This document shows positions 1-64,000 of a stretch of DNA of 64,000 bases, in pieces. Location of the stretch: NCBI GenBank assembly GCA_964058845.1, contig CAXKVR010000114.1:124001-188000 (forward strand), read 5' to 3'. A program made the position numbers and the translations under genes. Numbering within the stretch: the stretch's first letter is position 1; the number at the start of each line of letters is the position of its first letter. The notes under the pieces are model-generated. The model saw only the letters and a program-made list of their open reading frames with translations, ran no database searches and had not been told where the DNA came from. The stretch comes from Carex sylvatica (Eukaryota; Streptophyta; Magnoliopsida; Poales; Cyperaceae).

Positions 1-359
1 ATTATTCACCACACTTGTTAATTAACTAAAAAATAAAAAATTCTTGGCCGTGATAATGAAGAAAGAACGGCTAGCAAAAACTTAGATATTCCCTTGAGTT
101 ACCTCAAATTATGATAAAAACGCCTGGATGTGATAATAAAGAACGGCTAGCAATTTTTTTTTAGTTAATTAATAAGTTCGGTAATTAATTAATCACTAAT
201 TTTGACCGTGATAGTCTATAACATTCAGAGGCTGTTATAAACTATTCACATTTTCTATACATCTTGAAAAAACTCAGATTTGTTCCCCATTAACGTTCAG
301 AGGATGAATATTTATTTAATATATTTCCTATTAATAAAAATTTCGGGACAATTTTGTCC

Positions 360-545
360 AGGATCTCTATGAATTGACGTAAGACATGTTATTTACAAGC
401 GTTAATTTTATTTTATTTTAAGTCTAAACTATATATAAAAATTTTATTTGTATATTGTCCTCGTTAATTTAACGCAACGTATGGTTCACACTTGTAAACG
501 AGAGTAGGAGATAAAATTATTCCGCAATTTTTGCACTCTAAAGAA
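360..545. repeat. Diverged direct repeat, copy 1 (copy 2 at about 2095-2265)
   Basis: Both copies run through ATATACAAGCGTTAATTTTA-like sequence, a similar AT-rich middle and TTTTTGCACTCTAAA. The similarity is visible by eye over about 170 bp with small gaps. No terminal inverted repeat was recognised, so this could be an old transposon fragment or a segmental duplication. Confidence 0.5.
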
Positions 546-3500
546 GTGAGATTCTTCAATTACCCATGTCTCGTCTACCTTTAATTTGTAATTTTCTGAA
601 CCATTACCATGCCGTAGCATCATACCAGTCGTGTGTCCAGTATGTGCAATATTTATCCCATTTATATTCCTTAAAAATATATATATATATATATATACTG
701 CCAGTTAATCACCATAACCTCAGATTTACATAGTTTTAATAAAAATATGCTCAATGAAGTCGTTTCTTCAGTGTATGTGTCAGTTTTAATAAAGAAATAT
801 GATCAATGACTCTAACAAGTAGCACGTGTGTGTGTGTGTGTGTTTAAACAAATTTGTTTGTGTCAGTTTGGGTACACCACTATTGCTGAATAGGTGTGTG
901 ACAGTGAGTACCTGTAATCACTAATAACAGATTCCGAATGGGTACACCACTATTGTCGCCATCACAAGAGGAGCTGAGCCTGGTAGGGTTCTTCATGCAG
1001 AGAAACTGGGAGTACTCGAGCTGCTAGACGAGCCCGGTGCGCTGATCATCATCTTCTCTCTGGTTACACCGCATCTGAGAATATATATTTGCCGTAGCTC
1101 GCTGGTCCAATCCCTGCCCGATCGTTTGAAACAAGGAATTAGTTATAATTAATTGAAGGACTATATATTAATTACAAGGACTTAAATCATAGAGCCGGCC
1201 CAGCAATTAATAATCTGAGAGGAACATGTGGGCTCGGCCTTATGGGCCGTTGTAGCCCAGTAATAATCAATTGATCTGATTATAATGTTACATGCTGCAA
1301 AATTTAGAATAATTTAGAATAATTTAGTTTCAATTTAGATTAAAGATGTACAAATTTAATTTAGGGTATTTTAGGATCTGATTATAATGTTATTTATTTT
1401 CAATTTACTGTAATTTAGGTTTGTTTACTGTAATAAGGTATTATTACAAATAAAAATATTTTATTCTGGATTATTTCGACTAATTAATTCTTTTATATTT
1501 CTAAATGTGATGTTTGATTTGTTGCAGCAGTTATTTAGGATAAGTACAAGTTAATACGCATCGTATTAATTATGATGAAAAATAATGGAAATATAGATGC
1601 CGCTCTGAATAGGCTGGGTCTCTTTCAGGTTGCCATAATCAACAATCAAAATAAAATGAAAAATGAACGTATTAAAATTATATTACTTGTAAATATTTTT
1701 TTTTTTACCGCTTCACTTTATACTAAATAAATTTTAAATTTTATAAATTTGACATGTAAATGCAAGACTCGTTAAGTAAATCGGTTTCAATAGTTTTGAT
1801 TCATCATTTAAAGTTATTTTGATAGATTTTGAAGTTAAGTTCCCCAGATAGTTGATGAACTAAACATCCTAGTTCTACTCATAATTATATGTATTTTTAT
1901 AAATGCAAAAAGCAAGCAGTTAGAATGAATTTAATATTTTAGTAATATTATTTGGAACTTAAACTTGAGATATTAGCGGTGAAAAAAAATGATATATTAC
2001 ATATGAAAAGAAAAAAAAAATATTGAGTCAGTAGTCTATGAATAAATAAAATAAAATAAATGAAGGCAGATCATTTTGATTGTTGGAGCCAATTTTGTCA
2101 TGTCTCTTTATCAATAGACAAGTGTCATGTTATATACAAGCGTTAATTTTATTTTTCTATATGCAAATTATATATAAATTTTGCATTTGTCTATAGTGTG
2201 CGTGCTTATAATACAATATATGATATATTTTTTGCACTCTAAAAAAATATATTTATATTCGTATTAAAAGCAACTTTCTTAAACGGTGGATTCAACAAAT
2301 TCAATTTCTTTATATACCCAAAAATAAATTATCTTAGATATATAATAATACAAAAATTATAGCATTTCTCTTGTGACGGGTCAACCAATCACCCACTATA
2401 CTAGTTATGTCTCAGCTGAACAACGATAAGATGTTGCTTAAAATATATAAATATAAAGCATCGATAAGGGTGCGCTTCCCACTATCTTCAACTTTTTCCT
2501 TTATCAATGTTGTCGCTTTGTAAAAATAAAAATATTTAAGTGACAATATCGACAATGGAAAAGTAGAAAACATGCCTACAGCTTCAAATTGCTAATATTA
2601 TACTCGAATAATTTAATAGATTATGATTCAGATCTAAAGACTGTTGCTCTCTTATGATTTTCACAACTTACACTTGTTATCGAAATTATTATTAATATCC
2701 AAAAAAAATAAAAAAAATTCAAAATCTACACCCATTTTCAGGTTTTCAAATTTCTTGTGGATAATAAATTGAAAATTCAAAAGTAAAGGCCCTATAATAA
2801 ATGTTTTTTTTAGTAGTGAATTTAGGGGTCTTTTCATGAATGATTTGTCTTTGTTGCATCTTGAGGCGAAGCACCACAGTTCATCACAGATCTCACATCA
2901 AGTATGATTACAACAACAAGAAAGTCTTTCGTCCCAAAATAAATTGTAGTAGGCTAGCTAGCAATGAAACCCAAATCGGAGACCGTGAGGATTTCACTTG
3001 TATAGAAAAAAAATTGTATTTTACATTGGCTTGTCACGTCTATCACAACTCTCCTCTTTTTTCTAACATGGCACAGGTTGTGTAGAAACTACACAGATTA
3101 CATGAGTTCCATTGGGTATTATTACTAATAAAATATTTTCTTGTGGATTATTTTGATTAATAAATTATTATTTTTATTTCTAAACATGGTGTTTAATTTG
3201 TTGCAGCCAAATGCGATATTGTTTCAAGGTAATAACCATTGCACTGTCCTTAAGTATGTCATAAAGTCCAATCCAAACATTATTTCCTTCTGAAACAATA
3301 CTAATAAGAAGAAAAAATAATTAAAACATCACAATATTATAAAACAAGATATAACAGTATACATCTCCGGCACTACCACCTGGCCATGGAATCTATAAAG
3401 GAGGAAAAAGAAAGTAAAGCTTCAAACTTAAGAGGTAAGGAAATGGTGACGTTATAAGAATTTTAAATATGTAAAATAATGTATAAATATAAACATTCTA

Positions 3501-3625
3501 TGAGCTTAATTAATTATCTGACTGAAACATATATATATATATATACGATTTCCCAAAAACAAAACATCAAAAGTAATGTAATATAGACACAATCTTTTAT
3601 TTACATAAATTATATAAAAATAATA

Positions 3626-4027
3626 TGAGGAGGGTTCAAATGCAGTCAAATTTTTGTGCATCCAAATACACCCTATCTTTTATCTCTGTTTTCAAAGTCA
3701 AAACAGTTAATCCGAACAATTAGATGCGATCTATATATTAAGATGTGCTTGGAGACCAAATTTTACATTTTTTGAAATTTTTTTATTATTTTTTTGGATT
3801 TATTGAAAATCGCTGTTTTTAGGAAATCTGGACCATAAAAAAACAGCGATTTTCAATAAATCTAAAAGAATAGTAAAAGAATTCAAAAAAATGTAAAATT
3901 TGGTCTCCAAGAACATCTTAATATATAGATCGCATCTAACGGTTCGGATTAACTGTTTTGACTTTAAAAACAGAGATAAAAGATAGGGTGCATTTGGGTG
4001 CATTTGAGTGCATTTGAACCCTCCTCA
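3626..4027. mobile_element. Foldback MITE (shared-core family) with 7-bp flanking repeat
   Basis: The ends TGAGGAGGGTTCAAATGCA and its reverse complement border a 402-bp element that is one long hairpin. The arms carry the shared core TTGGAGACCAAATTTTACAT on the left and its complement on the right, and the centre is a near-perfect palindrome (AAAATCGCTGTTTTT and AAAAACAGCGATTTT). The flanks both read AATAATA (3619-3625 and 4028-4034), a likely target duplication, although the A/T-rich sequence weakens this. It lies about 370 bp upstream of the NLR start codon. Confidence 0.75.
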
Positions 4028-4400
4028 AATAATATATAATATTAGGTTAATTGTGGTGGAATTTTAAGCATGTGGTTCGAATCCTTTGGCTTTGTACGCA
4101 GGTCCGAGTGGGGCATAGCTAATAGCTATGTCTAAAATTCATGTTAAATCTATTTGTTTTGTAATTAACAAAATTCCGGGATGGTTTCTTAGAAACAGCA
4201 CAGACCTATTGACCCCACTCAACCGAAAGTAATTAATCCACTCAACCGAAAGTATTCTGCATGCCATTTCCAAGAGCTCACCTTACTTTCCCCTCAGATC
4301 AATCGTTTTGTCCTCTGCTTAGGTTTACTCATTTTTCATTCTCACCACTGTGTAGATCTAAGGTTCTTTTCCCTCTTTCCACATAGATCGTCGGAGCAAA

Positions 4401-7400
4401 ATGGCAGGGAATTTGATAACCTCTGTGCTCTCTCTAGCTACCAATTTGCTCCCATCAATTACAGCCTTTGCACAGGCTCCTTCTACCTCTTCATCAAATT
4501 CTAATAACTCAGAAAGGGAGCGTGCTCGTGAGGTTAAGGAGGATCTTGAGAGGCTGATGCGAACTCTGGAGCGAATCAAGGCCACGCTATATGATGCTGA
4601 AGAGAGGGAGATCAGAGACCGCTCTGTCAAGCTGTGGCTCAAGGAGCTAAAGAAGGTTGCTTATGATGCTGAGGATGTGCTCGGTGAGTACCAATATGAG
4701 GTCACACGTGTTCAAGTAGAGGCAAGAAAGGCTTCTCAGGCTTCTGCTTCTCACAAAAGAAAGGAGATGGAGGTTAGTGTCCTGTGCATATAGAAATCAA
4801 AAGGATCTATTTTTTTTTGCCTTTTATCATTGGAAGGTAGAATCTTGGATTTCAATTTAGAATCGAAAAGGGCAACGAAAAAAATTGACAATAATCAATA
4901 TATCAAAATAAAATTTAATTAATATATATAAGTCAGTGTATAATTAAGTTATTAAATATTTATTAACTGAGGTCTAATTCCTATGGAGGTATAATTTTAA
5001 ATATTTTATTTAAGACAATATAAAAAGATCTAACCATGCACAACGAACAATTTTTTTCAAAAATCTACACATTAATAAAGCCGAAATTTCTATTAGTATC
5101 CAAAAATTCTATCAAATTACTGAATCTATCCAATTTTGAGCAGAATTTCAAATAATGTCCTGTCCAGTTAATAAATAACCGAACTGATTGATTTTGTCTG
5201 GTTAATAACTAACCAGACTCAATCTACCCAATTCAAAATTTTTGTCCGATTATTAAATAACCAGATTGAGTTTTTTTTTACATATTGGAATATTAGAAAT
5301 ATTGAATATTTTTTTAAAAAATAGATGTAATACAATATAATTTGATTTATTAGAAAGACTGCAAAAAATAATCCCGATCAATATTTTTCTGATCGAATTT
5401 TTCGTGGCTGTAAGAAAAATTAATATATTTATTTATGTGTTATTAGAAAAAAATAAATATGCTTTGAATGTGAGTTATTGATCGCGGTTCAAAAATCACT
5501 TCTAGATAAAATAGAAAATATTGTGATCCTTCTAGTACATTTAATTTCTAAAAAGTTGTATCTATTTTGAAAATTCTTTTTGATTCACAATCATTAAATA
5601 ACTTAAAGTTTATGGTTTTTTCAAAAATAGATACAACTTTTTAGAAATTAAATGTACTAGAAGGATAACAATATTTTCTATATTTACCTAGAAGTGATTT
5701 TTGAATCCAAGCATTTTTATTTTTTTTCAATAACACATAAAGAAATATATTAATTTTTTTTACAGCTGCGAAAAATCCGATCTGAAAAATGTTGTTCCGG
5801 GTTATTTGTTGCAGTCTTTCTAATAAATTCAATTATATTGTATTCCTTCTATTTTCAAAGAAATATATTCAACATTTATAATATTTCAATATAAAAAATA
5901 AAAAAATTTAAAAAATTTCTGTTTTGTTAAAAAAAAAAAACTCAATCCGGTTATTTAATAACTGGACAAAATTCTTGAATTGAGTAGATTGAGTCCGGTT
6001 AGTTATTAACCGGACAAAATCAATCAGTCAGGTTATTTATTAATCGAGCAGGGTATTATTCGAGATTCTACTAAAAATTAGATAGATTCAGTAATTTGAT
6101 AGAATTTTTTAGCATTAATAAAAATTTCGGTTAATAAAAGTTTGAATGTGTTATTTGAGAAACAAAAAATTTATTAGTGCTGTGTCAATAGTCAAAATTG
6201 TTTTGTAATTATCAGCTCTCATTATTTCACGACATCAATCCGGACCATCCAATTTAATGAGGCAATTATTTTGTAGAATTGTACTATAAAAAATAACACA
6301 GAAATTATTATATGCATGTTAATTTATGCATTTACATTGATAAAAACACTTCGGTTAGAATATATACATAACATATATCACACTATTGAACCAACCACTG
6401 CTGCTGCTTTTTTTTTAAATAAAAAAAATGAACTTGTTAAGTTATTTCCGTACATATTCGATTATTATTGGTCCCCTGATTATCATTTTCAGCTAACAAA
6501 TTTTGAAATTTAACATTGTAATTCATTTTTTTTAACAGTACATTGTACCAATTCCTGATGGCATTGTTGATCGGCTTAACAAAATAAGAAGTCAATTTGA
6601 TGAAATAGCAAAGGATCGTGAGGCTCTTCAATTAAGGGAGAGTGATGGGGTGAGGCGTCCAAACAACAAAATTTTACGACCCCCAACGGGTCACATGGTG
6701 GATGAGACAAACATTTTTGGCAGAGATGCCGACATTTCAAAGGTCATCGATTTCTTACTAACTGAAAAAGAAAAGTCATTATCAGTCATTTCAATTGTTG
6801 GCAAAGGTGGGCTCGGAAAAACCACCATTGCCCAACTTGTCTACAAAGATGAGAGGATTTCCCAGTGCTTTGATTTAAATGGGTGGGTATGCGTCTCTGA
6901 AGAATTTGATGTTAGGAGACTCATCAGAGGGACCATTGAATCATTCTCCGAAACAAATTGTGGTTTAAGTGAGTTGAGTCAATTACAAGAAGAGCTTGCA
7001 AAAATTGTGAAGGGAAAAACAATACTACTTGTTTTAGATGATGTATGGAACGAGAATCATAATCTTTGGGAGTCATTTCGAGTTCCATTAACAGAAGCAA
7101 GGATGGTCAGAATTCTCGTGACAACAAGAAATAAAAAGGTAGCAAAGGTCATGCAAACAACAACTTGTTTTAACCCGAGTAACTTATCTAAAAAATCATG
7201 CTGGCAGTTATTTGAGCATTATGCATTTAGTGGTACAAGTTACACCATGCCAAAACACTTGGTAGATATGGGAAGGGAGATTACCAGAAAGTGTGGTGGG
7301 TTGCCATTGGCTGTAAAGTCAATCGCAAGTCTCCTTAGGCATGAAACTGATGAAGAGGTTTGGAGGGAGATTCTGGAAAGTGGTCTCTGGGAAATGAAAG

Positions 7401-9823
7401 AATCAAAAGAAGAGATTTTTCCAGCACTTCAGATAAGTTATGCTCATCTACCTGCCTATCTTAAGCCCTGTTTTTTGCTTTGCTCAATGTACCCAAAAGA
7501 TTACAGATTACTAAGACAGGATTTGATAAAGTTGTGGATTGCTCATGGGTACATCGAGTCCCGGAGCAATCGAAAAATCACAGAAATTGGTGTTGAATAT
7601 TGGAATGAGTTAAAAGAGAGGTCATTTCTTGATGATTATGGAACTCATTGGTACGAAAATGAATCTGGTAAGTTGCATGATATAATCCATGATCTTGCTC
7701 GATTTATTTCTGAGAATGAACAATACTCGGTGGAGATCAATCATCCACTTGATATTCAAGAGAGAACTATTCCACGAGAAGCATACCATTTATATGTAAG
7801 AGATTCATTGGGATATGTAAATCAAATTCCCCAACAAACTATGAAGGGTTTAAGAACTATTTTTATGAATATCCAAAAATATTGTGGATACGGATTTTGT
7901 ACAAACTGTACAGAGGCAATTGACCAAAACTTCGAGTTGACGGAAGATTGTCAAGATTGTTTGGGAAACGTAACCTTTCATAACCTCACTCAATTTGAAG
8001 TGCTCAGGGTTTTGATATTGGAATGGCATAGTTTGACAAAGATTCCTGATCACTCCATTTCTGAGTTGAAACATCTTACCTATCTAAGTATTACTTCTAA
8101 ACTTCTTAAAGTGTTACCATTATCCATTGGCCTCCTTTACAACCTACTGGCTTTAAAAGTTGAGTGTGAAACCCTCGAATATCTACCTGAAAATATTGGT
8201 GATCTTGCTAACTTACAGTTTCTAACTATTTATGCCAATATTAAAAAGCTACCAAAATCACTATGTTCACTTACTAACTTACTGGAATTAACTATTGGCA
8301 GTCTATTGTTAGAGAAACGTGGATTCTTGGATTATGTCCCTCATGATCTTTTTAATTTTCCATCAGTAGCAAGAATTTTTGCATCATGGAATGTTAGAAC
8401 TATAGGTTGGTTAAAGGATATGAAAGACCTTAAAGGAATGATCTCTATTGGAAAATTGAAGAACATTAATGATTTAGAAGATGCCAAGAGAGCTAACCTG
8501 AGAAATAAATGCAAACTTGAGATTTTAAAGTTATGCTGGGATGATCATATGGATGGTTTTCACAGCAGTGACTCAGAGCTAGAATTAGATCTCGTACCAG
8601 AAGCTTGTGACGGCGGGATAGTTGGGGCAGATGATACACATTTTTCCTTGTTAGAATGCCTCCAGCCACATCCTAACCTCAAGAAACTTGGAGTAAAAGG
8701 TTATCCTTCTGCCATAGTACCTGGATGGATGAGGGATCCATTGTTATTGAAGTCAATTCAAGAACTCAGGTTAGAAAGTTGTGGCAATATCCGAATTATG
8801 CAGCTGGAGCTGCTGCCCTCCCAGCTTGAAACTTTGGAAATTTCAGGGTGTGACCACCTGGAGTTGATTACCGGACTAGGGCATCTGGATAAGTTGGAAA
8901 AACTGGAAATTGATGACTGTAAAACCCTGAAATCACTAACAATGGATGGACTGCAGTTGGTGGAATCTACTGAGCCTTTTAGTGATTCCTCTTATGAAAT
9001 ACCACATATTAATCAACAGAGCATTTCATCACTAGTTCATGTAACAAATTATCCTTCTGCCATAGTACCCAGGTGGATGAGGGATCCATTGTTATTGCAG
9101 GCAATTCAAAAACTCTGGTTATACAATTGTGGCTATATTGAATCCCTTCCATTCGGCAATCTTCTCACTCTCAAGTACCTCTTCATTGCTTTATGTTCTA
9201 GTTTCCGAACTATGCAGCTGGAGCTGCTGCCCTCCCAGCTAGAAATTTTGCGTATTGCATGTTGTAACCACCTGGAGTTGATTACCGGACTAGGGCATCT
9301 GGATAAGTTGGAAAAACTGGAAATTGGTTACTGTGAAACCCTGAAATCAATAACAATGGATGGACTGCTGTTGGTGGAATCTACTGAGCCTTTTAGTGAT
9401 TTCTCTCATGAAATACCACATATTAATCGACAGAGGATTTCATCACTCACATGGTTGGAAATCGAATACTGTGGTTCGCTTCATTCTCTACCGGATGGGT
9501 TGATTCCATCTGGACCTTGTTATGTGCGTGTTTATGGTTGCGGCTGCCCTGCCTACTATAAATCAAATCAGGTTCATAATTTTATTTTTATTATAATTAT
9601 TATTATTTGAATATTTAGATTTTGACCCCTGAACTTTTTCACTTTTATGTAACCATTAGCCTTCGTAAGATTCGTTGACCACAAATAAATATTTCATTTT
9701 TATATTACTTTTCAGTTCCATATTACTTGTTTCGACAAATAAATATTTCATTTTTATATTACTTGTTTGTTTCTGATACATAAGCTCTTGTTCAATTTTT
9801 TTTTGCAGCGTTTTCTTGAATGA
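4401..9823 (+). CDS. CC-NB-ARC-LRR disease resistance protein (RGA type)
   Basis: This is an intracellular immune receptor of the non-TIR class. Model: exons 4401-4772, 6539-9571 and 9809-9823, about 1139 residues. The coiled-coil region has AEDVLGE (about 90-96), a variant of the EDVID motif. NB-ARC motifs appear in order: P-loop GKGGLGKTT (212-220), kinase-2 LLVLDDVW (about 287-294), RNBS-B VTTR (318-321), GLPLA (378-382), RNBS-D CFLLCSMYPKDY (from 435) and LHD at 503-505 where MHD is usual. Leucine-rich repeats fill about 580-1120 and contain an internal duplication. The ATG at 4401 starts a typical N-terminus. The first intron (4773-6538) is in phase 0 and carries a foldback element. The last intron is inferred from CAG/gttcat and ttgcag/CG; without it the frame runs into low-complexity isoleucines and stops at 9610. 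The frame is intact, so the gene may be functional. Confidence 0.9.
5081..6130. mobile_element. MULE-like foldback element inside the first NLR intron
   Basis: A 1050-bp element whose two halves are nearly reverse complements, giving arms of about 500 bp. The ends are CCGAAATTTCTATTA and its complement TAATAAAAATTTCGG. The flanks are TTAATAAAG (5072-5080) and TTAATAAAA (6131-6139), an 8/9 match that fits the 9-bp target duplication of Mutator-like elements. No transposase frame is present, so it is non-autonomous. The hairpin would be transcribed within the NLR pre-mRNA intron. Confidence 0.8.
8701..9450 (+). repeat. Tandem duplication within the NLR leucine-rich repeats
   Basis: Two adjacent in-frame blocks, about 8701-9030 and 9048-9450, encode nearly the same sequence: both begin YPSAIVP, pass through MQLELLPSQLE and LELITGLGHLDKLEKLEI, and end near EPFSD..EIPHIN. 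The second copy has about 50-70 bp extra (encoding a segment around ESLPFGNLLTLKYL). Long identical nucleotide runs indicate a recent unequal-crossover event. Confidence 0.85.
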
Positions 9824-10280
9824 TGTCTTCCTATTTTGACTTCTTAGTGATTAGATTAAAAAGAAAATCGCAAAATGTAGTTCAAGAGAAAAATCTGACT
9901 TTTGGCTTCTTATTTTTGATTCATTAAATCTGAATTTTGACTTAATTCCTTCATAAAAATGTACATAATTAATTAGATTTTTTTATTATTCACAAGGAAC
10001 TTCGAGCTCGCACCATAGTTGAAGATGAGGGGGAGGATGACGATAGTGACGACGATAAATCAAATTAGGTTCATAATTTTATTGTTATTATAATTATAAT
10101 TATTTGAATATTTAGATTTTGATCACCGAACTTTTTCACTTTTATGTAATCATTAGCCTTGGTAAGATTTGTTGACTAATCAAGCAGCTCCTGTTTCGAC
10201 AAATAAATATTTCATTTTTATATTACTTTTCAGTTGCTGCTACATAAGTTCTTCTCCATTTTTTTTTACCACAGGGGTCC
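9561..10280 (+). repeat. Direct duplication of the NLR 3' end and final intron
   Basis: The segment from AAATCAAATCAGGTTCATAA at about 9561 to about 9800 recurs from about 10057 to 10275, including the stretch ATTAGCCTT..GTAAGATT and CGACAAATAAATATTTCATT. Between the copies, 9988-10068 reads as an acidic peptide (EDEGEDDDSDDDKSN then stop) preceded by an AG. This could be an alternative terminal exon or a relic of an older gene end. Confidence 0.65.
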
Positions 10281-10424
10281 CCTCCAAGACCGTCGATAGA
10301 AATGAATTTACCATCCAATTTATCACATTTGAAGAATTTTCTTTGCTTGTGAGGACTCATTTTCATTGTTTTTGTATTTTTTTTTTCTCTTTCTTTTTTC
10401 TTTTCTTCAAATATTTTTCTCTTT

Positions 10425-10660
10425 GGGGTATGTTTGGTTGAGTTGGGTATGGTTGGTTGGATTGAGAATAGGTTGTTTGGAATAAGTCTATTTGGTGTTT
10501 GAGTGAATTAGAATAGCCAAATAGAAAATCCAAACTTTTTGTTATATTAGCATAGACTATTCCTAAGAATTTTGAAATTTGACTATTCTAATAAGACAAA
10601 TCATAACTTTTCTTAATTTGACTATTCTAGTTATTATTATTTTGCAACCAAACATTGAAA
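10425..10660. mobile_element. Probable MITE with TGTTTGGTTG ends
   Basis: TGTTTGGTTG (10431-10440) and its exact reverse complement CAACCAAACA (10645-10654) border an AT-rich segment with internal short palindromes. Such ends are common in plant MITEs. Target duplication is not clear. Confidence 0.5.
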
Positions 10661-11504
10661 AATGATTAAGCAAGCCAACAGTGAAATTTTAAATTGGCCA
10701 ATTTTTTGTTGTTATTTGGAAATCTGCTATTTTATTATATTTATCTCCAATTTTCAACTTTCTGACAAGGCCTTTTTCTCTTTGTTAGACATAAAATTAA
10801 TTGATTAAAGAGCACTTCGATAATCAATTTGAGTTCAACTTCCCTGGAGGTTAAAAGTGGCAATATTTTTTTTCTAAATCTTGGCAAGTTATAATTAGCA
10901 ATAATAATTAAGATGAACCTTTTACCAAATTACATTTTATTCCACATAAAAACATTTTACTTCCAAGAAAAGAAAAAGGAATTGAAACACAAATCTTATG
11001 TTCTTCAACTGTCAAACTCAACATGAAGCAAAAAGAACCACCAGAAATATTACCATGTTCAATAACTAACATCGATTGAGGGACATGGGAGTATTACAAA
11101 AAAAAAAAAAAATCAATAACCATTAAATAAAAAAAACTTCCTAACAGGAATCATCAGCATCAAAATCATAACACAAACCTGCGACTAAAGTTGAAACAAG
11201 TACTTCTGTGAAGATACCCACCAGTAAAACCAGACAAACATCCATTTTTTTCAAAATTAAACTGTACTCATACATCCGCATAATTCTTGTGTTGAAGAGA
11301 AAAAAAAAAAAAAAAAAAGATCTGATCTTCCTATTATATGAGATAAATTTACTTCATATATGGACAATACATATACATACACAACATAGAAATCACTATT
11401 AAAACGTCCATAAGCATCAGATTTGTCAACATATAACTCAACACAACAAGGTTAATATTTAATATAAAATATTAACCTCATCATCATCACAATATCCACT
11501 TACG
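10661..11504. other. Intergenic between NLR and UBC13 3' ends
   Basis: No gene is seen. It contains A-rich tracts near 11100 and 11300 and probably includes the 3' untranslated end of the minus-strand UBC13 gene near its right edge. Confidence 0.5.
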
Positions 11505-11536
11505 CCCCGCCCCACCCCACCCCCCGCCCCCACCCC
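11505..11536 (-). other. G-quadruplex-type motif in the probable UBC13 3' UTR
   Basis: On the minus strand six runs of four to six G are separated by single C or T bases (plus strand is C-rich). This satisfies the G-quadruplex pattern several times over and is exceptional in this AT-rich window. It lies about 130 bases after the UBC13 stop codon, so it would be in the transcript if the 3' UTR is of ordinary length. Confidence 0.7.
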
Positions 11537-11667
11537 AATCCAAAACTCGAGAAGCCCACACATCTCCTAACCAATAGTCCTCAATGAGGTTGAATAAAGC
11601 ATATATCCCATTCATGAAAAATATTTTACCTAGTACAAAGATGCATAGTAAGATCCACCCATTGTAC

Positions 11668-14600
11668 CTAAGCTCCAGTCGCATATAGGCGTGTCCATTC
11701 CTTGGCTGTAACATTTAATGAGTTATTTATTGAGCATTTTTATCATACATTTGTTTCTAACAGAGCATGCTTGACAAATAATAGCATCAGAGACATGACA
11801 ACTTCGGTATCCTTTTATTAGCATAGGCAGCAGGTACTAATAAGTAATAAATGCTAATTCAAAACTAAATCCCAATCCAGGAAAGAAAAAAACCATTGAA
11901 ATAGGGGAGAGAACGGTGCAATTTCTTGATGGTATCTCGTTATATGGCCTAAATGACAATACCATATAAAGTCACTCTTATGACTTATCTTCAGTTCTTT
12001 TGTTATTTATATTATAAACGTATCGCTTTGAGATTGGGGAAACATGTCATTACCGATTAAACTTGACTATGAACAGTCCAACACCATACAAAAGGAAAAA
12101 AGAAGAAACTGCAGGAATACTATCTAATACAACTTGGTACAAAAACTGCTCTGTTAAAATTTTCAGCCCACAGCCTAGAATCAATTACTGGAATACTTTT
12201 TGATACCAAAATATGCTACACAGATTTGCCACCCCACCCTACACATATCTGAATAATTAAATTTTGTTCACCCTTGGATTCGACCAATGAGACTGTTGGT
12301 ACATGTATCAGCACCCATAGAACCCAAAGAAGCGGCCATACAAACCATTGTGGGACCCTAGTTTGTATAGATATCACCACACTCTTAAATAATCCTATGC
12401 ATTGTGGGACTAAAGAGCTGCTACAAACCATTTTATATACTTCTACATTTTACTAATCACATGGCTGTGGGACCCACCAATACCAATACCCTTTTTCATT
12501 TTAAATATTGCAAGTATTACTAGGATTTAGCTGACGAAGGTGCTCCGATTAAAAAATGTGTAAAAAATGTGTTCGTTTATCTTTATTTAATACCTATTAT
12601 GTATCAAAATTTATAAAATGAATGTCATATAAACCGTATTGCACATTTAGATTTTAAAAAAATGTCATATCTGTAGATTATAAACTATACTCGAATATGT
12701 ACCTGTGCAGCATAGGTACCAACCAAAGTAAAATATTGATGGTAAAAAACAAAAACTTAAACCATACGGCACCAAGAATTACCTGTCTCAACAGCCTCAG
12801 TTTCGTTTGCTTTCCAATGTTTAGCAACATTGTCAGAAAGCGGGTCATCCGGGTTTGGAGCACTAAGAAGTGCTTGAATACTGAAATAAATAAATAGCCA
12901 GTTACTTTTATATGTAACCAATTACTTTAATATGATAACATAAATTTCAAAAATTAACTTTAAGGATTACCTTAAAAGAACAGTACGAATCTGAAGAGCA
13001 GGACTCCATTTGTCCTTTAATATATCAAGACATATCCTTCCAAGCTACACAAATGGCATTGAGTTAGTTCAAATAACAGCATTCTACACACAAATAGGAG
13101 TGTCCATTGGGTTGGTTTTGTTAAAACCGAATTAAAATAATCAAACCAAAATTTTATTCGGTTTTCAATAACCAAACCAGCCGAATTAAACTTTTCAGCC
13201 GAATAACAACCAAACCAAAATACCCAAAGTAAATTTCGGTATGTTCAACTGAACCGAAATAAGAGAAATCAAATTTTAAAAGCTCAAAACTCAATACATA
13301 CACAACTATCATTTAATAAACATAGAAGTAAATATTAATATATATATTAGTTGTTGACGTTACACACATTGTTCAATTCCATACAAAATATATAGATGTA
13401 ATAAAATTCCAAACCAAAAAATTTCTTCGTTTTAATTTCAGAAACCGAAGCATGGATTTAAACCGTATAGAGTTCAGTCAGTTTGGTCTTTTTAGTTTTG
13501 AAAAATCTAACCAAACCAAATATAAAAAAACCGCAGTAATTCAAAAATTCAACCGAATCTATCCATTTAAACCAGTGTTCTAAATAGCTAGCTATAGCTG
13601 TGCTATAGCTTTTTCGGACCCTAAAAGCTATGGCACTATGGGCGATATATAGCTAGCTACTTAGTACAATCACTTTTTTTTTTAACCGTCCCGCTATACC
13701 GCTATAATCGCTATTTAAACCATTAATTTAAACCGAAAAACCAAACCATTTAATCCGAACTTTTTGGTTTGGTTGAAAACCAAATAAACCAGACCCAATG
13801 AACAGCCCTACCCACAAAGACACTCACACAAGCACACAACAAATGCAGAGAAGAAAAAATAAGAGAATTTCAGCTCACCTTGTCAATGTTCGGATGGTAA
13901 ATTTTGGTGAGAAACCGGACCTGTTTCAAAAAAAAAACATGAAACCAGTTTGAACAAATAAATATTTAGAGAACACTTCGGTCCTTTAAAATCGAAATTG
14001 TATATAATTGAATAAATAACATCATACTTTTGGGGGCGCCATTGGATATTCTTCAGGCAAAAACAGCTCAAGCTTGAAAACCCCACCTAAATCAATTAAT
14101 GCATTTCAAACACATCCAATTAATCAAACAAATCAAACAACCAAAGCACGAATCAATATAAATTTTACTGACATCACGTAGATTACTAGCCTTCATAAGG
14201 AGATTGTGTGGGACCCAGAATCATAACATTGAAATAGCGCATGTTTTCCTCAGATGGTGATGCACTAATACCAGGAGCTGGAGAAAACAACAGACAAACA
14301 TTATAACACTTGGGGGGAATTTCATGTATATCCCTCAAGAACTTCGAAATTACGTATTTCTCCCTCTAAAATTCATAATATCACAAATACCCTTACTAAA
14401 CTTCAAAAACTCACAAACTTACCCATTTTATTGTCTTTTATATTAAAACTCATTTTAAATTTATAAAGTACCCATTTTACTCATCATTAAAAAATAAATA
14501 CTAATAGCATGTTTCATAAAAATGTCATCTCAGTTTCTAAGGGCAAATGGGTCATTTCTCTACTTCTGACACTTACACGAGCATATACCTAATTGTCACT

Positions 14601-15248
14601 GTGTAAGCGTCAGAAGTAGAGATATTATCCATTTTCCCTCGGAAACCGTTCAATTAGAAGAATGACATTTTTTAAAACATTCTACATAATTTATCAATTA
14701 GTAAACGTGAAATGTTGCATTCAAGTATAAATGAAGTTATTTCTAATATCAAGGTGAACCTTCACAAACGAGTCACTGATACATTGTATTTGATCAATAA
14801 TCAGATGTCAAACCATCAGAATCCCGCTCAAATGCAAAGGTTTTCAACTTTCTTGGGTATATTACAAAAATGAAGAATTTTGCTTGATAACCAAAATTTA
14901 TTTATTTAACAAAATTAGTAGTTAGAAGTGAATCCTTGGGACTTACGTTACATGCATGCCTTGGTAGTTTAAGACTTCAAATCATGAAGTTTTAAGTCTT
15001 TTTAAGACTTCATAATTTTACAATTAAGAGGGTGAAATTGCAAATCAAAAATAGGAAATCAGTACAAAGAAGAGTTAACTAACCTGGTTCGCTAAGTAGT
15101 CGCTGTGTTTCCTGTTTCAAATCAGAAAATTCAAAAAAAAAAGGTAGATTTCAAATTGAGAATTGAGGCGAAATTATGAAGTTAGATCGAACTATGAAGG
15201 AATTGCACTTACCTTGATGATTCTACGAGGGAGATTACTGTTCGCCAT
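11668..15248 (-). CDS. UBC13: Ubiquitin-conjugating enzyme E2 of the UBC13 (UBC35/36) type
   Basis: The E2 that, with an Mms2/UEV partner, builds K63-linked ubiquitin chains in DNA-damage tolerance and signalling. Exons read from the start codon: 15213-15248, 15084-15111, 14191-14277, 14028-14086, 13879-13920, 12971-13044, 12783-12880, 11668-11705; total 153 residues, the family length. The protein begins [18 protein letters not shown], has the HPN motif at 79-81, catalytic Cys89 in GRICLDIL, and ends [11 protein letters not shown]. The third intron has a GC rather than GT donor (GAAG/gctagt); using the nearby GT would create a stop. A hAT element occupies the intron between exons 5 and 6. 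Telo-box repeats lie just upstream of the start. All exons are open and in phase, so the gene appears functional. Confidence 0.95.
13095..13810. mobile_element. hAT-type MITE in a UBC13 intron
   Basis: Ends TAGGAGTGTCCATTGGGT and the complement of TAGGGCTGTTCATTGGGT bound a 716-bp element rich in AACCGAA/TTCGGTT motifs. Flanks CACACAAA (13087-13094) and CCCACAAA (13811-13818) match 7/8, as expected of an 8-bp hAT target duplication. A smaller element with GTTCTAAATAGCTA sequence (about 13573-13720) is nested inside. Confidence 0.8.
14311..14690. mobile_element. MITE fragments in a UBC13 intron
   Basis: From 14311 the sequence GGGGGGAATTTCATGTATAT begins a repeat also found near 15900-16060, 21745-21925 and 24108-24185. 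It is followed at about 14540-14640 by a separate inverted repeat (CTACTTCTGACACTTACAC and its near complement GTGTAAGCGTCAGAAGTAG). The two seem nested or adjacent. Confidence 0.55.
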
Positions 15249-15268
15249 TGTTATATCGGTGGATTGAG

Positions 15269-15295
15269 TTAGGGTTAGGGTTAGGGTTAGGGTTT
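15269..15295 (-). promoter_or_regulatory. Telo-box repeat in the UBC13 5' UTR
   Basis: Four consecutive TTAGGG units plus TTT on the plus strand, read in the gene direction as AAACCCTAACCCTAACCC and so on, about 20 bases before the ATG. AAACCCTA telo-boxes are known in promoters and leaders of plant genes expressed in dividing cells. The period is six, not the seven of canonical plant telomeres. Confidence 0.7.
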
Positions 15296-15374
15296 CGTTA
15301 GATAGTAGATGAAGAGAGATGAGAAAGTGGAAAAGAAAACATGGAAGGCAGAGAGATAAAAGCAAAGGTAGGAA

Positions 15375-15382
15375 TTTTTATA
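15375..15382 (-). promoter_or_regulatory. Candidate TATA box for UBC13
   Basis: TATAAAAA on the minus strand about 125 bases before the start codon, which would leave a leader of roughly 95 bases including the telo-box. Position and sequence fit; there is no direct proof. Confidence 0.4.
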
Positions 15383-15474
15383 GAAAACACCCTTATATTT
15401 TTCCAAATTGTTCTTTCTTCAAAAATAAAAGGGGAAATTTCTTGTAGCCCCTTCCCAATCATAGTAGTTTCCTC

Positions 15475-15663
15475 CAGTGTTGTAAATAATGATATGTGGT
15501 CGTCGGACGGATAAGGTACCACCAAACGATTAATTGAAAATAATCGGTCATATTCGGAAATAATCGTCCAATTAGCTAGTCAGAAAAATTCATGATAGGT
15601 TGGTCACCACCAACGACTAATCGTTCGATTAATCAGTCTAAATGGACATTTTTTACGACACTA
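15475..15663. mobile_element. hAT-type MITE, CAGTGTTGTAAA family, copy 1
   Basis: Begins CAGTGTTGTAAAT and ends TTTACGACACTA. Flanks GTTTCCTC and ATTTTCTC match 6/8. Inside are GGCGGT/ACCACC-like and CGATTAAT motifs shared with the copies at 28213 and 55149. It lies just upstream of the UBC13 promoter region. Confidence 0.65.
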
Positions 15664-15674
15664 ATTTTCTCGAG

Positions 15675-15798
15675 TAAAGATTTTAATAGACAAGTTTTGA
15701 CTTCATGCAGTGTATAAATAATATAGGATACTGTTTTGATTCTATAGTCTGTACTTTGTACGTTGTGTGAAATAAAAATAGTTATGTTAAAATCTTTA
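15675..15798. mobile_element. MITE, GATTTTAACAG family, copy 1
   Basis: TAAAGATTTTAA at the left and its exact complement TTAAAATCTTTA at the right enclose TTTTGACTTCATGCAG sequence also present at 24721-24837 and 37135-37254. Confidence 0.6.
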
Positions 15799-18700
15799 TA
15801 TGTTTCCTTTCGCCTCAAATGTTTGTACATGTCTCACAACTCACAAGTAATAAATTAAACTATTTGCAGCTACATTTTTTTTTATTAATAAAGAATAAAA
15901 TAAGTATTGTATTTAAAATGAATTTTAATAGAAAAGTCAATACATTAGACAGATATGTGAGTTTTTAAAATTTTCGAGGACAAATATGATATTATTAACT
16001 TTAGAGGGGGGATGCATTATTTTGAAGTTTTTGAGAGATGTAAATGAAAATTTTCCAAAATAAAATATGCTTCGAAGGCAGCAAGATTCAAAACTTGAAA
16101 AAAAAAAAAAGGGGTTGTGTTTAGTAAGCAAAATAAAATTAAAATAAAGTATATCATATATAAGATCAAAATGACCTCATATATTATATTAACAAGTGAA
16201 ATAGTAAAGATAAAAAATAGCTAAAGTTAAATTTTTATTGATATTTCCACTACTAGAAGGTGTTAAAGGTTTTTTATCCACCTTAAAACATCTTAATATA
16301 GTTATTATTTTAATGGAATAAATATCAAAGCACTTAAATCATTAAGATTTTATATGTCAAACACACACATTTGGAGCTGACATTATTTTTTAATTATGCA
16401 TTGAAAACTTTAACACTGCACAGTTCAACTGGCTAACGCATATGTTCTTCAAGTAGAGTGTGTGTGTGTGTGTGCTGTAGGTGTTTTGTGTCTATGTACT
16501 TTATTTTTTATAATGAGGTGCACATCTACTCTAATTGAATGGAGTCAATTAACTCTATTAATTTTTAAAATTTATAGATTTTTGTGATTTTATGTATAAT
16601 TTAGAGTAAAAAGCTTTAGGTATGTAAAATTGACTTCATAATTAACAAGAAATTTTTTACAACTTTTGCCTCCATACTAAAAGTTGCAATTTTTATGTTT
16701 AACAAAGTAAAAATTGTTTGCTTATTCTATTTTTTTTTTTTAAACGAACTTGGACTAATTTTTTTCTCTCAGCAGTCAATTTTTTAATTCTTTTGACTAT
16801 TCTTAAAAATAAAATGAAAAGACTGAATTTCGTTTATATCTTTTGGGAAATATATTTGGTGGTTTAGTTGCTTTTGCTTTTGCTTTTGATTTTGATTGAC
16901 TGTTACTTAAAGGGTGTCTTATTTTAATTCCATATTTTATCAAGAAACTTAAAATATTAAATTTATATGAAATTTTTATATATTTGAATTTGGATCTGAA
17001 AACGACAATTTTAGCAACGATCACCTCCCTTTTAATTTTGATGGTTTTCGAAGATTTTTTTTAACACGAGTGTTTAACTCGTAATCTATTTGTTTTAAAA
17101 TATTTGACATGTTTAATTAAATTAACCGGATCTTCTATTTTCATAATGTTGAATTTGGATCTTCTAAAGTAACTCAAAATTTGAGTTTGGATGTAGAATT
17201 TGACTGGCTTCAGAAGCGGAGTCAAACTTTCAAGTTATAGGGGTCAATTATAAAATTTTCAAACTATGGAGGTCAATATAAAAAATTTTATGCTGTGAAT
17301 GAGAATCAATTACTATATTCATAGCATTTTATTCTAAATTATATAAAAAATCATATATAAATAATAAAATATTAAAAATAAATGGGTGTCAATTGACTGA
17401 TCCCATTCAATCATACTAAATTCGCTTCTGACTAGCTCTATTAATATTCGTGCAGATTCTAATCAGATATTCCGAATCCAACAATGTTGACATGCCACGT
17501 CTGGTATAAATCAAAATTCAGAAGAAAAAAATTGTGATATACGTTTAAATAACTATTAATGACACAAATAAAAAAACCAGTTTCAAAAGATAACCGCTTG
17601 ATGTAGTGTAATATTAGAAAATGAAATTCGTACACAACAAAGGCTCCCATAATCTAAGTTTTTCCGAAGGATTTCTATGACCAAATTCAAAGATTCTAAG
17701 ACCATTCAAACAATGGTGGCAACGAAACTTGTAAGCAAATTCAGACAATAATTAAAATTTTAAAAAATATGTTCTAGAAACATCATAGCAGGGGAATTCA
17801 TCATTAAATTCAAACTTGGACGATTATTATATATAGATGAGATATGGTGAGTTGCAAAGTAAAAATCTGGTTTTATTTTATGTTTATATTTTTGTTTTGA
17901 AAGACCATACAGTCAAATTTAAATTGCTCAATATAATATTTATATTGAAATGTGCTTGGAGACTAAATTTTACATTTTTTGAAAAAAAAATTATTATTTT
18001 TTTAGATAAGTAGAAAACTATTGTTTTTGGACGGATTTTAGACCATAAAATACGGTGATTTTGAAATATTCTAAAAAGTTAGTAAAAAAATTTCAAAAAA
18101 TGTAAAATTTAGTCACCAAACACATTTCAATATGGATATTATGTTGAGCAGTTCGAATTAACTATTTGATCTTTGAAAACAGAGATATGAACTTGAAGTA
18201 AAACAAGAGAGAGAGAGTTGGACTATGGTGAGTTGCGAAGTAAGGGTCTTGTTTTACTTCAAACTCATATTTTCTATATTGAAACATCAAAATGACAACT
18301 CGAACCGTTTAACATGATCTCTATATTGAAACGTACTAGGGCACCAAATTTTAAATTTTTTAAATTATTTACTAATTGTTTAGAATATTTAAAATCATTA
18401 TTTTTTATAGTTCATAATCCACGTTTTTTTATCAATCTTAAAAAAATAGTAAAATTGTTCAAAAAAAGCAATCCCATGATTGGTGTATCATGCGGCAATC
18501 AATTTGAGCAACATAATAAATTTTGCAACCTCATTTATTTCTAGAGATATGATGATAAATAAATAATATATCCATAAGTAACTGCTTGCTTCCTATCTCA
18601 CATCTCATATAATATAATAGCGACATCTTAGCCAACAATTTATGACCACCAAGTTTCTAGCCTTCTAATCACAACCACTTGATTTCATTCATTCCTTCTT

Positions 18701-19700
18701 TCTATTCTAGTTGATACTAGTTTAAACGGACTTGATAACTGTTATCGGGTTTGGATCATGCATAATTCATGCCCGTTAAAAATGATATCCATTAACAATT
18801 ATTATATGATTTGTTTTTTACCTTACAACTATGAATTGACTTATTAATTTGGGGATATGATAAATAATGTAATGCAAGAATTAAAATATTACGGTAATTA
18901 TAATGAGTGTGGCTAATATGATATAGTGTTATTTCAGTTTTATAACATTAATTTTAAAATCTATCGAATCGATTTTAAATGGTGAATTCAAACCGTTCAA
19001 ACTCATCTACTTCATTAGTTGTGTGTTTACTTGTAAAATTTATAAATTTTCAAACTTATTTAGTATCCAGTTAAGCAGTCAAATGTGAGTATTTTTAAGA
19101 TAATTTTGATGCATTCATTTTTCAATATTTTTTACCACTTGATTTGATATATACTAAAATAACTCGAAAAAAGAAAAAAAAATTATATGTAAATACATTA
19201 TTATTGAAATAAATCGGTTTTATTTGTTCGAATTAGTCGTTTGAAGTCTATTTAAAATCTTTTAAGGTAAACGTCATATGATACCAATATCGTACTAACC
19301 GAACTCAGTTATAATTTATATCTATAAATAAATAACATAATAGTTTAGTATAACTCGTTAAGTCAACATTTATACTGTTATTTGATTATTATGATATTTG
19401 TAATTTAATCAGATTGACATTTTAGTAATATAAAAGTCGGTTCTTTGTTTTATTTTGATCTTAATTTGATGTTGAATTCCTGATCTTGATTAACCATAAT
19501 TCATCAAATCAGCATATTCTTTTAACGGTTAGAGGGTCGGGTTACCTACTCGTCAAACCCGACCCGATCACGTGCATAACGTTTTAAGGACAATCGGAAC
19601 AAACTTAAAAAGTTGGAAGGTTCTGAATGTAAAAAGAACTTCTTTATATCTTCGCAACTAAAAAGAAGTAGAGAACAAACAACGAATCTAAAAGGCGAGC
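15799..19700. other. Intergenic between divergent UBC13 and CDP-DAG synthase genes
   Basis: No gene is seen. Contents: a copy of the GGGGGAATTTCATGTATACC repeat at about 15895-16060, a (GT)n run at 16458-16475, two foldback MITE copies at about 17836-18465, and a decayed stretch at about 18960-19170 that resembles the 32210 family. The last few hundred bases should hold the promoter and leader of the next gene. Confidence 0.5.
17836..18465. mobile_element. Two adjacent foldback MITEs of the shared-core family
   Basis: The first copy (about 17836-18210) is a hairpin with ATTGAAATGTGCTTGGAGAC on the left and ACATTTCAATAT on the right, and outer arms GGTGAGTTGC..AGTAAAA. The second begins at about 18216 with the same outer arm (ATGGTGAGTTGCGAAGTAA) but is cut off in its right half near 18465. 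Boundaries are approximate. Confidence 0.6.
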
Positions 19701-20185
19701 GAGCAAGAGCTCAACGCTACTAGTTCTATTTGTTCGCCACCTCGACGATTCGAAATAGAATCAAATTTTTCAATCTATACATCAATTCCAGTTTTCTAAT
19801 CTTCGAAAGGTGTGATCTTTAATCTCCTAAATGAAAAATTATCCAATTTTATTTTTATGTTTTATTGATGTCAATCATGATTATTCAATACTTTTTTTTT
19901 TTCTGATTAATATTGGGTACTTTTAATTTTTAAGAATATGTTTTTATGGGTTATTAAAAGCAGCAATCTTTGAACTGTCAAACTTTTTTACTTTTGCTCA
20001 TTTTGATTTTTTTAATATCAAAATTAAAACCCAGAATCCAAATTTTAGTGTTTAGTTAGAGGTAAAAATGTTTGTTCTTTGGTTAGCTTTTAATTAAGAA
20101 ATTTGGGGTAAGCTATAAAATTCTTAGATTGTAATTTATTTATTTTACTTTTTTTTTGGTAATTTGAAGATTAAATAGGGGTAAA

Positions 20186-23100
20186 ATGATAAAAGAAAGC
20201 AGCTCTGGTGAATCTACACCGACTCATGGAGGCCGAGTTCGACACCGAAAACGTTCTTCAAATGAGGTTTGTACATTTTTTTGTGTAGGGTTTATGCTTT
20301 TTTGATAAATTAAAATGAATCAGCTTAAGAAATTATATTTGCATTTAGGTCCCTGCTGGTGGGAACAAATCAAGCGAACCGAATTTGCTGATAAATGACA
20401 GGAACAAGTACAAGTCAATGCTGATAAGGACATATTCATCAATTTGGATGATAGGAGGGTTTGTATTGATAATTTACATGGGCCACCTCTATATTTGTGC
20501 TATGGTGGTAGTGATACAAATTTTCATGGCTAGAGAACTCTTTAACCTGCTCCGCAGGGGCAACGAAGCCAGGCAACTCCCTGGTTTTAGAATGTTAAAT
20601 TGGTATGTTGCACATTTTTTTTTTCTTTGAGGGTAGGGGTTTAACCGAATTAAAATTGTCAAACTAAAATTTTATTCGGTCCTCAAAAATCTAACCGAAC
20701 CAACTGAATAACAACCGAACCAGAAAAAACCGAAGTATATTTCAATTTGTTTGGTTGAACTGAAATAAGAGAGATTAAATTTAAACTCAAAACTCAATAC
20801 ATACACAAATACATTTAATAATCATAGAAAAAGTATCAAGATATATAACAGTCGAACCGAAATAAGAGTTTAAACCAAAGCAATTCAAAAATTCAATCAA
20901 ATTGAATCATTTAAACTGAAAAACCGAACCGTTTAATCCAAAATTTGTCGGTTCGGTTGAAAACCGGATCCAATGAACACCCCTATGTATTACATATATT
21001 TCTCAAAGAAATCAGAACTATAAATGTCTGGTGTCATAGGAAGCAATAATAAGGTATGTGTGCATAGTTTGGCTAAAATAACTTGTTTATTTTTGTTGCT
21101 TCTGATATTTGTGTATTTTAGTGGGTTCCTTTGGGTCATTTTTTTATGTTAATTTAATTTATTAATTTTATTTATCCTTTTATATTATTGTAGGCATTTT
21201 TTCTTCACGGCTATGCTGTTTACATATGGCCGCTTTCTGAGCCAACAACTGGTGAACACTGTGACATCTGACAAGTTGTTATATAAATTAGTGAGCGGCT
21301 TTGTGAAGTACCAGATGTTTATTTGTTATTTCCTCTACATAGCTGGTATCTATCTATTTATGTTTTATAACTTTTTCTTACCTTATTTCATGTTTTCTAT
21401 TTCATAGAGATGCACTGGTATTGAAGTGCAATTGTTTACATATTCTACTGATGTTGTTTAATTACTGTCTCTTTATGTTGTTATGTTACCAGGTTTTATG
21501 TGGTTTATTCTGACATTGAAGAAAAAAATGTATAAATACCAATTCAGCCAATATGCGTGGACCCACATGATCCTTCTCACAGTTTTTGCTCAATCCTCTT
21601 TTACTGTTGCTAACATTTTTGAAGGAATTTTCTGGTACGTTCATGTCCTTTTTTACCATACTTTCATTTACCAGTATCAATATATTATACAGGCCATCCC
21701 AAACAGTTCTGGGTTTTTCTTGAAATCTTTTTATATTCTTTTTTTAATTAAGGGTAAAATTGTTACTTTATAAATTTAAAATGAGTTTTAATAGAAAAGT
21801 CAACAAATTGGATAAATTTGTGAGTTTTTGAAATTTAGAAGGATAGATATGATATTATGAATATTAGAGGGTGGGATACGTAATTTTGAGGTTTTTGAGG
21901 GGTATACATGAAATTCCCCCAAAATATTATACATGCCATACTGAACAGTTGTGGGTTTTACTTGAAATCTTTCAAGTTTCTAGTTTTTCTAATTGAATGT
22001 GAAACTTTTAAATACATTTGTTGCTAATTTCTTGTGTTGCTACAATTTCAGGTTTCTTTTACCTGCATCTCTTATAGTAATAAATGACATAGCAGCATAT
22101 TTCTTTGGATTCTTTTTTGGTAAAACACCATTAATAAAACTATCTCCAAAGAAAACATGGGAAGGTTTTATCGGGGCATCTGTTTCTACTATGCTCTCAG
22201 CCTTTGTGGTTAGTCAAATATCAATTTCTTTTAATTCATGATGAAAATACAGAGAAATTTGATTTCAAAATATCATATATCTCATTTTTTTTTTCCAATT
22301 GTCAGTTGGCAAATTTAATGGGTCGTTTCCAGTGGTTGACATGTCCTAGAAAGGTACTCTACTTTATTTTTCTTTATTTTCATTTTTAAAACTCTATTAT
22401 CTTTTAATTATATTAATGAAAATTTGACCTTGGAGAAATACAGGATCTTTCTACTGGGTGGCTTTACTGTGACCCGGGCCCGCTTTTTAAGCCAGAATCT
22501 TACTCATTAATTGGATTGGTTCCTCATTGGGTAAGAACATATATTTAAAACATTTTTTTTTTTTCATTTTTTTACATGAAAACCTTGTGCAAAACCTCAA
22601 AATGTTCCAGTTACTCCTACGAATATGAGAAAATTTCCTCTTATGTATTTTGGTTCCAGTTCCTTTTATTCAATAATGCCACACAGTTTACTGTTGTAGT
22701 GATGTAGTAGGGGCAGTTTGGGTAGTTTTAAAAGTGACCCTGAAACATTCTTACTGCTTACATTTCAATGCAGTTTATCTTTTGTATAGTTTCAGACTGT
22801 GAAACAATAGACGAATGTTTACAACAACAATATACATCTTCTTAATATTGATTTATATCTTTTTTTCGATTTTCTTCTTGATTGTAGTTTCCTTGGAAGG
22901 AAATTCCAATTTTGCCTGTGCAGTGGCATGCACTTGCTCTTGGATTGTTTGCATCAATAATTGCACCGTTCGGGGGATTTTTCGCTAGTGGTTTCAAAAG
23001 AGCTTTCAAAGTCAAGGTAATAATTACAAGTTCCTCACTTTAATTGTTATTCCTTTCTATTATTTGTTATTAGTTGTTACTCAATCACATTTATTTGTAG

Positions 23101-23670
23101 GATTTTGGTGACAGTATCCCTGGTCATGGTGGAATTACTGATAGAATGGATTGCCAGGTACTTCAAATCATATGTTTTTTTTCTTTATTTAAACATAGAT
23201 AAAACTCAGTTAATTACGAAACTTACTAGGAAATATTTACTTGAAAGAAATTTGGTTTCATTACTGTTAAATTCTTTCAGGGTTTGTGACTTCAAAGTTG
23301 TTTTAATCTCTTTGTATTAAATATGTAAACCTAAACTCGATTTAATTTTATTTTCTAAATTTTATTCTGTGTTTCACTGTAGATGGTAATGGCTGTATTT
23401 GCATACATATACTATCAATCTTTTGTGAGGCCACAAGACGTCACTGTAGAGATGATTCTTGAGCAGGTATATATATATATACACACACACTCAGCCTTTA
23501 AAAAAAAAAACCCCAACAAATTATTATTTAATATATATAACATTGCATTTGCATCCCTTTGTTACTTTTTCTTTTTACAGATATTGAAAAATTTAAGCTT
23601 TCAAGAGCTACAAGTTCTCTACGAACAACTCGGAAAGGTTTTTCATGATAGGCTACTGACTCAATCCTAA
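20186..23670 (+). CDS. CDP-diacylglycerol synthase (phosphatidate cytidylyltransferase)
   Basis: Makes CDP-diacylglycerol from phosphatidate and CTP, a precursor of phosphatidylinositol and phosphatidylglycerol, in ER-type membranes. Exons: 20186-20266, 20349-20602, 21194-21345, 21493-21634, 22052-22208, 22306-22353, 22444-22530, 22888-23016, 23101-23157, 23383-23466, 23581-23670; about 426 residues, the usual length of the plant ER isoforms. The cytosolic N-terminus is basic (RVRHRKRSS), followed by several membrane segments. The family signature runs from [14 protein letters not shown] through [12 protein letters not shown] (about 341-367) with its conserved K-D and D-R-x-D residues. The ending [10 protein letters not shown] fits the family. 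A leader intron upstream of 20160 is plausible. Introns 2 and 4 carry repeats. No defects are seen. Confidence 0.95.
20633..20983. repeat. hAT-type MITE relic in CDP-DAG synthase intron 2
   Basis: Related to the 13095-13810 element: AACCGAA-rich, with right end CCAATGAACACCCCTA and left end TAGGGGTTTAACCG. The left end is degraded and no target duplication is visible. A shorter relative lies near 52545-52690. Confidence 0.6.
21690..21990. repeat. MITE flanked by a diverged duplication, in CDP-DAG synthase intron 4
   Basis: The repeat at about 21745-21925 ends in GGGGTATACATGAAATTCCC and belongs to the family of 14311. On both sides lie about 50 bp of similar sequence: ATTATACAGGCCATCCCAAA before, ATTATACATGCCATACTGAA after, each followed by CAGTT.TGGGTTTT.CTTGAAATCTTT. 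Confidence 0.6.
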
Positions 23671-24398
23671 CTTTTTTTTCTTTTTTTCATTTTTATTTTG
23701 TGCGTAGGTGCAATTAAATACCTGTTTAGTGTTACTTTGTTGTAATACATCTCCTTTTTTTTATTTGTTTAATGTAGATTAGGGACTATGCAGCTGATCC
23801 ATATATTTTTGGATTCATGGCTAAGTTTTAAAGGCTAAGTTTTTAACTTTTATGAGATTTTGTATAGCCTCATTTTCCTTTTCTCTCTCTGTTTACCAAT
23901 AGCATGGGTAAGTAATTACTTGTATCAACTTATATTGAACTTCAGATAAATTCAAATTCATGTTTAACAGCTGGTAGTTCTAGTTAAAATCAATTGGGGT
24001 TTGATAATTTCTGCATGAGAACTCAAATCATAGCTATAAAAATCGATGCAAAAGAAACAAGAAGACCAACAAAATAAAAATGCCTTTAACACTAATAATA
24101 TGATGAAAGGGGGGGATTTCATGTATACCCCTCTGAAAACTTAAAAATTACATATTTCCTCCTCTAAAATTCATAATACCCCATAAAGTAAAAGATGTCT
24201 TATCAGTGAAATTTTTAAGTTCAAGCCATACAATAAATTTCCTAATTATTTCCTGCGATAGCAAGAGTTCAATACAATTTCACTATAAATATAATGAACA
24301 CAAATGAATTGCTATACAACAATCAGAAATTAAATGGAAAATTCCAAATAATTTTATATCTCACACAAGTAAAATAAATGCATGTAAACCTTAATTAA
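23671..24398. other. Convergent 3' region between CDP-DAG synthase and Rab3GAP-like gene
   Basis: Should contain the 3' UTRs of both genes. A fragment of the GGGGGATTTCATGTATACCC repeat lies at about 24108-24185. Nothing else is recognised. Confidence 0.5.
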
Positions 24399-27219
24399 TT
24401 AGCTAATATGCCGGTTTAGAACAAACAACTGGCCTGAATCGCCATTTAACAAGTAAACCTCCAATGGGCTGTATGATGAATTAGAAGATAACCTAATTGA
24501 AGGTTGTAGCATTTTACTTCCTTTGGGGCATTGTATTGTCAGGAGGCGGGGCCCGGTTCTCATCTGCCATACCTGTATAAATGTTACGCCTTTAGTTCAT
24601 ACTTCATACACAAGCAAAAATAAACAACTTCCTCTAGGTATTATAGGAATCATTTGAAATCAAATAAATGCACATATTTAACTTTTGGTGGTCAAGAGAG
24701 GAGCTTCAAACAAGATAAAGATTTTAACAGAGCAATTTTGACTTCATGCAGGGCATGTACTATAGAATCAAAACAGTGCTGCACTTGGTTCGTGCACTGT
24801 ATGAAGTCAAAATTTCTCTGTTAAAAAATTACCCTTCAAACATCTTACTTCATCATGAAAAAAGACTTTGTCAAGGTCTTATTTTAAGAGGAAAAAACAT
24901 GTTCAATAGTATTTTTTTGTAAAATGTTAAATGTTTGACTTTTAGCAATTAGGAGCCCAAAAGGTGTAAAATATTAAATCTTGCTATTATCTAAAAAGGA
25001 AGTGTACCTCGATAATTCCTTTACGGGGTGCGTGAATAGCTAAGCACAAGCAGTAGTCATTTTTACTATATCCATAATAGTTGGATGAAGTAGCCGATTT
25101 ATCTTTTTTTGCTAACATCTCCACAAAGAGACAATGTGCATCACGATAACCCTATAACCACAAAAACAAATGCAAAAAATTTAGAAAAAATGGAAAAAAA
25201 TATGCATAAAATTCATCGGAAGAGCTCAAATATATAGTTGTCCTTTGAAAAAGACACCTGTTTTTTTTAATCGTTTCTATCGTTTTTTTTAATCTTTTCT
25301 TTGAACAAACCTGCCTATTCCAGACTTTACATGAATAATTAATGAATTTCTGTTCACTTTTTAATATTAATTAAGGCTAGAAAAGTACATGGATAAACAA
25401 CAAATACAAAGGAAATAGACCAGTAAAAAGTTTTGGTCTGAAAAAAAATAATTTATTCCAATTTATTCTTAGTTTCTAATACAAAAATGACTGCAAATAG
25501 GAACTAATGGTTTAATTTGTTGGTTCTTTTTAATTTTTTGGGAGCTGTTCTCTTTAATTTTTCAGAAAAATTATACAAATATAGAGTAGAAGTAAGAACC
25601 TTCCATAATCTGACAACCACAAGAGCTTGAGTGTCAAGAAGTAAAATCCGACCTAAAGAATCAGTAACAGCCGCTAATGTACCGCTAGGAGAGAGAGTTA
25701 GCCTCTCCCCTCTCCTTGGTGGGTCTTTCACACATGTCAGAGGCGATGCTGTCCCAAATTATAAAAATCAAAAGAAAAATGTTTTAATTGACTAGTTTAC
25801 ACATTTTATTACATACATATTATTCATGATTTTAACAAAATAGAAAAAAAGAAGAGATGCATAGAAATACAACCTTTTGCAAAGGATTGGGGTTTAGGCC
25901 GAGTTTTTTTTGTGGGACTCGGTTCTCTTCTCCAAAGTATACTTGAAAAAGAGCTAATAGTTGAGATAGTAGCTGTTCCAACTCTTGACAAAATTGCCCC
26001 TACCAATGACCTGCTCCTGTCTTCTGACAGCCTTTAGATTTAATGAAGTTAGGAACAGTTAATTAACTCCAATACCTAACTGGTACAGTCCTGACTACAG
26101 AAAAAGAAAATGTACCGATATGCAGAGATAACGGAATCTTCTCCAATCGTGACAGCACAGTAGTAACGTCTACTCGACTGCAAACAAACAAACAAAATTG
26201 CAACTCTTACATTCAAATTTACACTTAATATGTAAGAATAAATCTCTGATTTACAATATAAAATACAATCTTGGATTAAGATATGATCATGGCAAGTTAC
26301 TCTACATATTATACAACATTTTCTGAAAAATTACCTGGAGTTCCAAAAGGGGAGGAGGCATTAACCCAACAATGGCTGCATCAGCACAAGATCCAAACTT
26401 GTTTACATTCCATAATTGGAAGGGTACAGTTGAAAAATTGCTCTCTTCTTCTTCATTCTCATCCGGAAACCTCTTTTTCCAAACCCTCGACCCCGCCTCG
26501 TCAGACCACTTTTGAACCATATCCTAACATACCCACAAACCCAAATCAATCTCTCTTAAGATAACAGTATGTTATAATTCGATATATAAAGTACCTGTAT
26601 ATCTAAACCATCGAACCGAGCAATTATGCCGGAGAAAACAATAGAGAGCTCGTCAGAAACCGATTCTTGCAAAGAACCCGCCTTTCCCTTTGCTGTTCTA
26701 AATTTGAGTCTCAGTATTCTTCCAGGGTATATACTCTGCATAATTACAGCATCCATAAGAGAAATACAAGTGGGTCCCACATGTCATAGACAGAAAGAGA
26801 GAGAGAAGCACCTGCTTGTGAATAAGTTCACCGGCGAGGGAATAAAACAGCAAGTACCCCACAGTGGTCCCCACTGCCAGCACAGGCGCTGCATCATCAT
26901 CTCCGTCTCTGACATGGGGGACCCACTCGATGGCAGCCAAAATCCCATCAGATTCCCCTAAAGAAGGTCTGATCCTGCTAACAACAGCGTAGTCTCCGTT
27001 CCCAACGCGATCGCCAGTGGATGTGGATGCGAGAACAAGGATGAGGGATTTGGAAGGGTGCGCCAATGCGAGGGAATGGCTGTAAGGAGAGAGCGAGGAG
27101 AGAAGGGAAGGGTCGTCGAGCCATCCCTCACGCTCACCTAAACCTAGAATTGAGAGATCGTCGCAGCCTGATGCGAGCGCGCAAACCTCTGTTAGGTGGA
27201 GGTGCGATCGTCGCGCCAT
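24399..27219 (-). CDS. Rab3 GTPase-activating protein non-catalytic subunit-like
   Basis: Resembles the N-terminal domain of the Rab3GAP regulatory subunit (Rab3GAP2), which with its catalytic partner regulates Rab-family GTPases in membrane traffic. Exons in gene order: 26812-27219, 26595-26735, 26335-26523, 26116-26177, 25874-26031, 25600-25748, 25008-25151, 24399-24572; about 474 residues, the short form I recall for plants. Recognisable stretches are MARRSHLHLTEVCALASG, PFQLWNVNKFGSCADAAIVG, DPPRRGERLTLSPSGTLAAV with TDSLGRILLLDTQALVVVRL, YCLCLAIHAPRKGIIEVWQM and RTGPRLLTIQCPKGSKMLQP. All junctions keep the frame. The promoter side abuts two tandem MITEs starting about 75 bases upstream of the ATG. 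The family assignment rests on recall of plant homologues, not on an alignment. Confidence 0.88.
24721..24837. mobile_element. MITE, GATTTTAACAG family, copy 2, in a Rab3GAP-like intron
   Basis: A hairpin of about 117 bp: ATTTTAACAGAGCAATTTTG and TTTGACTTCATGCAG on the left pair with ATGAAGTCAAAATTTCTCTG then TTAAAA on the right. It lies within the last intron (24573-25007). Confidence 0.65.
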
Positions 27220-27295
27220 GTCTTTGCAACAGTTTCCCGATTACTGAAGAGACGAACTCGAAGCGTGTCCTTACCGCACGGGATAATTGGTGAAT

Positions 27296-27650
27296 ATGCC
27301 TAAAGTAACCCAAATTTTGTATTTTAGACCTAGACCGTCCGATCAGAATTTGGGCCAATCCGGCTTAACGTGAGATGCACGTGGCTTCTTTAAAGCAGAT
27401 CGAACGGCTCGGATCTAAACTGAAAATTTGGGTTACTTTTGGAGATCCGAACTCACTGGTGCTAGAATGGGTGCGGATAACTAAAGTAACACAAACTTTG
27501 TGTTTATATCTGGACCGTCTAATCAGAATTCGGACAATCTGAGCCGACGTGAAATGCCCTTGGTGCCTTTAATATTCGCGCCAAAAACAGATCGAACGGT
27601 CGAATCTAAACTCATAATTTGAGCTATTATAGGGGATCTGAATTCCGGTG
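27296..27650. mobile_element. Two tandem MITEs at the Rab3GAP-like promoter
   Basis: Copy 1 (about 27296-27454) and copy 2 (about 27475-27650) lie head to tail. Each starts with CTAAAGTAAC.CAAA.TTTG, carries GACCGTC..ATCAGAATT and GATCGAACGG, and ends near GGGATCTGAA/GGAGATCCGAA. Relatives occur at 29041-29175 and 55430-55620. Copy 1 begins about 75 bases upstream of the start codon at 27219. Confidence 0.7.
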
Positions 27651-28212
27651 GATGAGCTCCCAGCAGAGCAAAAATAATTTCGGTGCCTTTTTGGATTGTA
27701 GGGGTCTGCTTGAAGATTCGTGCAGGGAAATATGTGCAACTTGCATCAAAATTCACACAACTTTTTGGACATCGATTATTTTTACGTGCAAATTTCAGAA
27801 TCAGTCTATAATAATTTGATCTGTCCAAATTATTTTTCACATTTATAGACCACACCTTATTGACTACGTAGATTATCAAATATTTTAATTTCATATTAAA
27901 TTCTTTAATTAGAACAATCATATATAGCAGTATATAATTCAATATAAATATGCTCAATATTGAATTATGATCCAACATTTACTGCGAAGAATTTGAACTT
28001 CTTCATTTGTACAATTTATACTTCGAACAATATAGTTTCAAATTGTATAACTCCCAAGTAAAATATTTTAGCTACATTTTTGTAGCAGACTAAAATGATA
28101 GTCTTTATGGCCGACTATTTTGTGATTATCCTGGTTTTTGTGACTATTTTGTGGTAATATATGCTAATTATGTTGGAAATGATTATTTTGTTCTTTAATT
28201 GCTTATAGGAAT

Positions 28213-28385
28213 CAGTGTTGTAAAAAACGTCCATTTAGAACGATTAATTATTAACGGTGATCAAACTGTCATGTATTATTTCGACTAATCAATCAATTAT
28301 TATTGATTATGGCCGATTATTCTCGATTAATTGTTTGGCGGTACCCTGTCCGTTCGACAACTGCATACCGTTATTTACAACACTG
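28213..28385. mobile_element. hAT-type MITE, CAGTGTTGTAAA family, copy 2
   Basis: Ends CAGTGTTGTAAA and TTTACAACACTG are exact inverted repeats. Flanks ATAGGAAT and ATCGGAAC match 6/8. The interior carries TTGGCGGTACCCTGTCCGT, shared with copy 3 at 55149. Confidence 0.75.
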
Positions 28386-29040
28386 ATCGGAACAAAATTA
28401 TCTTTTGGGAATTTTTATGGTGTGACCTTAATTAGAAGCAAATTCATGAAATAATATACAGCCCGGATTATTATGAAACCGATTATACACTAAATTAATT
28501 AACGGTCTTCTATGTAATATAACTAATACATTAAAATCCTTATAATTTCAAAACTTATGATTTCAGGTTTGATTTCTGTCACATCTGCTTTATTTTTCTT
28601 TTTATGAATTTGAAAAAAAAAACACTTCTCTATTGCATGGAATTACATAAACTTACAAAACTGCGAACAGTGATTGAGATGTAACCTATTCTGTCTGTTG
28701 GTGCTTCTTGTGAAATTTCTAGCTCAATGTTTTCTACACCTTATCTTTGTGCTTTTTTTTGTTGGCTCATTTGGAAAGCTAGCTGCATTTGATTGGTCTC
28801 CTTAGGCACTTTGCAAACCTATACTTCAAATTGGAGGTTACAAATTTTAGAACTTTGTATAGCGTGTTTTTTCGCGTTCTTCTAGCTACAGTACCTGTGT
28901 TCCTTTATTTATCTATCCGATTATCTTTTTCTGGAGCAGGTGAACAGTGTGGACAGACCGTAGCTGTGCAGATTTCTCCTTCATTTCCTTTAATGAAAGA
29001 GTTTTCCTCCTCTCTGGGGCACACCCAAAAGTAATCTATT

Positions 29041-29175
29041 TTTTTAGTTTAGATCTAAACCGTCTGATTCGAATGCGGTCAATCCGGTCCATGATGGGAC
29101 ACACAGGGCCTATTTAATATGATGGTCCGGATCTAAACTAAAAAATTGAGTTACTTAATTTAGGAGATCCGAACT
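29041..29175. mobile_element. MITE related to the 27296 pair
   Basis: AGTTTAGATCTAAACCGTCT at the left and GGATCTAAACTAAAAAATTG at the right form an imperfect hairpin with internal TCCGGTCCATGATGGG, then GGAGATCCGAACTC as in the 27.3-kb copies. Confidence 0.5.
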
Positions 29176-29539
29176 CGAGAAAGGTTTTACCAAATTTTTT
29201 TATTTAATTACAATTAATTTTGTTTAGAAATTTATTAGTAATTTTGAAAAAAAAATGTGGGATTTAACGGAATTGGAATTTTTCGATAGATAATATAATC
29301 TAAGCTGTTCGATATGCTTTAAATGTCACGTGAATCTAAACTGGTTGAGTGAATCTTGATGCACATCAAACTGTCATGATCTATTATTAGATCAAATTTT
29401 ATGTGATGTCCATCAAAGGATCATGATAATATCCCCCAACCTCTACTCCTCATTTATCTCCGTACTTAACTTTCATAACTACTTTGAAAACTACAAAAGT
29501 TTCAGCACTAATTTTTTTTTCTAAAATATTAATCTTAAT

Positions 29540-30215
29540 GCACAGAAGTATTTATATCTCAGAACGTAAGTATTTATACCTGTAAGGTGAATTATTTTTA
29601 TATAAATAATTGTCTCTCCAACCAAATCTCAAATTACATAGGGGGGTCATACACGTTTTTAGAGGTGATTTTTTTATTTTTTCATTCAATCTCGTCCACA
29701 TTTCTGACGATTTATAAGAAATTTTACGAATCTAAAACCACGAATATCTTCTACGTAATTTCTTTTTCAAATGAGATCAATGATGACATACTTTCAGACT
29801 CGTCGTCACACAAGTATTTATATATCGTTATGCAAGTATTTATACCTATATTTAAAAGTATTTTTTACATATGACACTGGCTAATATATTAAAGTATTAA
29901 TATCAAGTATTATAAGTATTTATACTTATACACTAGAGTATTTATACTTATATAAAAAATACTTGAATAATCACTTTGTATACATTTATCGTGATAAATA
30001 TTTTTTTGTATGAATAAATAATTAGTGGGGTCCATATAGTACAATCTCTAATTTTAGAAGTGGACCCTCTAATTTTAGAAATATTTAAATAATTGGTAGG
30101 GACCATAGTACAACCTTTAAATAATAATTTTTTTATTTATTTAACGTGAACTCTCTAATTTTAGAAATATTTAAATACTTAGTGAAGATCATAATACAAT
30201 CTTTCTAAATTGTAG
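29540..30215. repeat. Cluster of short repeats (AAGTATTTATAC and TCTAATTTTAGAAATATTTAAA)
   Basis: AAGTATTTATA(C/T) motifs and complements recur about eight times between 29547 and 29970. At about 30045-30195 the phrase CTAATTTTAGAA occurs three times (twice followed by ATATTTAAATA), spaced irregularly, with GTACAATCT-like partners. Probably slippage or old nested transposons. Confidence 0.5.
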
Positions 30216-31095
30216 ATATCGAGATAGAGAAGAAATAAGAGTGTAAAGATAAATATAATTATTCTCCATCAAAACGCCTACATCCTGTTGTTTTCTTCTG
30301 AGATAAGAAGTGAAAAACAATTTCTCATCAAACTTTTTAAACAATTTAATTTATAATTTAATAATTTTGATTAAAATAAAAATGTCAGTGCGCTTTACAC
30401 GAGGATCAACAAATATTTACATTATCACGTAATTTAAAAAAACAAAAACAATTGCACGGACAAGCCAAAAAAGCTTTCCACAAATAAAATATTTATATTA
30501 TCCAATTTAAGTCTTCTTGCTCCAATTATTGTACCAAGCTATTTAAGTGTTGGAATTTTGACAATTTTAACATCAAAATAGTAATTTAGAAACTCAACAT
30601 GTTTGACACAATATTTACACTACATATACAAATGCATATAAAAGATAATAAAAATTTCATACATGTTTTATCTTTCATCAATAATTAAATTTTTGTTATG
30701 ATATGAATTTGAAGTATCACATGAGCCAATGTACAGAAGTAATCTCTTTCTAGTTTTATTTGTTTCCTTCTCTGTAATTAATAAAAAGGAAAAGGAAATT
30801 GAATGCTAAAGTAAGAAAAAAGTTCAATGTTTCACAATTATTGTGACATTATTATGATATTTTTCATATGAAAAATATAAATTTGAAAAGACAACTCCAT
30901 CACTAGAAAAAATAATGAGGAAAAGAAAAGGGCAAAAAGCTGGTCTAATATTAAATGTAAGAATAGTGAATCAGTCGACAGAATTAAATGTTTTTATAAA
31001 CTTTTACTGACAAAAAAACAAAAAAGAACAAGATATCTCTTTCAACAAAGAAAAAACAGCGCAGTGTCTAAAGACCGTGCAATCTGTATGAGAAG

Positions 31096-31682
31096 TAGGG
31101 GTTTGCTGTCGGGTCGGGTACGAGCGGTCCGGGTATACCCGGGGTCGGGTACGGGTATGGGTCGGGTACGGGTATCCCGGATATACGGGTATCTCGGGCC
31201 GGGTTTGCTCGGGTATTTTTTTCAAAACCCGTACCCTACCCGAGTTATATCCGTGCCCATGGTACCCGGCACGGGTAGGGCGGTCCGGGTAGGGTACCCG
31301 TTTTTTTTTTTTTTTTTTTCTGTTTTTTTTAGGCGGCAAATTCGAAATTTCAAAAAAATTAGAATTTTTTTGAATTTTTTTGAATTTTTTCGAATTTTTT
31401 TGAATTTTTTTGAATTTTTTAACGAGTACGGGTACGGGTCGAGTACGGGTCGGGTCGGGTACAGGTCGGATACGGGTCGGGTCGGGTCGGGTCGGATCGG
31501 GCGTTATTCGGACCTGGTTTGCTCAGATTTTGATCCAAATAACCGTACTCTACCCGTTTTATACCCGTACCCGTGTACCCGTTTACCCGACCCATACCCG
31601 GACTCGGGCACGGGTACCCCAGGTACCGGGCACGGGCGGGTCGGATACGGGTCCGCCCGACCCGGGTATAAGCAAAACACTA
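31096..31682. mobile_element. hAT-type non-autonomous element built of GGGTACGGGTCGG repeats
   Basis: A perfect 8-bp target duplication ATGAGAAG flanks it (31088-31095 and 31683-31690). Ends TAGGGGTTTGCT and TAGTGTTTTGCT (complement of right end) match 10/12. The arms are degenerate repeats of GGGTACGGGTCGGGT on one side and the inverted form on the other; the centre (about 31340-31420) is repeated GAATTTTTTT. Apparent arginine/glycine-rich open frames here are by-products of the repeat. Confidence 0.85.
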
Positions 31683-31827
31683 ATGAGAAGTCACACATTT
31701 TAAACTCAAATAATATATATATATTTGTAAATATTAAGTAGTTGAATGACTTAATCTATACTTTTTATTTTAAAAAAAAATCAGCAGACAAATCCAAGGG
31801 CACACTCAAGTGGAGTGGTGGTGGTTT

Positions 31828-31850
31828 GGGGGAGAGGGGGAGGGGGGTGG
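31828..31850 (+). other. G-rich run with quadruplex potential
   Basis: Runs of four to six G separated by single or few A/T bases on the plus strand, about 145 bp after the hAT element. It lies in non-coding DNA. Confidence 0.5.
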
Positions 31851-32209
31851 TTAATTTTGAAAATTTGATGGAGATTTATAGGTCCGCACCAACTTTGCTT
31901 CTTTCTAGAAATCTCTGAAATTATGATATGTAATTTGAGTTAAAATTAGAATAAATTTCTTAAATTCAGATTGATAATTAGAATTAGAGGTCAAAGTATT
32001 GAGAATTACAAATAAGAGCATTGAAAACTATAAGTTAGAGCATTGGTTTTTTTTTTTTTATCTAGTATCCGATTAGCTAATGAGTTTCAATTCGATTAGT
32101 TATTTTTTTGCCTTTCCTGACAAAAATCCTGAATCCGTTCATGAACAAATCAATACATACAAGTACACAACTCAATTATTAGTTACAGTAGAAAAACGTG
32201 GGAAAAGAA

Positions 32210-32621
32210 GAGTAGAACTAGGGTGTTCTTAAGTTCACCAAGTCTCTTGGTGAACTCAAGTATAAAACCCATCAAATTGGCTTTAAATGACGAATTCAAA
32301 TTGTTGAAATCCATGTATCTTACGAGTGATGCGTCTACATGTGAAAATTTTAAACATTTGAATTAATTTAGTATAAAGTCAAGTGGTCAAAACACGTTCA
32401 AAAAATAAATGCATTAAAATATATTTATTAACCTTCTAATTTTGACATATTAACTTTATACTAAATTAATTCGAATGTTTAAAAATTTCATATGTAGATG
32501 CATCACTCATAAGGTAGGCGGATTTCAATGGTTCAGATTTGTCATTTGAAATCAATTTGATGAATTTTAGACTTGAGTTCACCAAGAAACTTGTGAACTT
32601 AAAAACACCCTAGTTCTACTC
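32210..32621. mobile_element. Foldback MITE, GAGTAGAACTAGGGTGTT family
   Basis: 412-bp hairpin with ends GAGTAGAACTAGGGTGTT and the exact complement AACACCCTAGTTCTACTC. Flanks GGAAAAGAA and GAAAAAGAA match 8/9, suggesting a MULE-like 9-bp duplication. Copies or pieces are at 43196-43588, about 48960-49276 and about 1730-1890. Confidence 0.8.
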
Positions 32622-33564
32622 GAAAAAGAAAATCTTAATTTGTGATGACCTATCATTGGATATATGTAATTTTCAACCATTTTACAAGTTTTAGAATTAT
32701 TCCTTTTCTTCCTTTATTTCTCAGAAATGTCATGATCGCCTTTTCCTTTTTCTAAATGTAGTAGTAGAAAAGCACTATCATCATTATCTAGAATAATTCT
32801 TGGTTTTTAAACATTAATTGAGATTGCCACTGTTTAGGGGATTTTTATTGAACTTGATGCTTCATTTGTTGCCAATGTGAGATGAACCAGTAAGTACATA
32901 TTAATAGTGCTAGTTTGGTTTGAGGCAGCGCATGTGAAATGGTTATTTTTTTTAACTGTATTACTTGTGCACTGCATCGAGTCAGACCAGCTCTGTCAAT
33001 ATTCTTATCCGAGATAACAGTATGTCATTTTTATTATCAATTTTCTTTTTCTTTTGATAAATTATAAAATATAAATATATATAGTCTCTCTTCAAAATTA
33101 AAAGTAACATTTTTTTGGTCTATCAATAACACTTCTCTGTAAAAAAATTTAATAATTGTACTATTTATCATTCATATTTATTTCTTCCCATGTCACATGA
33201 ATTGTGTGCGTTATGGTTTGATCGTCAAATATGCTTTAAGATCCGTGTACACAAAAAAATTGATGTGAACACATAAATATTAAAACGAAGCATAAAGATC
33301 TTAAAGTATATCAAACAGTCCTAAATTCATCAAACCTAATGCCGACATTTTTAAAAATACTCAAAAAAAAAAAAAAATTATTAAGAATAACAGAGTTGGA
33401 GTTGAAATTTTAAAAATGCCCAAACTGCCTTATTTTTTGGCGGTTAGGAATTTTAATTCCTAACCGCCCCATTTTTGGGCAGTTCGAGATTTTTTTTTTT
33501 TCGGACCGCCCAGAAATTCGGCGGTCAGAGAAATTAAATTTTTTTTTTTTTTCAAATATGGTTA

Positions 33565-34225
33565 ACATAGCAAAACACGTTCAAAAATTATGAAAATTGA
33601 TCGACATGCAGTCTTGACATCGTCGAAAAGGACCGTGAAGTTTCATACAAAATCTCCGAACAAGTATTGAGATATCGGTTCTCAAAAATTATCCGAACTG
33701 CTGAATATTTCATTCTGAGTCCAACTTTGCACAACTGGTTAACATAGCAAAACAGCTTCAAAAATCGTGAAAATTGACTGACATGTAGTCTTGACATCGT
33801 CGAAAAGAACTGTGAAGTTTCATACAAAATCTCCGAACAAGTCTTGAAATATCGGCTCTCAAAAATTGTCCGAACTGCTGAATATTTCATTCTGAGCACA
33901 ACTCTGTACATCTGGTTAACATAGCAAAACACCTTCAAAAATCAGGAAAATTGACCAACATGCAGTCTTGACATCGTCAAAAAGGACTGTGAAGTTTCAT
34001 ACAAAATCTCCAAACAGATATTGAGATATCGGCACTAAAAAATTGTCCGAACTGCTGAATATTTCATTATGACCCCAAATTTGCACATCTGGTTAACATA
34101 GCAAAACACCTTCAAAAATTATGAAAATTGACCGACATGCAGTCTTGACATCATAGAACAGGAATGTGAAGTTTCATACAAAATCTCTGAATAGGTCGTG
34201 AGATATCGGTTTTCAAAAATCTCCA
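33565..34225 (-). repeat. 177-bp array, inverted arm (about 3.7 units)
   Basis: Units read on the minus strand match the main array: TTAACCAGATGTGCA, GAATGAAATATTCAGCAGTT, CGATATCTCAATAC and GACGATGTCAAGACTGCATG. The orientation change lies at about 34205-34240, where a short AATGTGAAGTTTCA..CAGCAGTTCGGACA junction breaks the period. Confidence 0.85.
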
Positions 34226-34239
34226 ACAGGAATGTGAAG

Positions 34240-36345
34240 TTTCAGCAGTTCGGACAATTTTTTAGAGCCGATATCTCAAAGCCTGTTTCAGAGATTTTGT
34301 ATGAAACTTCACAGTCATTTTCGACGATATCAAGACTACATGTCGGTCAATTTTCACGATTTTTGAAGGTGTTTTGCTATGTTAATCAGATGTGCAAAGT
34401 TGGGCTCAGAATGAAATATTCAGCAGTTCGGACAATTTTTGAGAGCCGATATCTCAATACCTGTTTGGAGATTTTGTATGAAACTTCACAGTCCTTTTTG
34501 ATGATGTCAAGACTGCATGTCGGTCAATTTTCACGATTTTTGAAGGTGTTTTGCTATGTTAACCAGATGTGCAGAGTTGGGCTCAGAATGAAATATTCAG
34601 CAGTTCGGGCAATTTTTGAGAGCCGATATTTCAAGACTTGTTTGGAGATTTTGTGTGAAACTTCACAGTTCTTTTCAACGATGTCAAAACTGCATATCGG
34701 TCAATTTTCACGATTTTTGAAGGTGTTTTGCTATGTTAATCAGATGTGCAAAGTTGGGCTCAGAATGAAATATTCAGAAGTTCGGGCAATTTTTGAGAGC
34801 CGATATCTCAATATCTGTTTGGAGATTTTGTATGAAACTTCACAGTCCTTTTTGACAATGTCAAGACTGCATGTCGGTCAATTTTCACAATTTTTGAAGG
34901 TGTTTTTCTATGTTAACCAGATGTTCAGAGTTGGGCTCAGAATGAAATATTCAGCAGTTCGGGCAATTTTTGAGAGCCGATATTTCAAAACTTGTTCGGA
35001 GATTTTGTGTGAACTTCACAGTTCTTTTCGACGATGTCAAGACTGCATGTCGGTCAATTTTCACGATTTTGGAAGGTGTTTTGCTATGTTAATCAGATGT
35101 GCAAAGTTGGGCTCAGAATGAAATATTCAGCAGTTCGGATAATTTTTGAGAGCCGATATCTCAATACCTGTTTGGAGATTTTGTATGAAACTTCACAGTC
35201 CTTTTTGACGATGTCAAGACTGCACGTCGGTCAATTTTCACGATTTTTGAAGGTGTTTTGCTATGTTAACCAGATGTGCAGAGTTGGGCTCAGAATGAAA
35301 TATTCAGCAGTTCAGGCAATTTTTGAGAGCCGATATTTCAAGACTTGTTCTGAGATTTTGTGTGAAACTTCACAGTTCTTTTCGACGATGTCAAAACTGC
35401 ATGTCGGTCAATTTTCACGATTTTTGAAGGTGTTTTGCTATGTTAATCAGATGTGAAAAGTTGGGCTCAGAATGAAATATTCAGCAGTTCGGACAATTTT
35501 TGAGAGCCGATATCTCAATACCTGTTTGGAGATTTTGTCTGAAACTTCACAGTCCTTTTTGACGATGTCAAGACTGCATGTCGGTCAATTTTCACGATTT
35601 TTGAAGGTGTTTTGCTATGTTAACCAGATGTGCAGAGTTGGGCTTAGAATGAAATATTCAGCAGTTCGGGCAATTTTTGAGAGCCGATATTTCAAGACTT
35701 ATTTGGAGATTTTGTGTGAACTTCACAGTTCTTTTCGACGATGTCAAGACTGCATGTCGGTCAATTTTCACGATTTTTGAAGGTGTTTTGCTATGTTAAT
35801 CAGATGTGCAAAGTTGGGCTCAGAATGAAATATTCAGCAGTTTGGACAATTTTTGAGAGCCGATATCTCAATACCTGTTTGGAGATTTTGTATGAAACTT
35901 CACAGTCCTTTTTGATGATGTCAAGACTGCACGTCGGTCAATTTTCACGATTTTTGAAGGTGGTTTTCTATGTTAACCAGATGTGCAGAGTTGGGCTCAG
36001 AATGAAATATTCAGCAGTTCGGGCAATTTTTGAGAGCCGATATTTCAAGACTTGTTCGGAGATTTTGTGTGAAACTTCACAGTTCTTTTCGACGATGTCA
36101 AGACTGCATGTCGGTCAATTTTCATGATTTTTGAAGGTGTTTTGCTATGTTAACCAGATGTGCAAAGTTAGGCTCAGAATGAAATATTCAGCAGTTCGGA
36201 CAATTTTTGAGAGCCGATATCTCAATACCTGTTCGGAGATTTTGTATGAAACTTCATAGTCCTTTTCGACGATGTCAAGACTGCATGTCGATCAATGTTC
36301 ATGATTTTTGAAAGTGTTTTGCTATGTTAACCAGATTTGAAAAAA
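34240..36345 (+). repeat. 177-bp tandem array, direct arm (about 12 units, alternating types)
   Basis: The marker ATGAAATATTCAG starts at 34411, 34588, 34765, 34942, 35118, 35295, 35472, 35649, 35825, 36002 and 36179: period 177, twice 176 because of a one-base loss in GTGTGAACTTCACAG. Units alternate strictly between a type with ATATCTCAATACCTG and CACAGTCC, and a type with ATATTTCAAGACTTG, GTGTGAA and CACAGTTC, giving a 354-bp higher-order unit. Because 177 is 3 x 59, long open frames of 59-residue periods run through the array; these are not evidence of a gene. Confidence 0.9.
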
Positions 36346-36540
36346 AAATTAAAAAATTAAAAAAAAAAATTTTTAAAAAAAAAATCTCGGACCGCTGAAA
36401 AATGGGGCGGTTAGAAATTAAAATTCCTAACCGCTAAAAATGAGGTGGTTTGGGCATTTTTAAAATTTTAACTCTAACCCTTTTATTCTTAATAATTTGT
36501 TTTTTTTTTTGGGTATTTTTAAAAATGTCGGAACCTAATG

Positions 36541-37592
36541 TAAGTCTAATAGACATCAAACCTACTAATTAATTATAATTTATTATAAAGAATCTTGTCA
36601 CATCAAAGATAATAAAAAATGATACATTAATAATTCGCATAGATTACAAATTTTGTTTATTAATGATGATACTGGAATTAATTTAAGTACAACATGATAC
36701 ATTGTCTCTGCTGTTTATCCATGTCCTGCCAAAATAAATACTAAACTAAATTTAAACCAAAACCTCTTTTACATTTGGAAGCTGTCAGTCTGTGAGTGAG
36801 AGATCCCCTACAATTTCTCTTTTCTGCTTGTACTGTCAGATCAGAGAATCCACCACGTGTTGAATTTTTAATGGAGCACTGACTCTCAATTTGTACGCAG
36901 AATTGGAGAGGATCTGGACTTGAGGGGACAATCTCAGAATTCATCCAGAGGACATTTTTGCATATGCGTCCATTTATTATACATTTATTATCTTCTCTCT
37001 CTATCTTAAAGTACATGTCATTTCTTTTCCCCCACCGGGTCCACCACTCGTGTTCTTATCCAGTACAGTACCTTACAGTATAGAATGTAATCTTTATCGT
37101 CCATCTTAATCTTGCACAACTCTCAAAGCTAATATTTTAACAGCGTACTCTTTGCTTCATGCAGTGCATGAGCTGTATAATCAAAGTGTTGTACTGTTGT
37201 GCATTAGTGCATATGGTTCGTGCTCTGAATGAAGATAAAGTTGCTCTGTTAAAATCATTACCCAATATCGGCGAATTATTCTTCTGTATAGAATGATATC
37301 TGAAGCGTCCACCTTACCATGCACGAATCATAAAGCGTATAGGAGTTTTTCTATTCTGTAAGGTACCGCAGGGATTCCTTTTTCTTCTTTTTCACGGCCT
37401 TTTTCTTTCTTCTCTCCTCATCCATTTCCCCACACCACCTTTTTTTTTTTCTTCTTTTCTCAGTAGTGCTAAATACACTCACTAATTACAAATACATCCC
37501 AAAACTATAACACAATTACAGTTGCCTTCCTTTTCTCCTTTTTCGCTTCTCAGTTACTGTTTCCTGCTCACTCAATTAGTCAATTTGCTCAC
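36541..37592. other. Intergenic upstream of the transporter gene
   Basis: No gene is seen. A MITE lies at 37135-37254. The last 200 bases are pyrimidine-rich and merge into the promoter. Confidence 0.5.
37135..37254. mobile_element. MITE, GATTTTAACAG family, copy 3
   Basis: TTTTAACAGCG..TTGCTTCATGCAGTGCATG at the left pairs imperfectly with CTGAATGAAG..TTGCTCTGTTAAAA at the right. Same family as 15675 and 24721. It lies about 340 bp upstream of the candidate TATA box of the transporter. Confidence 0.6.
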
Positions 37593-37652
37593 TATAATAA
37601 AGTTTGCATCTTTGCCAAAACCCTTTCTTCTCTCTCTCTCTCTTCTTCTTCT
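37593..37652 (+). promoter_or_regulatory. Candidate core promoter: TATAATAA and CT-rich leader
   Basis: TATAATAA at 37593-37600 is followed about 25-50 bases later by a TTCTTCTCTCTCTCTC tract (37624-37652), a common arrangement of plant TATA box and pyrimidine-patch leader. The leader would be about 170 bases before the ATG at 37803. Confidence 0.4.
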
Positions 37653-37802
37653 AAGCTCTTAGTTCTCAGAATCAGTTAACTGAGTACAAATTGAAGGTAA
37701 ATTATTACTTGTACACTAATAAAGTTCCTTTCTTTGTGCAGTTTGTTTGGTTTTTTGTTCTATAACTTGATAAATGAATTATTTGTGAAATTTGTGAAGA
37801 AA

Positions 37803-40800
37803 ATGGCGGAGATGAAGCCAGAGGAATTCATGTATCGTCCCATGGATCAGTTACAAGGTTTAGAGTATTGCATCGACTCCAATCCCTCTTGGTGTATGTT
37901 AATTTTTCATTTTACTTTCTAATTTGTTACCAATTGAAGAAAAAAGGTATGAACTTTATGTAAAAATTTGTGTATTTGTATTGGTAAAAATTGCAGTGGA
38001 AGCAATAGCTCTGGGATTTCAGCACTATATACTATCTTTGGGTACAACAGTGATGATACCAACTATGCTTGTTCCTCTCATGGGTGGTTCTGATGTGAGA
38101 TTTTTTTTCTATAATTATTGGAAATAATTCAAGCAAAACTTCACTTGGAAACATAAATTTTTGGGTGATTTTTTTTTTCTATTTAAATTAATTCTTAGTG
38201 AATAAATGTGCAGGGTGACAAGGCAAAAGTTGTACAGACACTGTTATTTGTTACTGGTATAAACACTCTGGTACAAACCCTAGTTGGTACCAGGCTTCCA
38301 ACTGTGATAGGCGGTTCATTTGCATTTGTCGTACCAATTTTATCGATAATTAGAGACTCCTCTCTTGCTAATATATCTGACGACCATCAGGTGACCTCTC
38401 TCTCTCTCTATCTCTCTCTCTCTATCTCACTTGGTGAAATTTGTTTTCAAAATTTGAATTGTGCTTGTAAATTTTGTGTACAGAGGTTTCGTGCAACGAT
38501 GAAAGCAACACAAGGTGCCTTAATAATCTCTTCTACGATTCAAATAATTCTCGGATTTAGCCAATTATGGGGTATTTGCTCGAGGTACATCTATTTTTCT
38601 AAAAAAATTATTTATCTCACTAACTTCTTATGACTAAAAAATAATAATTTGTTGTGCCTTAGACTCTTATCATTTTCCATGGTGTCATCTAAACAAACTG
38701 AGTTTATTTATTTTGCATTTAAGCCCCCAACTCTAGTTTTGCATTCCCAACCTCATTTTTTCTTTACAATTTTTTCATAAATCACTATCAAGTTTTCTTA
38801 TTTTTTTGTGGTTGATTGATAGGTTATGAAATTTTGTGTATTTAATTGCAAAAATTGGAAGTTAGGTGGAAGAAATGGAAATAAAATAAGACTATGGATC
38901 CAAAGTCTCAATCTTTTCGCTTTCTTGTTATAACTAGTTGAAATTAGTGTGTTTTCTCACAATAAATATTGACCAATAATTTAACTACTGCTATTTTTAT
39001 GTGATTATTTCAATTTTACAATTGGATACTTTTCACAAACCCAATTAATTTTTTTTTTGTGGAATATATTGAAATGGTGATGGGACATCTTTGACCAGAC
39101 TAACCAATCATTAGTTGATATAAGCTATCCTTTTTTAGGGGCTTTGGCACCACATCTTTAATTGTGTTTCTCACATTTTGTAAAGGTGGCATCTTTATTT
39201 ATTAAAGAAAGTACAGCATTTTACATACTTTCAAAGGTCACCTATTATTCTGAAAATGATGTGCTGGAATATTGTTACAATAATAATACCAATAAAAATA
39301 ATATGCTAAGTAGAATAATTTTTTTTTTTTTTTTTTTCAGATTTTTCAGCCCGTTAGGAATGGTACCAGTGGTAGCCCTGGTTGGTTTTGGCCTTTTTGA
39401 CAGAGGATTCCCTGTGGTACCACTTTTACCCCTCTTTTTTTACATATGCACCTTAATTGTGGGGACCCTGGTATTTATTTATTGGTACCATTTTTACTAT
39501 ATAACCAACATGATCTATTTAATATGGTTGTTTCCTCTTGTCCTTTTGTCATTCAAAAAATAAACCCTTTTTTCTGCTCTCCATTTTGCCTGAAATGGAG
39601 ATGTCCATTATGATATATAGTTTCTCTGTGAAAATACCAGGCTGGAAGATGTGTCGAGATTGGTGTTCCCATGATTATCTTATTTGTTGCCTTGTCTCAG
39701 GTTTGACATTTATCTCTTTCTATATTCATACATAGAATATGCATATAAATACATGAATTTTCATCTAATTGTAATTTTTTTTATTATTCTAGTATTTCAA
39801 ATGGATTCACACAAGGCATGTACCAATATTGGAGAGATTTGCATTGCTAATATCAATTGCCTTTGTATGGGTATTTGCTCATATATTAACGGCTGGTGGT
39901 GCATATAAAAACCGGCCATTGCATACACAAATTAACTGCCGTACCGACAAAGCCAACCTCATCTCTTCAGCCCCTTGGTTAGTTTATATTATACTCTTAT
40001 TCATCTTTGTATCTTCGTATCCTCTTTACTATATTAAAAGTTCAAAGAGAAACCGTTCAACATGACCTCTATATAAAAATATACTTGCGAACTAAATTTT
40101 ACTTTTCTTAGAATTTTTTACTAATTTTTTAGTTGGGTAAAATATCACTACTTATGAATTGTCTACAATTTTTAGACAGTGATTTTCTACCTATCTAAAA
40201 AAAATTCTAATAAATGCAAAAATTTGATCTACAATTACATTTCAATATGACGAGCATGTTGAGTGGTTCAGATTTACTATTTGGACTTAGAAAACAAAAA
40301 TATTGATCCATAGAACGAACCGATCAGTGCTATGCATAGTACCATAGCCTCCCTCATTTTGTTAAATATTTTCATCTTGCTTCATTGCTTGATTGAATCT
40401 TTTGAACAGACTGGATTATATTTTCATGTTAACTGTGCAAATATAATTATATACTAATGAAATGATATGATTGTGAATTATTGAAGGATAATGATTCCCT
40501 ACCCTCTTCAGTGGGGTCCACCAACCTTTGATGCTGGACACTGTTTCGGCATGATGGCTGCTGTCATAGTTTCTATGGTGGAGGTACTTCTTTTTATTTC
40601 AACAATTATTATTTTTTTTCCTTTTTTGTTTTTGTTTCGGTTTTCACCCTTGCTCTTGTACCTAATATTTTGTTTAGTCAACCGGAGCATTTAAAGCAGC
40701 AGCTCGACTTGCCAGTGCAACTCCACCTCCGGCACCTATCTTGAGTCGAGGCATTGGCTTCCAAGTAGGAATTTTATTTCCTCTTTTTATATATGTATTT

Positions 40801-42419
40801 AATTATTTTTCTTAATTAGTTGTTTCACTTATGTTTAATTTATTTGTTTATAAAATTTATGGTAGTATTTTTTTATTTAATTATAAAAAAAAACAGGGAT
40901 TGGGAATTCTAATAGATGGGCTATGTGGTTCTTTAACCGGCTCTACTGTCTCTATGTGAGTACTATTTTGATTACTGATAGATTTTATTGTGTTTGACAT
41001 AAAATCAAATGTTTCTCTCTCTCTCTCTCTAACTTTTGTGTACTCTAACAGAGAGAATGTGGGCCTTCTTGGATCAACTCGTGTGGGGAGTCGTCGGGTT
41101 ATTCAGATTTCAGCTGGTTTCATGATTTTTTTCTCCATTTTAGGTAGAGTTTATTTCCACTTAAAACTTGAAGTCTCTTATTTTTTTCCCCCGAGAGACA
41201 TTTTGGTAAATTTGATTCTAAATTTTTTTATAGGCAAATTTGGAGCCTTGTTTGCATCGATACCTTTCCCGATATTTGCTGCGGTATATTGCATTCTCTT
41301 TGGAATTGTTGGTAAGTTCTTATCATAAATCTCTCTCTGGATTTGTTGGAATTAATTGTAAAATTTTAATGTAATTACATTATAATCATTTATTTTTTGA
41401 ATTCCTTTTTTTTTTTTTTTTGTGCTTTTAGCGGCGGTGGGACTCTCTCTGTTGCAATTTACTAACATGAATTCAATGAGAAATCTGTTTATTGTTGGTG
41501 TATCGCTCTATCTTGGATTATCGGTTCCGGAATACTTCAACCGGTACACACTAGGAGCTCAACACGGGCCTGCTCACACCAAAGCTGGATGGGTATGATA
41601 ATTTTCTCCATTTGACCTTCCTTTTTACAAAAATATTAATTAGTTTGGATTTGGGTTTACTTCTTTATTTTCCCCAGATAATGCTAGGTACCAGAATTTC
41701 ACTGGGGAATTTCTTATTTTCTGGAAAAAGAGTTTGCACATACCAGAAATAGGATAGTCAACAAAATTCCTCTCTTCAATATGCATATTGATCAATATTT
41801 TCATTTCAAGGTCCAATCAATCAATCTGAGTTCAACATAATCTTCATATGAAAATGTACTTGTAAATCAAATTTTATATTTTTTTATAATTTTTTACTAA
41901 TTTTTTTAAATAGGTAGAAAATCACTTGATCTAAACTCTACCTATCTAAAAAAATTAGTAAAAAATTCTATATAATGTAAAATTTTGTCCGCAAGTCATG
42001 AAAATCATGTTGAATGGCTCAGATCGACCATTCGAATTTTGAAAATGAAAATATTCATATGTTGTAATTAAGGACCAATCCGTTCTATGTATAGTACCGT
42101 AGCCTCACTATATTGAATGGTTAAGACTAGTTGGGTGGGGGCATTATAGTCATAATAAAGAAATTTCTTTAGCATCCTTAAATTATAGTTATTTTGTATA
42201 CAGTTTAACGACTGGCTTAACACGACATTTGCCTCGCCACCAACGGTTGCATTAATCGTGGCCGTGGTTTTAGACAACTCATTGGAATTTAGAGGGGCGG
42301 GTCGGGACCGGGGCATGCCATGGTGGACCCCGTTTCGCACTTATGGAGGTGACAGCCGAAACGCAGAGTTCTATGGATTGCCATTTAATATGGGTCGTTT
42401 CATTCCTAACTATTATTAA
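37803..42419 (+). CDS. Nucleobase-ascorbate transporter (NAT family, NAT1/2/3-like)
   Basis: A multi-span membrane carrier of the NCS2/NAT family, expected to move purines, uracil or related bases with protons. Exons: 37803-37893, 37997-38094, 38214-38390, 38484-38584, 39341-39416, 39641-39700, 39793-39977, 40487-40583, 40678-40764, 40897-40955, 41052-41143, 41234-41311, 41432-41592, 42204-42419; about 525 residues, the family length. It opens MAEMKPEE, has the QH motif at 39-40 (GFQHYIL), TRLPTVIGGSFAFVVPI, ESTGAFKAAARLASATPPP and the NAT signature ENVGLLGSTR (345-354), and ends FNMGRFIPNYY. An in-frame ATG at 37734 would add 23 residues; family members begin at MAE. Introns 7 and 13 carry foldback MITEs. 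The frame is intact throughout. Confidence 0.95.
40036..40351. mobile_element. Foldback MITE in transporter intron 7
   Basis: Arms AACCGTTCAACATGACCTCT..ATACTTGCGAACTAAATTTTAC and the complementary side ATTTGATCTACAATTACATTTCAATAT, ending near TACCATAGCCTCCC. Member of the shared-core family, diverged. Boundaries are approximate. Confidence 0.55.
41790..42110. mobile_element. Foldback MITE in transporter intron 13
   Basis: Hairpin with ATTTTTTTAAATAGGTAGAAA and its complement around TAAACTC, and the right end TATAGTACCGTAGCCTCAC like that of the intron-7 copy. Boundaries are approximate. Confidence 0.55.
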
Positions 42420-42959
42420 ATTAAATGTTAAAGAGTTATTGTATTTGTTTTGTACATAGAATTAAGGTTCAATTAATTTGATGCTCTTTGCAACTCTTGG
42501 AGCATTTGAACTTGTTACATGATCTCTTTAAATGCTGACAATATATAGAGATCTCAAAATAAAAATGACATTAAAAAATATGGCAAATAATAATAATTTT
42601 TTTTTATGAATTAAAACATGAAAAATATGGCAAATAGTAATAAAAAAAAGTGTTCAAATTTTTTTATTCCACAAGTTTCTGTCAACAATCAAGTGAACTC
42701 ATTTTTGACATTTTTTTTTTATGATTTTTTGTTTGTCCGTAGAGAATTCAATATTTTTGATTTATTACTTAACTATTACAAATGGTTTTTATATATTTAT
42801 ATATATTGAGTGACACTGTCAAGATATAAATATTTTAATTAATAGTATACTGAATAATTCAACAACAAATTCTCTTAAAAACATTATTCAACAATATATA
42901 TTTTAGCATCTTACCGTAACACATGATTAGGATTTTTTCCAAGAGATCAATAAATAATT

Positions 42960-45080
42960 AAAGCTCTTCCAACAATAAATCAGTAGAACATAAAAGAAAG
43001 AAATATTATCACTCTATAAAAATAACCGTGTTTGCTATGGTTTTATTACCTATTATTTATACTGGTGTGCCTAATTGAATTTTGCATGTTGAGGCGTGGA
43101 ACAAATTGTTTGAACTAAATTGGTGATCTTTGTTTGTTAGTTATGCGATTCACTTGTCCAATGAATATACATATTAAAAAATTCATCTAACACATGAGTA
43201 GAACTAGGGTGTTCTTAAGCTCACCAAGGTAATTGATGAGCATAACACCAAAATTTATTAGATTGATTTCAAACAATAAATTCAAACCGTTAAAATTGAC
43301 TTACTTGATAAATGATGAATGATGAATTTACATGTAAAGTTTTTAGAATTTAGAATTAATTTTGTATAAAGTTAAGTAATAAGAAAATGTTCAAAAAATA
43401 AATGCATTAAAATTAATTTATATACCTTCTAATTTTGACTGCTTGATTTTATACTAAAATAATTTAAAAACTTGAAATCTTTGCATGTAAATTGATCACA
43501 AAATTTATCGTTTGAAACGAGTATAATATGTTTTGTAGTTATGCTCACCAAACACCTTAGTGAGCTCAAAAACATCCTAATTTTACTCAATACATATTTC
43601 TTAAAAGTTTCAACACTTTAAGTTGATCCGTGTAAAAATTATTTGTTTTATTCTTTTTGAATAATTATCATATTATAATGTGTATATTACACAACCAACC
43701 CAAAGTCACATATGACATGAGTTCCATCACATTTTATTGCATGAGATCACTCATAGAAAAATAGTCCTTTATATCATGCATAATTTGCATGTATTACCTC
43801 TCACAAATACATCGTGAATTAACTCTTATATTATCAATTATATATTGTTTGAAATAACTTCTTTGCTCAATGTTATATTATTAAAAAAAAATATTTTTTT
43901 AGAAAACTTATAATATATTGTATAAATATGATATTTGTTGCATACAATCAATTAATATTTTTTGAAGAATTACAATCAATTAATATTTAGAATTATATAA
44001 ATAGATTTATCAAGAGTTTAGTAATTTGAAGACATAATTTAATAGGTTATTAGAGAAAATCAACATTATTAAATAATGATGATTGTATAATTCATATGTC
44101 TTTTTCTATCACCATTTTCGTCGTAATTATCACCGCCGTCACCCTTATTCGTCAAATAGATCAGGCGGTAGTTGATAGCCTCCTCATTCTCTTTCCACCA
44201 CTCCTTCTCATACTCCTCTTCCTCCTCCTCCTCATACTTCTCATCCAATTCATCTTTTTTGGTGGAGGGAGAGGACGATGACAAAAAATAATGATAAATA
44301 AATACCTCCGAGACCAATTTTGCCGAAGTATTACTTCTCAGTCTGTCCTAATTACATTAGCGAAAGTTGGTATAATCCAAATATGTGGATTGTGCGACAC
44401 ATCGGCACATGATCAATGTGGCCCTCATCGATTTCCTGAGATGATTTCGAGGCGGTTCTAAACCAATTGTAGCAATAATAGCACATCTTATTGAGATTAC
44501 CCCCATGAATCCCCTCTTTATAGTGAAAGAGAAAAACTTAATTAGAATATGATTTTTGTTTGATTTGTTAAATGTTCAATATTAAAATATGCTTTTATTG
44601 ATGAATTATGTGGTTATCATATTATTTATTATTTTATATGTCTTTGATGTTTCAAAATAAATTGTCTAAATTGTTATTAGTAATTATATGGTTTCTTTAT
44701 AAGGTGGAGGCGAATTGCCTATTAATCATATATTAATAATAAAAATCATATATTAAGAAGTGAAAATTTAGAAGTGAAATTACAAACAAAAACATATTCT
44801 ATTTATACTATCTAAAAAGATACAAATAATCACCTAACAAGAGCTCAAATAAAAAAAAGTTTGTGCCACATAATTTTGTGGAGAGAAACCAATCAAGGTT
44901 AACTATTCAACTTTTTACATTTCATAGACAAAATTTATTTCTAGTAAATTTAACCTTTTCTGTTAGGAAAAAATATTTAACGAAAATTTGATCTAGTTGC
45001 ACATAATTCGTTCAATGTAAAATATTAATTCAATATTAAAGTTGAAACACAGGTCAATATACAAAAAACCTGAAAAATTA
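42960..45080 (+). repeat. Segmental duplication block A (block C at about 52796-55000)
   Basis: Ordered matches to 52.8-55.0 kb: TTCCAACAATAAAT, TAACCGTGTTTGCTA.GGTT, TCATGCATAAT, TCACAAATACATCGTGAATT, TTAGAGAAAATCAACATTAT, GAATTGCCTATTAATCATA and GTTGAAACA near the end. The match is diverged and interrupted by the MITE at 43196. A partial third copy is at 45380-46690. Confidence 0.55.
43196..43588. mobile_element. Foldback MITE, GAGTAGAACTAGGGTGTT family, copy 2
   Basis: Left end GAGTAGAACTAGGGTGTTCT, right end AAAACATCCTAATTTTACTC, with the same inner AACACGTTCAAAAAATAAATG-like arm as 32210-32621. Flanks AACACAT and AATACAT match 6/7. Confidence 0.65.
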
Positions 45081-45724
45081 GAGCCTCTCGTCTAGTTAAA
45101 AATAATAACGTGACGTGATATGACTAATACTTTATAATTTGGTCAGGTCATGACATGATATGTGATCCCTAAAATGATGGAAAATAATCACGTCATATGA
45201 ATGGTCCGACTAATTTTTTTTTTTTTCAAATTTTATTTATTTTATAGAATATAACACTAAAATATACTTAAAGTATTACAAAATAAATTATAATAAAATA
45301 TAATATTGAAAAAAATTGATCACATAACTAAATCATTTGGACATGAAGTCATTATTTAAAAAAAAAACAATGACACAAATGTCTTCATATTCCCTCTATA
45401 CAAATTGTTTGAATTAAACAGGTGATATCATGTGATTTCTCTATTAGGTATCTAGTTTACTTGTCACGGAACTCATGTGATTTTTTGGTTGATTGTATAA
45501 TAACCCTTCAAGTTTCATGCAAGAATCGCTTGTTTTATTATTTTTTACAAAAAAGACAACGGGTCGATTATACAATCAACTAAAAAATCACATGAGTTCC
45601 GTGACACTATTACATGGAATCACTCATTACAAGCGTTTTTTTTTTTTTTTTTATCATACATAATGTATTACGTACCTTTCACAATTACATCGTGAATTAA
45701 CTTTTATGTTATCAATTATATATA

Positions 45725-46149
45725 GAGATTGGCTACTATGCTTATATAAGCATATCCCCACATATGCTTATAACTCATTTTTGTGTTTCTAATTTTCAAA
45801 TGGTCGATATGAACTGTTAGATGTGATATCTATATTGAAATGTTCTTGGAGACCAAATTTTATATTTTTCTGAATTTATTTACTATTTATTAAGCCACTT
45901 TGAAAATCGCTGATCCAACGGTAGCTTAACAAAACAGTAAAATCAGAAGCTACCGTTGGATCAGCGATTTTCAAAGTGGCTTAATAAATAGTAAATAAAT
46001 TCAGAAAAATGTAAAATTTGGTCTCCAAGCACATTTCAATATAGAGATCACATCTAATGGTTCAGATCGACCATTTGAATATTGAAAACACAAAAATGAG
46101 TTATAAGTATATGTGGGGATATGTTTATATAAGCATAGTAGCTAACCTC
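45725..46149. mobile_element. Foldback MITE, shared-core family, well preserved
   Basis: Ends GAGATTGGCTACTATGCTTA and the complement of GAGGTTAGCTACTATGCTTA. The arms carry TTGGAGACCAAATTTTATAT and its complement, and the centre is the near-perfect palindrome GCTGATCCAACGGTAGCTT / AAGCTACCGTTGGATCAGC. Flanks are AT repeats, so the target duplication cannot be read. Confidence 0.75.
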
Positions 46150-46182
46150 ATATATATATATATATATAGTTGTATTTGAATA

Positions 46183-46423
46183 AGAGTAAGGCTAAGGTGC
46201 TATGAGTTGCATAGAGATCGAGTTACGGTGCTATGGCTCAATATATATTTGATTTTTTAAAATTCTAACGGTCGATCCGAACCGTTCATTTTGTCCTCCA
46301 TATTAATATGTGTTTGGAGAACAAGATGAATGGTTCAGATCGACCGTTAGGATTTTAAAAACTCAAATATTGAACCATAGCACCGTAGTTCTCTATGCAA
46401 CCCATAGCACCCTAGCCTCACTT
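46183..46423. mobile_element. Foldback MITE, shared-core family, short form with 8-bp flanking repeat
   Basis: TTTGAATA flanks both sides (46175-46182 and 46424-46431). The ends run AGAGTAAGGCTAAGGTGCTA and the complement of AAGTGAGGCTAGGGTGCTA. Arms GGTCGATC.GAACCGTTCAT meet at TATTAATATGTGTTTGGAGA, so the inner core is largely deleted. Confidence 0.7.
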
Positions 46424-46629
46424 TTTGAATAATATGAAACAATAACATATTTTACTCATATATAATATTGACTACAAAAAATATTTCACAGTTTTAAAAG
46501 AAATTTATAATATATTGTATAATATGTCATTTGTTATGTTCAATAATATATAAAATGATCTAATAAATTTACCAAGAATTTAGTTTTTTTGAAAAGACTA
46601 ATTTATTAAGATAATAGAGAAAATCAAAA

Positions 46630-48050
46630 TTATTTTATTGGTAATAATATATATCTAACAAAGTATAATATTTTTTCCAAGAATTGACGGCTCCATCTAT
46701 TTCTGAAGTTGCGTAACTTGTCTCTCATGTTGTAATAGTTTGTGAGGCCCAACACCCCTTCTATCGATCCTGGTTGAGTGTTCGCATGAATCCAGCTGAG
46801 CTGACTTGTGAGTCCATCTGTCAGTATCCAAACATACCCATCGGACATCATCCCGACTGAATTTGCCACGTTAATTACTTTTGTGGCTAACTGAACCCTC
46901 ATGTGCATGATGAAAACTCGAGTTTGTTCATTCTGGAGCTTAGCAATAATAGCTTCGATATCAACTTTGTTGGCAGAGGCGGCAATGGGTTGACGGTATG
47001 GAATTTGTGCCTCCACACCATGGAGCTCATCCACGAGGTAAGGAATTAATGAGGAACCATATTCATCGTCTTGGTAAATTGGTACCGCACGGCACCACCC
47101 AAATGCCTTCACGAGAGCTGCAATTGCATGGGCCTGAGTTATGTCATTTGCCGCAGCACGGATGAAATATGGAGCTCAGTGTGCGACACCGATGGGCTAG
47201 ATGCTGAGGGAGATACTATTGGAATTTTTGCTTTGGTTCCCAATTCAGCTACAAAAGCCGATTCAGGCGATATTCCCGGGCCGAGAATTGCATGCACTTT
47301 TTCATTCATAATTAACTCCAAGGCTGAATATATAAAAATATTCAAACAATGAAATTAACTATATTATTATATGGTTTGAGCTAGTAATTAATTAATATTC
47401 TTTGGATAGGATAAACTGCTTTCCCTTGGGAAAGCTTAACAACTGAACTTGTACAAATTGGTTTTGATCGATTTTATCTTCCAACAAAGCTTTTTCGTTG
47501 ACCCGTGCTGGGTGCAGTTGAATCAAGAGAAAACTTCAATATTCAATTTGAATCGAAGGATACTTGTGAAATGTTGTGTGGTCTAGTGACGGTTTTGCAA
47601 AATGTTAAATTTCTAATTAAGAGTAAGCATCTGAGGTAATAAGCTCATTTCATTTAAAAGAAAGAGTAAAAGAACTAGGTTTTGCTTGTAAAATAATGTA
47701 TCATCTTCAAATTTTCAATAAAGGATACCGTAAAATACAGATGCAAGCTGCAGGAACTAACCGGCAGAAACAGTGGTGATTATATCACCGCCTGGGGAGG
47801 GTCGAGTTACGAGGCTTACACGGTTATTTGAGTTCGGGTGAGCGGTGTAAAAATCATCCAAAGCCATTGGGATGGTGGTCTTGGCGATCATCCCTACTGG
47901 TGAATTCAGGTCATAAATAAATCCCACTTTGAAATTCATGGACTGAGATGAAGTTAGGGTTGAGAGTTGGATTAGCAGCAGAGAAGTAATGATTATAAAT
48001 AGGTGGTGAGGGAAGATGGGGAGGAGGTTAGGAAGTGGTTTTGGTCTCAT
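46630..48050 (-). pseudogene. Glutamate-receptor-like (GLR) gene, truncated and frameshifted
   Basis: Only the start of a plant GLR cation channel remains. Exon 1 (47762-48050) gives a signal-peptide-like N-terminus (LFIIITSLLLIQLSTLTSSQ) and the start of the extracellular ligand-binding-protein-like domain (FKVGFIYDLNSPVGMIAK). Exon 2 starts at 47323 with ALELIMNEKVHAILGPG. At about 47173-47180 the frame shifts by one base: the original frame stops at 47139 and the homology resumes (RAAANDITQ, then ALVKAFGW, YEDNEYG-like YQDDEYGSSLIPYLVDEL and GYVWILTDGLTSQL) in another frame. Homology ends near RNRWSRQFLE at about 46670, followed by a stop at 46630. The second ligand-binding region, pore and membrane helices are absent. 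Intact GLRs have about 900 residues. Confidence 0.85.
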
Positions 48051-49345
48051 GGGTTGTTGTGAATTGGACAGGAGAGAATTATTTGATTTGGAATCAAAAG
48101 GTTTGGGACGTGTGAAGATATAAAGGAGGAGATTGTATGTGGTACATGGGTTGGATTATGATGTTGGATCCTTATACTTTGGAAAAGAACCGTTGCGGAT
48201 CAAAACAGAAATTCTCTCACATAGTGCACATGGGATATAGAATCAACACCAATCATAATGGCCAGGATTTCTTTCATTATGTGACGTTACCAGCAGGCAG
48301 CAGCACATTTTATATATGATAATTATTTCCATGGTTCTGAAAATTAGAATCCGAATCGGAATTACTCACTTGACCGTGAAATTCAAATCGGCTGAATTGG
48401 CTGAATCAGATTAGAAACTCAGATATTTGTTTGACAGAAACTTGTTTTGTACTAAAAAATAAGAAAATTTTGGTAAAACAAATAATTTGTCAAAAAACTA
48501 TGTTAAGACAAAAGATAACATTCAAATAATTGACTAATTATATAATATAATACAAGCATTACAACTAGAATACACATTTTATTGCCAAAAACTATACCGA
48601 GCTGACTGGATCACCTCTCGTTGTTGTTGTATAGATTGAAATAATTAATAAAGATATTAATGTAGTGTCAAATGAAAATATATATCTAATGAAGAGACAT
48701 CTGACTACTTTCTCTTCATTTCGTGGGTGTACATCAACAACTCTCAACTCTCAGCTAGCAACTATCAACGGACTTCCACAAAAAAACAAAGGTGTGTGGA
48801 TTTTACATTTCTAGTTACTTTACAACACTAATCTTTGCTTTTACCTAAAATTTACATTTAAGAGCCTCAGACGACAAGTTGGTAATAAGGTGTGTTGATT
48901 GTAAGTCATGAAGCACATGCATTATCTAGAAACTACACAATTTGACGCTTTCCTAGAAGTATGCATATTATTTTTCATTATTTTTTGACCGCTTGAATTT
49001 ATATTAAATTAGTTTGAAAATCTATAAAATTTGTATGTCTTCATTTCTGACCGCATTACCAAGAAACTACACAATTTTAATGTGTTCATTTTTTATCATT
49101 TTTGACGGCTTGACTTTATATTAAATTAGTTTAAAAAAATTAAATTTTGACGTGTAAACGCATCACTAGTGAAGTACATCGGTTTCAATGGCTTGGATGC
49201 ATCACTTGGAGCCAATTCGATGGATTTTTGAGTTAAACTCACAAAGGGGCTTGGTGAGCTCAAGAACACCCTAGTTCTAATATATATATTTGTGTTTGGC
49301 TATGATGTTGGTGAGCTCAAGAACACCCGTTCTAATATACATATT

Positions 49346-49748
49346 TGAGTTTGGCTATGATGACTTACAGAGTAAAATATTTGTTTTACTTCACACTCAT
49401 ATTTTTTACTATTGAAAGTTCAAAAAGTTGATCCGAATCACTCAACATGATCTACATATTGAAATGTGTTAGGAGACCAAATTTTACATTTTTTAGATAT
49501 TTATTATTATTTATTTAGAATTTTTTTAAATCACTATTTTTTATAATCCATAATCCATCCAAAAACTATGATTTTCTACCCATCTAAAAAAATTGTATAA
49601 AAATCCAAAAAATATAAAATTTGATCTCCAAGCACATTTCAAAATGTAGATTATGTTGAGCGGTTCAGATCAGCTATTTTGACTTTAAAAATGAAGATAT
49701 AAACATGAAGTAAAATAAGAATCTTTCTTCGCATCTCACCATAGTCAA
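49346..49748. mobile_element. Foldback MITE, shared-core family
   Basis: Left arm TTGGCTATGATGACTTACAG..AACATGATCTACATATTGAA then GGAGACCAAATTTTACATTT; right arm AATTTGATCTCCAAGCACAT and CTCACCATAGTCAA. A related copy follows at about 49877-50255 with different outer arms. Boundaries are approximate. Confidence 0.65.
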
Positions 49749-49876
49749 TTTCTCTCTCTCCATATATATATATATATACAACATAATCTACATTTTGAAT
49801 TGTTCTTGGAGATCAAATTTTATATTTTTTGAATTTTTGTACAATTTTTTTAGATAGAGAGAGAGAGAGAGAGAGA

Positions 49877-50255
49877 GAGATTGGTTAATATACTAACATA
49901 GGCACAGAGCACTTTGTTATAACAAGTGAGTTTTTACGATTTCGAAGTTCAAATAGTCGATCTAAAGTACTCAACATGCACTCTCGATATTAAAATGTGC
50001 TTGGAGACCAAATTTGATATATTTTAAGAAAAATACTATTTTTTCGAATTTTATAAAATAATTGTTATTGGATTTTTTTATTATTTTTTTAAATATGAAA
50101 ACAATGATTTTAGAAAATCCGAAAAAAAATGTAAAATTTAGTCTCCAATGATATTTTAATATGGAGAATAGGTTGAGCACTTCAAATCGGTTATTTGAAT
50201 TCGAAATTGCAAAACTCACTTAGTATAACAAAATGTTAATTATGTGCCAACATTG
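49877..50255. mobile_element. Foldback MITE, shared-core family
   Basis: Core TGTGCTTGGAGACCAAATTT on the left and AAATTTAGTCTCCAATGATA on the right, with outer arms GTTATAACAAGTGAGTTTTT and AAACTCACTTAGTATAAC. Boundaries are approximate. Confidence 0.6.
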
Positions 50256-50307
50256 GGTTTTTATTTCGCAAAGAAGAGATTTTATCCGTTATGATGAATC
50301 CTTTGAG

Positions 50308-50831
50308 TATAGGGATGTAAACGGATTGGATATTATCCGATTTCGTTTGAATCCGAATCCGAAAAATTATCTAAATTATCCGATTCGTATCTATATCCGA
50401 GACTATCGGTAAAATTATAATAGATAAGAATACAGTAAGACTTTTAACTATCCATATATATCCAACCGTTAATAGTTTGAAACCACAACAAATGTGCTAT
50501 ATGTTCTTAAATTAATTTATTAAATTGCATATTGTACCAATAATTTATTAAATTACATATAGACATATATTTTGATGAATAATATAACACTATGACATAA
50601 TTAGTAACTAATATTTTAATAATATAATTGATGTTTTGTAACCAACAAGCTAATTATGAAAAATATCCGTATCTGTCCGATATCCGATCCTTATCCATAA
50701 CGTTTATATCAAATCCTTATCCGTATCCGTATCCAAGACTATTCGTATACGTATCTGTATCCGAAAAATTATAATAGATACAAAATTGGTAAGACCACTA
50801 TCCGATCTATATCCGACCATTTATACCCCTA
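50308..50831. mobile_element. hAT-type element with TATCCG-repeat interior
   Basis: Left end TAGGGATGTAAACGGAT, right end ATTTATACCCCTA, near-inverted. The interior repeats ATATCCGTATCC-like words in both directions. Flanks CCTTTGAG (50300-50307) and CCTCTGAG (50832-50839) match 7/8, consistent with hAT insertion. Confidence 0.7.
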
Positions 50832-52795
50832 CCTCTGAGGTCTTTTACGCGGTTTGTGGGGTTCCAGCTGGTAATTTTTGATCACGTCATGTAATACTTT
50901 AGGAGTTACACACAAGTGGGTCAGCTGATAATGACTGATCATGAAACCTTCGAAAGGAACGTAATGGAGGAAGATTTTTCAGCGGGGAACGAACACCACA
51001 AAATAATTAGGCTATTTAATTTTGAAGGGGCAGAAATGAATGGCTATTATAATTACTAGAATCATTATTAGTTCATTACCATGAAAAAAAAGTTATAGTA
51101 ATACAATATGTAAATTAACTCTTGCTCTTCTTTAAAAAAAAAATAAATAAATAGAATGAGACATAATTTTATAATTTTAAAATTTAAAATATATTTTTAT
51201 AATTTTTCTGAATAAACTATAAAAATAGAATCATATTTTTTTATTATTATTATTTTTAGTCAAAGACAATTACTTTCTTCTGATTCTATGTAGTTCTGCA
51301 ATTGCGAAACATGCATACGGTGTGTCGTACTTTTATTATATATTTGAACCCAAAGATAACCTCAATTAAGACTCAACTCACCCATACACCATAAACCTTT
51401 GTAACAAAGGATTTTTTTAAATTTTTTTATTTTTTCTGCAAAGAAACATGCCCGTTGGCCTTGTATTACATCCAAACAGAGTTTATAAGTAGATTTCGTA
51501 GCAATACACTGCCTGCTCTAAAAACAATCAATAATTTAAAATTGCGTATGTAAAGCCAGTGACTCCTTCAATCAAACTGCTCCTTTGCTGGAATATGCCT
51601 ACAATCAAACTCACTTTCCTTAGCAATCTTCATATTTCGATTATTTCACGGTATGCCATCCAGTCTGCGTCGAGAGGCGGATGGATGTCTAAGCACACAT
51701 CAGTGAGTACCTGATTATCGGTATAAAAAGTGCATTTGTCATAAGAGACATGTGTCTAATTTGCTAGGCTGATTTTTGAAGAAAGAGGAATTTAACTATA
51801 AAACTAAAAAATGTGTATGGGTGAGTTATTTTTTGTTATAAATATGTAGAATTAAGTCCATAAATCTATATGACTATATAAAAGCTTTTTCCCTTTGAGC
51901 ATAACTGCAAAATATTTAATGAGGTCGGATCACAAAGGAAAGGAGCGGGTAAACGGACTGTGATTCTCGGTCAAAGAAGGATTAAGTTGACGGGTTAACG
52001 GGTTTACATCATTGTATCATCCAATACCAATAGGAAAACAAGAAATTTTTTCTAGTGTTCCATTCTTCCAAATTCCTTTTGTCATCTCTCACATCATAGG
52101 TGGGTGTTCTTAGAGATGAAAATTAAACCTTATCATTGTTCGAAGACAGCAACGGGATGAACCGATGGGCTTAAATCCCGTGATGTATATCTATCCTATT
52201 AATATCTAACCTATTTGACCGTTTGTTCCAGTCTCTAAATGAACCTGATGTATATCTAACCTATTAATATCTCGCCTCCTTCTTGACTTGGCCAACTGTA
52301 GGCTCCTGCACCATGGTCTGGTTTGATGCGAACTGAATTGCACAAGTTTAATTCCCCTTGTACCACCACACTGGTACCGTACGTGCCCGTGCACATCTAG
52401 TTCCTCGCTATCTGCATAATTATTCGATTAACCATTTACAATGACCAGTAACACGTTTGAGTTGAAGCTGATATTTGCTGGTTTGGAATAGCAACAAGAT
52501 GATGCTGACATGGTTTTGCGATGACATGTTTTATACATGTTAGGTTTCTAGGGTTTTAATTTTTTTTAAACCAAACCGAATCAAAATATTAACTCGATCC
52601 ACTAAACCAAAATAACCAAATCATTTAGGCTAATCTTAATCAGTTAGGATTAAAAAAGATTACACCGGATCCAATGAACACACCCCTAATTTTGACTGGT
52701 TCAATTGCATAAACAATTCTTCAAGCGAATCAAACCGGAAGTAACTGGATCCATTTTTTTTGGTCCAACGAATAGTCCGATCCGGTTATGATAAC

Positions 52796-55000
52796 ACTGC
52801 TCAATTCCAACAATAAATTATGGATATTGAATCCATATAACATAAAATAAAGAAATTGTATCCCTCATGCAACAAAAATAATCGTGTTTGTTACGGTTCT
52901 ATTGTTTGGTCCCGTGTAATTTTGACACTATTGGTGTACCTAATTAAGTTTTACATGTTGATGTATTTGGAGCAAATTGTTAGAACTAATTAAATTGGTT
53001 ATCTGTCTAGTGTCTAATTCACTTGTCAAATGACTATATACACATTCATTATTTTGAAAAATGATAACGTGTCGATTATAGAACTAATCCAAAGTTGCAT
53101 AAGTTTTGTCACGCTTCATTTCATGAGATAACTCATTATAAATGAGTCTTTCTATCATGCATAATGTATTATTTCTCACAAGTATATTGTGAATTAACTT
53201 CTTTATTATCAATTATATATCGTTACATTTGAATAATATGGACCAACAACATATTTTGGTCGTATGTAATATTATTTACAAAAATAAATCTTTTAAATTA
53301 TTTAATATACTTATACTATATTATATTTGTAATCACAAAACAGATTTACCTAAAATTTAGTATTTTCTTAGACATCAATTTATTAAGATAATGGAGAAAA
53401 TCAACATTATTTTGAAAGTATAATATATCTTACAAAATTTAATAATTTCTTCTTATGTTATTATACTATTCTCATAATTACATTAGCTCCTAAATTAGTT
53501 ACTTATAGTTACTTATAGTTATGTTTATATATAATTTATTCATTTGAGACGTTAGTTAAGTAATGGAAGTCACGTTTTGATTATTTACAATAAATAAATT
53601 ATTTTGAATAACAATAACCATAAAACATGATTAATGAAAAATTGTTTCATATAAATTGTAAACATGAAAAAAGAAACAAAAAATAAATTGATAATTGGAT
53701 TTATTTTTTATTTTTATAAATAGAAAGATTTGATTATTGTAAGACAATATTATATGCAACAAAAATAAACTTGAGTATATAATTTTAATTTTTGTTTGAT
53801 ATGATAAAGGTGTAATATCTTTTATACAATAAAAACTTTTTGTTATGTTTTTTTTTGTTTTGAATTATGACTTTTTAATTGTACATATTTATGTCTTTTA
53901 CAATAAAATATTTTTGTTTGAATGGTTATAATCTTTATTAGTATGATTTATTTTAGGTGCAGGTGAATTGCCTTATTAATCATAGAATTTTCTTGATATA
54001 TGTCTATCATAAATTCATCAATTAGATATTATTTATTTTATTAATATCCCCATTCTTTGATATAATTAATTAAAGATAGTAATTAATATCAATAAAAAAA
54101 TGGCAATTTAGCCCTCCCCGTCCCTTGTTTCTTTTCCTATGCACTTCTCTTCACATGAGAACATAAATCTTTTATTATTATTTTCAACAAACAAGCAGAA
54201 ATATAACATAGCTCACCATGCTTTCTTATTGAGACAAAATTCACATTCTTTCGACAGTGCACAACTATTTCTTTTATACTTGAACTGCATTAGTCAATAA
54301 AAAAAGGAAAGATAACTGAAAAGTTGATGGATTAATTTGATTAAACCTTTATTGATTAATTAATCATATTTTACAATGTACAATTTAATATAGGCAGTCT
54401 TAAAAAAAATAAAATTGACAGGAAGTCATCTAACAAGATATACAATACAGAAAAAAGGAGATGTCATGCATAATTAGAAAAAAGAAAAGAAATAATAATT
54501 GATCGAATGGCAAAAGTAACACTATTTTTGTGAAATCCGGATGAATTCTTTTTGTGAAATATTAAATAATTGGATGACTTAATTTCAATCTTTTCTGGTT
54601 GAATAAAAAAATAAGCAGAAGTTTAACCGAATTTTTTATTTTTATCATCTTAAAATAAAAATAAACAAAACAATCTGAGAAATTGGGTGACTCATAATTT
54701 TTTCACCACGTCTGCAGTTCGACGTATAATCCAGATACAAAGATACATGGTGGGGTCTTAAAAAAATAAATAAATAATTAAAGCGAGGGTGAAGACAAAT
54801 GCATTTGATATGCAGTTTGAAACTATGGATATTCATTTTCTATCTGTGTCAAAAAAATGAAATTATTCAGAAATGGTGATTATTTGATTTAACTTTTTTT
54901 TTTAAATGATATAAATAAAAATTTCGAGAAATTTGATGTAGTTCCACAAGATTTATTCAATATATAAAAAGGTTGAAACAAAGATAAATATAGAAATAGC
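52796..55000 (+). repeat. Segmental duplication block C
   Basis: Diverged copy of 42960-45080 about 10 kb away in the same orientation; see that entry for shared words. Its section ATTAAGATAATGGAGAAAAT near 53390 also matches 46605-46625, immediately before the GLR relic, which suggests the original unit carried a GLR gene that is now lost here. Confidence 0.55.
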
Positions 55001-55148
55001 GCCGTAATAATGTTTAGGTACGTAGCAGCTTAATTAGACCTGGAACCCCACGAATTCGCATCCTCTGAAATAATTTGCGCAACTTTTTTGGAAAATCAGA
55101 ACAGTTCAATACGTTCTGCACGAATCTCAAAGCTCAAATAATACTGAC

Positions 55149-55343
55149 CAGTGTTGTAAAAAACGTCCGTTTAGGTCTATTGATTGACCGATTAGTCATT
55201 GGCGGTGATCAAACTGTTATGGATTTTTCCGATTAATCAGCCGATTATTTCCTATTATGTCCGATTATTCCTGATTATTTCCTATTAATCACTTGGCGGT
55301 ACCCTATCCGTCTAACAACCGTATACGATTATTTACTACACTG
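55149..55343. mobile_element. hAT-type MITE, CAGTGTTGTAAA family, copy 3
   Basis: Perfect 8-bp duplication ATACTGAC (55141-55148 and 55344-55351). Left end CAGTGTTGTAAA, right end TTTACTACACTG. The interior includes ACTTGGCGGTACCCTATCCG as in copy 2. Confidence 0.85.
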
Positions 55344-55429
55344 ATACTGACCCTGCGCTCTTCAAATTGGCACAGGACACGTCGGTCACGCAAAATATAA
55401 GATATCTCAGAGGATACGCACTCGAACCC

Positions 55430-55830
55430 TACCTCCACATATCATCTGAGGTAACATCATATTTCTCTTTAGATTTAGGCTGTCCGATCGGAATCTGGAT
55501 CAATCGGAATCCAGTTCAAAATGAAATGCACGGAGAACGAGACTCCTTTAATATTCGTGCAGATTCTAATTAGTCAGTCTAGATCTAACTAGAAATATCT
55601 TATTATCTCAGGTGATACGAGTTCACCCCACCCCAGATCGTCCGCATGATCCACTGCATAACCTCACCGTTTGTGTTTGAATCAAGACCGTCCCATGAGA
55701 ATCCGAACGAATCTGACCCAAGTCAGTAATGTACATAATCCCTTCAAGTGCTAAAAAAATAACAAACAGACCAGATTCAAACTTAAAACGGTGAGGTACC
55801 TTCGGTGACATGAATTTGCACCCAATTGTG
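55430..55830. mobile_element. Two adjacent MITE-like inverted repeats
   Basis: About 55430-55620 resembles the 27.3-kb MITEs (CTGTCCGATCGGAATCTGGA, then ATTCGTGCAGATTCTAA). About 55655-55800 is a second hairpin: CCTCACCGTTTGTGTTTGAA with TTCAAACTTAAAACGGTGAGG on the other side. Confidence 0.5.
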
Positions 55831-56079
55831 AAATAATGAACAAAATTTAACAACTGAATAGATTAAAATACTATGATTATTATGTATAAGGAAAAGCATG
55901 TAGTACTGGTTATTTTTATAGTGTATATGATGACAAGAACACTTTGTTGTTTATAGTGACCAATTTCTTGTAATTTCTCAGCCACAAAGATATCCATTTA
56001 TGTAATATCTTCTTGATTGATATAAAAGGCATGGATTGATACTGATACTGTGCTGACCGGTCCAGTACCTGTCTGATCC

Positions 56080-56430
56080 CATTTCTATGTCAGATCAAAA
56101 TTTTGATGATATTTTAATGTTTTAGCCTAAGTTAAGCCTCTTAATAGCCCAATCAAAAAAAATACAAAAAATGGGCCAAAATGCATAACTAGATTGTGAA
56201 GTTAATTAGATTGTGAAGCTTTATAAATGCTTTCTCAGCCTCTTTAGAGAGATCAAATGTAAAATGTTTCTAATTTTTGGAAGAATCAGTTAATTATATG
56301 TTCATTGTTATTGCTCATTATTGCATTATATTTATATTCATATGCATTTATTTGGTTATTTTCTGTGTTTTCCTTTTGATATCATGCATGACAGTCCTTT
56401 GTTCTAGTGTTGCAGCTTTATGAGGTGCAT
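56080..56430 (+). repeat. Copy of the SAM-gene flanks lacking the coding segment
   Basis: TTTTAGCCTAAGTTAAG..TCTTAATAG and GGGCCAAAATGCA match 58660-58725; then AGAGATCAAATGTAAA..TTTTTGGTAGAAT-like and TTTTCCTTTTGATATCATGC with GCAGCTTTATGAGGTGC match 59500-59635. The 770 bp in between at the SAM locus, which include the coding exon, have no counterpart here. Confidence 0.65.
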
Positions 56431-57344
56431 TTTTTTTTATACTGCTGTCATTATTTATGCTGGTAGCCTTCGTGCCTGTTCTCAAACAACACCTGTGCAG
56501 CAACTGGTCTAATATTATATACATAATTGCAAATTTGGAGAAGTGAACAAGGGCATATGACGGTTTTTATGTTAAAAAATATCTATTGGGAAAACAATAT
56601 CTATTTTTGTTACATATATAGTAAAAAAAAATGTTCTTTTTACAATGGTAGCTTCTCTATAAATTAAACGACAATCCTTTCCTTCAATATATATATACTG
56701 TAATCTCAAAGCCCCCTATTGCTTGTAACATTTTTGTTTCATGAAAATGGTGTAAAACACCACCGATGATTTACATCATATATTAAGAAGATAAATTTTT
56801 AATTGATATTTTTGTTCTTTTCTGAAATTTTGATTCACCAATTCTTATCTTTATTAGAATAATTTAAGTTCAAAAATAATGTAAACAAATCTATAAGAAA
56901 TCAGACAATAATACTTTAATTCAAATATAGAAATTCATATATTTTATAATTTATTATTATCAAAAAGAGTAATAATATCGTCATAAAAAACCAATAATAT
57001 TTGTTCTTTTTTAAGTTTGGGGCTGGATTTAACTAGATAATGTCGAATCTAAGGAAATATTTCAGGTGGTATTTATATGTGACATTTCACAACTATTAGC
57101 CAAAAAGAAACACAAATATATACATTTTTTTTTTATTTCTGTGTAGATTTTCAATATATTTTTTAAAATATAATTTATTTCAATAAATATTTTTTATTAA
57201 ATGTATCTCGGAATGGAAAACAAACATACAAAAATAGAGAATATAAATTAACACGCATATGCACTGCCTATTTTTATTTTTGTTTTATGTATCCATATAT
57301 AGCTCCTAAATTGGAAAAATGACAAACAAAATTCTTCTTTGCAC

Positions 57345-57354
57345 TATATATAAA
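57345..57354 (+). promoter_or_regulatory. Candidate TATA box upstream of the SAM-domain gene
   Basis: TATATATAAA in a context GCAC..CTC. It lies about 1.6 kb before the ATG at 58942, which would require a spliced leader; an acceptor-like TATATGCAG lies at about 58880. Speculative. Confidence 0.3.
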
Positions 57355-57682
57355 CTCTTATTTTATCGAAGATCCCTCAAACCCAATGAGTGCTCATCCA
57401 ATTTGCGGTACCTGATTGCTTTCGGTAAGGAATTCGAGCCTGTTTAGATTCACGGTTTCCATTGAAGATTCGTGCTGGGACTGTCAATGTCAATTAAAAT
57501 TTTCAAGTTCTTTTGAACATAATACTATTGTGAGAACAATTTTCAAGTTCATTTCAGAGCTTCTCATAATAGAAACCATGGTTCACCTTCTCTATTTCCT
57601 CGTTGGTTTCAGGTATTGATTACAGAACCAACACCACACAAATTTTGACTGGTAAATCATTTACATATATGAAGAAAGGCTG

Positions 57683-57824
57683 CAAATTGGTATGAAAGAA
57701 GACGATCTACCTGTTTGCATTTGGATTCATTCAAATTGGTATGAAGAGATTGCTTGCAGTGCAATATCATTAATTTTAGCAGTTTCCTTTCAAATTGATG
57801 CGAAGGCTTTCAAATTGGTATGAA
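57683..57824 (+). repeat. Four copies of CAAATTGGTATGAA
   Basis: CAAATTGGTATGAA occurs at 57683, 57732 and 57811 and as CAAATTGATGCGAA at 57791, irregularly spaced, in the presumed leader region of the SAM-domain gene. Confidence 0.6.
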
Positions 57825-58247
57825 AACATTGGTGCTAATTTTAGCATTTTTCTTTTGTCCCTGGTACTATTTTTGACCTATCTTGTCAATAACATGTTGT
57901 AACTAATTTTAGAGGATCTATAGCCATTTTGAGATAGCTATTATAGCCAGAATAGTAGAATACTTTCAATGTGTACTATAAAAGGAACCTTAAGGAGGCG
58001 CTTAGATAACAATGTGTACTTTCAATGTGTGATAGATTTGAGAGGAAGTTTCAATATCTTTCTCCTTAATTTCTTCTATTTGTAAACTTTTGCTTGGTGA
58101 TTGGAGACTTTTTTTCCTCTGGGGTTTTCAGCCAGGGGTTGATCTTAATGAAACTCAAAAGGTGCTTAGCCAATCCTATAATTTTAGGTTTTATCTATAT
58201 GTATTGAAGTTTTATTGATTCTTTTCCTCTAGTTTTTATATAATTTA

Positions 58248-58408
58248 CAAGATTCTAAATAGCGATTATTGCGTCATCGCTTTTAAGTTCCGAAAAAGCT
58301 ACAACTACCTATTTAAAATTCTGATAAAAAGAAAGTTGTTGATAGCGTCATAACTTTTAAGGTCCGAAAAAGCTATAGCGCAACTATAGTTAGCTATTTA
58401 GAATCCTG
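58248..58408. mobile_element. hAT-type MITE, GATTCTAAATAGC ends
   Basis: Perfect 8-bp duplication ATAATTTA (58240-58247 and 58409-58416). Ends CAAGATTCTAAATAGC and the complement of CAGGATTCTAAATAGC. The interior repeats TCCGAAAAAGCTA twice. A related truncated copy lies inside the hAT element at 13095-13810. Confidence 0.85.
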
Positions 58409-58941
58409 ATAATTTAGCCTTTCATGAAATATCAAATGGGTGCTAGAATTTCCCATTTTAATTGTGGAGACTTGGACACATAAAAAGTTTTTGTATTTTA
58501 CAATTAGCTCTTTTCTCTAAATTTTCTAGTTTGGCTCTTGTTTTCACCTGAAATTGTGTCTTTTGTGTGTTTGTTGTTGTGTTCTATTATATGTTTGAGT
58601 CTCTCTTCGCTGCCTAATACCCATTTATATGTTAGATCAAATTTTTTTTCTGATATTTCAATGTTTTAGCCTAAGTTAAGACTCTTAATGGTCTGACCAA
58701 ATATAGAAAAAGGGCCAAAATGCACAATTGTAATTGTACATAAATGTACTTTAAACAATGGTGTAGTGCCAATATGCTACCTCCTGGTACAATACCTGGT
58801 ACTGAGAAATTTGCCAAGATTTCCTACTGTTGTTGTTTCATTGTTTCATCTCATGTCATTCTTTTTCTTTATATATGCAGATCTGTTTCAGAAGCTTAAA
58901 TTTCAAATTCAGAGAGGGGAGAGAGAGAAAGATCAAACTTC

Positions 58942-59412
58942 ATGTCTTTTGCTTCGGACGATTCAGAATATTGTTCAGATCATTCGGAAGATTCCACTGC
59001 TGGGTACTATCCACATATGAAAACAGAGGATGACAATTTTGTGGAAAGGTCCTCGCCAATTCTGAATTCACAAAATGGAATCAGACGGATGCGCTTTTTG
59101 AATTTCGAGCGAAGGATTAGGAAACTTGGAGGTATCGAAAGATGGTTGCTTTCAAATGGGCTTCAAAAATTTGTACCATATTTCGAGCGAGAAAAATGGA
59201 ACATGTATATACTGTTTAATAGTTCCATGGAAAGCCTTGAAAAGATGGGTGTACTCCCAATTGGACCGAGGCGTAGGTTGGTTCATGCTATAGAAATGCT
59301 TTCTAAGGAGGAACCAGAGGCGCGGTCGGGGCCATCCGGTCCACATCAAGATTCGTGCGGATCAAATTTGGTCCCATGCCCAACGGACTGGCCCCCGTTC
59401 CTTCTTGATTAG
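58942..59412 (+). CDS. SAM (sterile alpha motif) domain protein
   Basis: A 156-residue protein in one coding exon. The N-terminus is acidic and serine-rich (MSFASDDSEYCSDHSEDSTA). Residues about 62-120 form a SAM domain: GGIERWLLSNGLQKFVPYF, then LFNSSMESLEKMGVLPIGPR and RRLVHAIEML, with the expected hydrophobic spacing and the L-x-x-[ML]-G-[IV]..G-x-R-x-[KR]-[IL] pattern of the last helices. SAM domains mediate protein or RNA binding; the partner here is unknown. The C-terminus is proline-rich and ends PPFLLD. The ATG was chosen as the first in this frame; upstream sequence has a splice-acceptor-like TGCAG at about 58880, so a non-coding first exon is likely. It could be a truncated member of a larger family. 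Flanks are partly duplicated at 56.1-56.4 kb. Confidence 0.75.
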   Translation: MSFASDDSEYCSDHSEDSTAGYYPHMKTEDDNFVERSSPILNSQNGIRRMRFLNFERRIRKLGGIERWLLSNGLQKFVPYFEREKWNMYILFNSSMESLEKMGVLPIGPRRRLVHAIEMLSKEEPEARSGPSGPHQDSCGSNLVPCPTDWPPFLLD

Positions 59413-60553
59413 ATTGTATAACAGTGTAAGTTGGAACTTTTTTTGTCATAGATAATCATAATATATTCATTTTCAGGTGGGAAGATTCAACAAAATTGGA
59501 AGATCAAATGTAAATGCTTCCAAATTTTTGGTAGAATCCGATAATTGTAGTGCATTATTCATCTGAATTTATTTGGTGGTAATTTTCTATGTTTTCCTTT
59601 TGATATCATGCATTGCAGCTTTATGAGGTGCCTCTTAAGCTATGCATTCAATGTTTTTAATAGAAGATTTAAAGTCACAATTTAATACAATCTTATTTGA
59701 AAGAGAGAGCCTGATATGTACAAGGTGTGCAACATTATTCAAACGTATTTTACTATTTCTCAATCAAATAGTATTGTACAAAATAAAAAATATGTCTATG
59801 TTTCTATACCTTTTTTAAGAATTATTTTTGTAATCAACAAGTATTAATGAAGTGTTAATGAAGTATATTAATGAAGTATACCAACCTTTTAGAAGGTCGT
59901 CATGGTCAAAAGTGCAAGTTGTAAAATTTTTTTTAACTTAGATTTGATGTTTAAACGTTTGAACATAGTAATTTAAATGATTGACATCAAAGGTTTAAAT
60001 GGCTGAGAAATTGCGTTTTAAAAAATAACAACTTGAAAAAAACTCTAAAGTATTTCTTCCTGGATCTCATTTGAAAGAAAAAATTGAGTAGAAAATATTT
60101 ATATTTTTAGATTTGCAAAATTAATCACGGATCATCTAAAAATGGATGAGAATGATAATAGAAAAAAATGGGCGAAAAAAATATTTTTTATTTTTGCTTG
60201 AATATAAAAGTAGTTAGGAGTTAAAACTATTCAGATTTAGAATTTAAATGCTTGTAGATAGACGTTTAAAAGCTTGTGAGTAACATTATTAAAAAGTTAT
60301 AAACAAAACTTTAAAAACTTAGATATGAGTGCTAAAAATGAAAGTAAGAAATTAAATCCTTAAGGTACTCATTTGGAAATTTGTTTGTGGGGGCAATTAT
60401 CAGGCTCCACTTTGATCCAAATATATATGATTGGATTACATATAAGATTAATTAATATGGTATGAAGCAACATAATGTTAGTTAACGATGCTAATATGAG
60501 ACCTGATTCATGCCACATACATACATACATACATACACACACACACATATATA
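59413..60553. other. Intergenic downstream of the SAM-domain gene
   Basis: No gene is seen. Includes the presumed 3' UTR, duplicated ATGAAGTATATTAATGAAGT words near 59850, and an (ATAC)n/(AC)n run at about 60515-60545. Confidence 0.5.
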
Positions 60554-60976
60554 TAGAGGCTAATATGATTTCGGTAGCATATGGGCCAAAGTGCTACTGG
60601 TTCAAATTTAAAATTTTTAAATTTAAAAAGTCGATTTGAACCGTTAGATGTGATCTCTATATTGAAATGTGCTTGGAGACCAAATTTTATATTTTTCTGA
60701 ATTTGTTTACTATTTATTAAGCCACTTTGAAAATCGTTGATCCAACGGTGGCTTAACAAAACAGTAAAATCAGAAGTTACCGTTAGATCAGTGATTTTCA
60801 AAGTGGCTTAATAAATAGTAAACAAATTCAGAAAAATATAAAATTTGGTCTCCAAGCACATTTCAATATAGAGTTCACATCTAATGGTTCAGATCGACTT
60901 TTTGAATTTCAAAATTTTAAATTTGAACCGGTAGCACTTCGGCCCATATGCTACCGAAAGCATATTAGCCACTGTC
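60554..60976. mobile_element. Foldback MITE, shared-core family
   Basis: Left arm GAGGCTAATATGATTTCGGT..TGCTACTGGTTCAAATTT; right arm AAATTTGAACCGGTAGCACT..GCATATTAGCCAC. Core TGTGCTTGGAGACCAAATTT and AAATTTGGTCTCCAAGCACA. The centre TGATCCAACGGTGGCTTAAC pairs with GTTACCGTTAGATCA, as in the copy at 45725. Confidence 0.75.
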
Positions 60977-61373
60977 TCTCTCTCTCTATATAGAGAGAGA
61001 GAGTGTGACTAATATGCATTCGTATGCATATGGGCCGAAATACATACGCTCCAAATTTGAAATTTCAAAATTCAAAAAGTCGATCTGAACTGTTCATCTT
61101 GTTCTTCATATTAATATGTGCTTGGAGACCAAATTTTTTGAATTTTTTTACTATTTATTAATCCACTTTGAAAAATATTAATCCAACGGTGGCTTAATAA
61201 AACAGTAAAATCAGAAACCACCATTGGATCAGTAATTTTCAAAGTGGCTTAATAAATAAATAAAAAATTTAGAAAAATGTAAAATTTGGTCTCCAAGCAC
61301 ATTTCAATATAGAGATCACATATAACGGTTTAGATCAACTTTTGGATTATGAAAATGAAAAAATAACTTATAA

Positions 61374-61990
61374 CACTAGTGGAAAAATAAGAATCAGGAT
61401 CGGCCTATCTTGATCGGCTATATGAGACAACCGATATTAATATCTATCTGGATCGGTTTTATTTACAAAATTGATCCTAAAAACTAATAAGATCGGGTTT
61501 TTTAGTCAACCGATCCTATTTTGTTAACTATCAGGATTGGTTTTCTCTAAGAACCGATCTTGATACTATCAGGATCGGTTGTATATAAAAACTGATCCTG
61601 ATAGTTAACAAAATAAGATCGGTTGTTTAGAAGAACTGATCCTGATAGTATCAGGATCGGTTTTTATAAACAACCGATTGTAAAATTTTTTTTTTTTTTC
61701 AGAACCAACTTAAAAAAAAAAAAAAACTATTAAGATCGGTTGTTTCAAAACAACTGATCATGATAGTATCAGGATCGGTTTTTATAAACAACCGATCCTA
61801 AAATATATATTTTTTTTTTCAGAACCAACTTAAAAAAAAAAAAAACTATTAGGATCGGTTGTTTTTGAAACAACCGATCCTAATAGTGTTTTTTTTTTCA
61901 GAACCAACTTAAAAAAAAAATACTATTATGATCGGTTGTTTTGATACAAAGGATCCTAATAGTGTTTTTTTTTTCTTTTAAGTTGGTTCT

Positions 61991-62021
<31 letters not shown>

Positions 62022-63286
62022 CACTATTAGGATCGGTTGTTTTGAAACAACCGATCCTGATAATACTATCTATCAGGATCGGTTGTTTCAAAACAACCGA
62101 TCCTGATAACTCTCTAGGGTTCTTATTTTCATTCCGCGCCTCTCATTTTCAACTTAGCGAAAATCAAACCCGCCTCTCAACTCCTCTGTCTCTCTCTCTG
62201 TCTCATTCTCTCCCTCTTCTAGGGTTCTTATTTTCATTTTGCATCTCTCATTTTCAACTTTGCAAAATTCAAACCCGCCTCTTAACTCGTTCGTCTCTCT
62301 CTCTCTGTCTCCGGCGTCTCTCAACTTAGCAATCTTTGTCTCTCTCTGTCTCGATCATGTCAAAAAAAGCTGAAGAAGACGAAAACTGACAAGGATGTGC
62401 CATCAATCTCTTCTAAGTTCATGGAATGAGATGAAGGATGAAGCCCCGGCTTATGCCCTTAAATTATACTTAAGGTACATACTATTTATTTCCTCAAATC
62501 TCTTATGTACATTTGAGCATCTTTTGTATTTTTAATTTACACTAAATTGCAGTATTACAGTTCATGGTTTCAATTTTTTTTCATTTTTTTCATTTGAGCA
62601 AGGCTTTTTGAGATTATTCCATCGATGGTGAAGAGGTACACTTTGAGGTATGCTAGCTAGCTAGGTTTTTCTTGTCTTTCAATTTAAATAATACATGCAT
62701 CGAAGATGCACAAGCAAACAATTAATGATATAAATATTTGTTCAGATTTTGAAGTTTGCACTGGAGGAGACGATAAAAGAGGGAGTGCCATACATGTGTC
62801 TAAATTTTATTTTGCTATTGCACCAAATTTCTTCAACTATTGTACTTCTTTTCGTGTTTCATGAATTTTATTTTGTGTTCTTAATTGATTTTGAGCTCCA
62901 ATAAATCAATGGTAAATAAAAAAAAAAATTATGCTGATCAGCAAATATATATGGAAGCTGGCCAAATAAAAAAAAAAAAATTTTTAGATCCAATATAACA
63001 TCAGGATCGGTTGTTTTAAACAACCGATCCTGATAGTTTTTTTTTTTTTTTAAGTTGGTTTTGGAAAAAAAAAAAAAAACACTATTAGGATCGGTTGTTT
63101 TGAAACAACCGATCCTAATAGTATTTTTTTTTAAAGCTGGTTCTGCAACAAAAAAAAAAGTATTAGGATCGGTTATTTAACCGATCCAGATTAGTGTAGT
63201 ATCAGTATCGCCTTCATCAGGATCGGTTGTATTCCAATACTAATATATGTATATAACCGATCCTGATTCCATATTTTCCACTAGTG
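61374..63286. mobile_element. Non-autonomous CACTA (En/Spm-type) transposon
   Basis: Starts CACTAGTGGAAAAATA and ends TATTTTCCACTAGTG, with the 3-bp duplication TAA on both sides (61371-61373, 63287-63289). The subterminal regions are dense in inverted copies of ATCAGGATCGGTTGTTT, about 20 in total, the usual layout for CACTA transposase binding sites. Length is 1913 bp with no transposase frame. The interior (about 62110-62900) is different in character and includes a tandemly duplicated leader-like segment, CTAGGGTTCTTATTTTCATT. Confidence 0.9.
62112..62335 (+). repeat. Tandem duplication of leader-like sequence inside the CACTA element
   Basis: CTCTAGGGTTCTTATTTTCA..CTCTCATTTTCAACTT..CAAACCCGCCTCT occurs at about 62112-62215 and again at about 62217-62335, each followed by a CTCTGTCTCTCTCT run. 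It resembles the 5' leader of a plant gene. Downstream frames are interrupted, so no intact gene is called. Confidence 0.6.
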
Positions 63287-63364
63287 TAAGCATATACCCT
63301 CATATGCTTATGTAAGTAGAGTAGCCAACCCCTCTCTCTTTGTGTCTATATATATATATATATA

Positions 63365-63786
63365 GTTGGGCTAAAATGAGTCATGACTTATTTTGCGTTG
63401 GTGATCCATGACTTATTTAAGCCATTTTGAAAGTCCAAACGAACGATCCGAACTGTTAGATATGATCTATATATTGCAATGTACTTGGAGACAAAATTTT
63501 ACATTTTTTTTGAATTATTTTACTATTTATTAAGCATTTTTTAAAATTGCTGATCCGATGGTCCAGAAAATTTTACTGTTTTTACTGTTCACAGCAAAAC
63601 AGCAATTTTAAAAAATACTTAATAAATAGTAAAAAAGTTCAAAAAATTGTAAAATTTGGTCTCCAAGCACATTTCAATATAGAGATCACATCTAACGGTT
63701 CGGATCGGTCATTTGGACTTTCAAAATGAAAATACGGTTTGGAGTACAAACCCTTGGTGAGCCATGGCTCACCCAAGTCCATCTCT
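63365..63786. mobile_element. Foldback MITE, shared-core family
   Basis: Left arm GTTGGGCTAAAATGAGTCAT..GATCCGAACTGTTAGATATG; core CTTGGAGACAAAATTTTACA and the complement TGTAAAATTTGGTCTCCAAG; right arm TGGCTCACCCAAGTCC. The centre is the palindrome AAAATTGCTGATC..AACAGCAATTTT. Confidence 0.7.
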
Positions 63787-63810
63787 CTCTCTCTCTATAT
63801 ATAAATAGAT

Positions 63811-64000
63811 AGTAAGGCTATGATGCTTTGCAAATTAAAGTGTGTGTTTTAATTTGTGCTCATATCTCTAGTTTTAAAGTTGAAAACGTTGATTTGAACC
63901 GTTCAAGTTGATATCCATATTAAATTGTGCTTGGAGACCAAATTTTCAATTTTTTTGAAATTTTTTTACTTCATATTTAGAATTTTTGAAAGTCACTATT
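63811..64000. mobile_element. Foldback MITE, shared-core family, cut by the window end
   Basis: Begins AGTAAGGCTATGATGCTTTG and carries GAACCGTTCAAGTTGATATC then TGTGCTTGGAGACCAAATTT. The right half lies beyond the window. Confidence 0.65.

Follow-up and report, generated by a model that had tools for sequence, protein, structure and literature searches.

The element at positions 33342-36531 of the window, by which we mean the whole 64,000-nucleotide stretch of DNA that was analyzed, very probably belongs to a MULE (Mutator-like) family as one of its non-autonomous foldbacks, formed in a sedge of the Carex lineage from the family's own tandem array. The element is 3190 bp long (assembly coordinates C114:157342-160531) and carries the terminus CCGACATTTTTAAAAATA exactly, with 0 mismatches, at both ends. 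A perfect 9-bp target duplication, AACCTAATG, brackets it at 33333-33341 and 36532-36540. Its features, in window coordinates, are as follows.

33333-33341, no strand: left 9-bp target-site duplication, AACCTAATG
33342-33500, plus strand: left terminal inverted repeat (TIR), which begins CCGACATTTTTAAAAATA and has 90% identity to the right TIR
33532-34232, minus strand: left arm, four inverted 177-bp units
33532-33705, minus strand: left-arm unit T (outermost)
33706-33882, minus strand: left-arm unit, b-like
33883-34059, minus strand: left-arm unit a
34060-34232, minus strand: left-arm unit J1 (innermost)
34233-34240, no strand: centre junction, 8-bp core
34241-34418, plus strand: right arm, innermost direct unit, J2 type
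34419-36186, plus strand: right arm, ten direct units forming five a-b dimers with a 354-bp higher-order period
34950-35125, plus strand: b2, a 176-bp b unit, the first with a one-base loss
35657-35832, plus strand: b4, a 176-bp b unit, the second with the one-base loss
36187-36354, plus strand: right arm, outermost direct unit, T type
36375-36531, minus strand: right TIR, terminus TATTTTTAAAAATGTCGG
36532-36540, no strand: right 9-bp target-site duplication, AACCTAATG

Tandem Repeats Finder returns 3.7 copies of the 177-bp unit at 33559-34220 and 11.9 copies at 34241-36343, and tiling of the element gives 4 inverted and 12 direct units. An earlier note on this DNA had described the 9-bp duplications, the ends and the approximately 3.7 inverted and 12 direct units, all of which we recover. 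The inverted arms are 635-636 bp long with a complementarity of 92-93%, and over their outer 879 bp the element ends match one another in inverted orientation at 89%, supporting the pairing length of about 880 bp that had been proposed. The element is thus a foldback element in the structural sense, having long inverted repeats that are built of direct tandem repeats and are predicted to fold back.

The host assembly that we searched comprises 64 Mb in 950 contigs, and the window falls in contig C114. An 18-mer from the TIR, allowing at most 1 mismatch, has 165 + 154 sites in these 64 Mb, compared with 0 for the reversed control. As a sample of the family, 24 merged contig stretches were scanned for both ends; both are found in 16 stretches and one end only in 7. 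The target duplications of the 16 paired copies are perfect over 9 bp in 11 cases, perfect over 8 bp in 3 and with one mismatch in 9 in the remaining 2. A candidate end pair in C138 shows no duplication and was dropped as including a chance right end. Among 15 further, diverged loci, perfect 9-bp duplications are present at 5 (C31, C410, C420, C6 and C25), imperfect ones have one mismatch (C128 and C93b), two (C28b) or three (C9), and both ends were not found at 6. The earlier note had staked its reading on the existence of other copies with these ends and 9-bp duplications, and the paired copies provide them. Target-site duplications of 9 bp, within the 8-10 bp range that defines MULEs, therefore flank the window element and members of its family alike. 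A search for an empty paralogous site with the 250-bp left flank matched only the flank itself and one partial place at 75%. At C6:545223-548367, one forward and two reverse TIR sites occur within 3.1 kb, which resembles the pattern of nested copies or of an element with an additional terminal repeat.

Some members of the family carry a transposase. Among the TIR sites listed, matches to PF10551 (MULE transposase domain) lie between forward and reverse TIR sites in C15, C31, C48, C56 and C60, and the TIR pairs that enclose them are 9.6-11.7 kb apart. The long copy in C60, the only one in which the duplication was examined, is 10,545 bp long and has GCAATGTTC on both sides, a perfect 9-bp duplication. 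Its TIRs, compared as its first and last 156 bp, are identical at 149/156 positions (96%). DBD_Tnp_Mut, MULE and SWIM domains are encoded by its ORFs of 662 aa and 275 aa, which occupy two slightly overlapping frames, a layout that may reflect an intron. Among named relatives of the transposase, the nearest comes from Carex rostrata (75%, across 59% of the query). The ends of the window element are thus common to an element that encodes a mudrA-like transposase, and its description in the earlier note as a MULE-like foldback element is borne out by an own-genome family with the same ends and 9-bp duplications, in which the long elements enclose a MULE transposase match.

The long copies also carry the repeat. 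Downstream of the transposase ORFs in C60 is an array of four units in one orientation (L069:4513-5216; BLAST match 4516-5244), the units being 75-79% identical to the window sequence. Likewise, 13 of 14 transposase-adjoining stretches contain 177-bp-type units (52 units), in one orientation each. The number of units per stretch is 1 in C48, 2 in C86, 3 in C138, C15 and C645, 4 in C60, C179, C157 and C31, 5 in C56 and C282, and at least 7 in C201 and C499. In the fourteenth, C335:45500-47100 (L074), which lies beside an intact 665-aa transposase frame, the stretch contains 0 units of the 177-bp type, so that C335 is either an array-less copy or has its array outside the stretch sampled. The repeat is thus missing next to the transposase in only one of the 14 stretches, which indicates a native array of the family whose copy number is labile there too. 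This minisatellite has a period of 176-177 bp in the long copies, with a spacing of mostly 176 bp. A 307-aa open frame in the right arm of the window element raised the prospect of coding arms, which we rejected because the mostly 176-bp spacing in the long copies keeps no frame.

In majority unit, the main-family foldbacks and the sampled long copies are 77% identical, so that these long copies are cousins of the main-family foldbacks and not their direct source; no long copy with closer units was found among those sampled. Majority units of the foldback groups are 71-83% identical to those of the long copies, and 67-78% identical to those of the C31 long copy. Short elements with the repeat in one orientation are also present: those in C6 (2150 bp) and C25 (1866 bp) each combine the family ends with a perfect 9-bp duplication, and all of their units are direct. 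In majority unit they match the foldbacks C22, C122, C273, C410, C420 and C448 at 92-97% identity.

For a comparison of arms and centres, we tiled 21 main-family elements (the 16 paired and 5 incomplete copies) into 161 units. Two opposed arms are present in 18 of the 21, and C618, C94 and C327 are single-armed in the stretch examined. Repeat number varies among the 16 paired copies, from 2-6 inverted and 2-12 direct units, the 12-unit arm of the window element being the longest array among those seen. Outermost units are more similar between elements (mean distance 0.097) than within their arm, where they stand at 0.127 from the inner units. The innermost units, when pooled, have no such position-specificity (0.104 between elements vs 0.101 from the inner units within an arm); the two innermost units of the window element are of two kinds, each with its nearest relatives at the centres of other elements. 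Measured as edit distance to the window's centre junction, 12 of 18 main-family centres (the window's included) lie within 10 edits, five are recognisable variants at 13-19 edits (C189, C884, C82, C318 and C725) and that of C28 is at background with 30 edits, related centres read in the wrong orientation scoring 24-31. Since most main-family foldbacks have one common centre, they descend from a single founder that spread with 9-bp duplications.

Outside the main family, one centre at 10 diverged foldback loci (C93b) matches that of the window, at 11 edits, and nine do not. When scanned whole, those nine loci score 27-34 edits, compared with 33-35 for the centreless arrays of long copies; redoing the comparison over whole loci left its outcome unchanged. 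The differences in centre junction among foldback groups suggest several independent foldback formations. Judged from these junctions, foldbacks probably arose more than once, at least three of the formations being compatible with a snap-back, and later remodelling of centres may lower the count of independent origins. In a snap-back, repair or replication of the array would switch to the complementary strand and so yield a foldback directly. As that process predicts, the array turns back at near-equal unit positions in C31 (145/145), C273 (85/86) and C448 (106/113), and the turn in C22 is close to symmetric (9/19, with about 30 bp between); C9 and C128 are excluded from this comparison. Several centres are asymmetric, including the main-family one, and these count against a simple snap-back: C244 (main family) turns at 13/171, C410 at 170/25, C420 at 176/104 and C122 at 59/106. 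They would be accommodated if the formation step were instead recombination of two oppositely oriented elements lying next to each other, an alternative to snap-back within an array that we regard as possible rather than probable, given the near-equal turns. A suitable arrangement exists in C157, where a right family end at 194911 is only 131 bp from a foldback start at 195043 (L005, L079). Further left in C157 are a transposase match (192356-192655) and a one-orientation array (189606-190366), so that a long copy apparently adjoins a foldback there. Foldbacks formed from the family's own array, by either step, would then be mobilised in trans by the long-copy transposase acting on the CCGACATTTTT end, as the ends that they share with the long copies suggest.

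The arms could also have a regulatory effect. In maize, Mu killer is a precedent for silencing through double-stranded RNA (dsRNA), and dsRNA made from foldback arms might similarly silence the autonomous MULE in nature. The RNA of 33549-34931 is predicted to fold as one near-continuous hairpin (-1015.5 kcal/mol, a figure without a shuffle control at that length), and folding of an arm transcript as dsRNA is physically sound as a prediction. Moreover, foldbacks have exact 21-mers in common with the long-copy array stretches (the long-copy arrays with their flanks) and TIRs: the C31 and C34 loci share 19 and 31 21-mers, and 7 and 18 24-mers, respectively, with the array stretches, with which the rest of the window, as a control, shares 0 21-mers. 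However, the window copy shares only 6 21-mers and no 24-mer with the array stretches, just 11 21-mers and 8 24-mers with the long-copy TIRs, and none with the transposase ORFs. C410 and C420 have no 21-mer in common with either arrays or TIRs, and C6 and C25 likewise have none in common with the array stretches. On these sequence matches, a hairpin trigger acting on the long copies is possible but thin, and we consider it unlikely that silencing is what the foldbacks do. A broader proposal, that the MULE minisatellite is repeatedly made into hairpins, with the turn at varying unit positions, that parasitise and silence the MULE, as a built-in "Mu-killer"-like generator whose trigger is lengthened by dimer growth, seems to us unlikely as well.

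The earlier note regarded the array as possibly captured. MULEs have a known capacity to acquire host DNA, and the 177-bp unit length and head-to-tail order of the repeat do resemble those of a plant satellite, so that a pre-existing genomic satellite might have been captured in the style of a Pack-MULE, with the long MULEs acquiring the repeat separately. Such a capture is not needed to explain an array that adjoins the transposase, in one orientation, in nearly every long-form locus sampled, and the occurrence of the same repeat in transposase-bearing long copies, short one-orientation copies and foldbacks argues against it. A 28-base anchor, allowing up to 3 mismatches, has 321 + 278 sites in the genome (control, 0), and among the best-scoring and listed matches there is no long free 177-bp array, none exceeding 12 units, in a 64-Mb assembly that may lack satellites; the diverged loci at which both ends were not found bear on the same point. 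Matches to the array that lie outside the survey include those in C424, C858, C99, C111, C230, C828 and C916 and a single site at C43:333277. In addition, the main satellites of two Carex species have periods of 29-31 bp, according to the available part of PMC9526063. Taken with the shared repeat, these observations leave capture very improbable. The same part of that source records that sedges include species with holocentric chromosomes (PMC9526063), a setting that lends mobile repeat sources special interest; nothing ties the 177-bp repeat to centromeres. Satellite DNA is typified by long free arrays, generally in heterochromatin. The element may be a mobile seed for satellite spread, as the earlier note proposed, but the longest array among the matches scored is the window's own, with 12 units.

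Within the array native to the family, the right arm of the window element has a higher-order organisation. Nine columns distinguish two unit types, a and b, and across the ten inner direct units (34419-36186) the a-b alternation occurs five times. The mean differences among these ten units are 12-15 of 177 columns at odd lags and 5.5-7 at even lags, and the permutation p value for the alternation, 0.0079, is the lowest that two groups of five allow. The earlier note had called the array strictly alternating, a description that holds for the inner ten direct units and not for all 16 units: neither the innermost direct unit (34241-34418) nor the outermost one (36187-36354) belongs clearly to a or b, and the inverted (left) arm has a single a/b-like pair. 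Satellite-type higher-order structure, that is, alternating types with a multimer period, is thus present in the ten inner right-arm units only. Elsewhere, a-like units adjoin b-like units in the left arms of the window element, C149 and C807, in the right arm of C382 and twice in C618; the other elements tiled have no longer run of a/b pairs, and several are uniform. Given these a/b pairs in relatives and the lack of longer runs there, the five a-b copies of the window element reflect amplification of such a pair in a single arm. That the alternation is an artefact of a collapsed or expanded repeat in the assembly is scarcely credible, since, difficult as repeats of more than 90% identity are to assemble, the units differ by distinct private variants, a matching duplication pair encloses the whole element and a/b pairs are found again at other loci.

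These variants bear on how the dimers multiplied. The one-base loss previously placed near 35008 and 35715, four units apart, is located in b2 and b4, being confined to the units at 34950-35125 and 35657-35832 and absent from the other 159 tiled units. Among the 161 tiled units, this loss and a second variant, C in unit column 100 (a3 and a5), are the only two that are restricted to 2-3 units of the window's right arm. Both pairs lie four units apart and adjoin one another, as expected from one duplication of a 708-bp block. Column 93 (b1 and b3) fits the same duplication, but its variant occurs elsewhere in the family, and columns 48 and 135 group the right-arm units otherwise, in conflict with it. 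The column 84 variant (a1 and a5) recurs eight units apart. Overall similarity at lag 4 is not significantly above that at lag 2 (permutation within types, p = 0.12). The duplication of blocks of two dimers, as claimed before, therefore has the two private variants in its favour but no support from the overall lag-4 similarity, and the evidence for a duplicated two-dimer (708-bp) block in the right arm is suggestive. The wider claim, of satellite-style amplification inside a mobile element, is upheld by the tandem growth by dimers seen there. Arms of the family would gain and lose units through unequal exchange or slippage, and in the window copy the exchange register would have been the a-b pair, bringing the 354-bp dimer to five copies in one arm only.

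Other features of the window lie apart from the element. At 61380-63290 there are many palindromic repeat copies, AGGATCGGTTGTTT...AAACAACCGATCCT, between A/T runs, ending ...TTTTCCACTAGTG at about 63286; this region resembles a CACTA-type transposon in its subterminal part and right end. A 986-aa ORF occupies 6650-9610, and its residues 1-480 match NB-ARC/LRR disease-resistance (NLR) proteins, with up to 81% identity to Carex rostrata vs 38-49% to the Rhynchospora proteins listed. This match and the Carex rostrata relative of the transposase suggest a host of the Carex lineage. Low-complexity CGGGT/GTACGGGTCGG tandem repeats at 31064-31741 lie inside a 225-aa frame that is probably spurious.

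The anatomy of the family is mostly shared with elements known from other organisms, as far as the available portions of their descriptions extend; our literature search found no report of foldback elements in Carex. Tetris of Drosophila virilis has long TIRs with a variable number of tandem repeats of about 220 bp and 8-10-bp duplications, and is non-autonomous (PMC4079207, available text). The sedge foldbacks are like it in having tandem repeats in long inverted arms, duplications of similar size and a non-autonomous nature. Tetris elements were proposed as building blocks of satellites, and free arrays of kilobase size exist; no autonomous copy was found, and a 37-bp similarity suggests that the repeat was derived from the domain flanking the TIR (same portion of PMC4079207). 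Unlike Tetris as described there, the sedge family has a transposase-bearing long copy, a repeat that is internal to that copy and no free array that we have seen. In the Tm1 Mutator/Foldback elements of the nematode Meloidogyne, most duplications are of 9 bp, the TIRs are composite with a varying number of repeats, and there are both coding (transposase) and non-coding members (PMC3169594, in part). These elements thus resemble the sedge family as MULE-like foldbacks with 9-bp duplications, variable repeats and members of both kinds, and differ from it in that their repeat unit is 13-15 bp, whereas the sedge family has a 177-bp unit and a dimer period.

Among plants, tomato and other species have amplified MULEs with multiple long TIRs in tandem (PMC3310237, accessible part). 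The likeness lies in their being plant MULEs with tandemly duplicated, amplified terminal regions; whole TIRs are in tandem in those elements, whereas in the sedge family an internal minisatellite forms the arms, with up to 12 units. FARE of Arabidopsis, Tnr8 of rice and the elements of Rebatchouk and Narita are also plant foldback elements, likened here by title alone. In the available parts of the accounts of Tetris, Tm1 and the tandem-TIR MULEs, we did not find the combination of a transposase MULE with an internal minisatellite, a one-orientation short form, foldbacks with multiple centres and dimer growth in one arm. Set beside those systems, this one genome holds the full series, from a transposase MULE with a variable minisatellite, through one-orientation derivatives and foldbacks with several centres, to a multiplying a-b dimer. 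The series makes two points testable, namely the origin of foldbacks and the start of higher-order satellite structure inside a mobile element.
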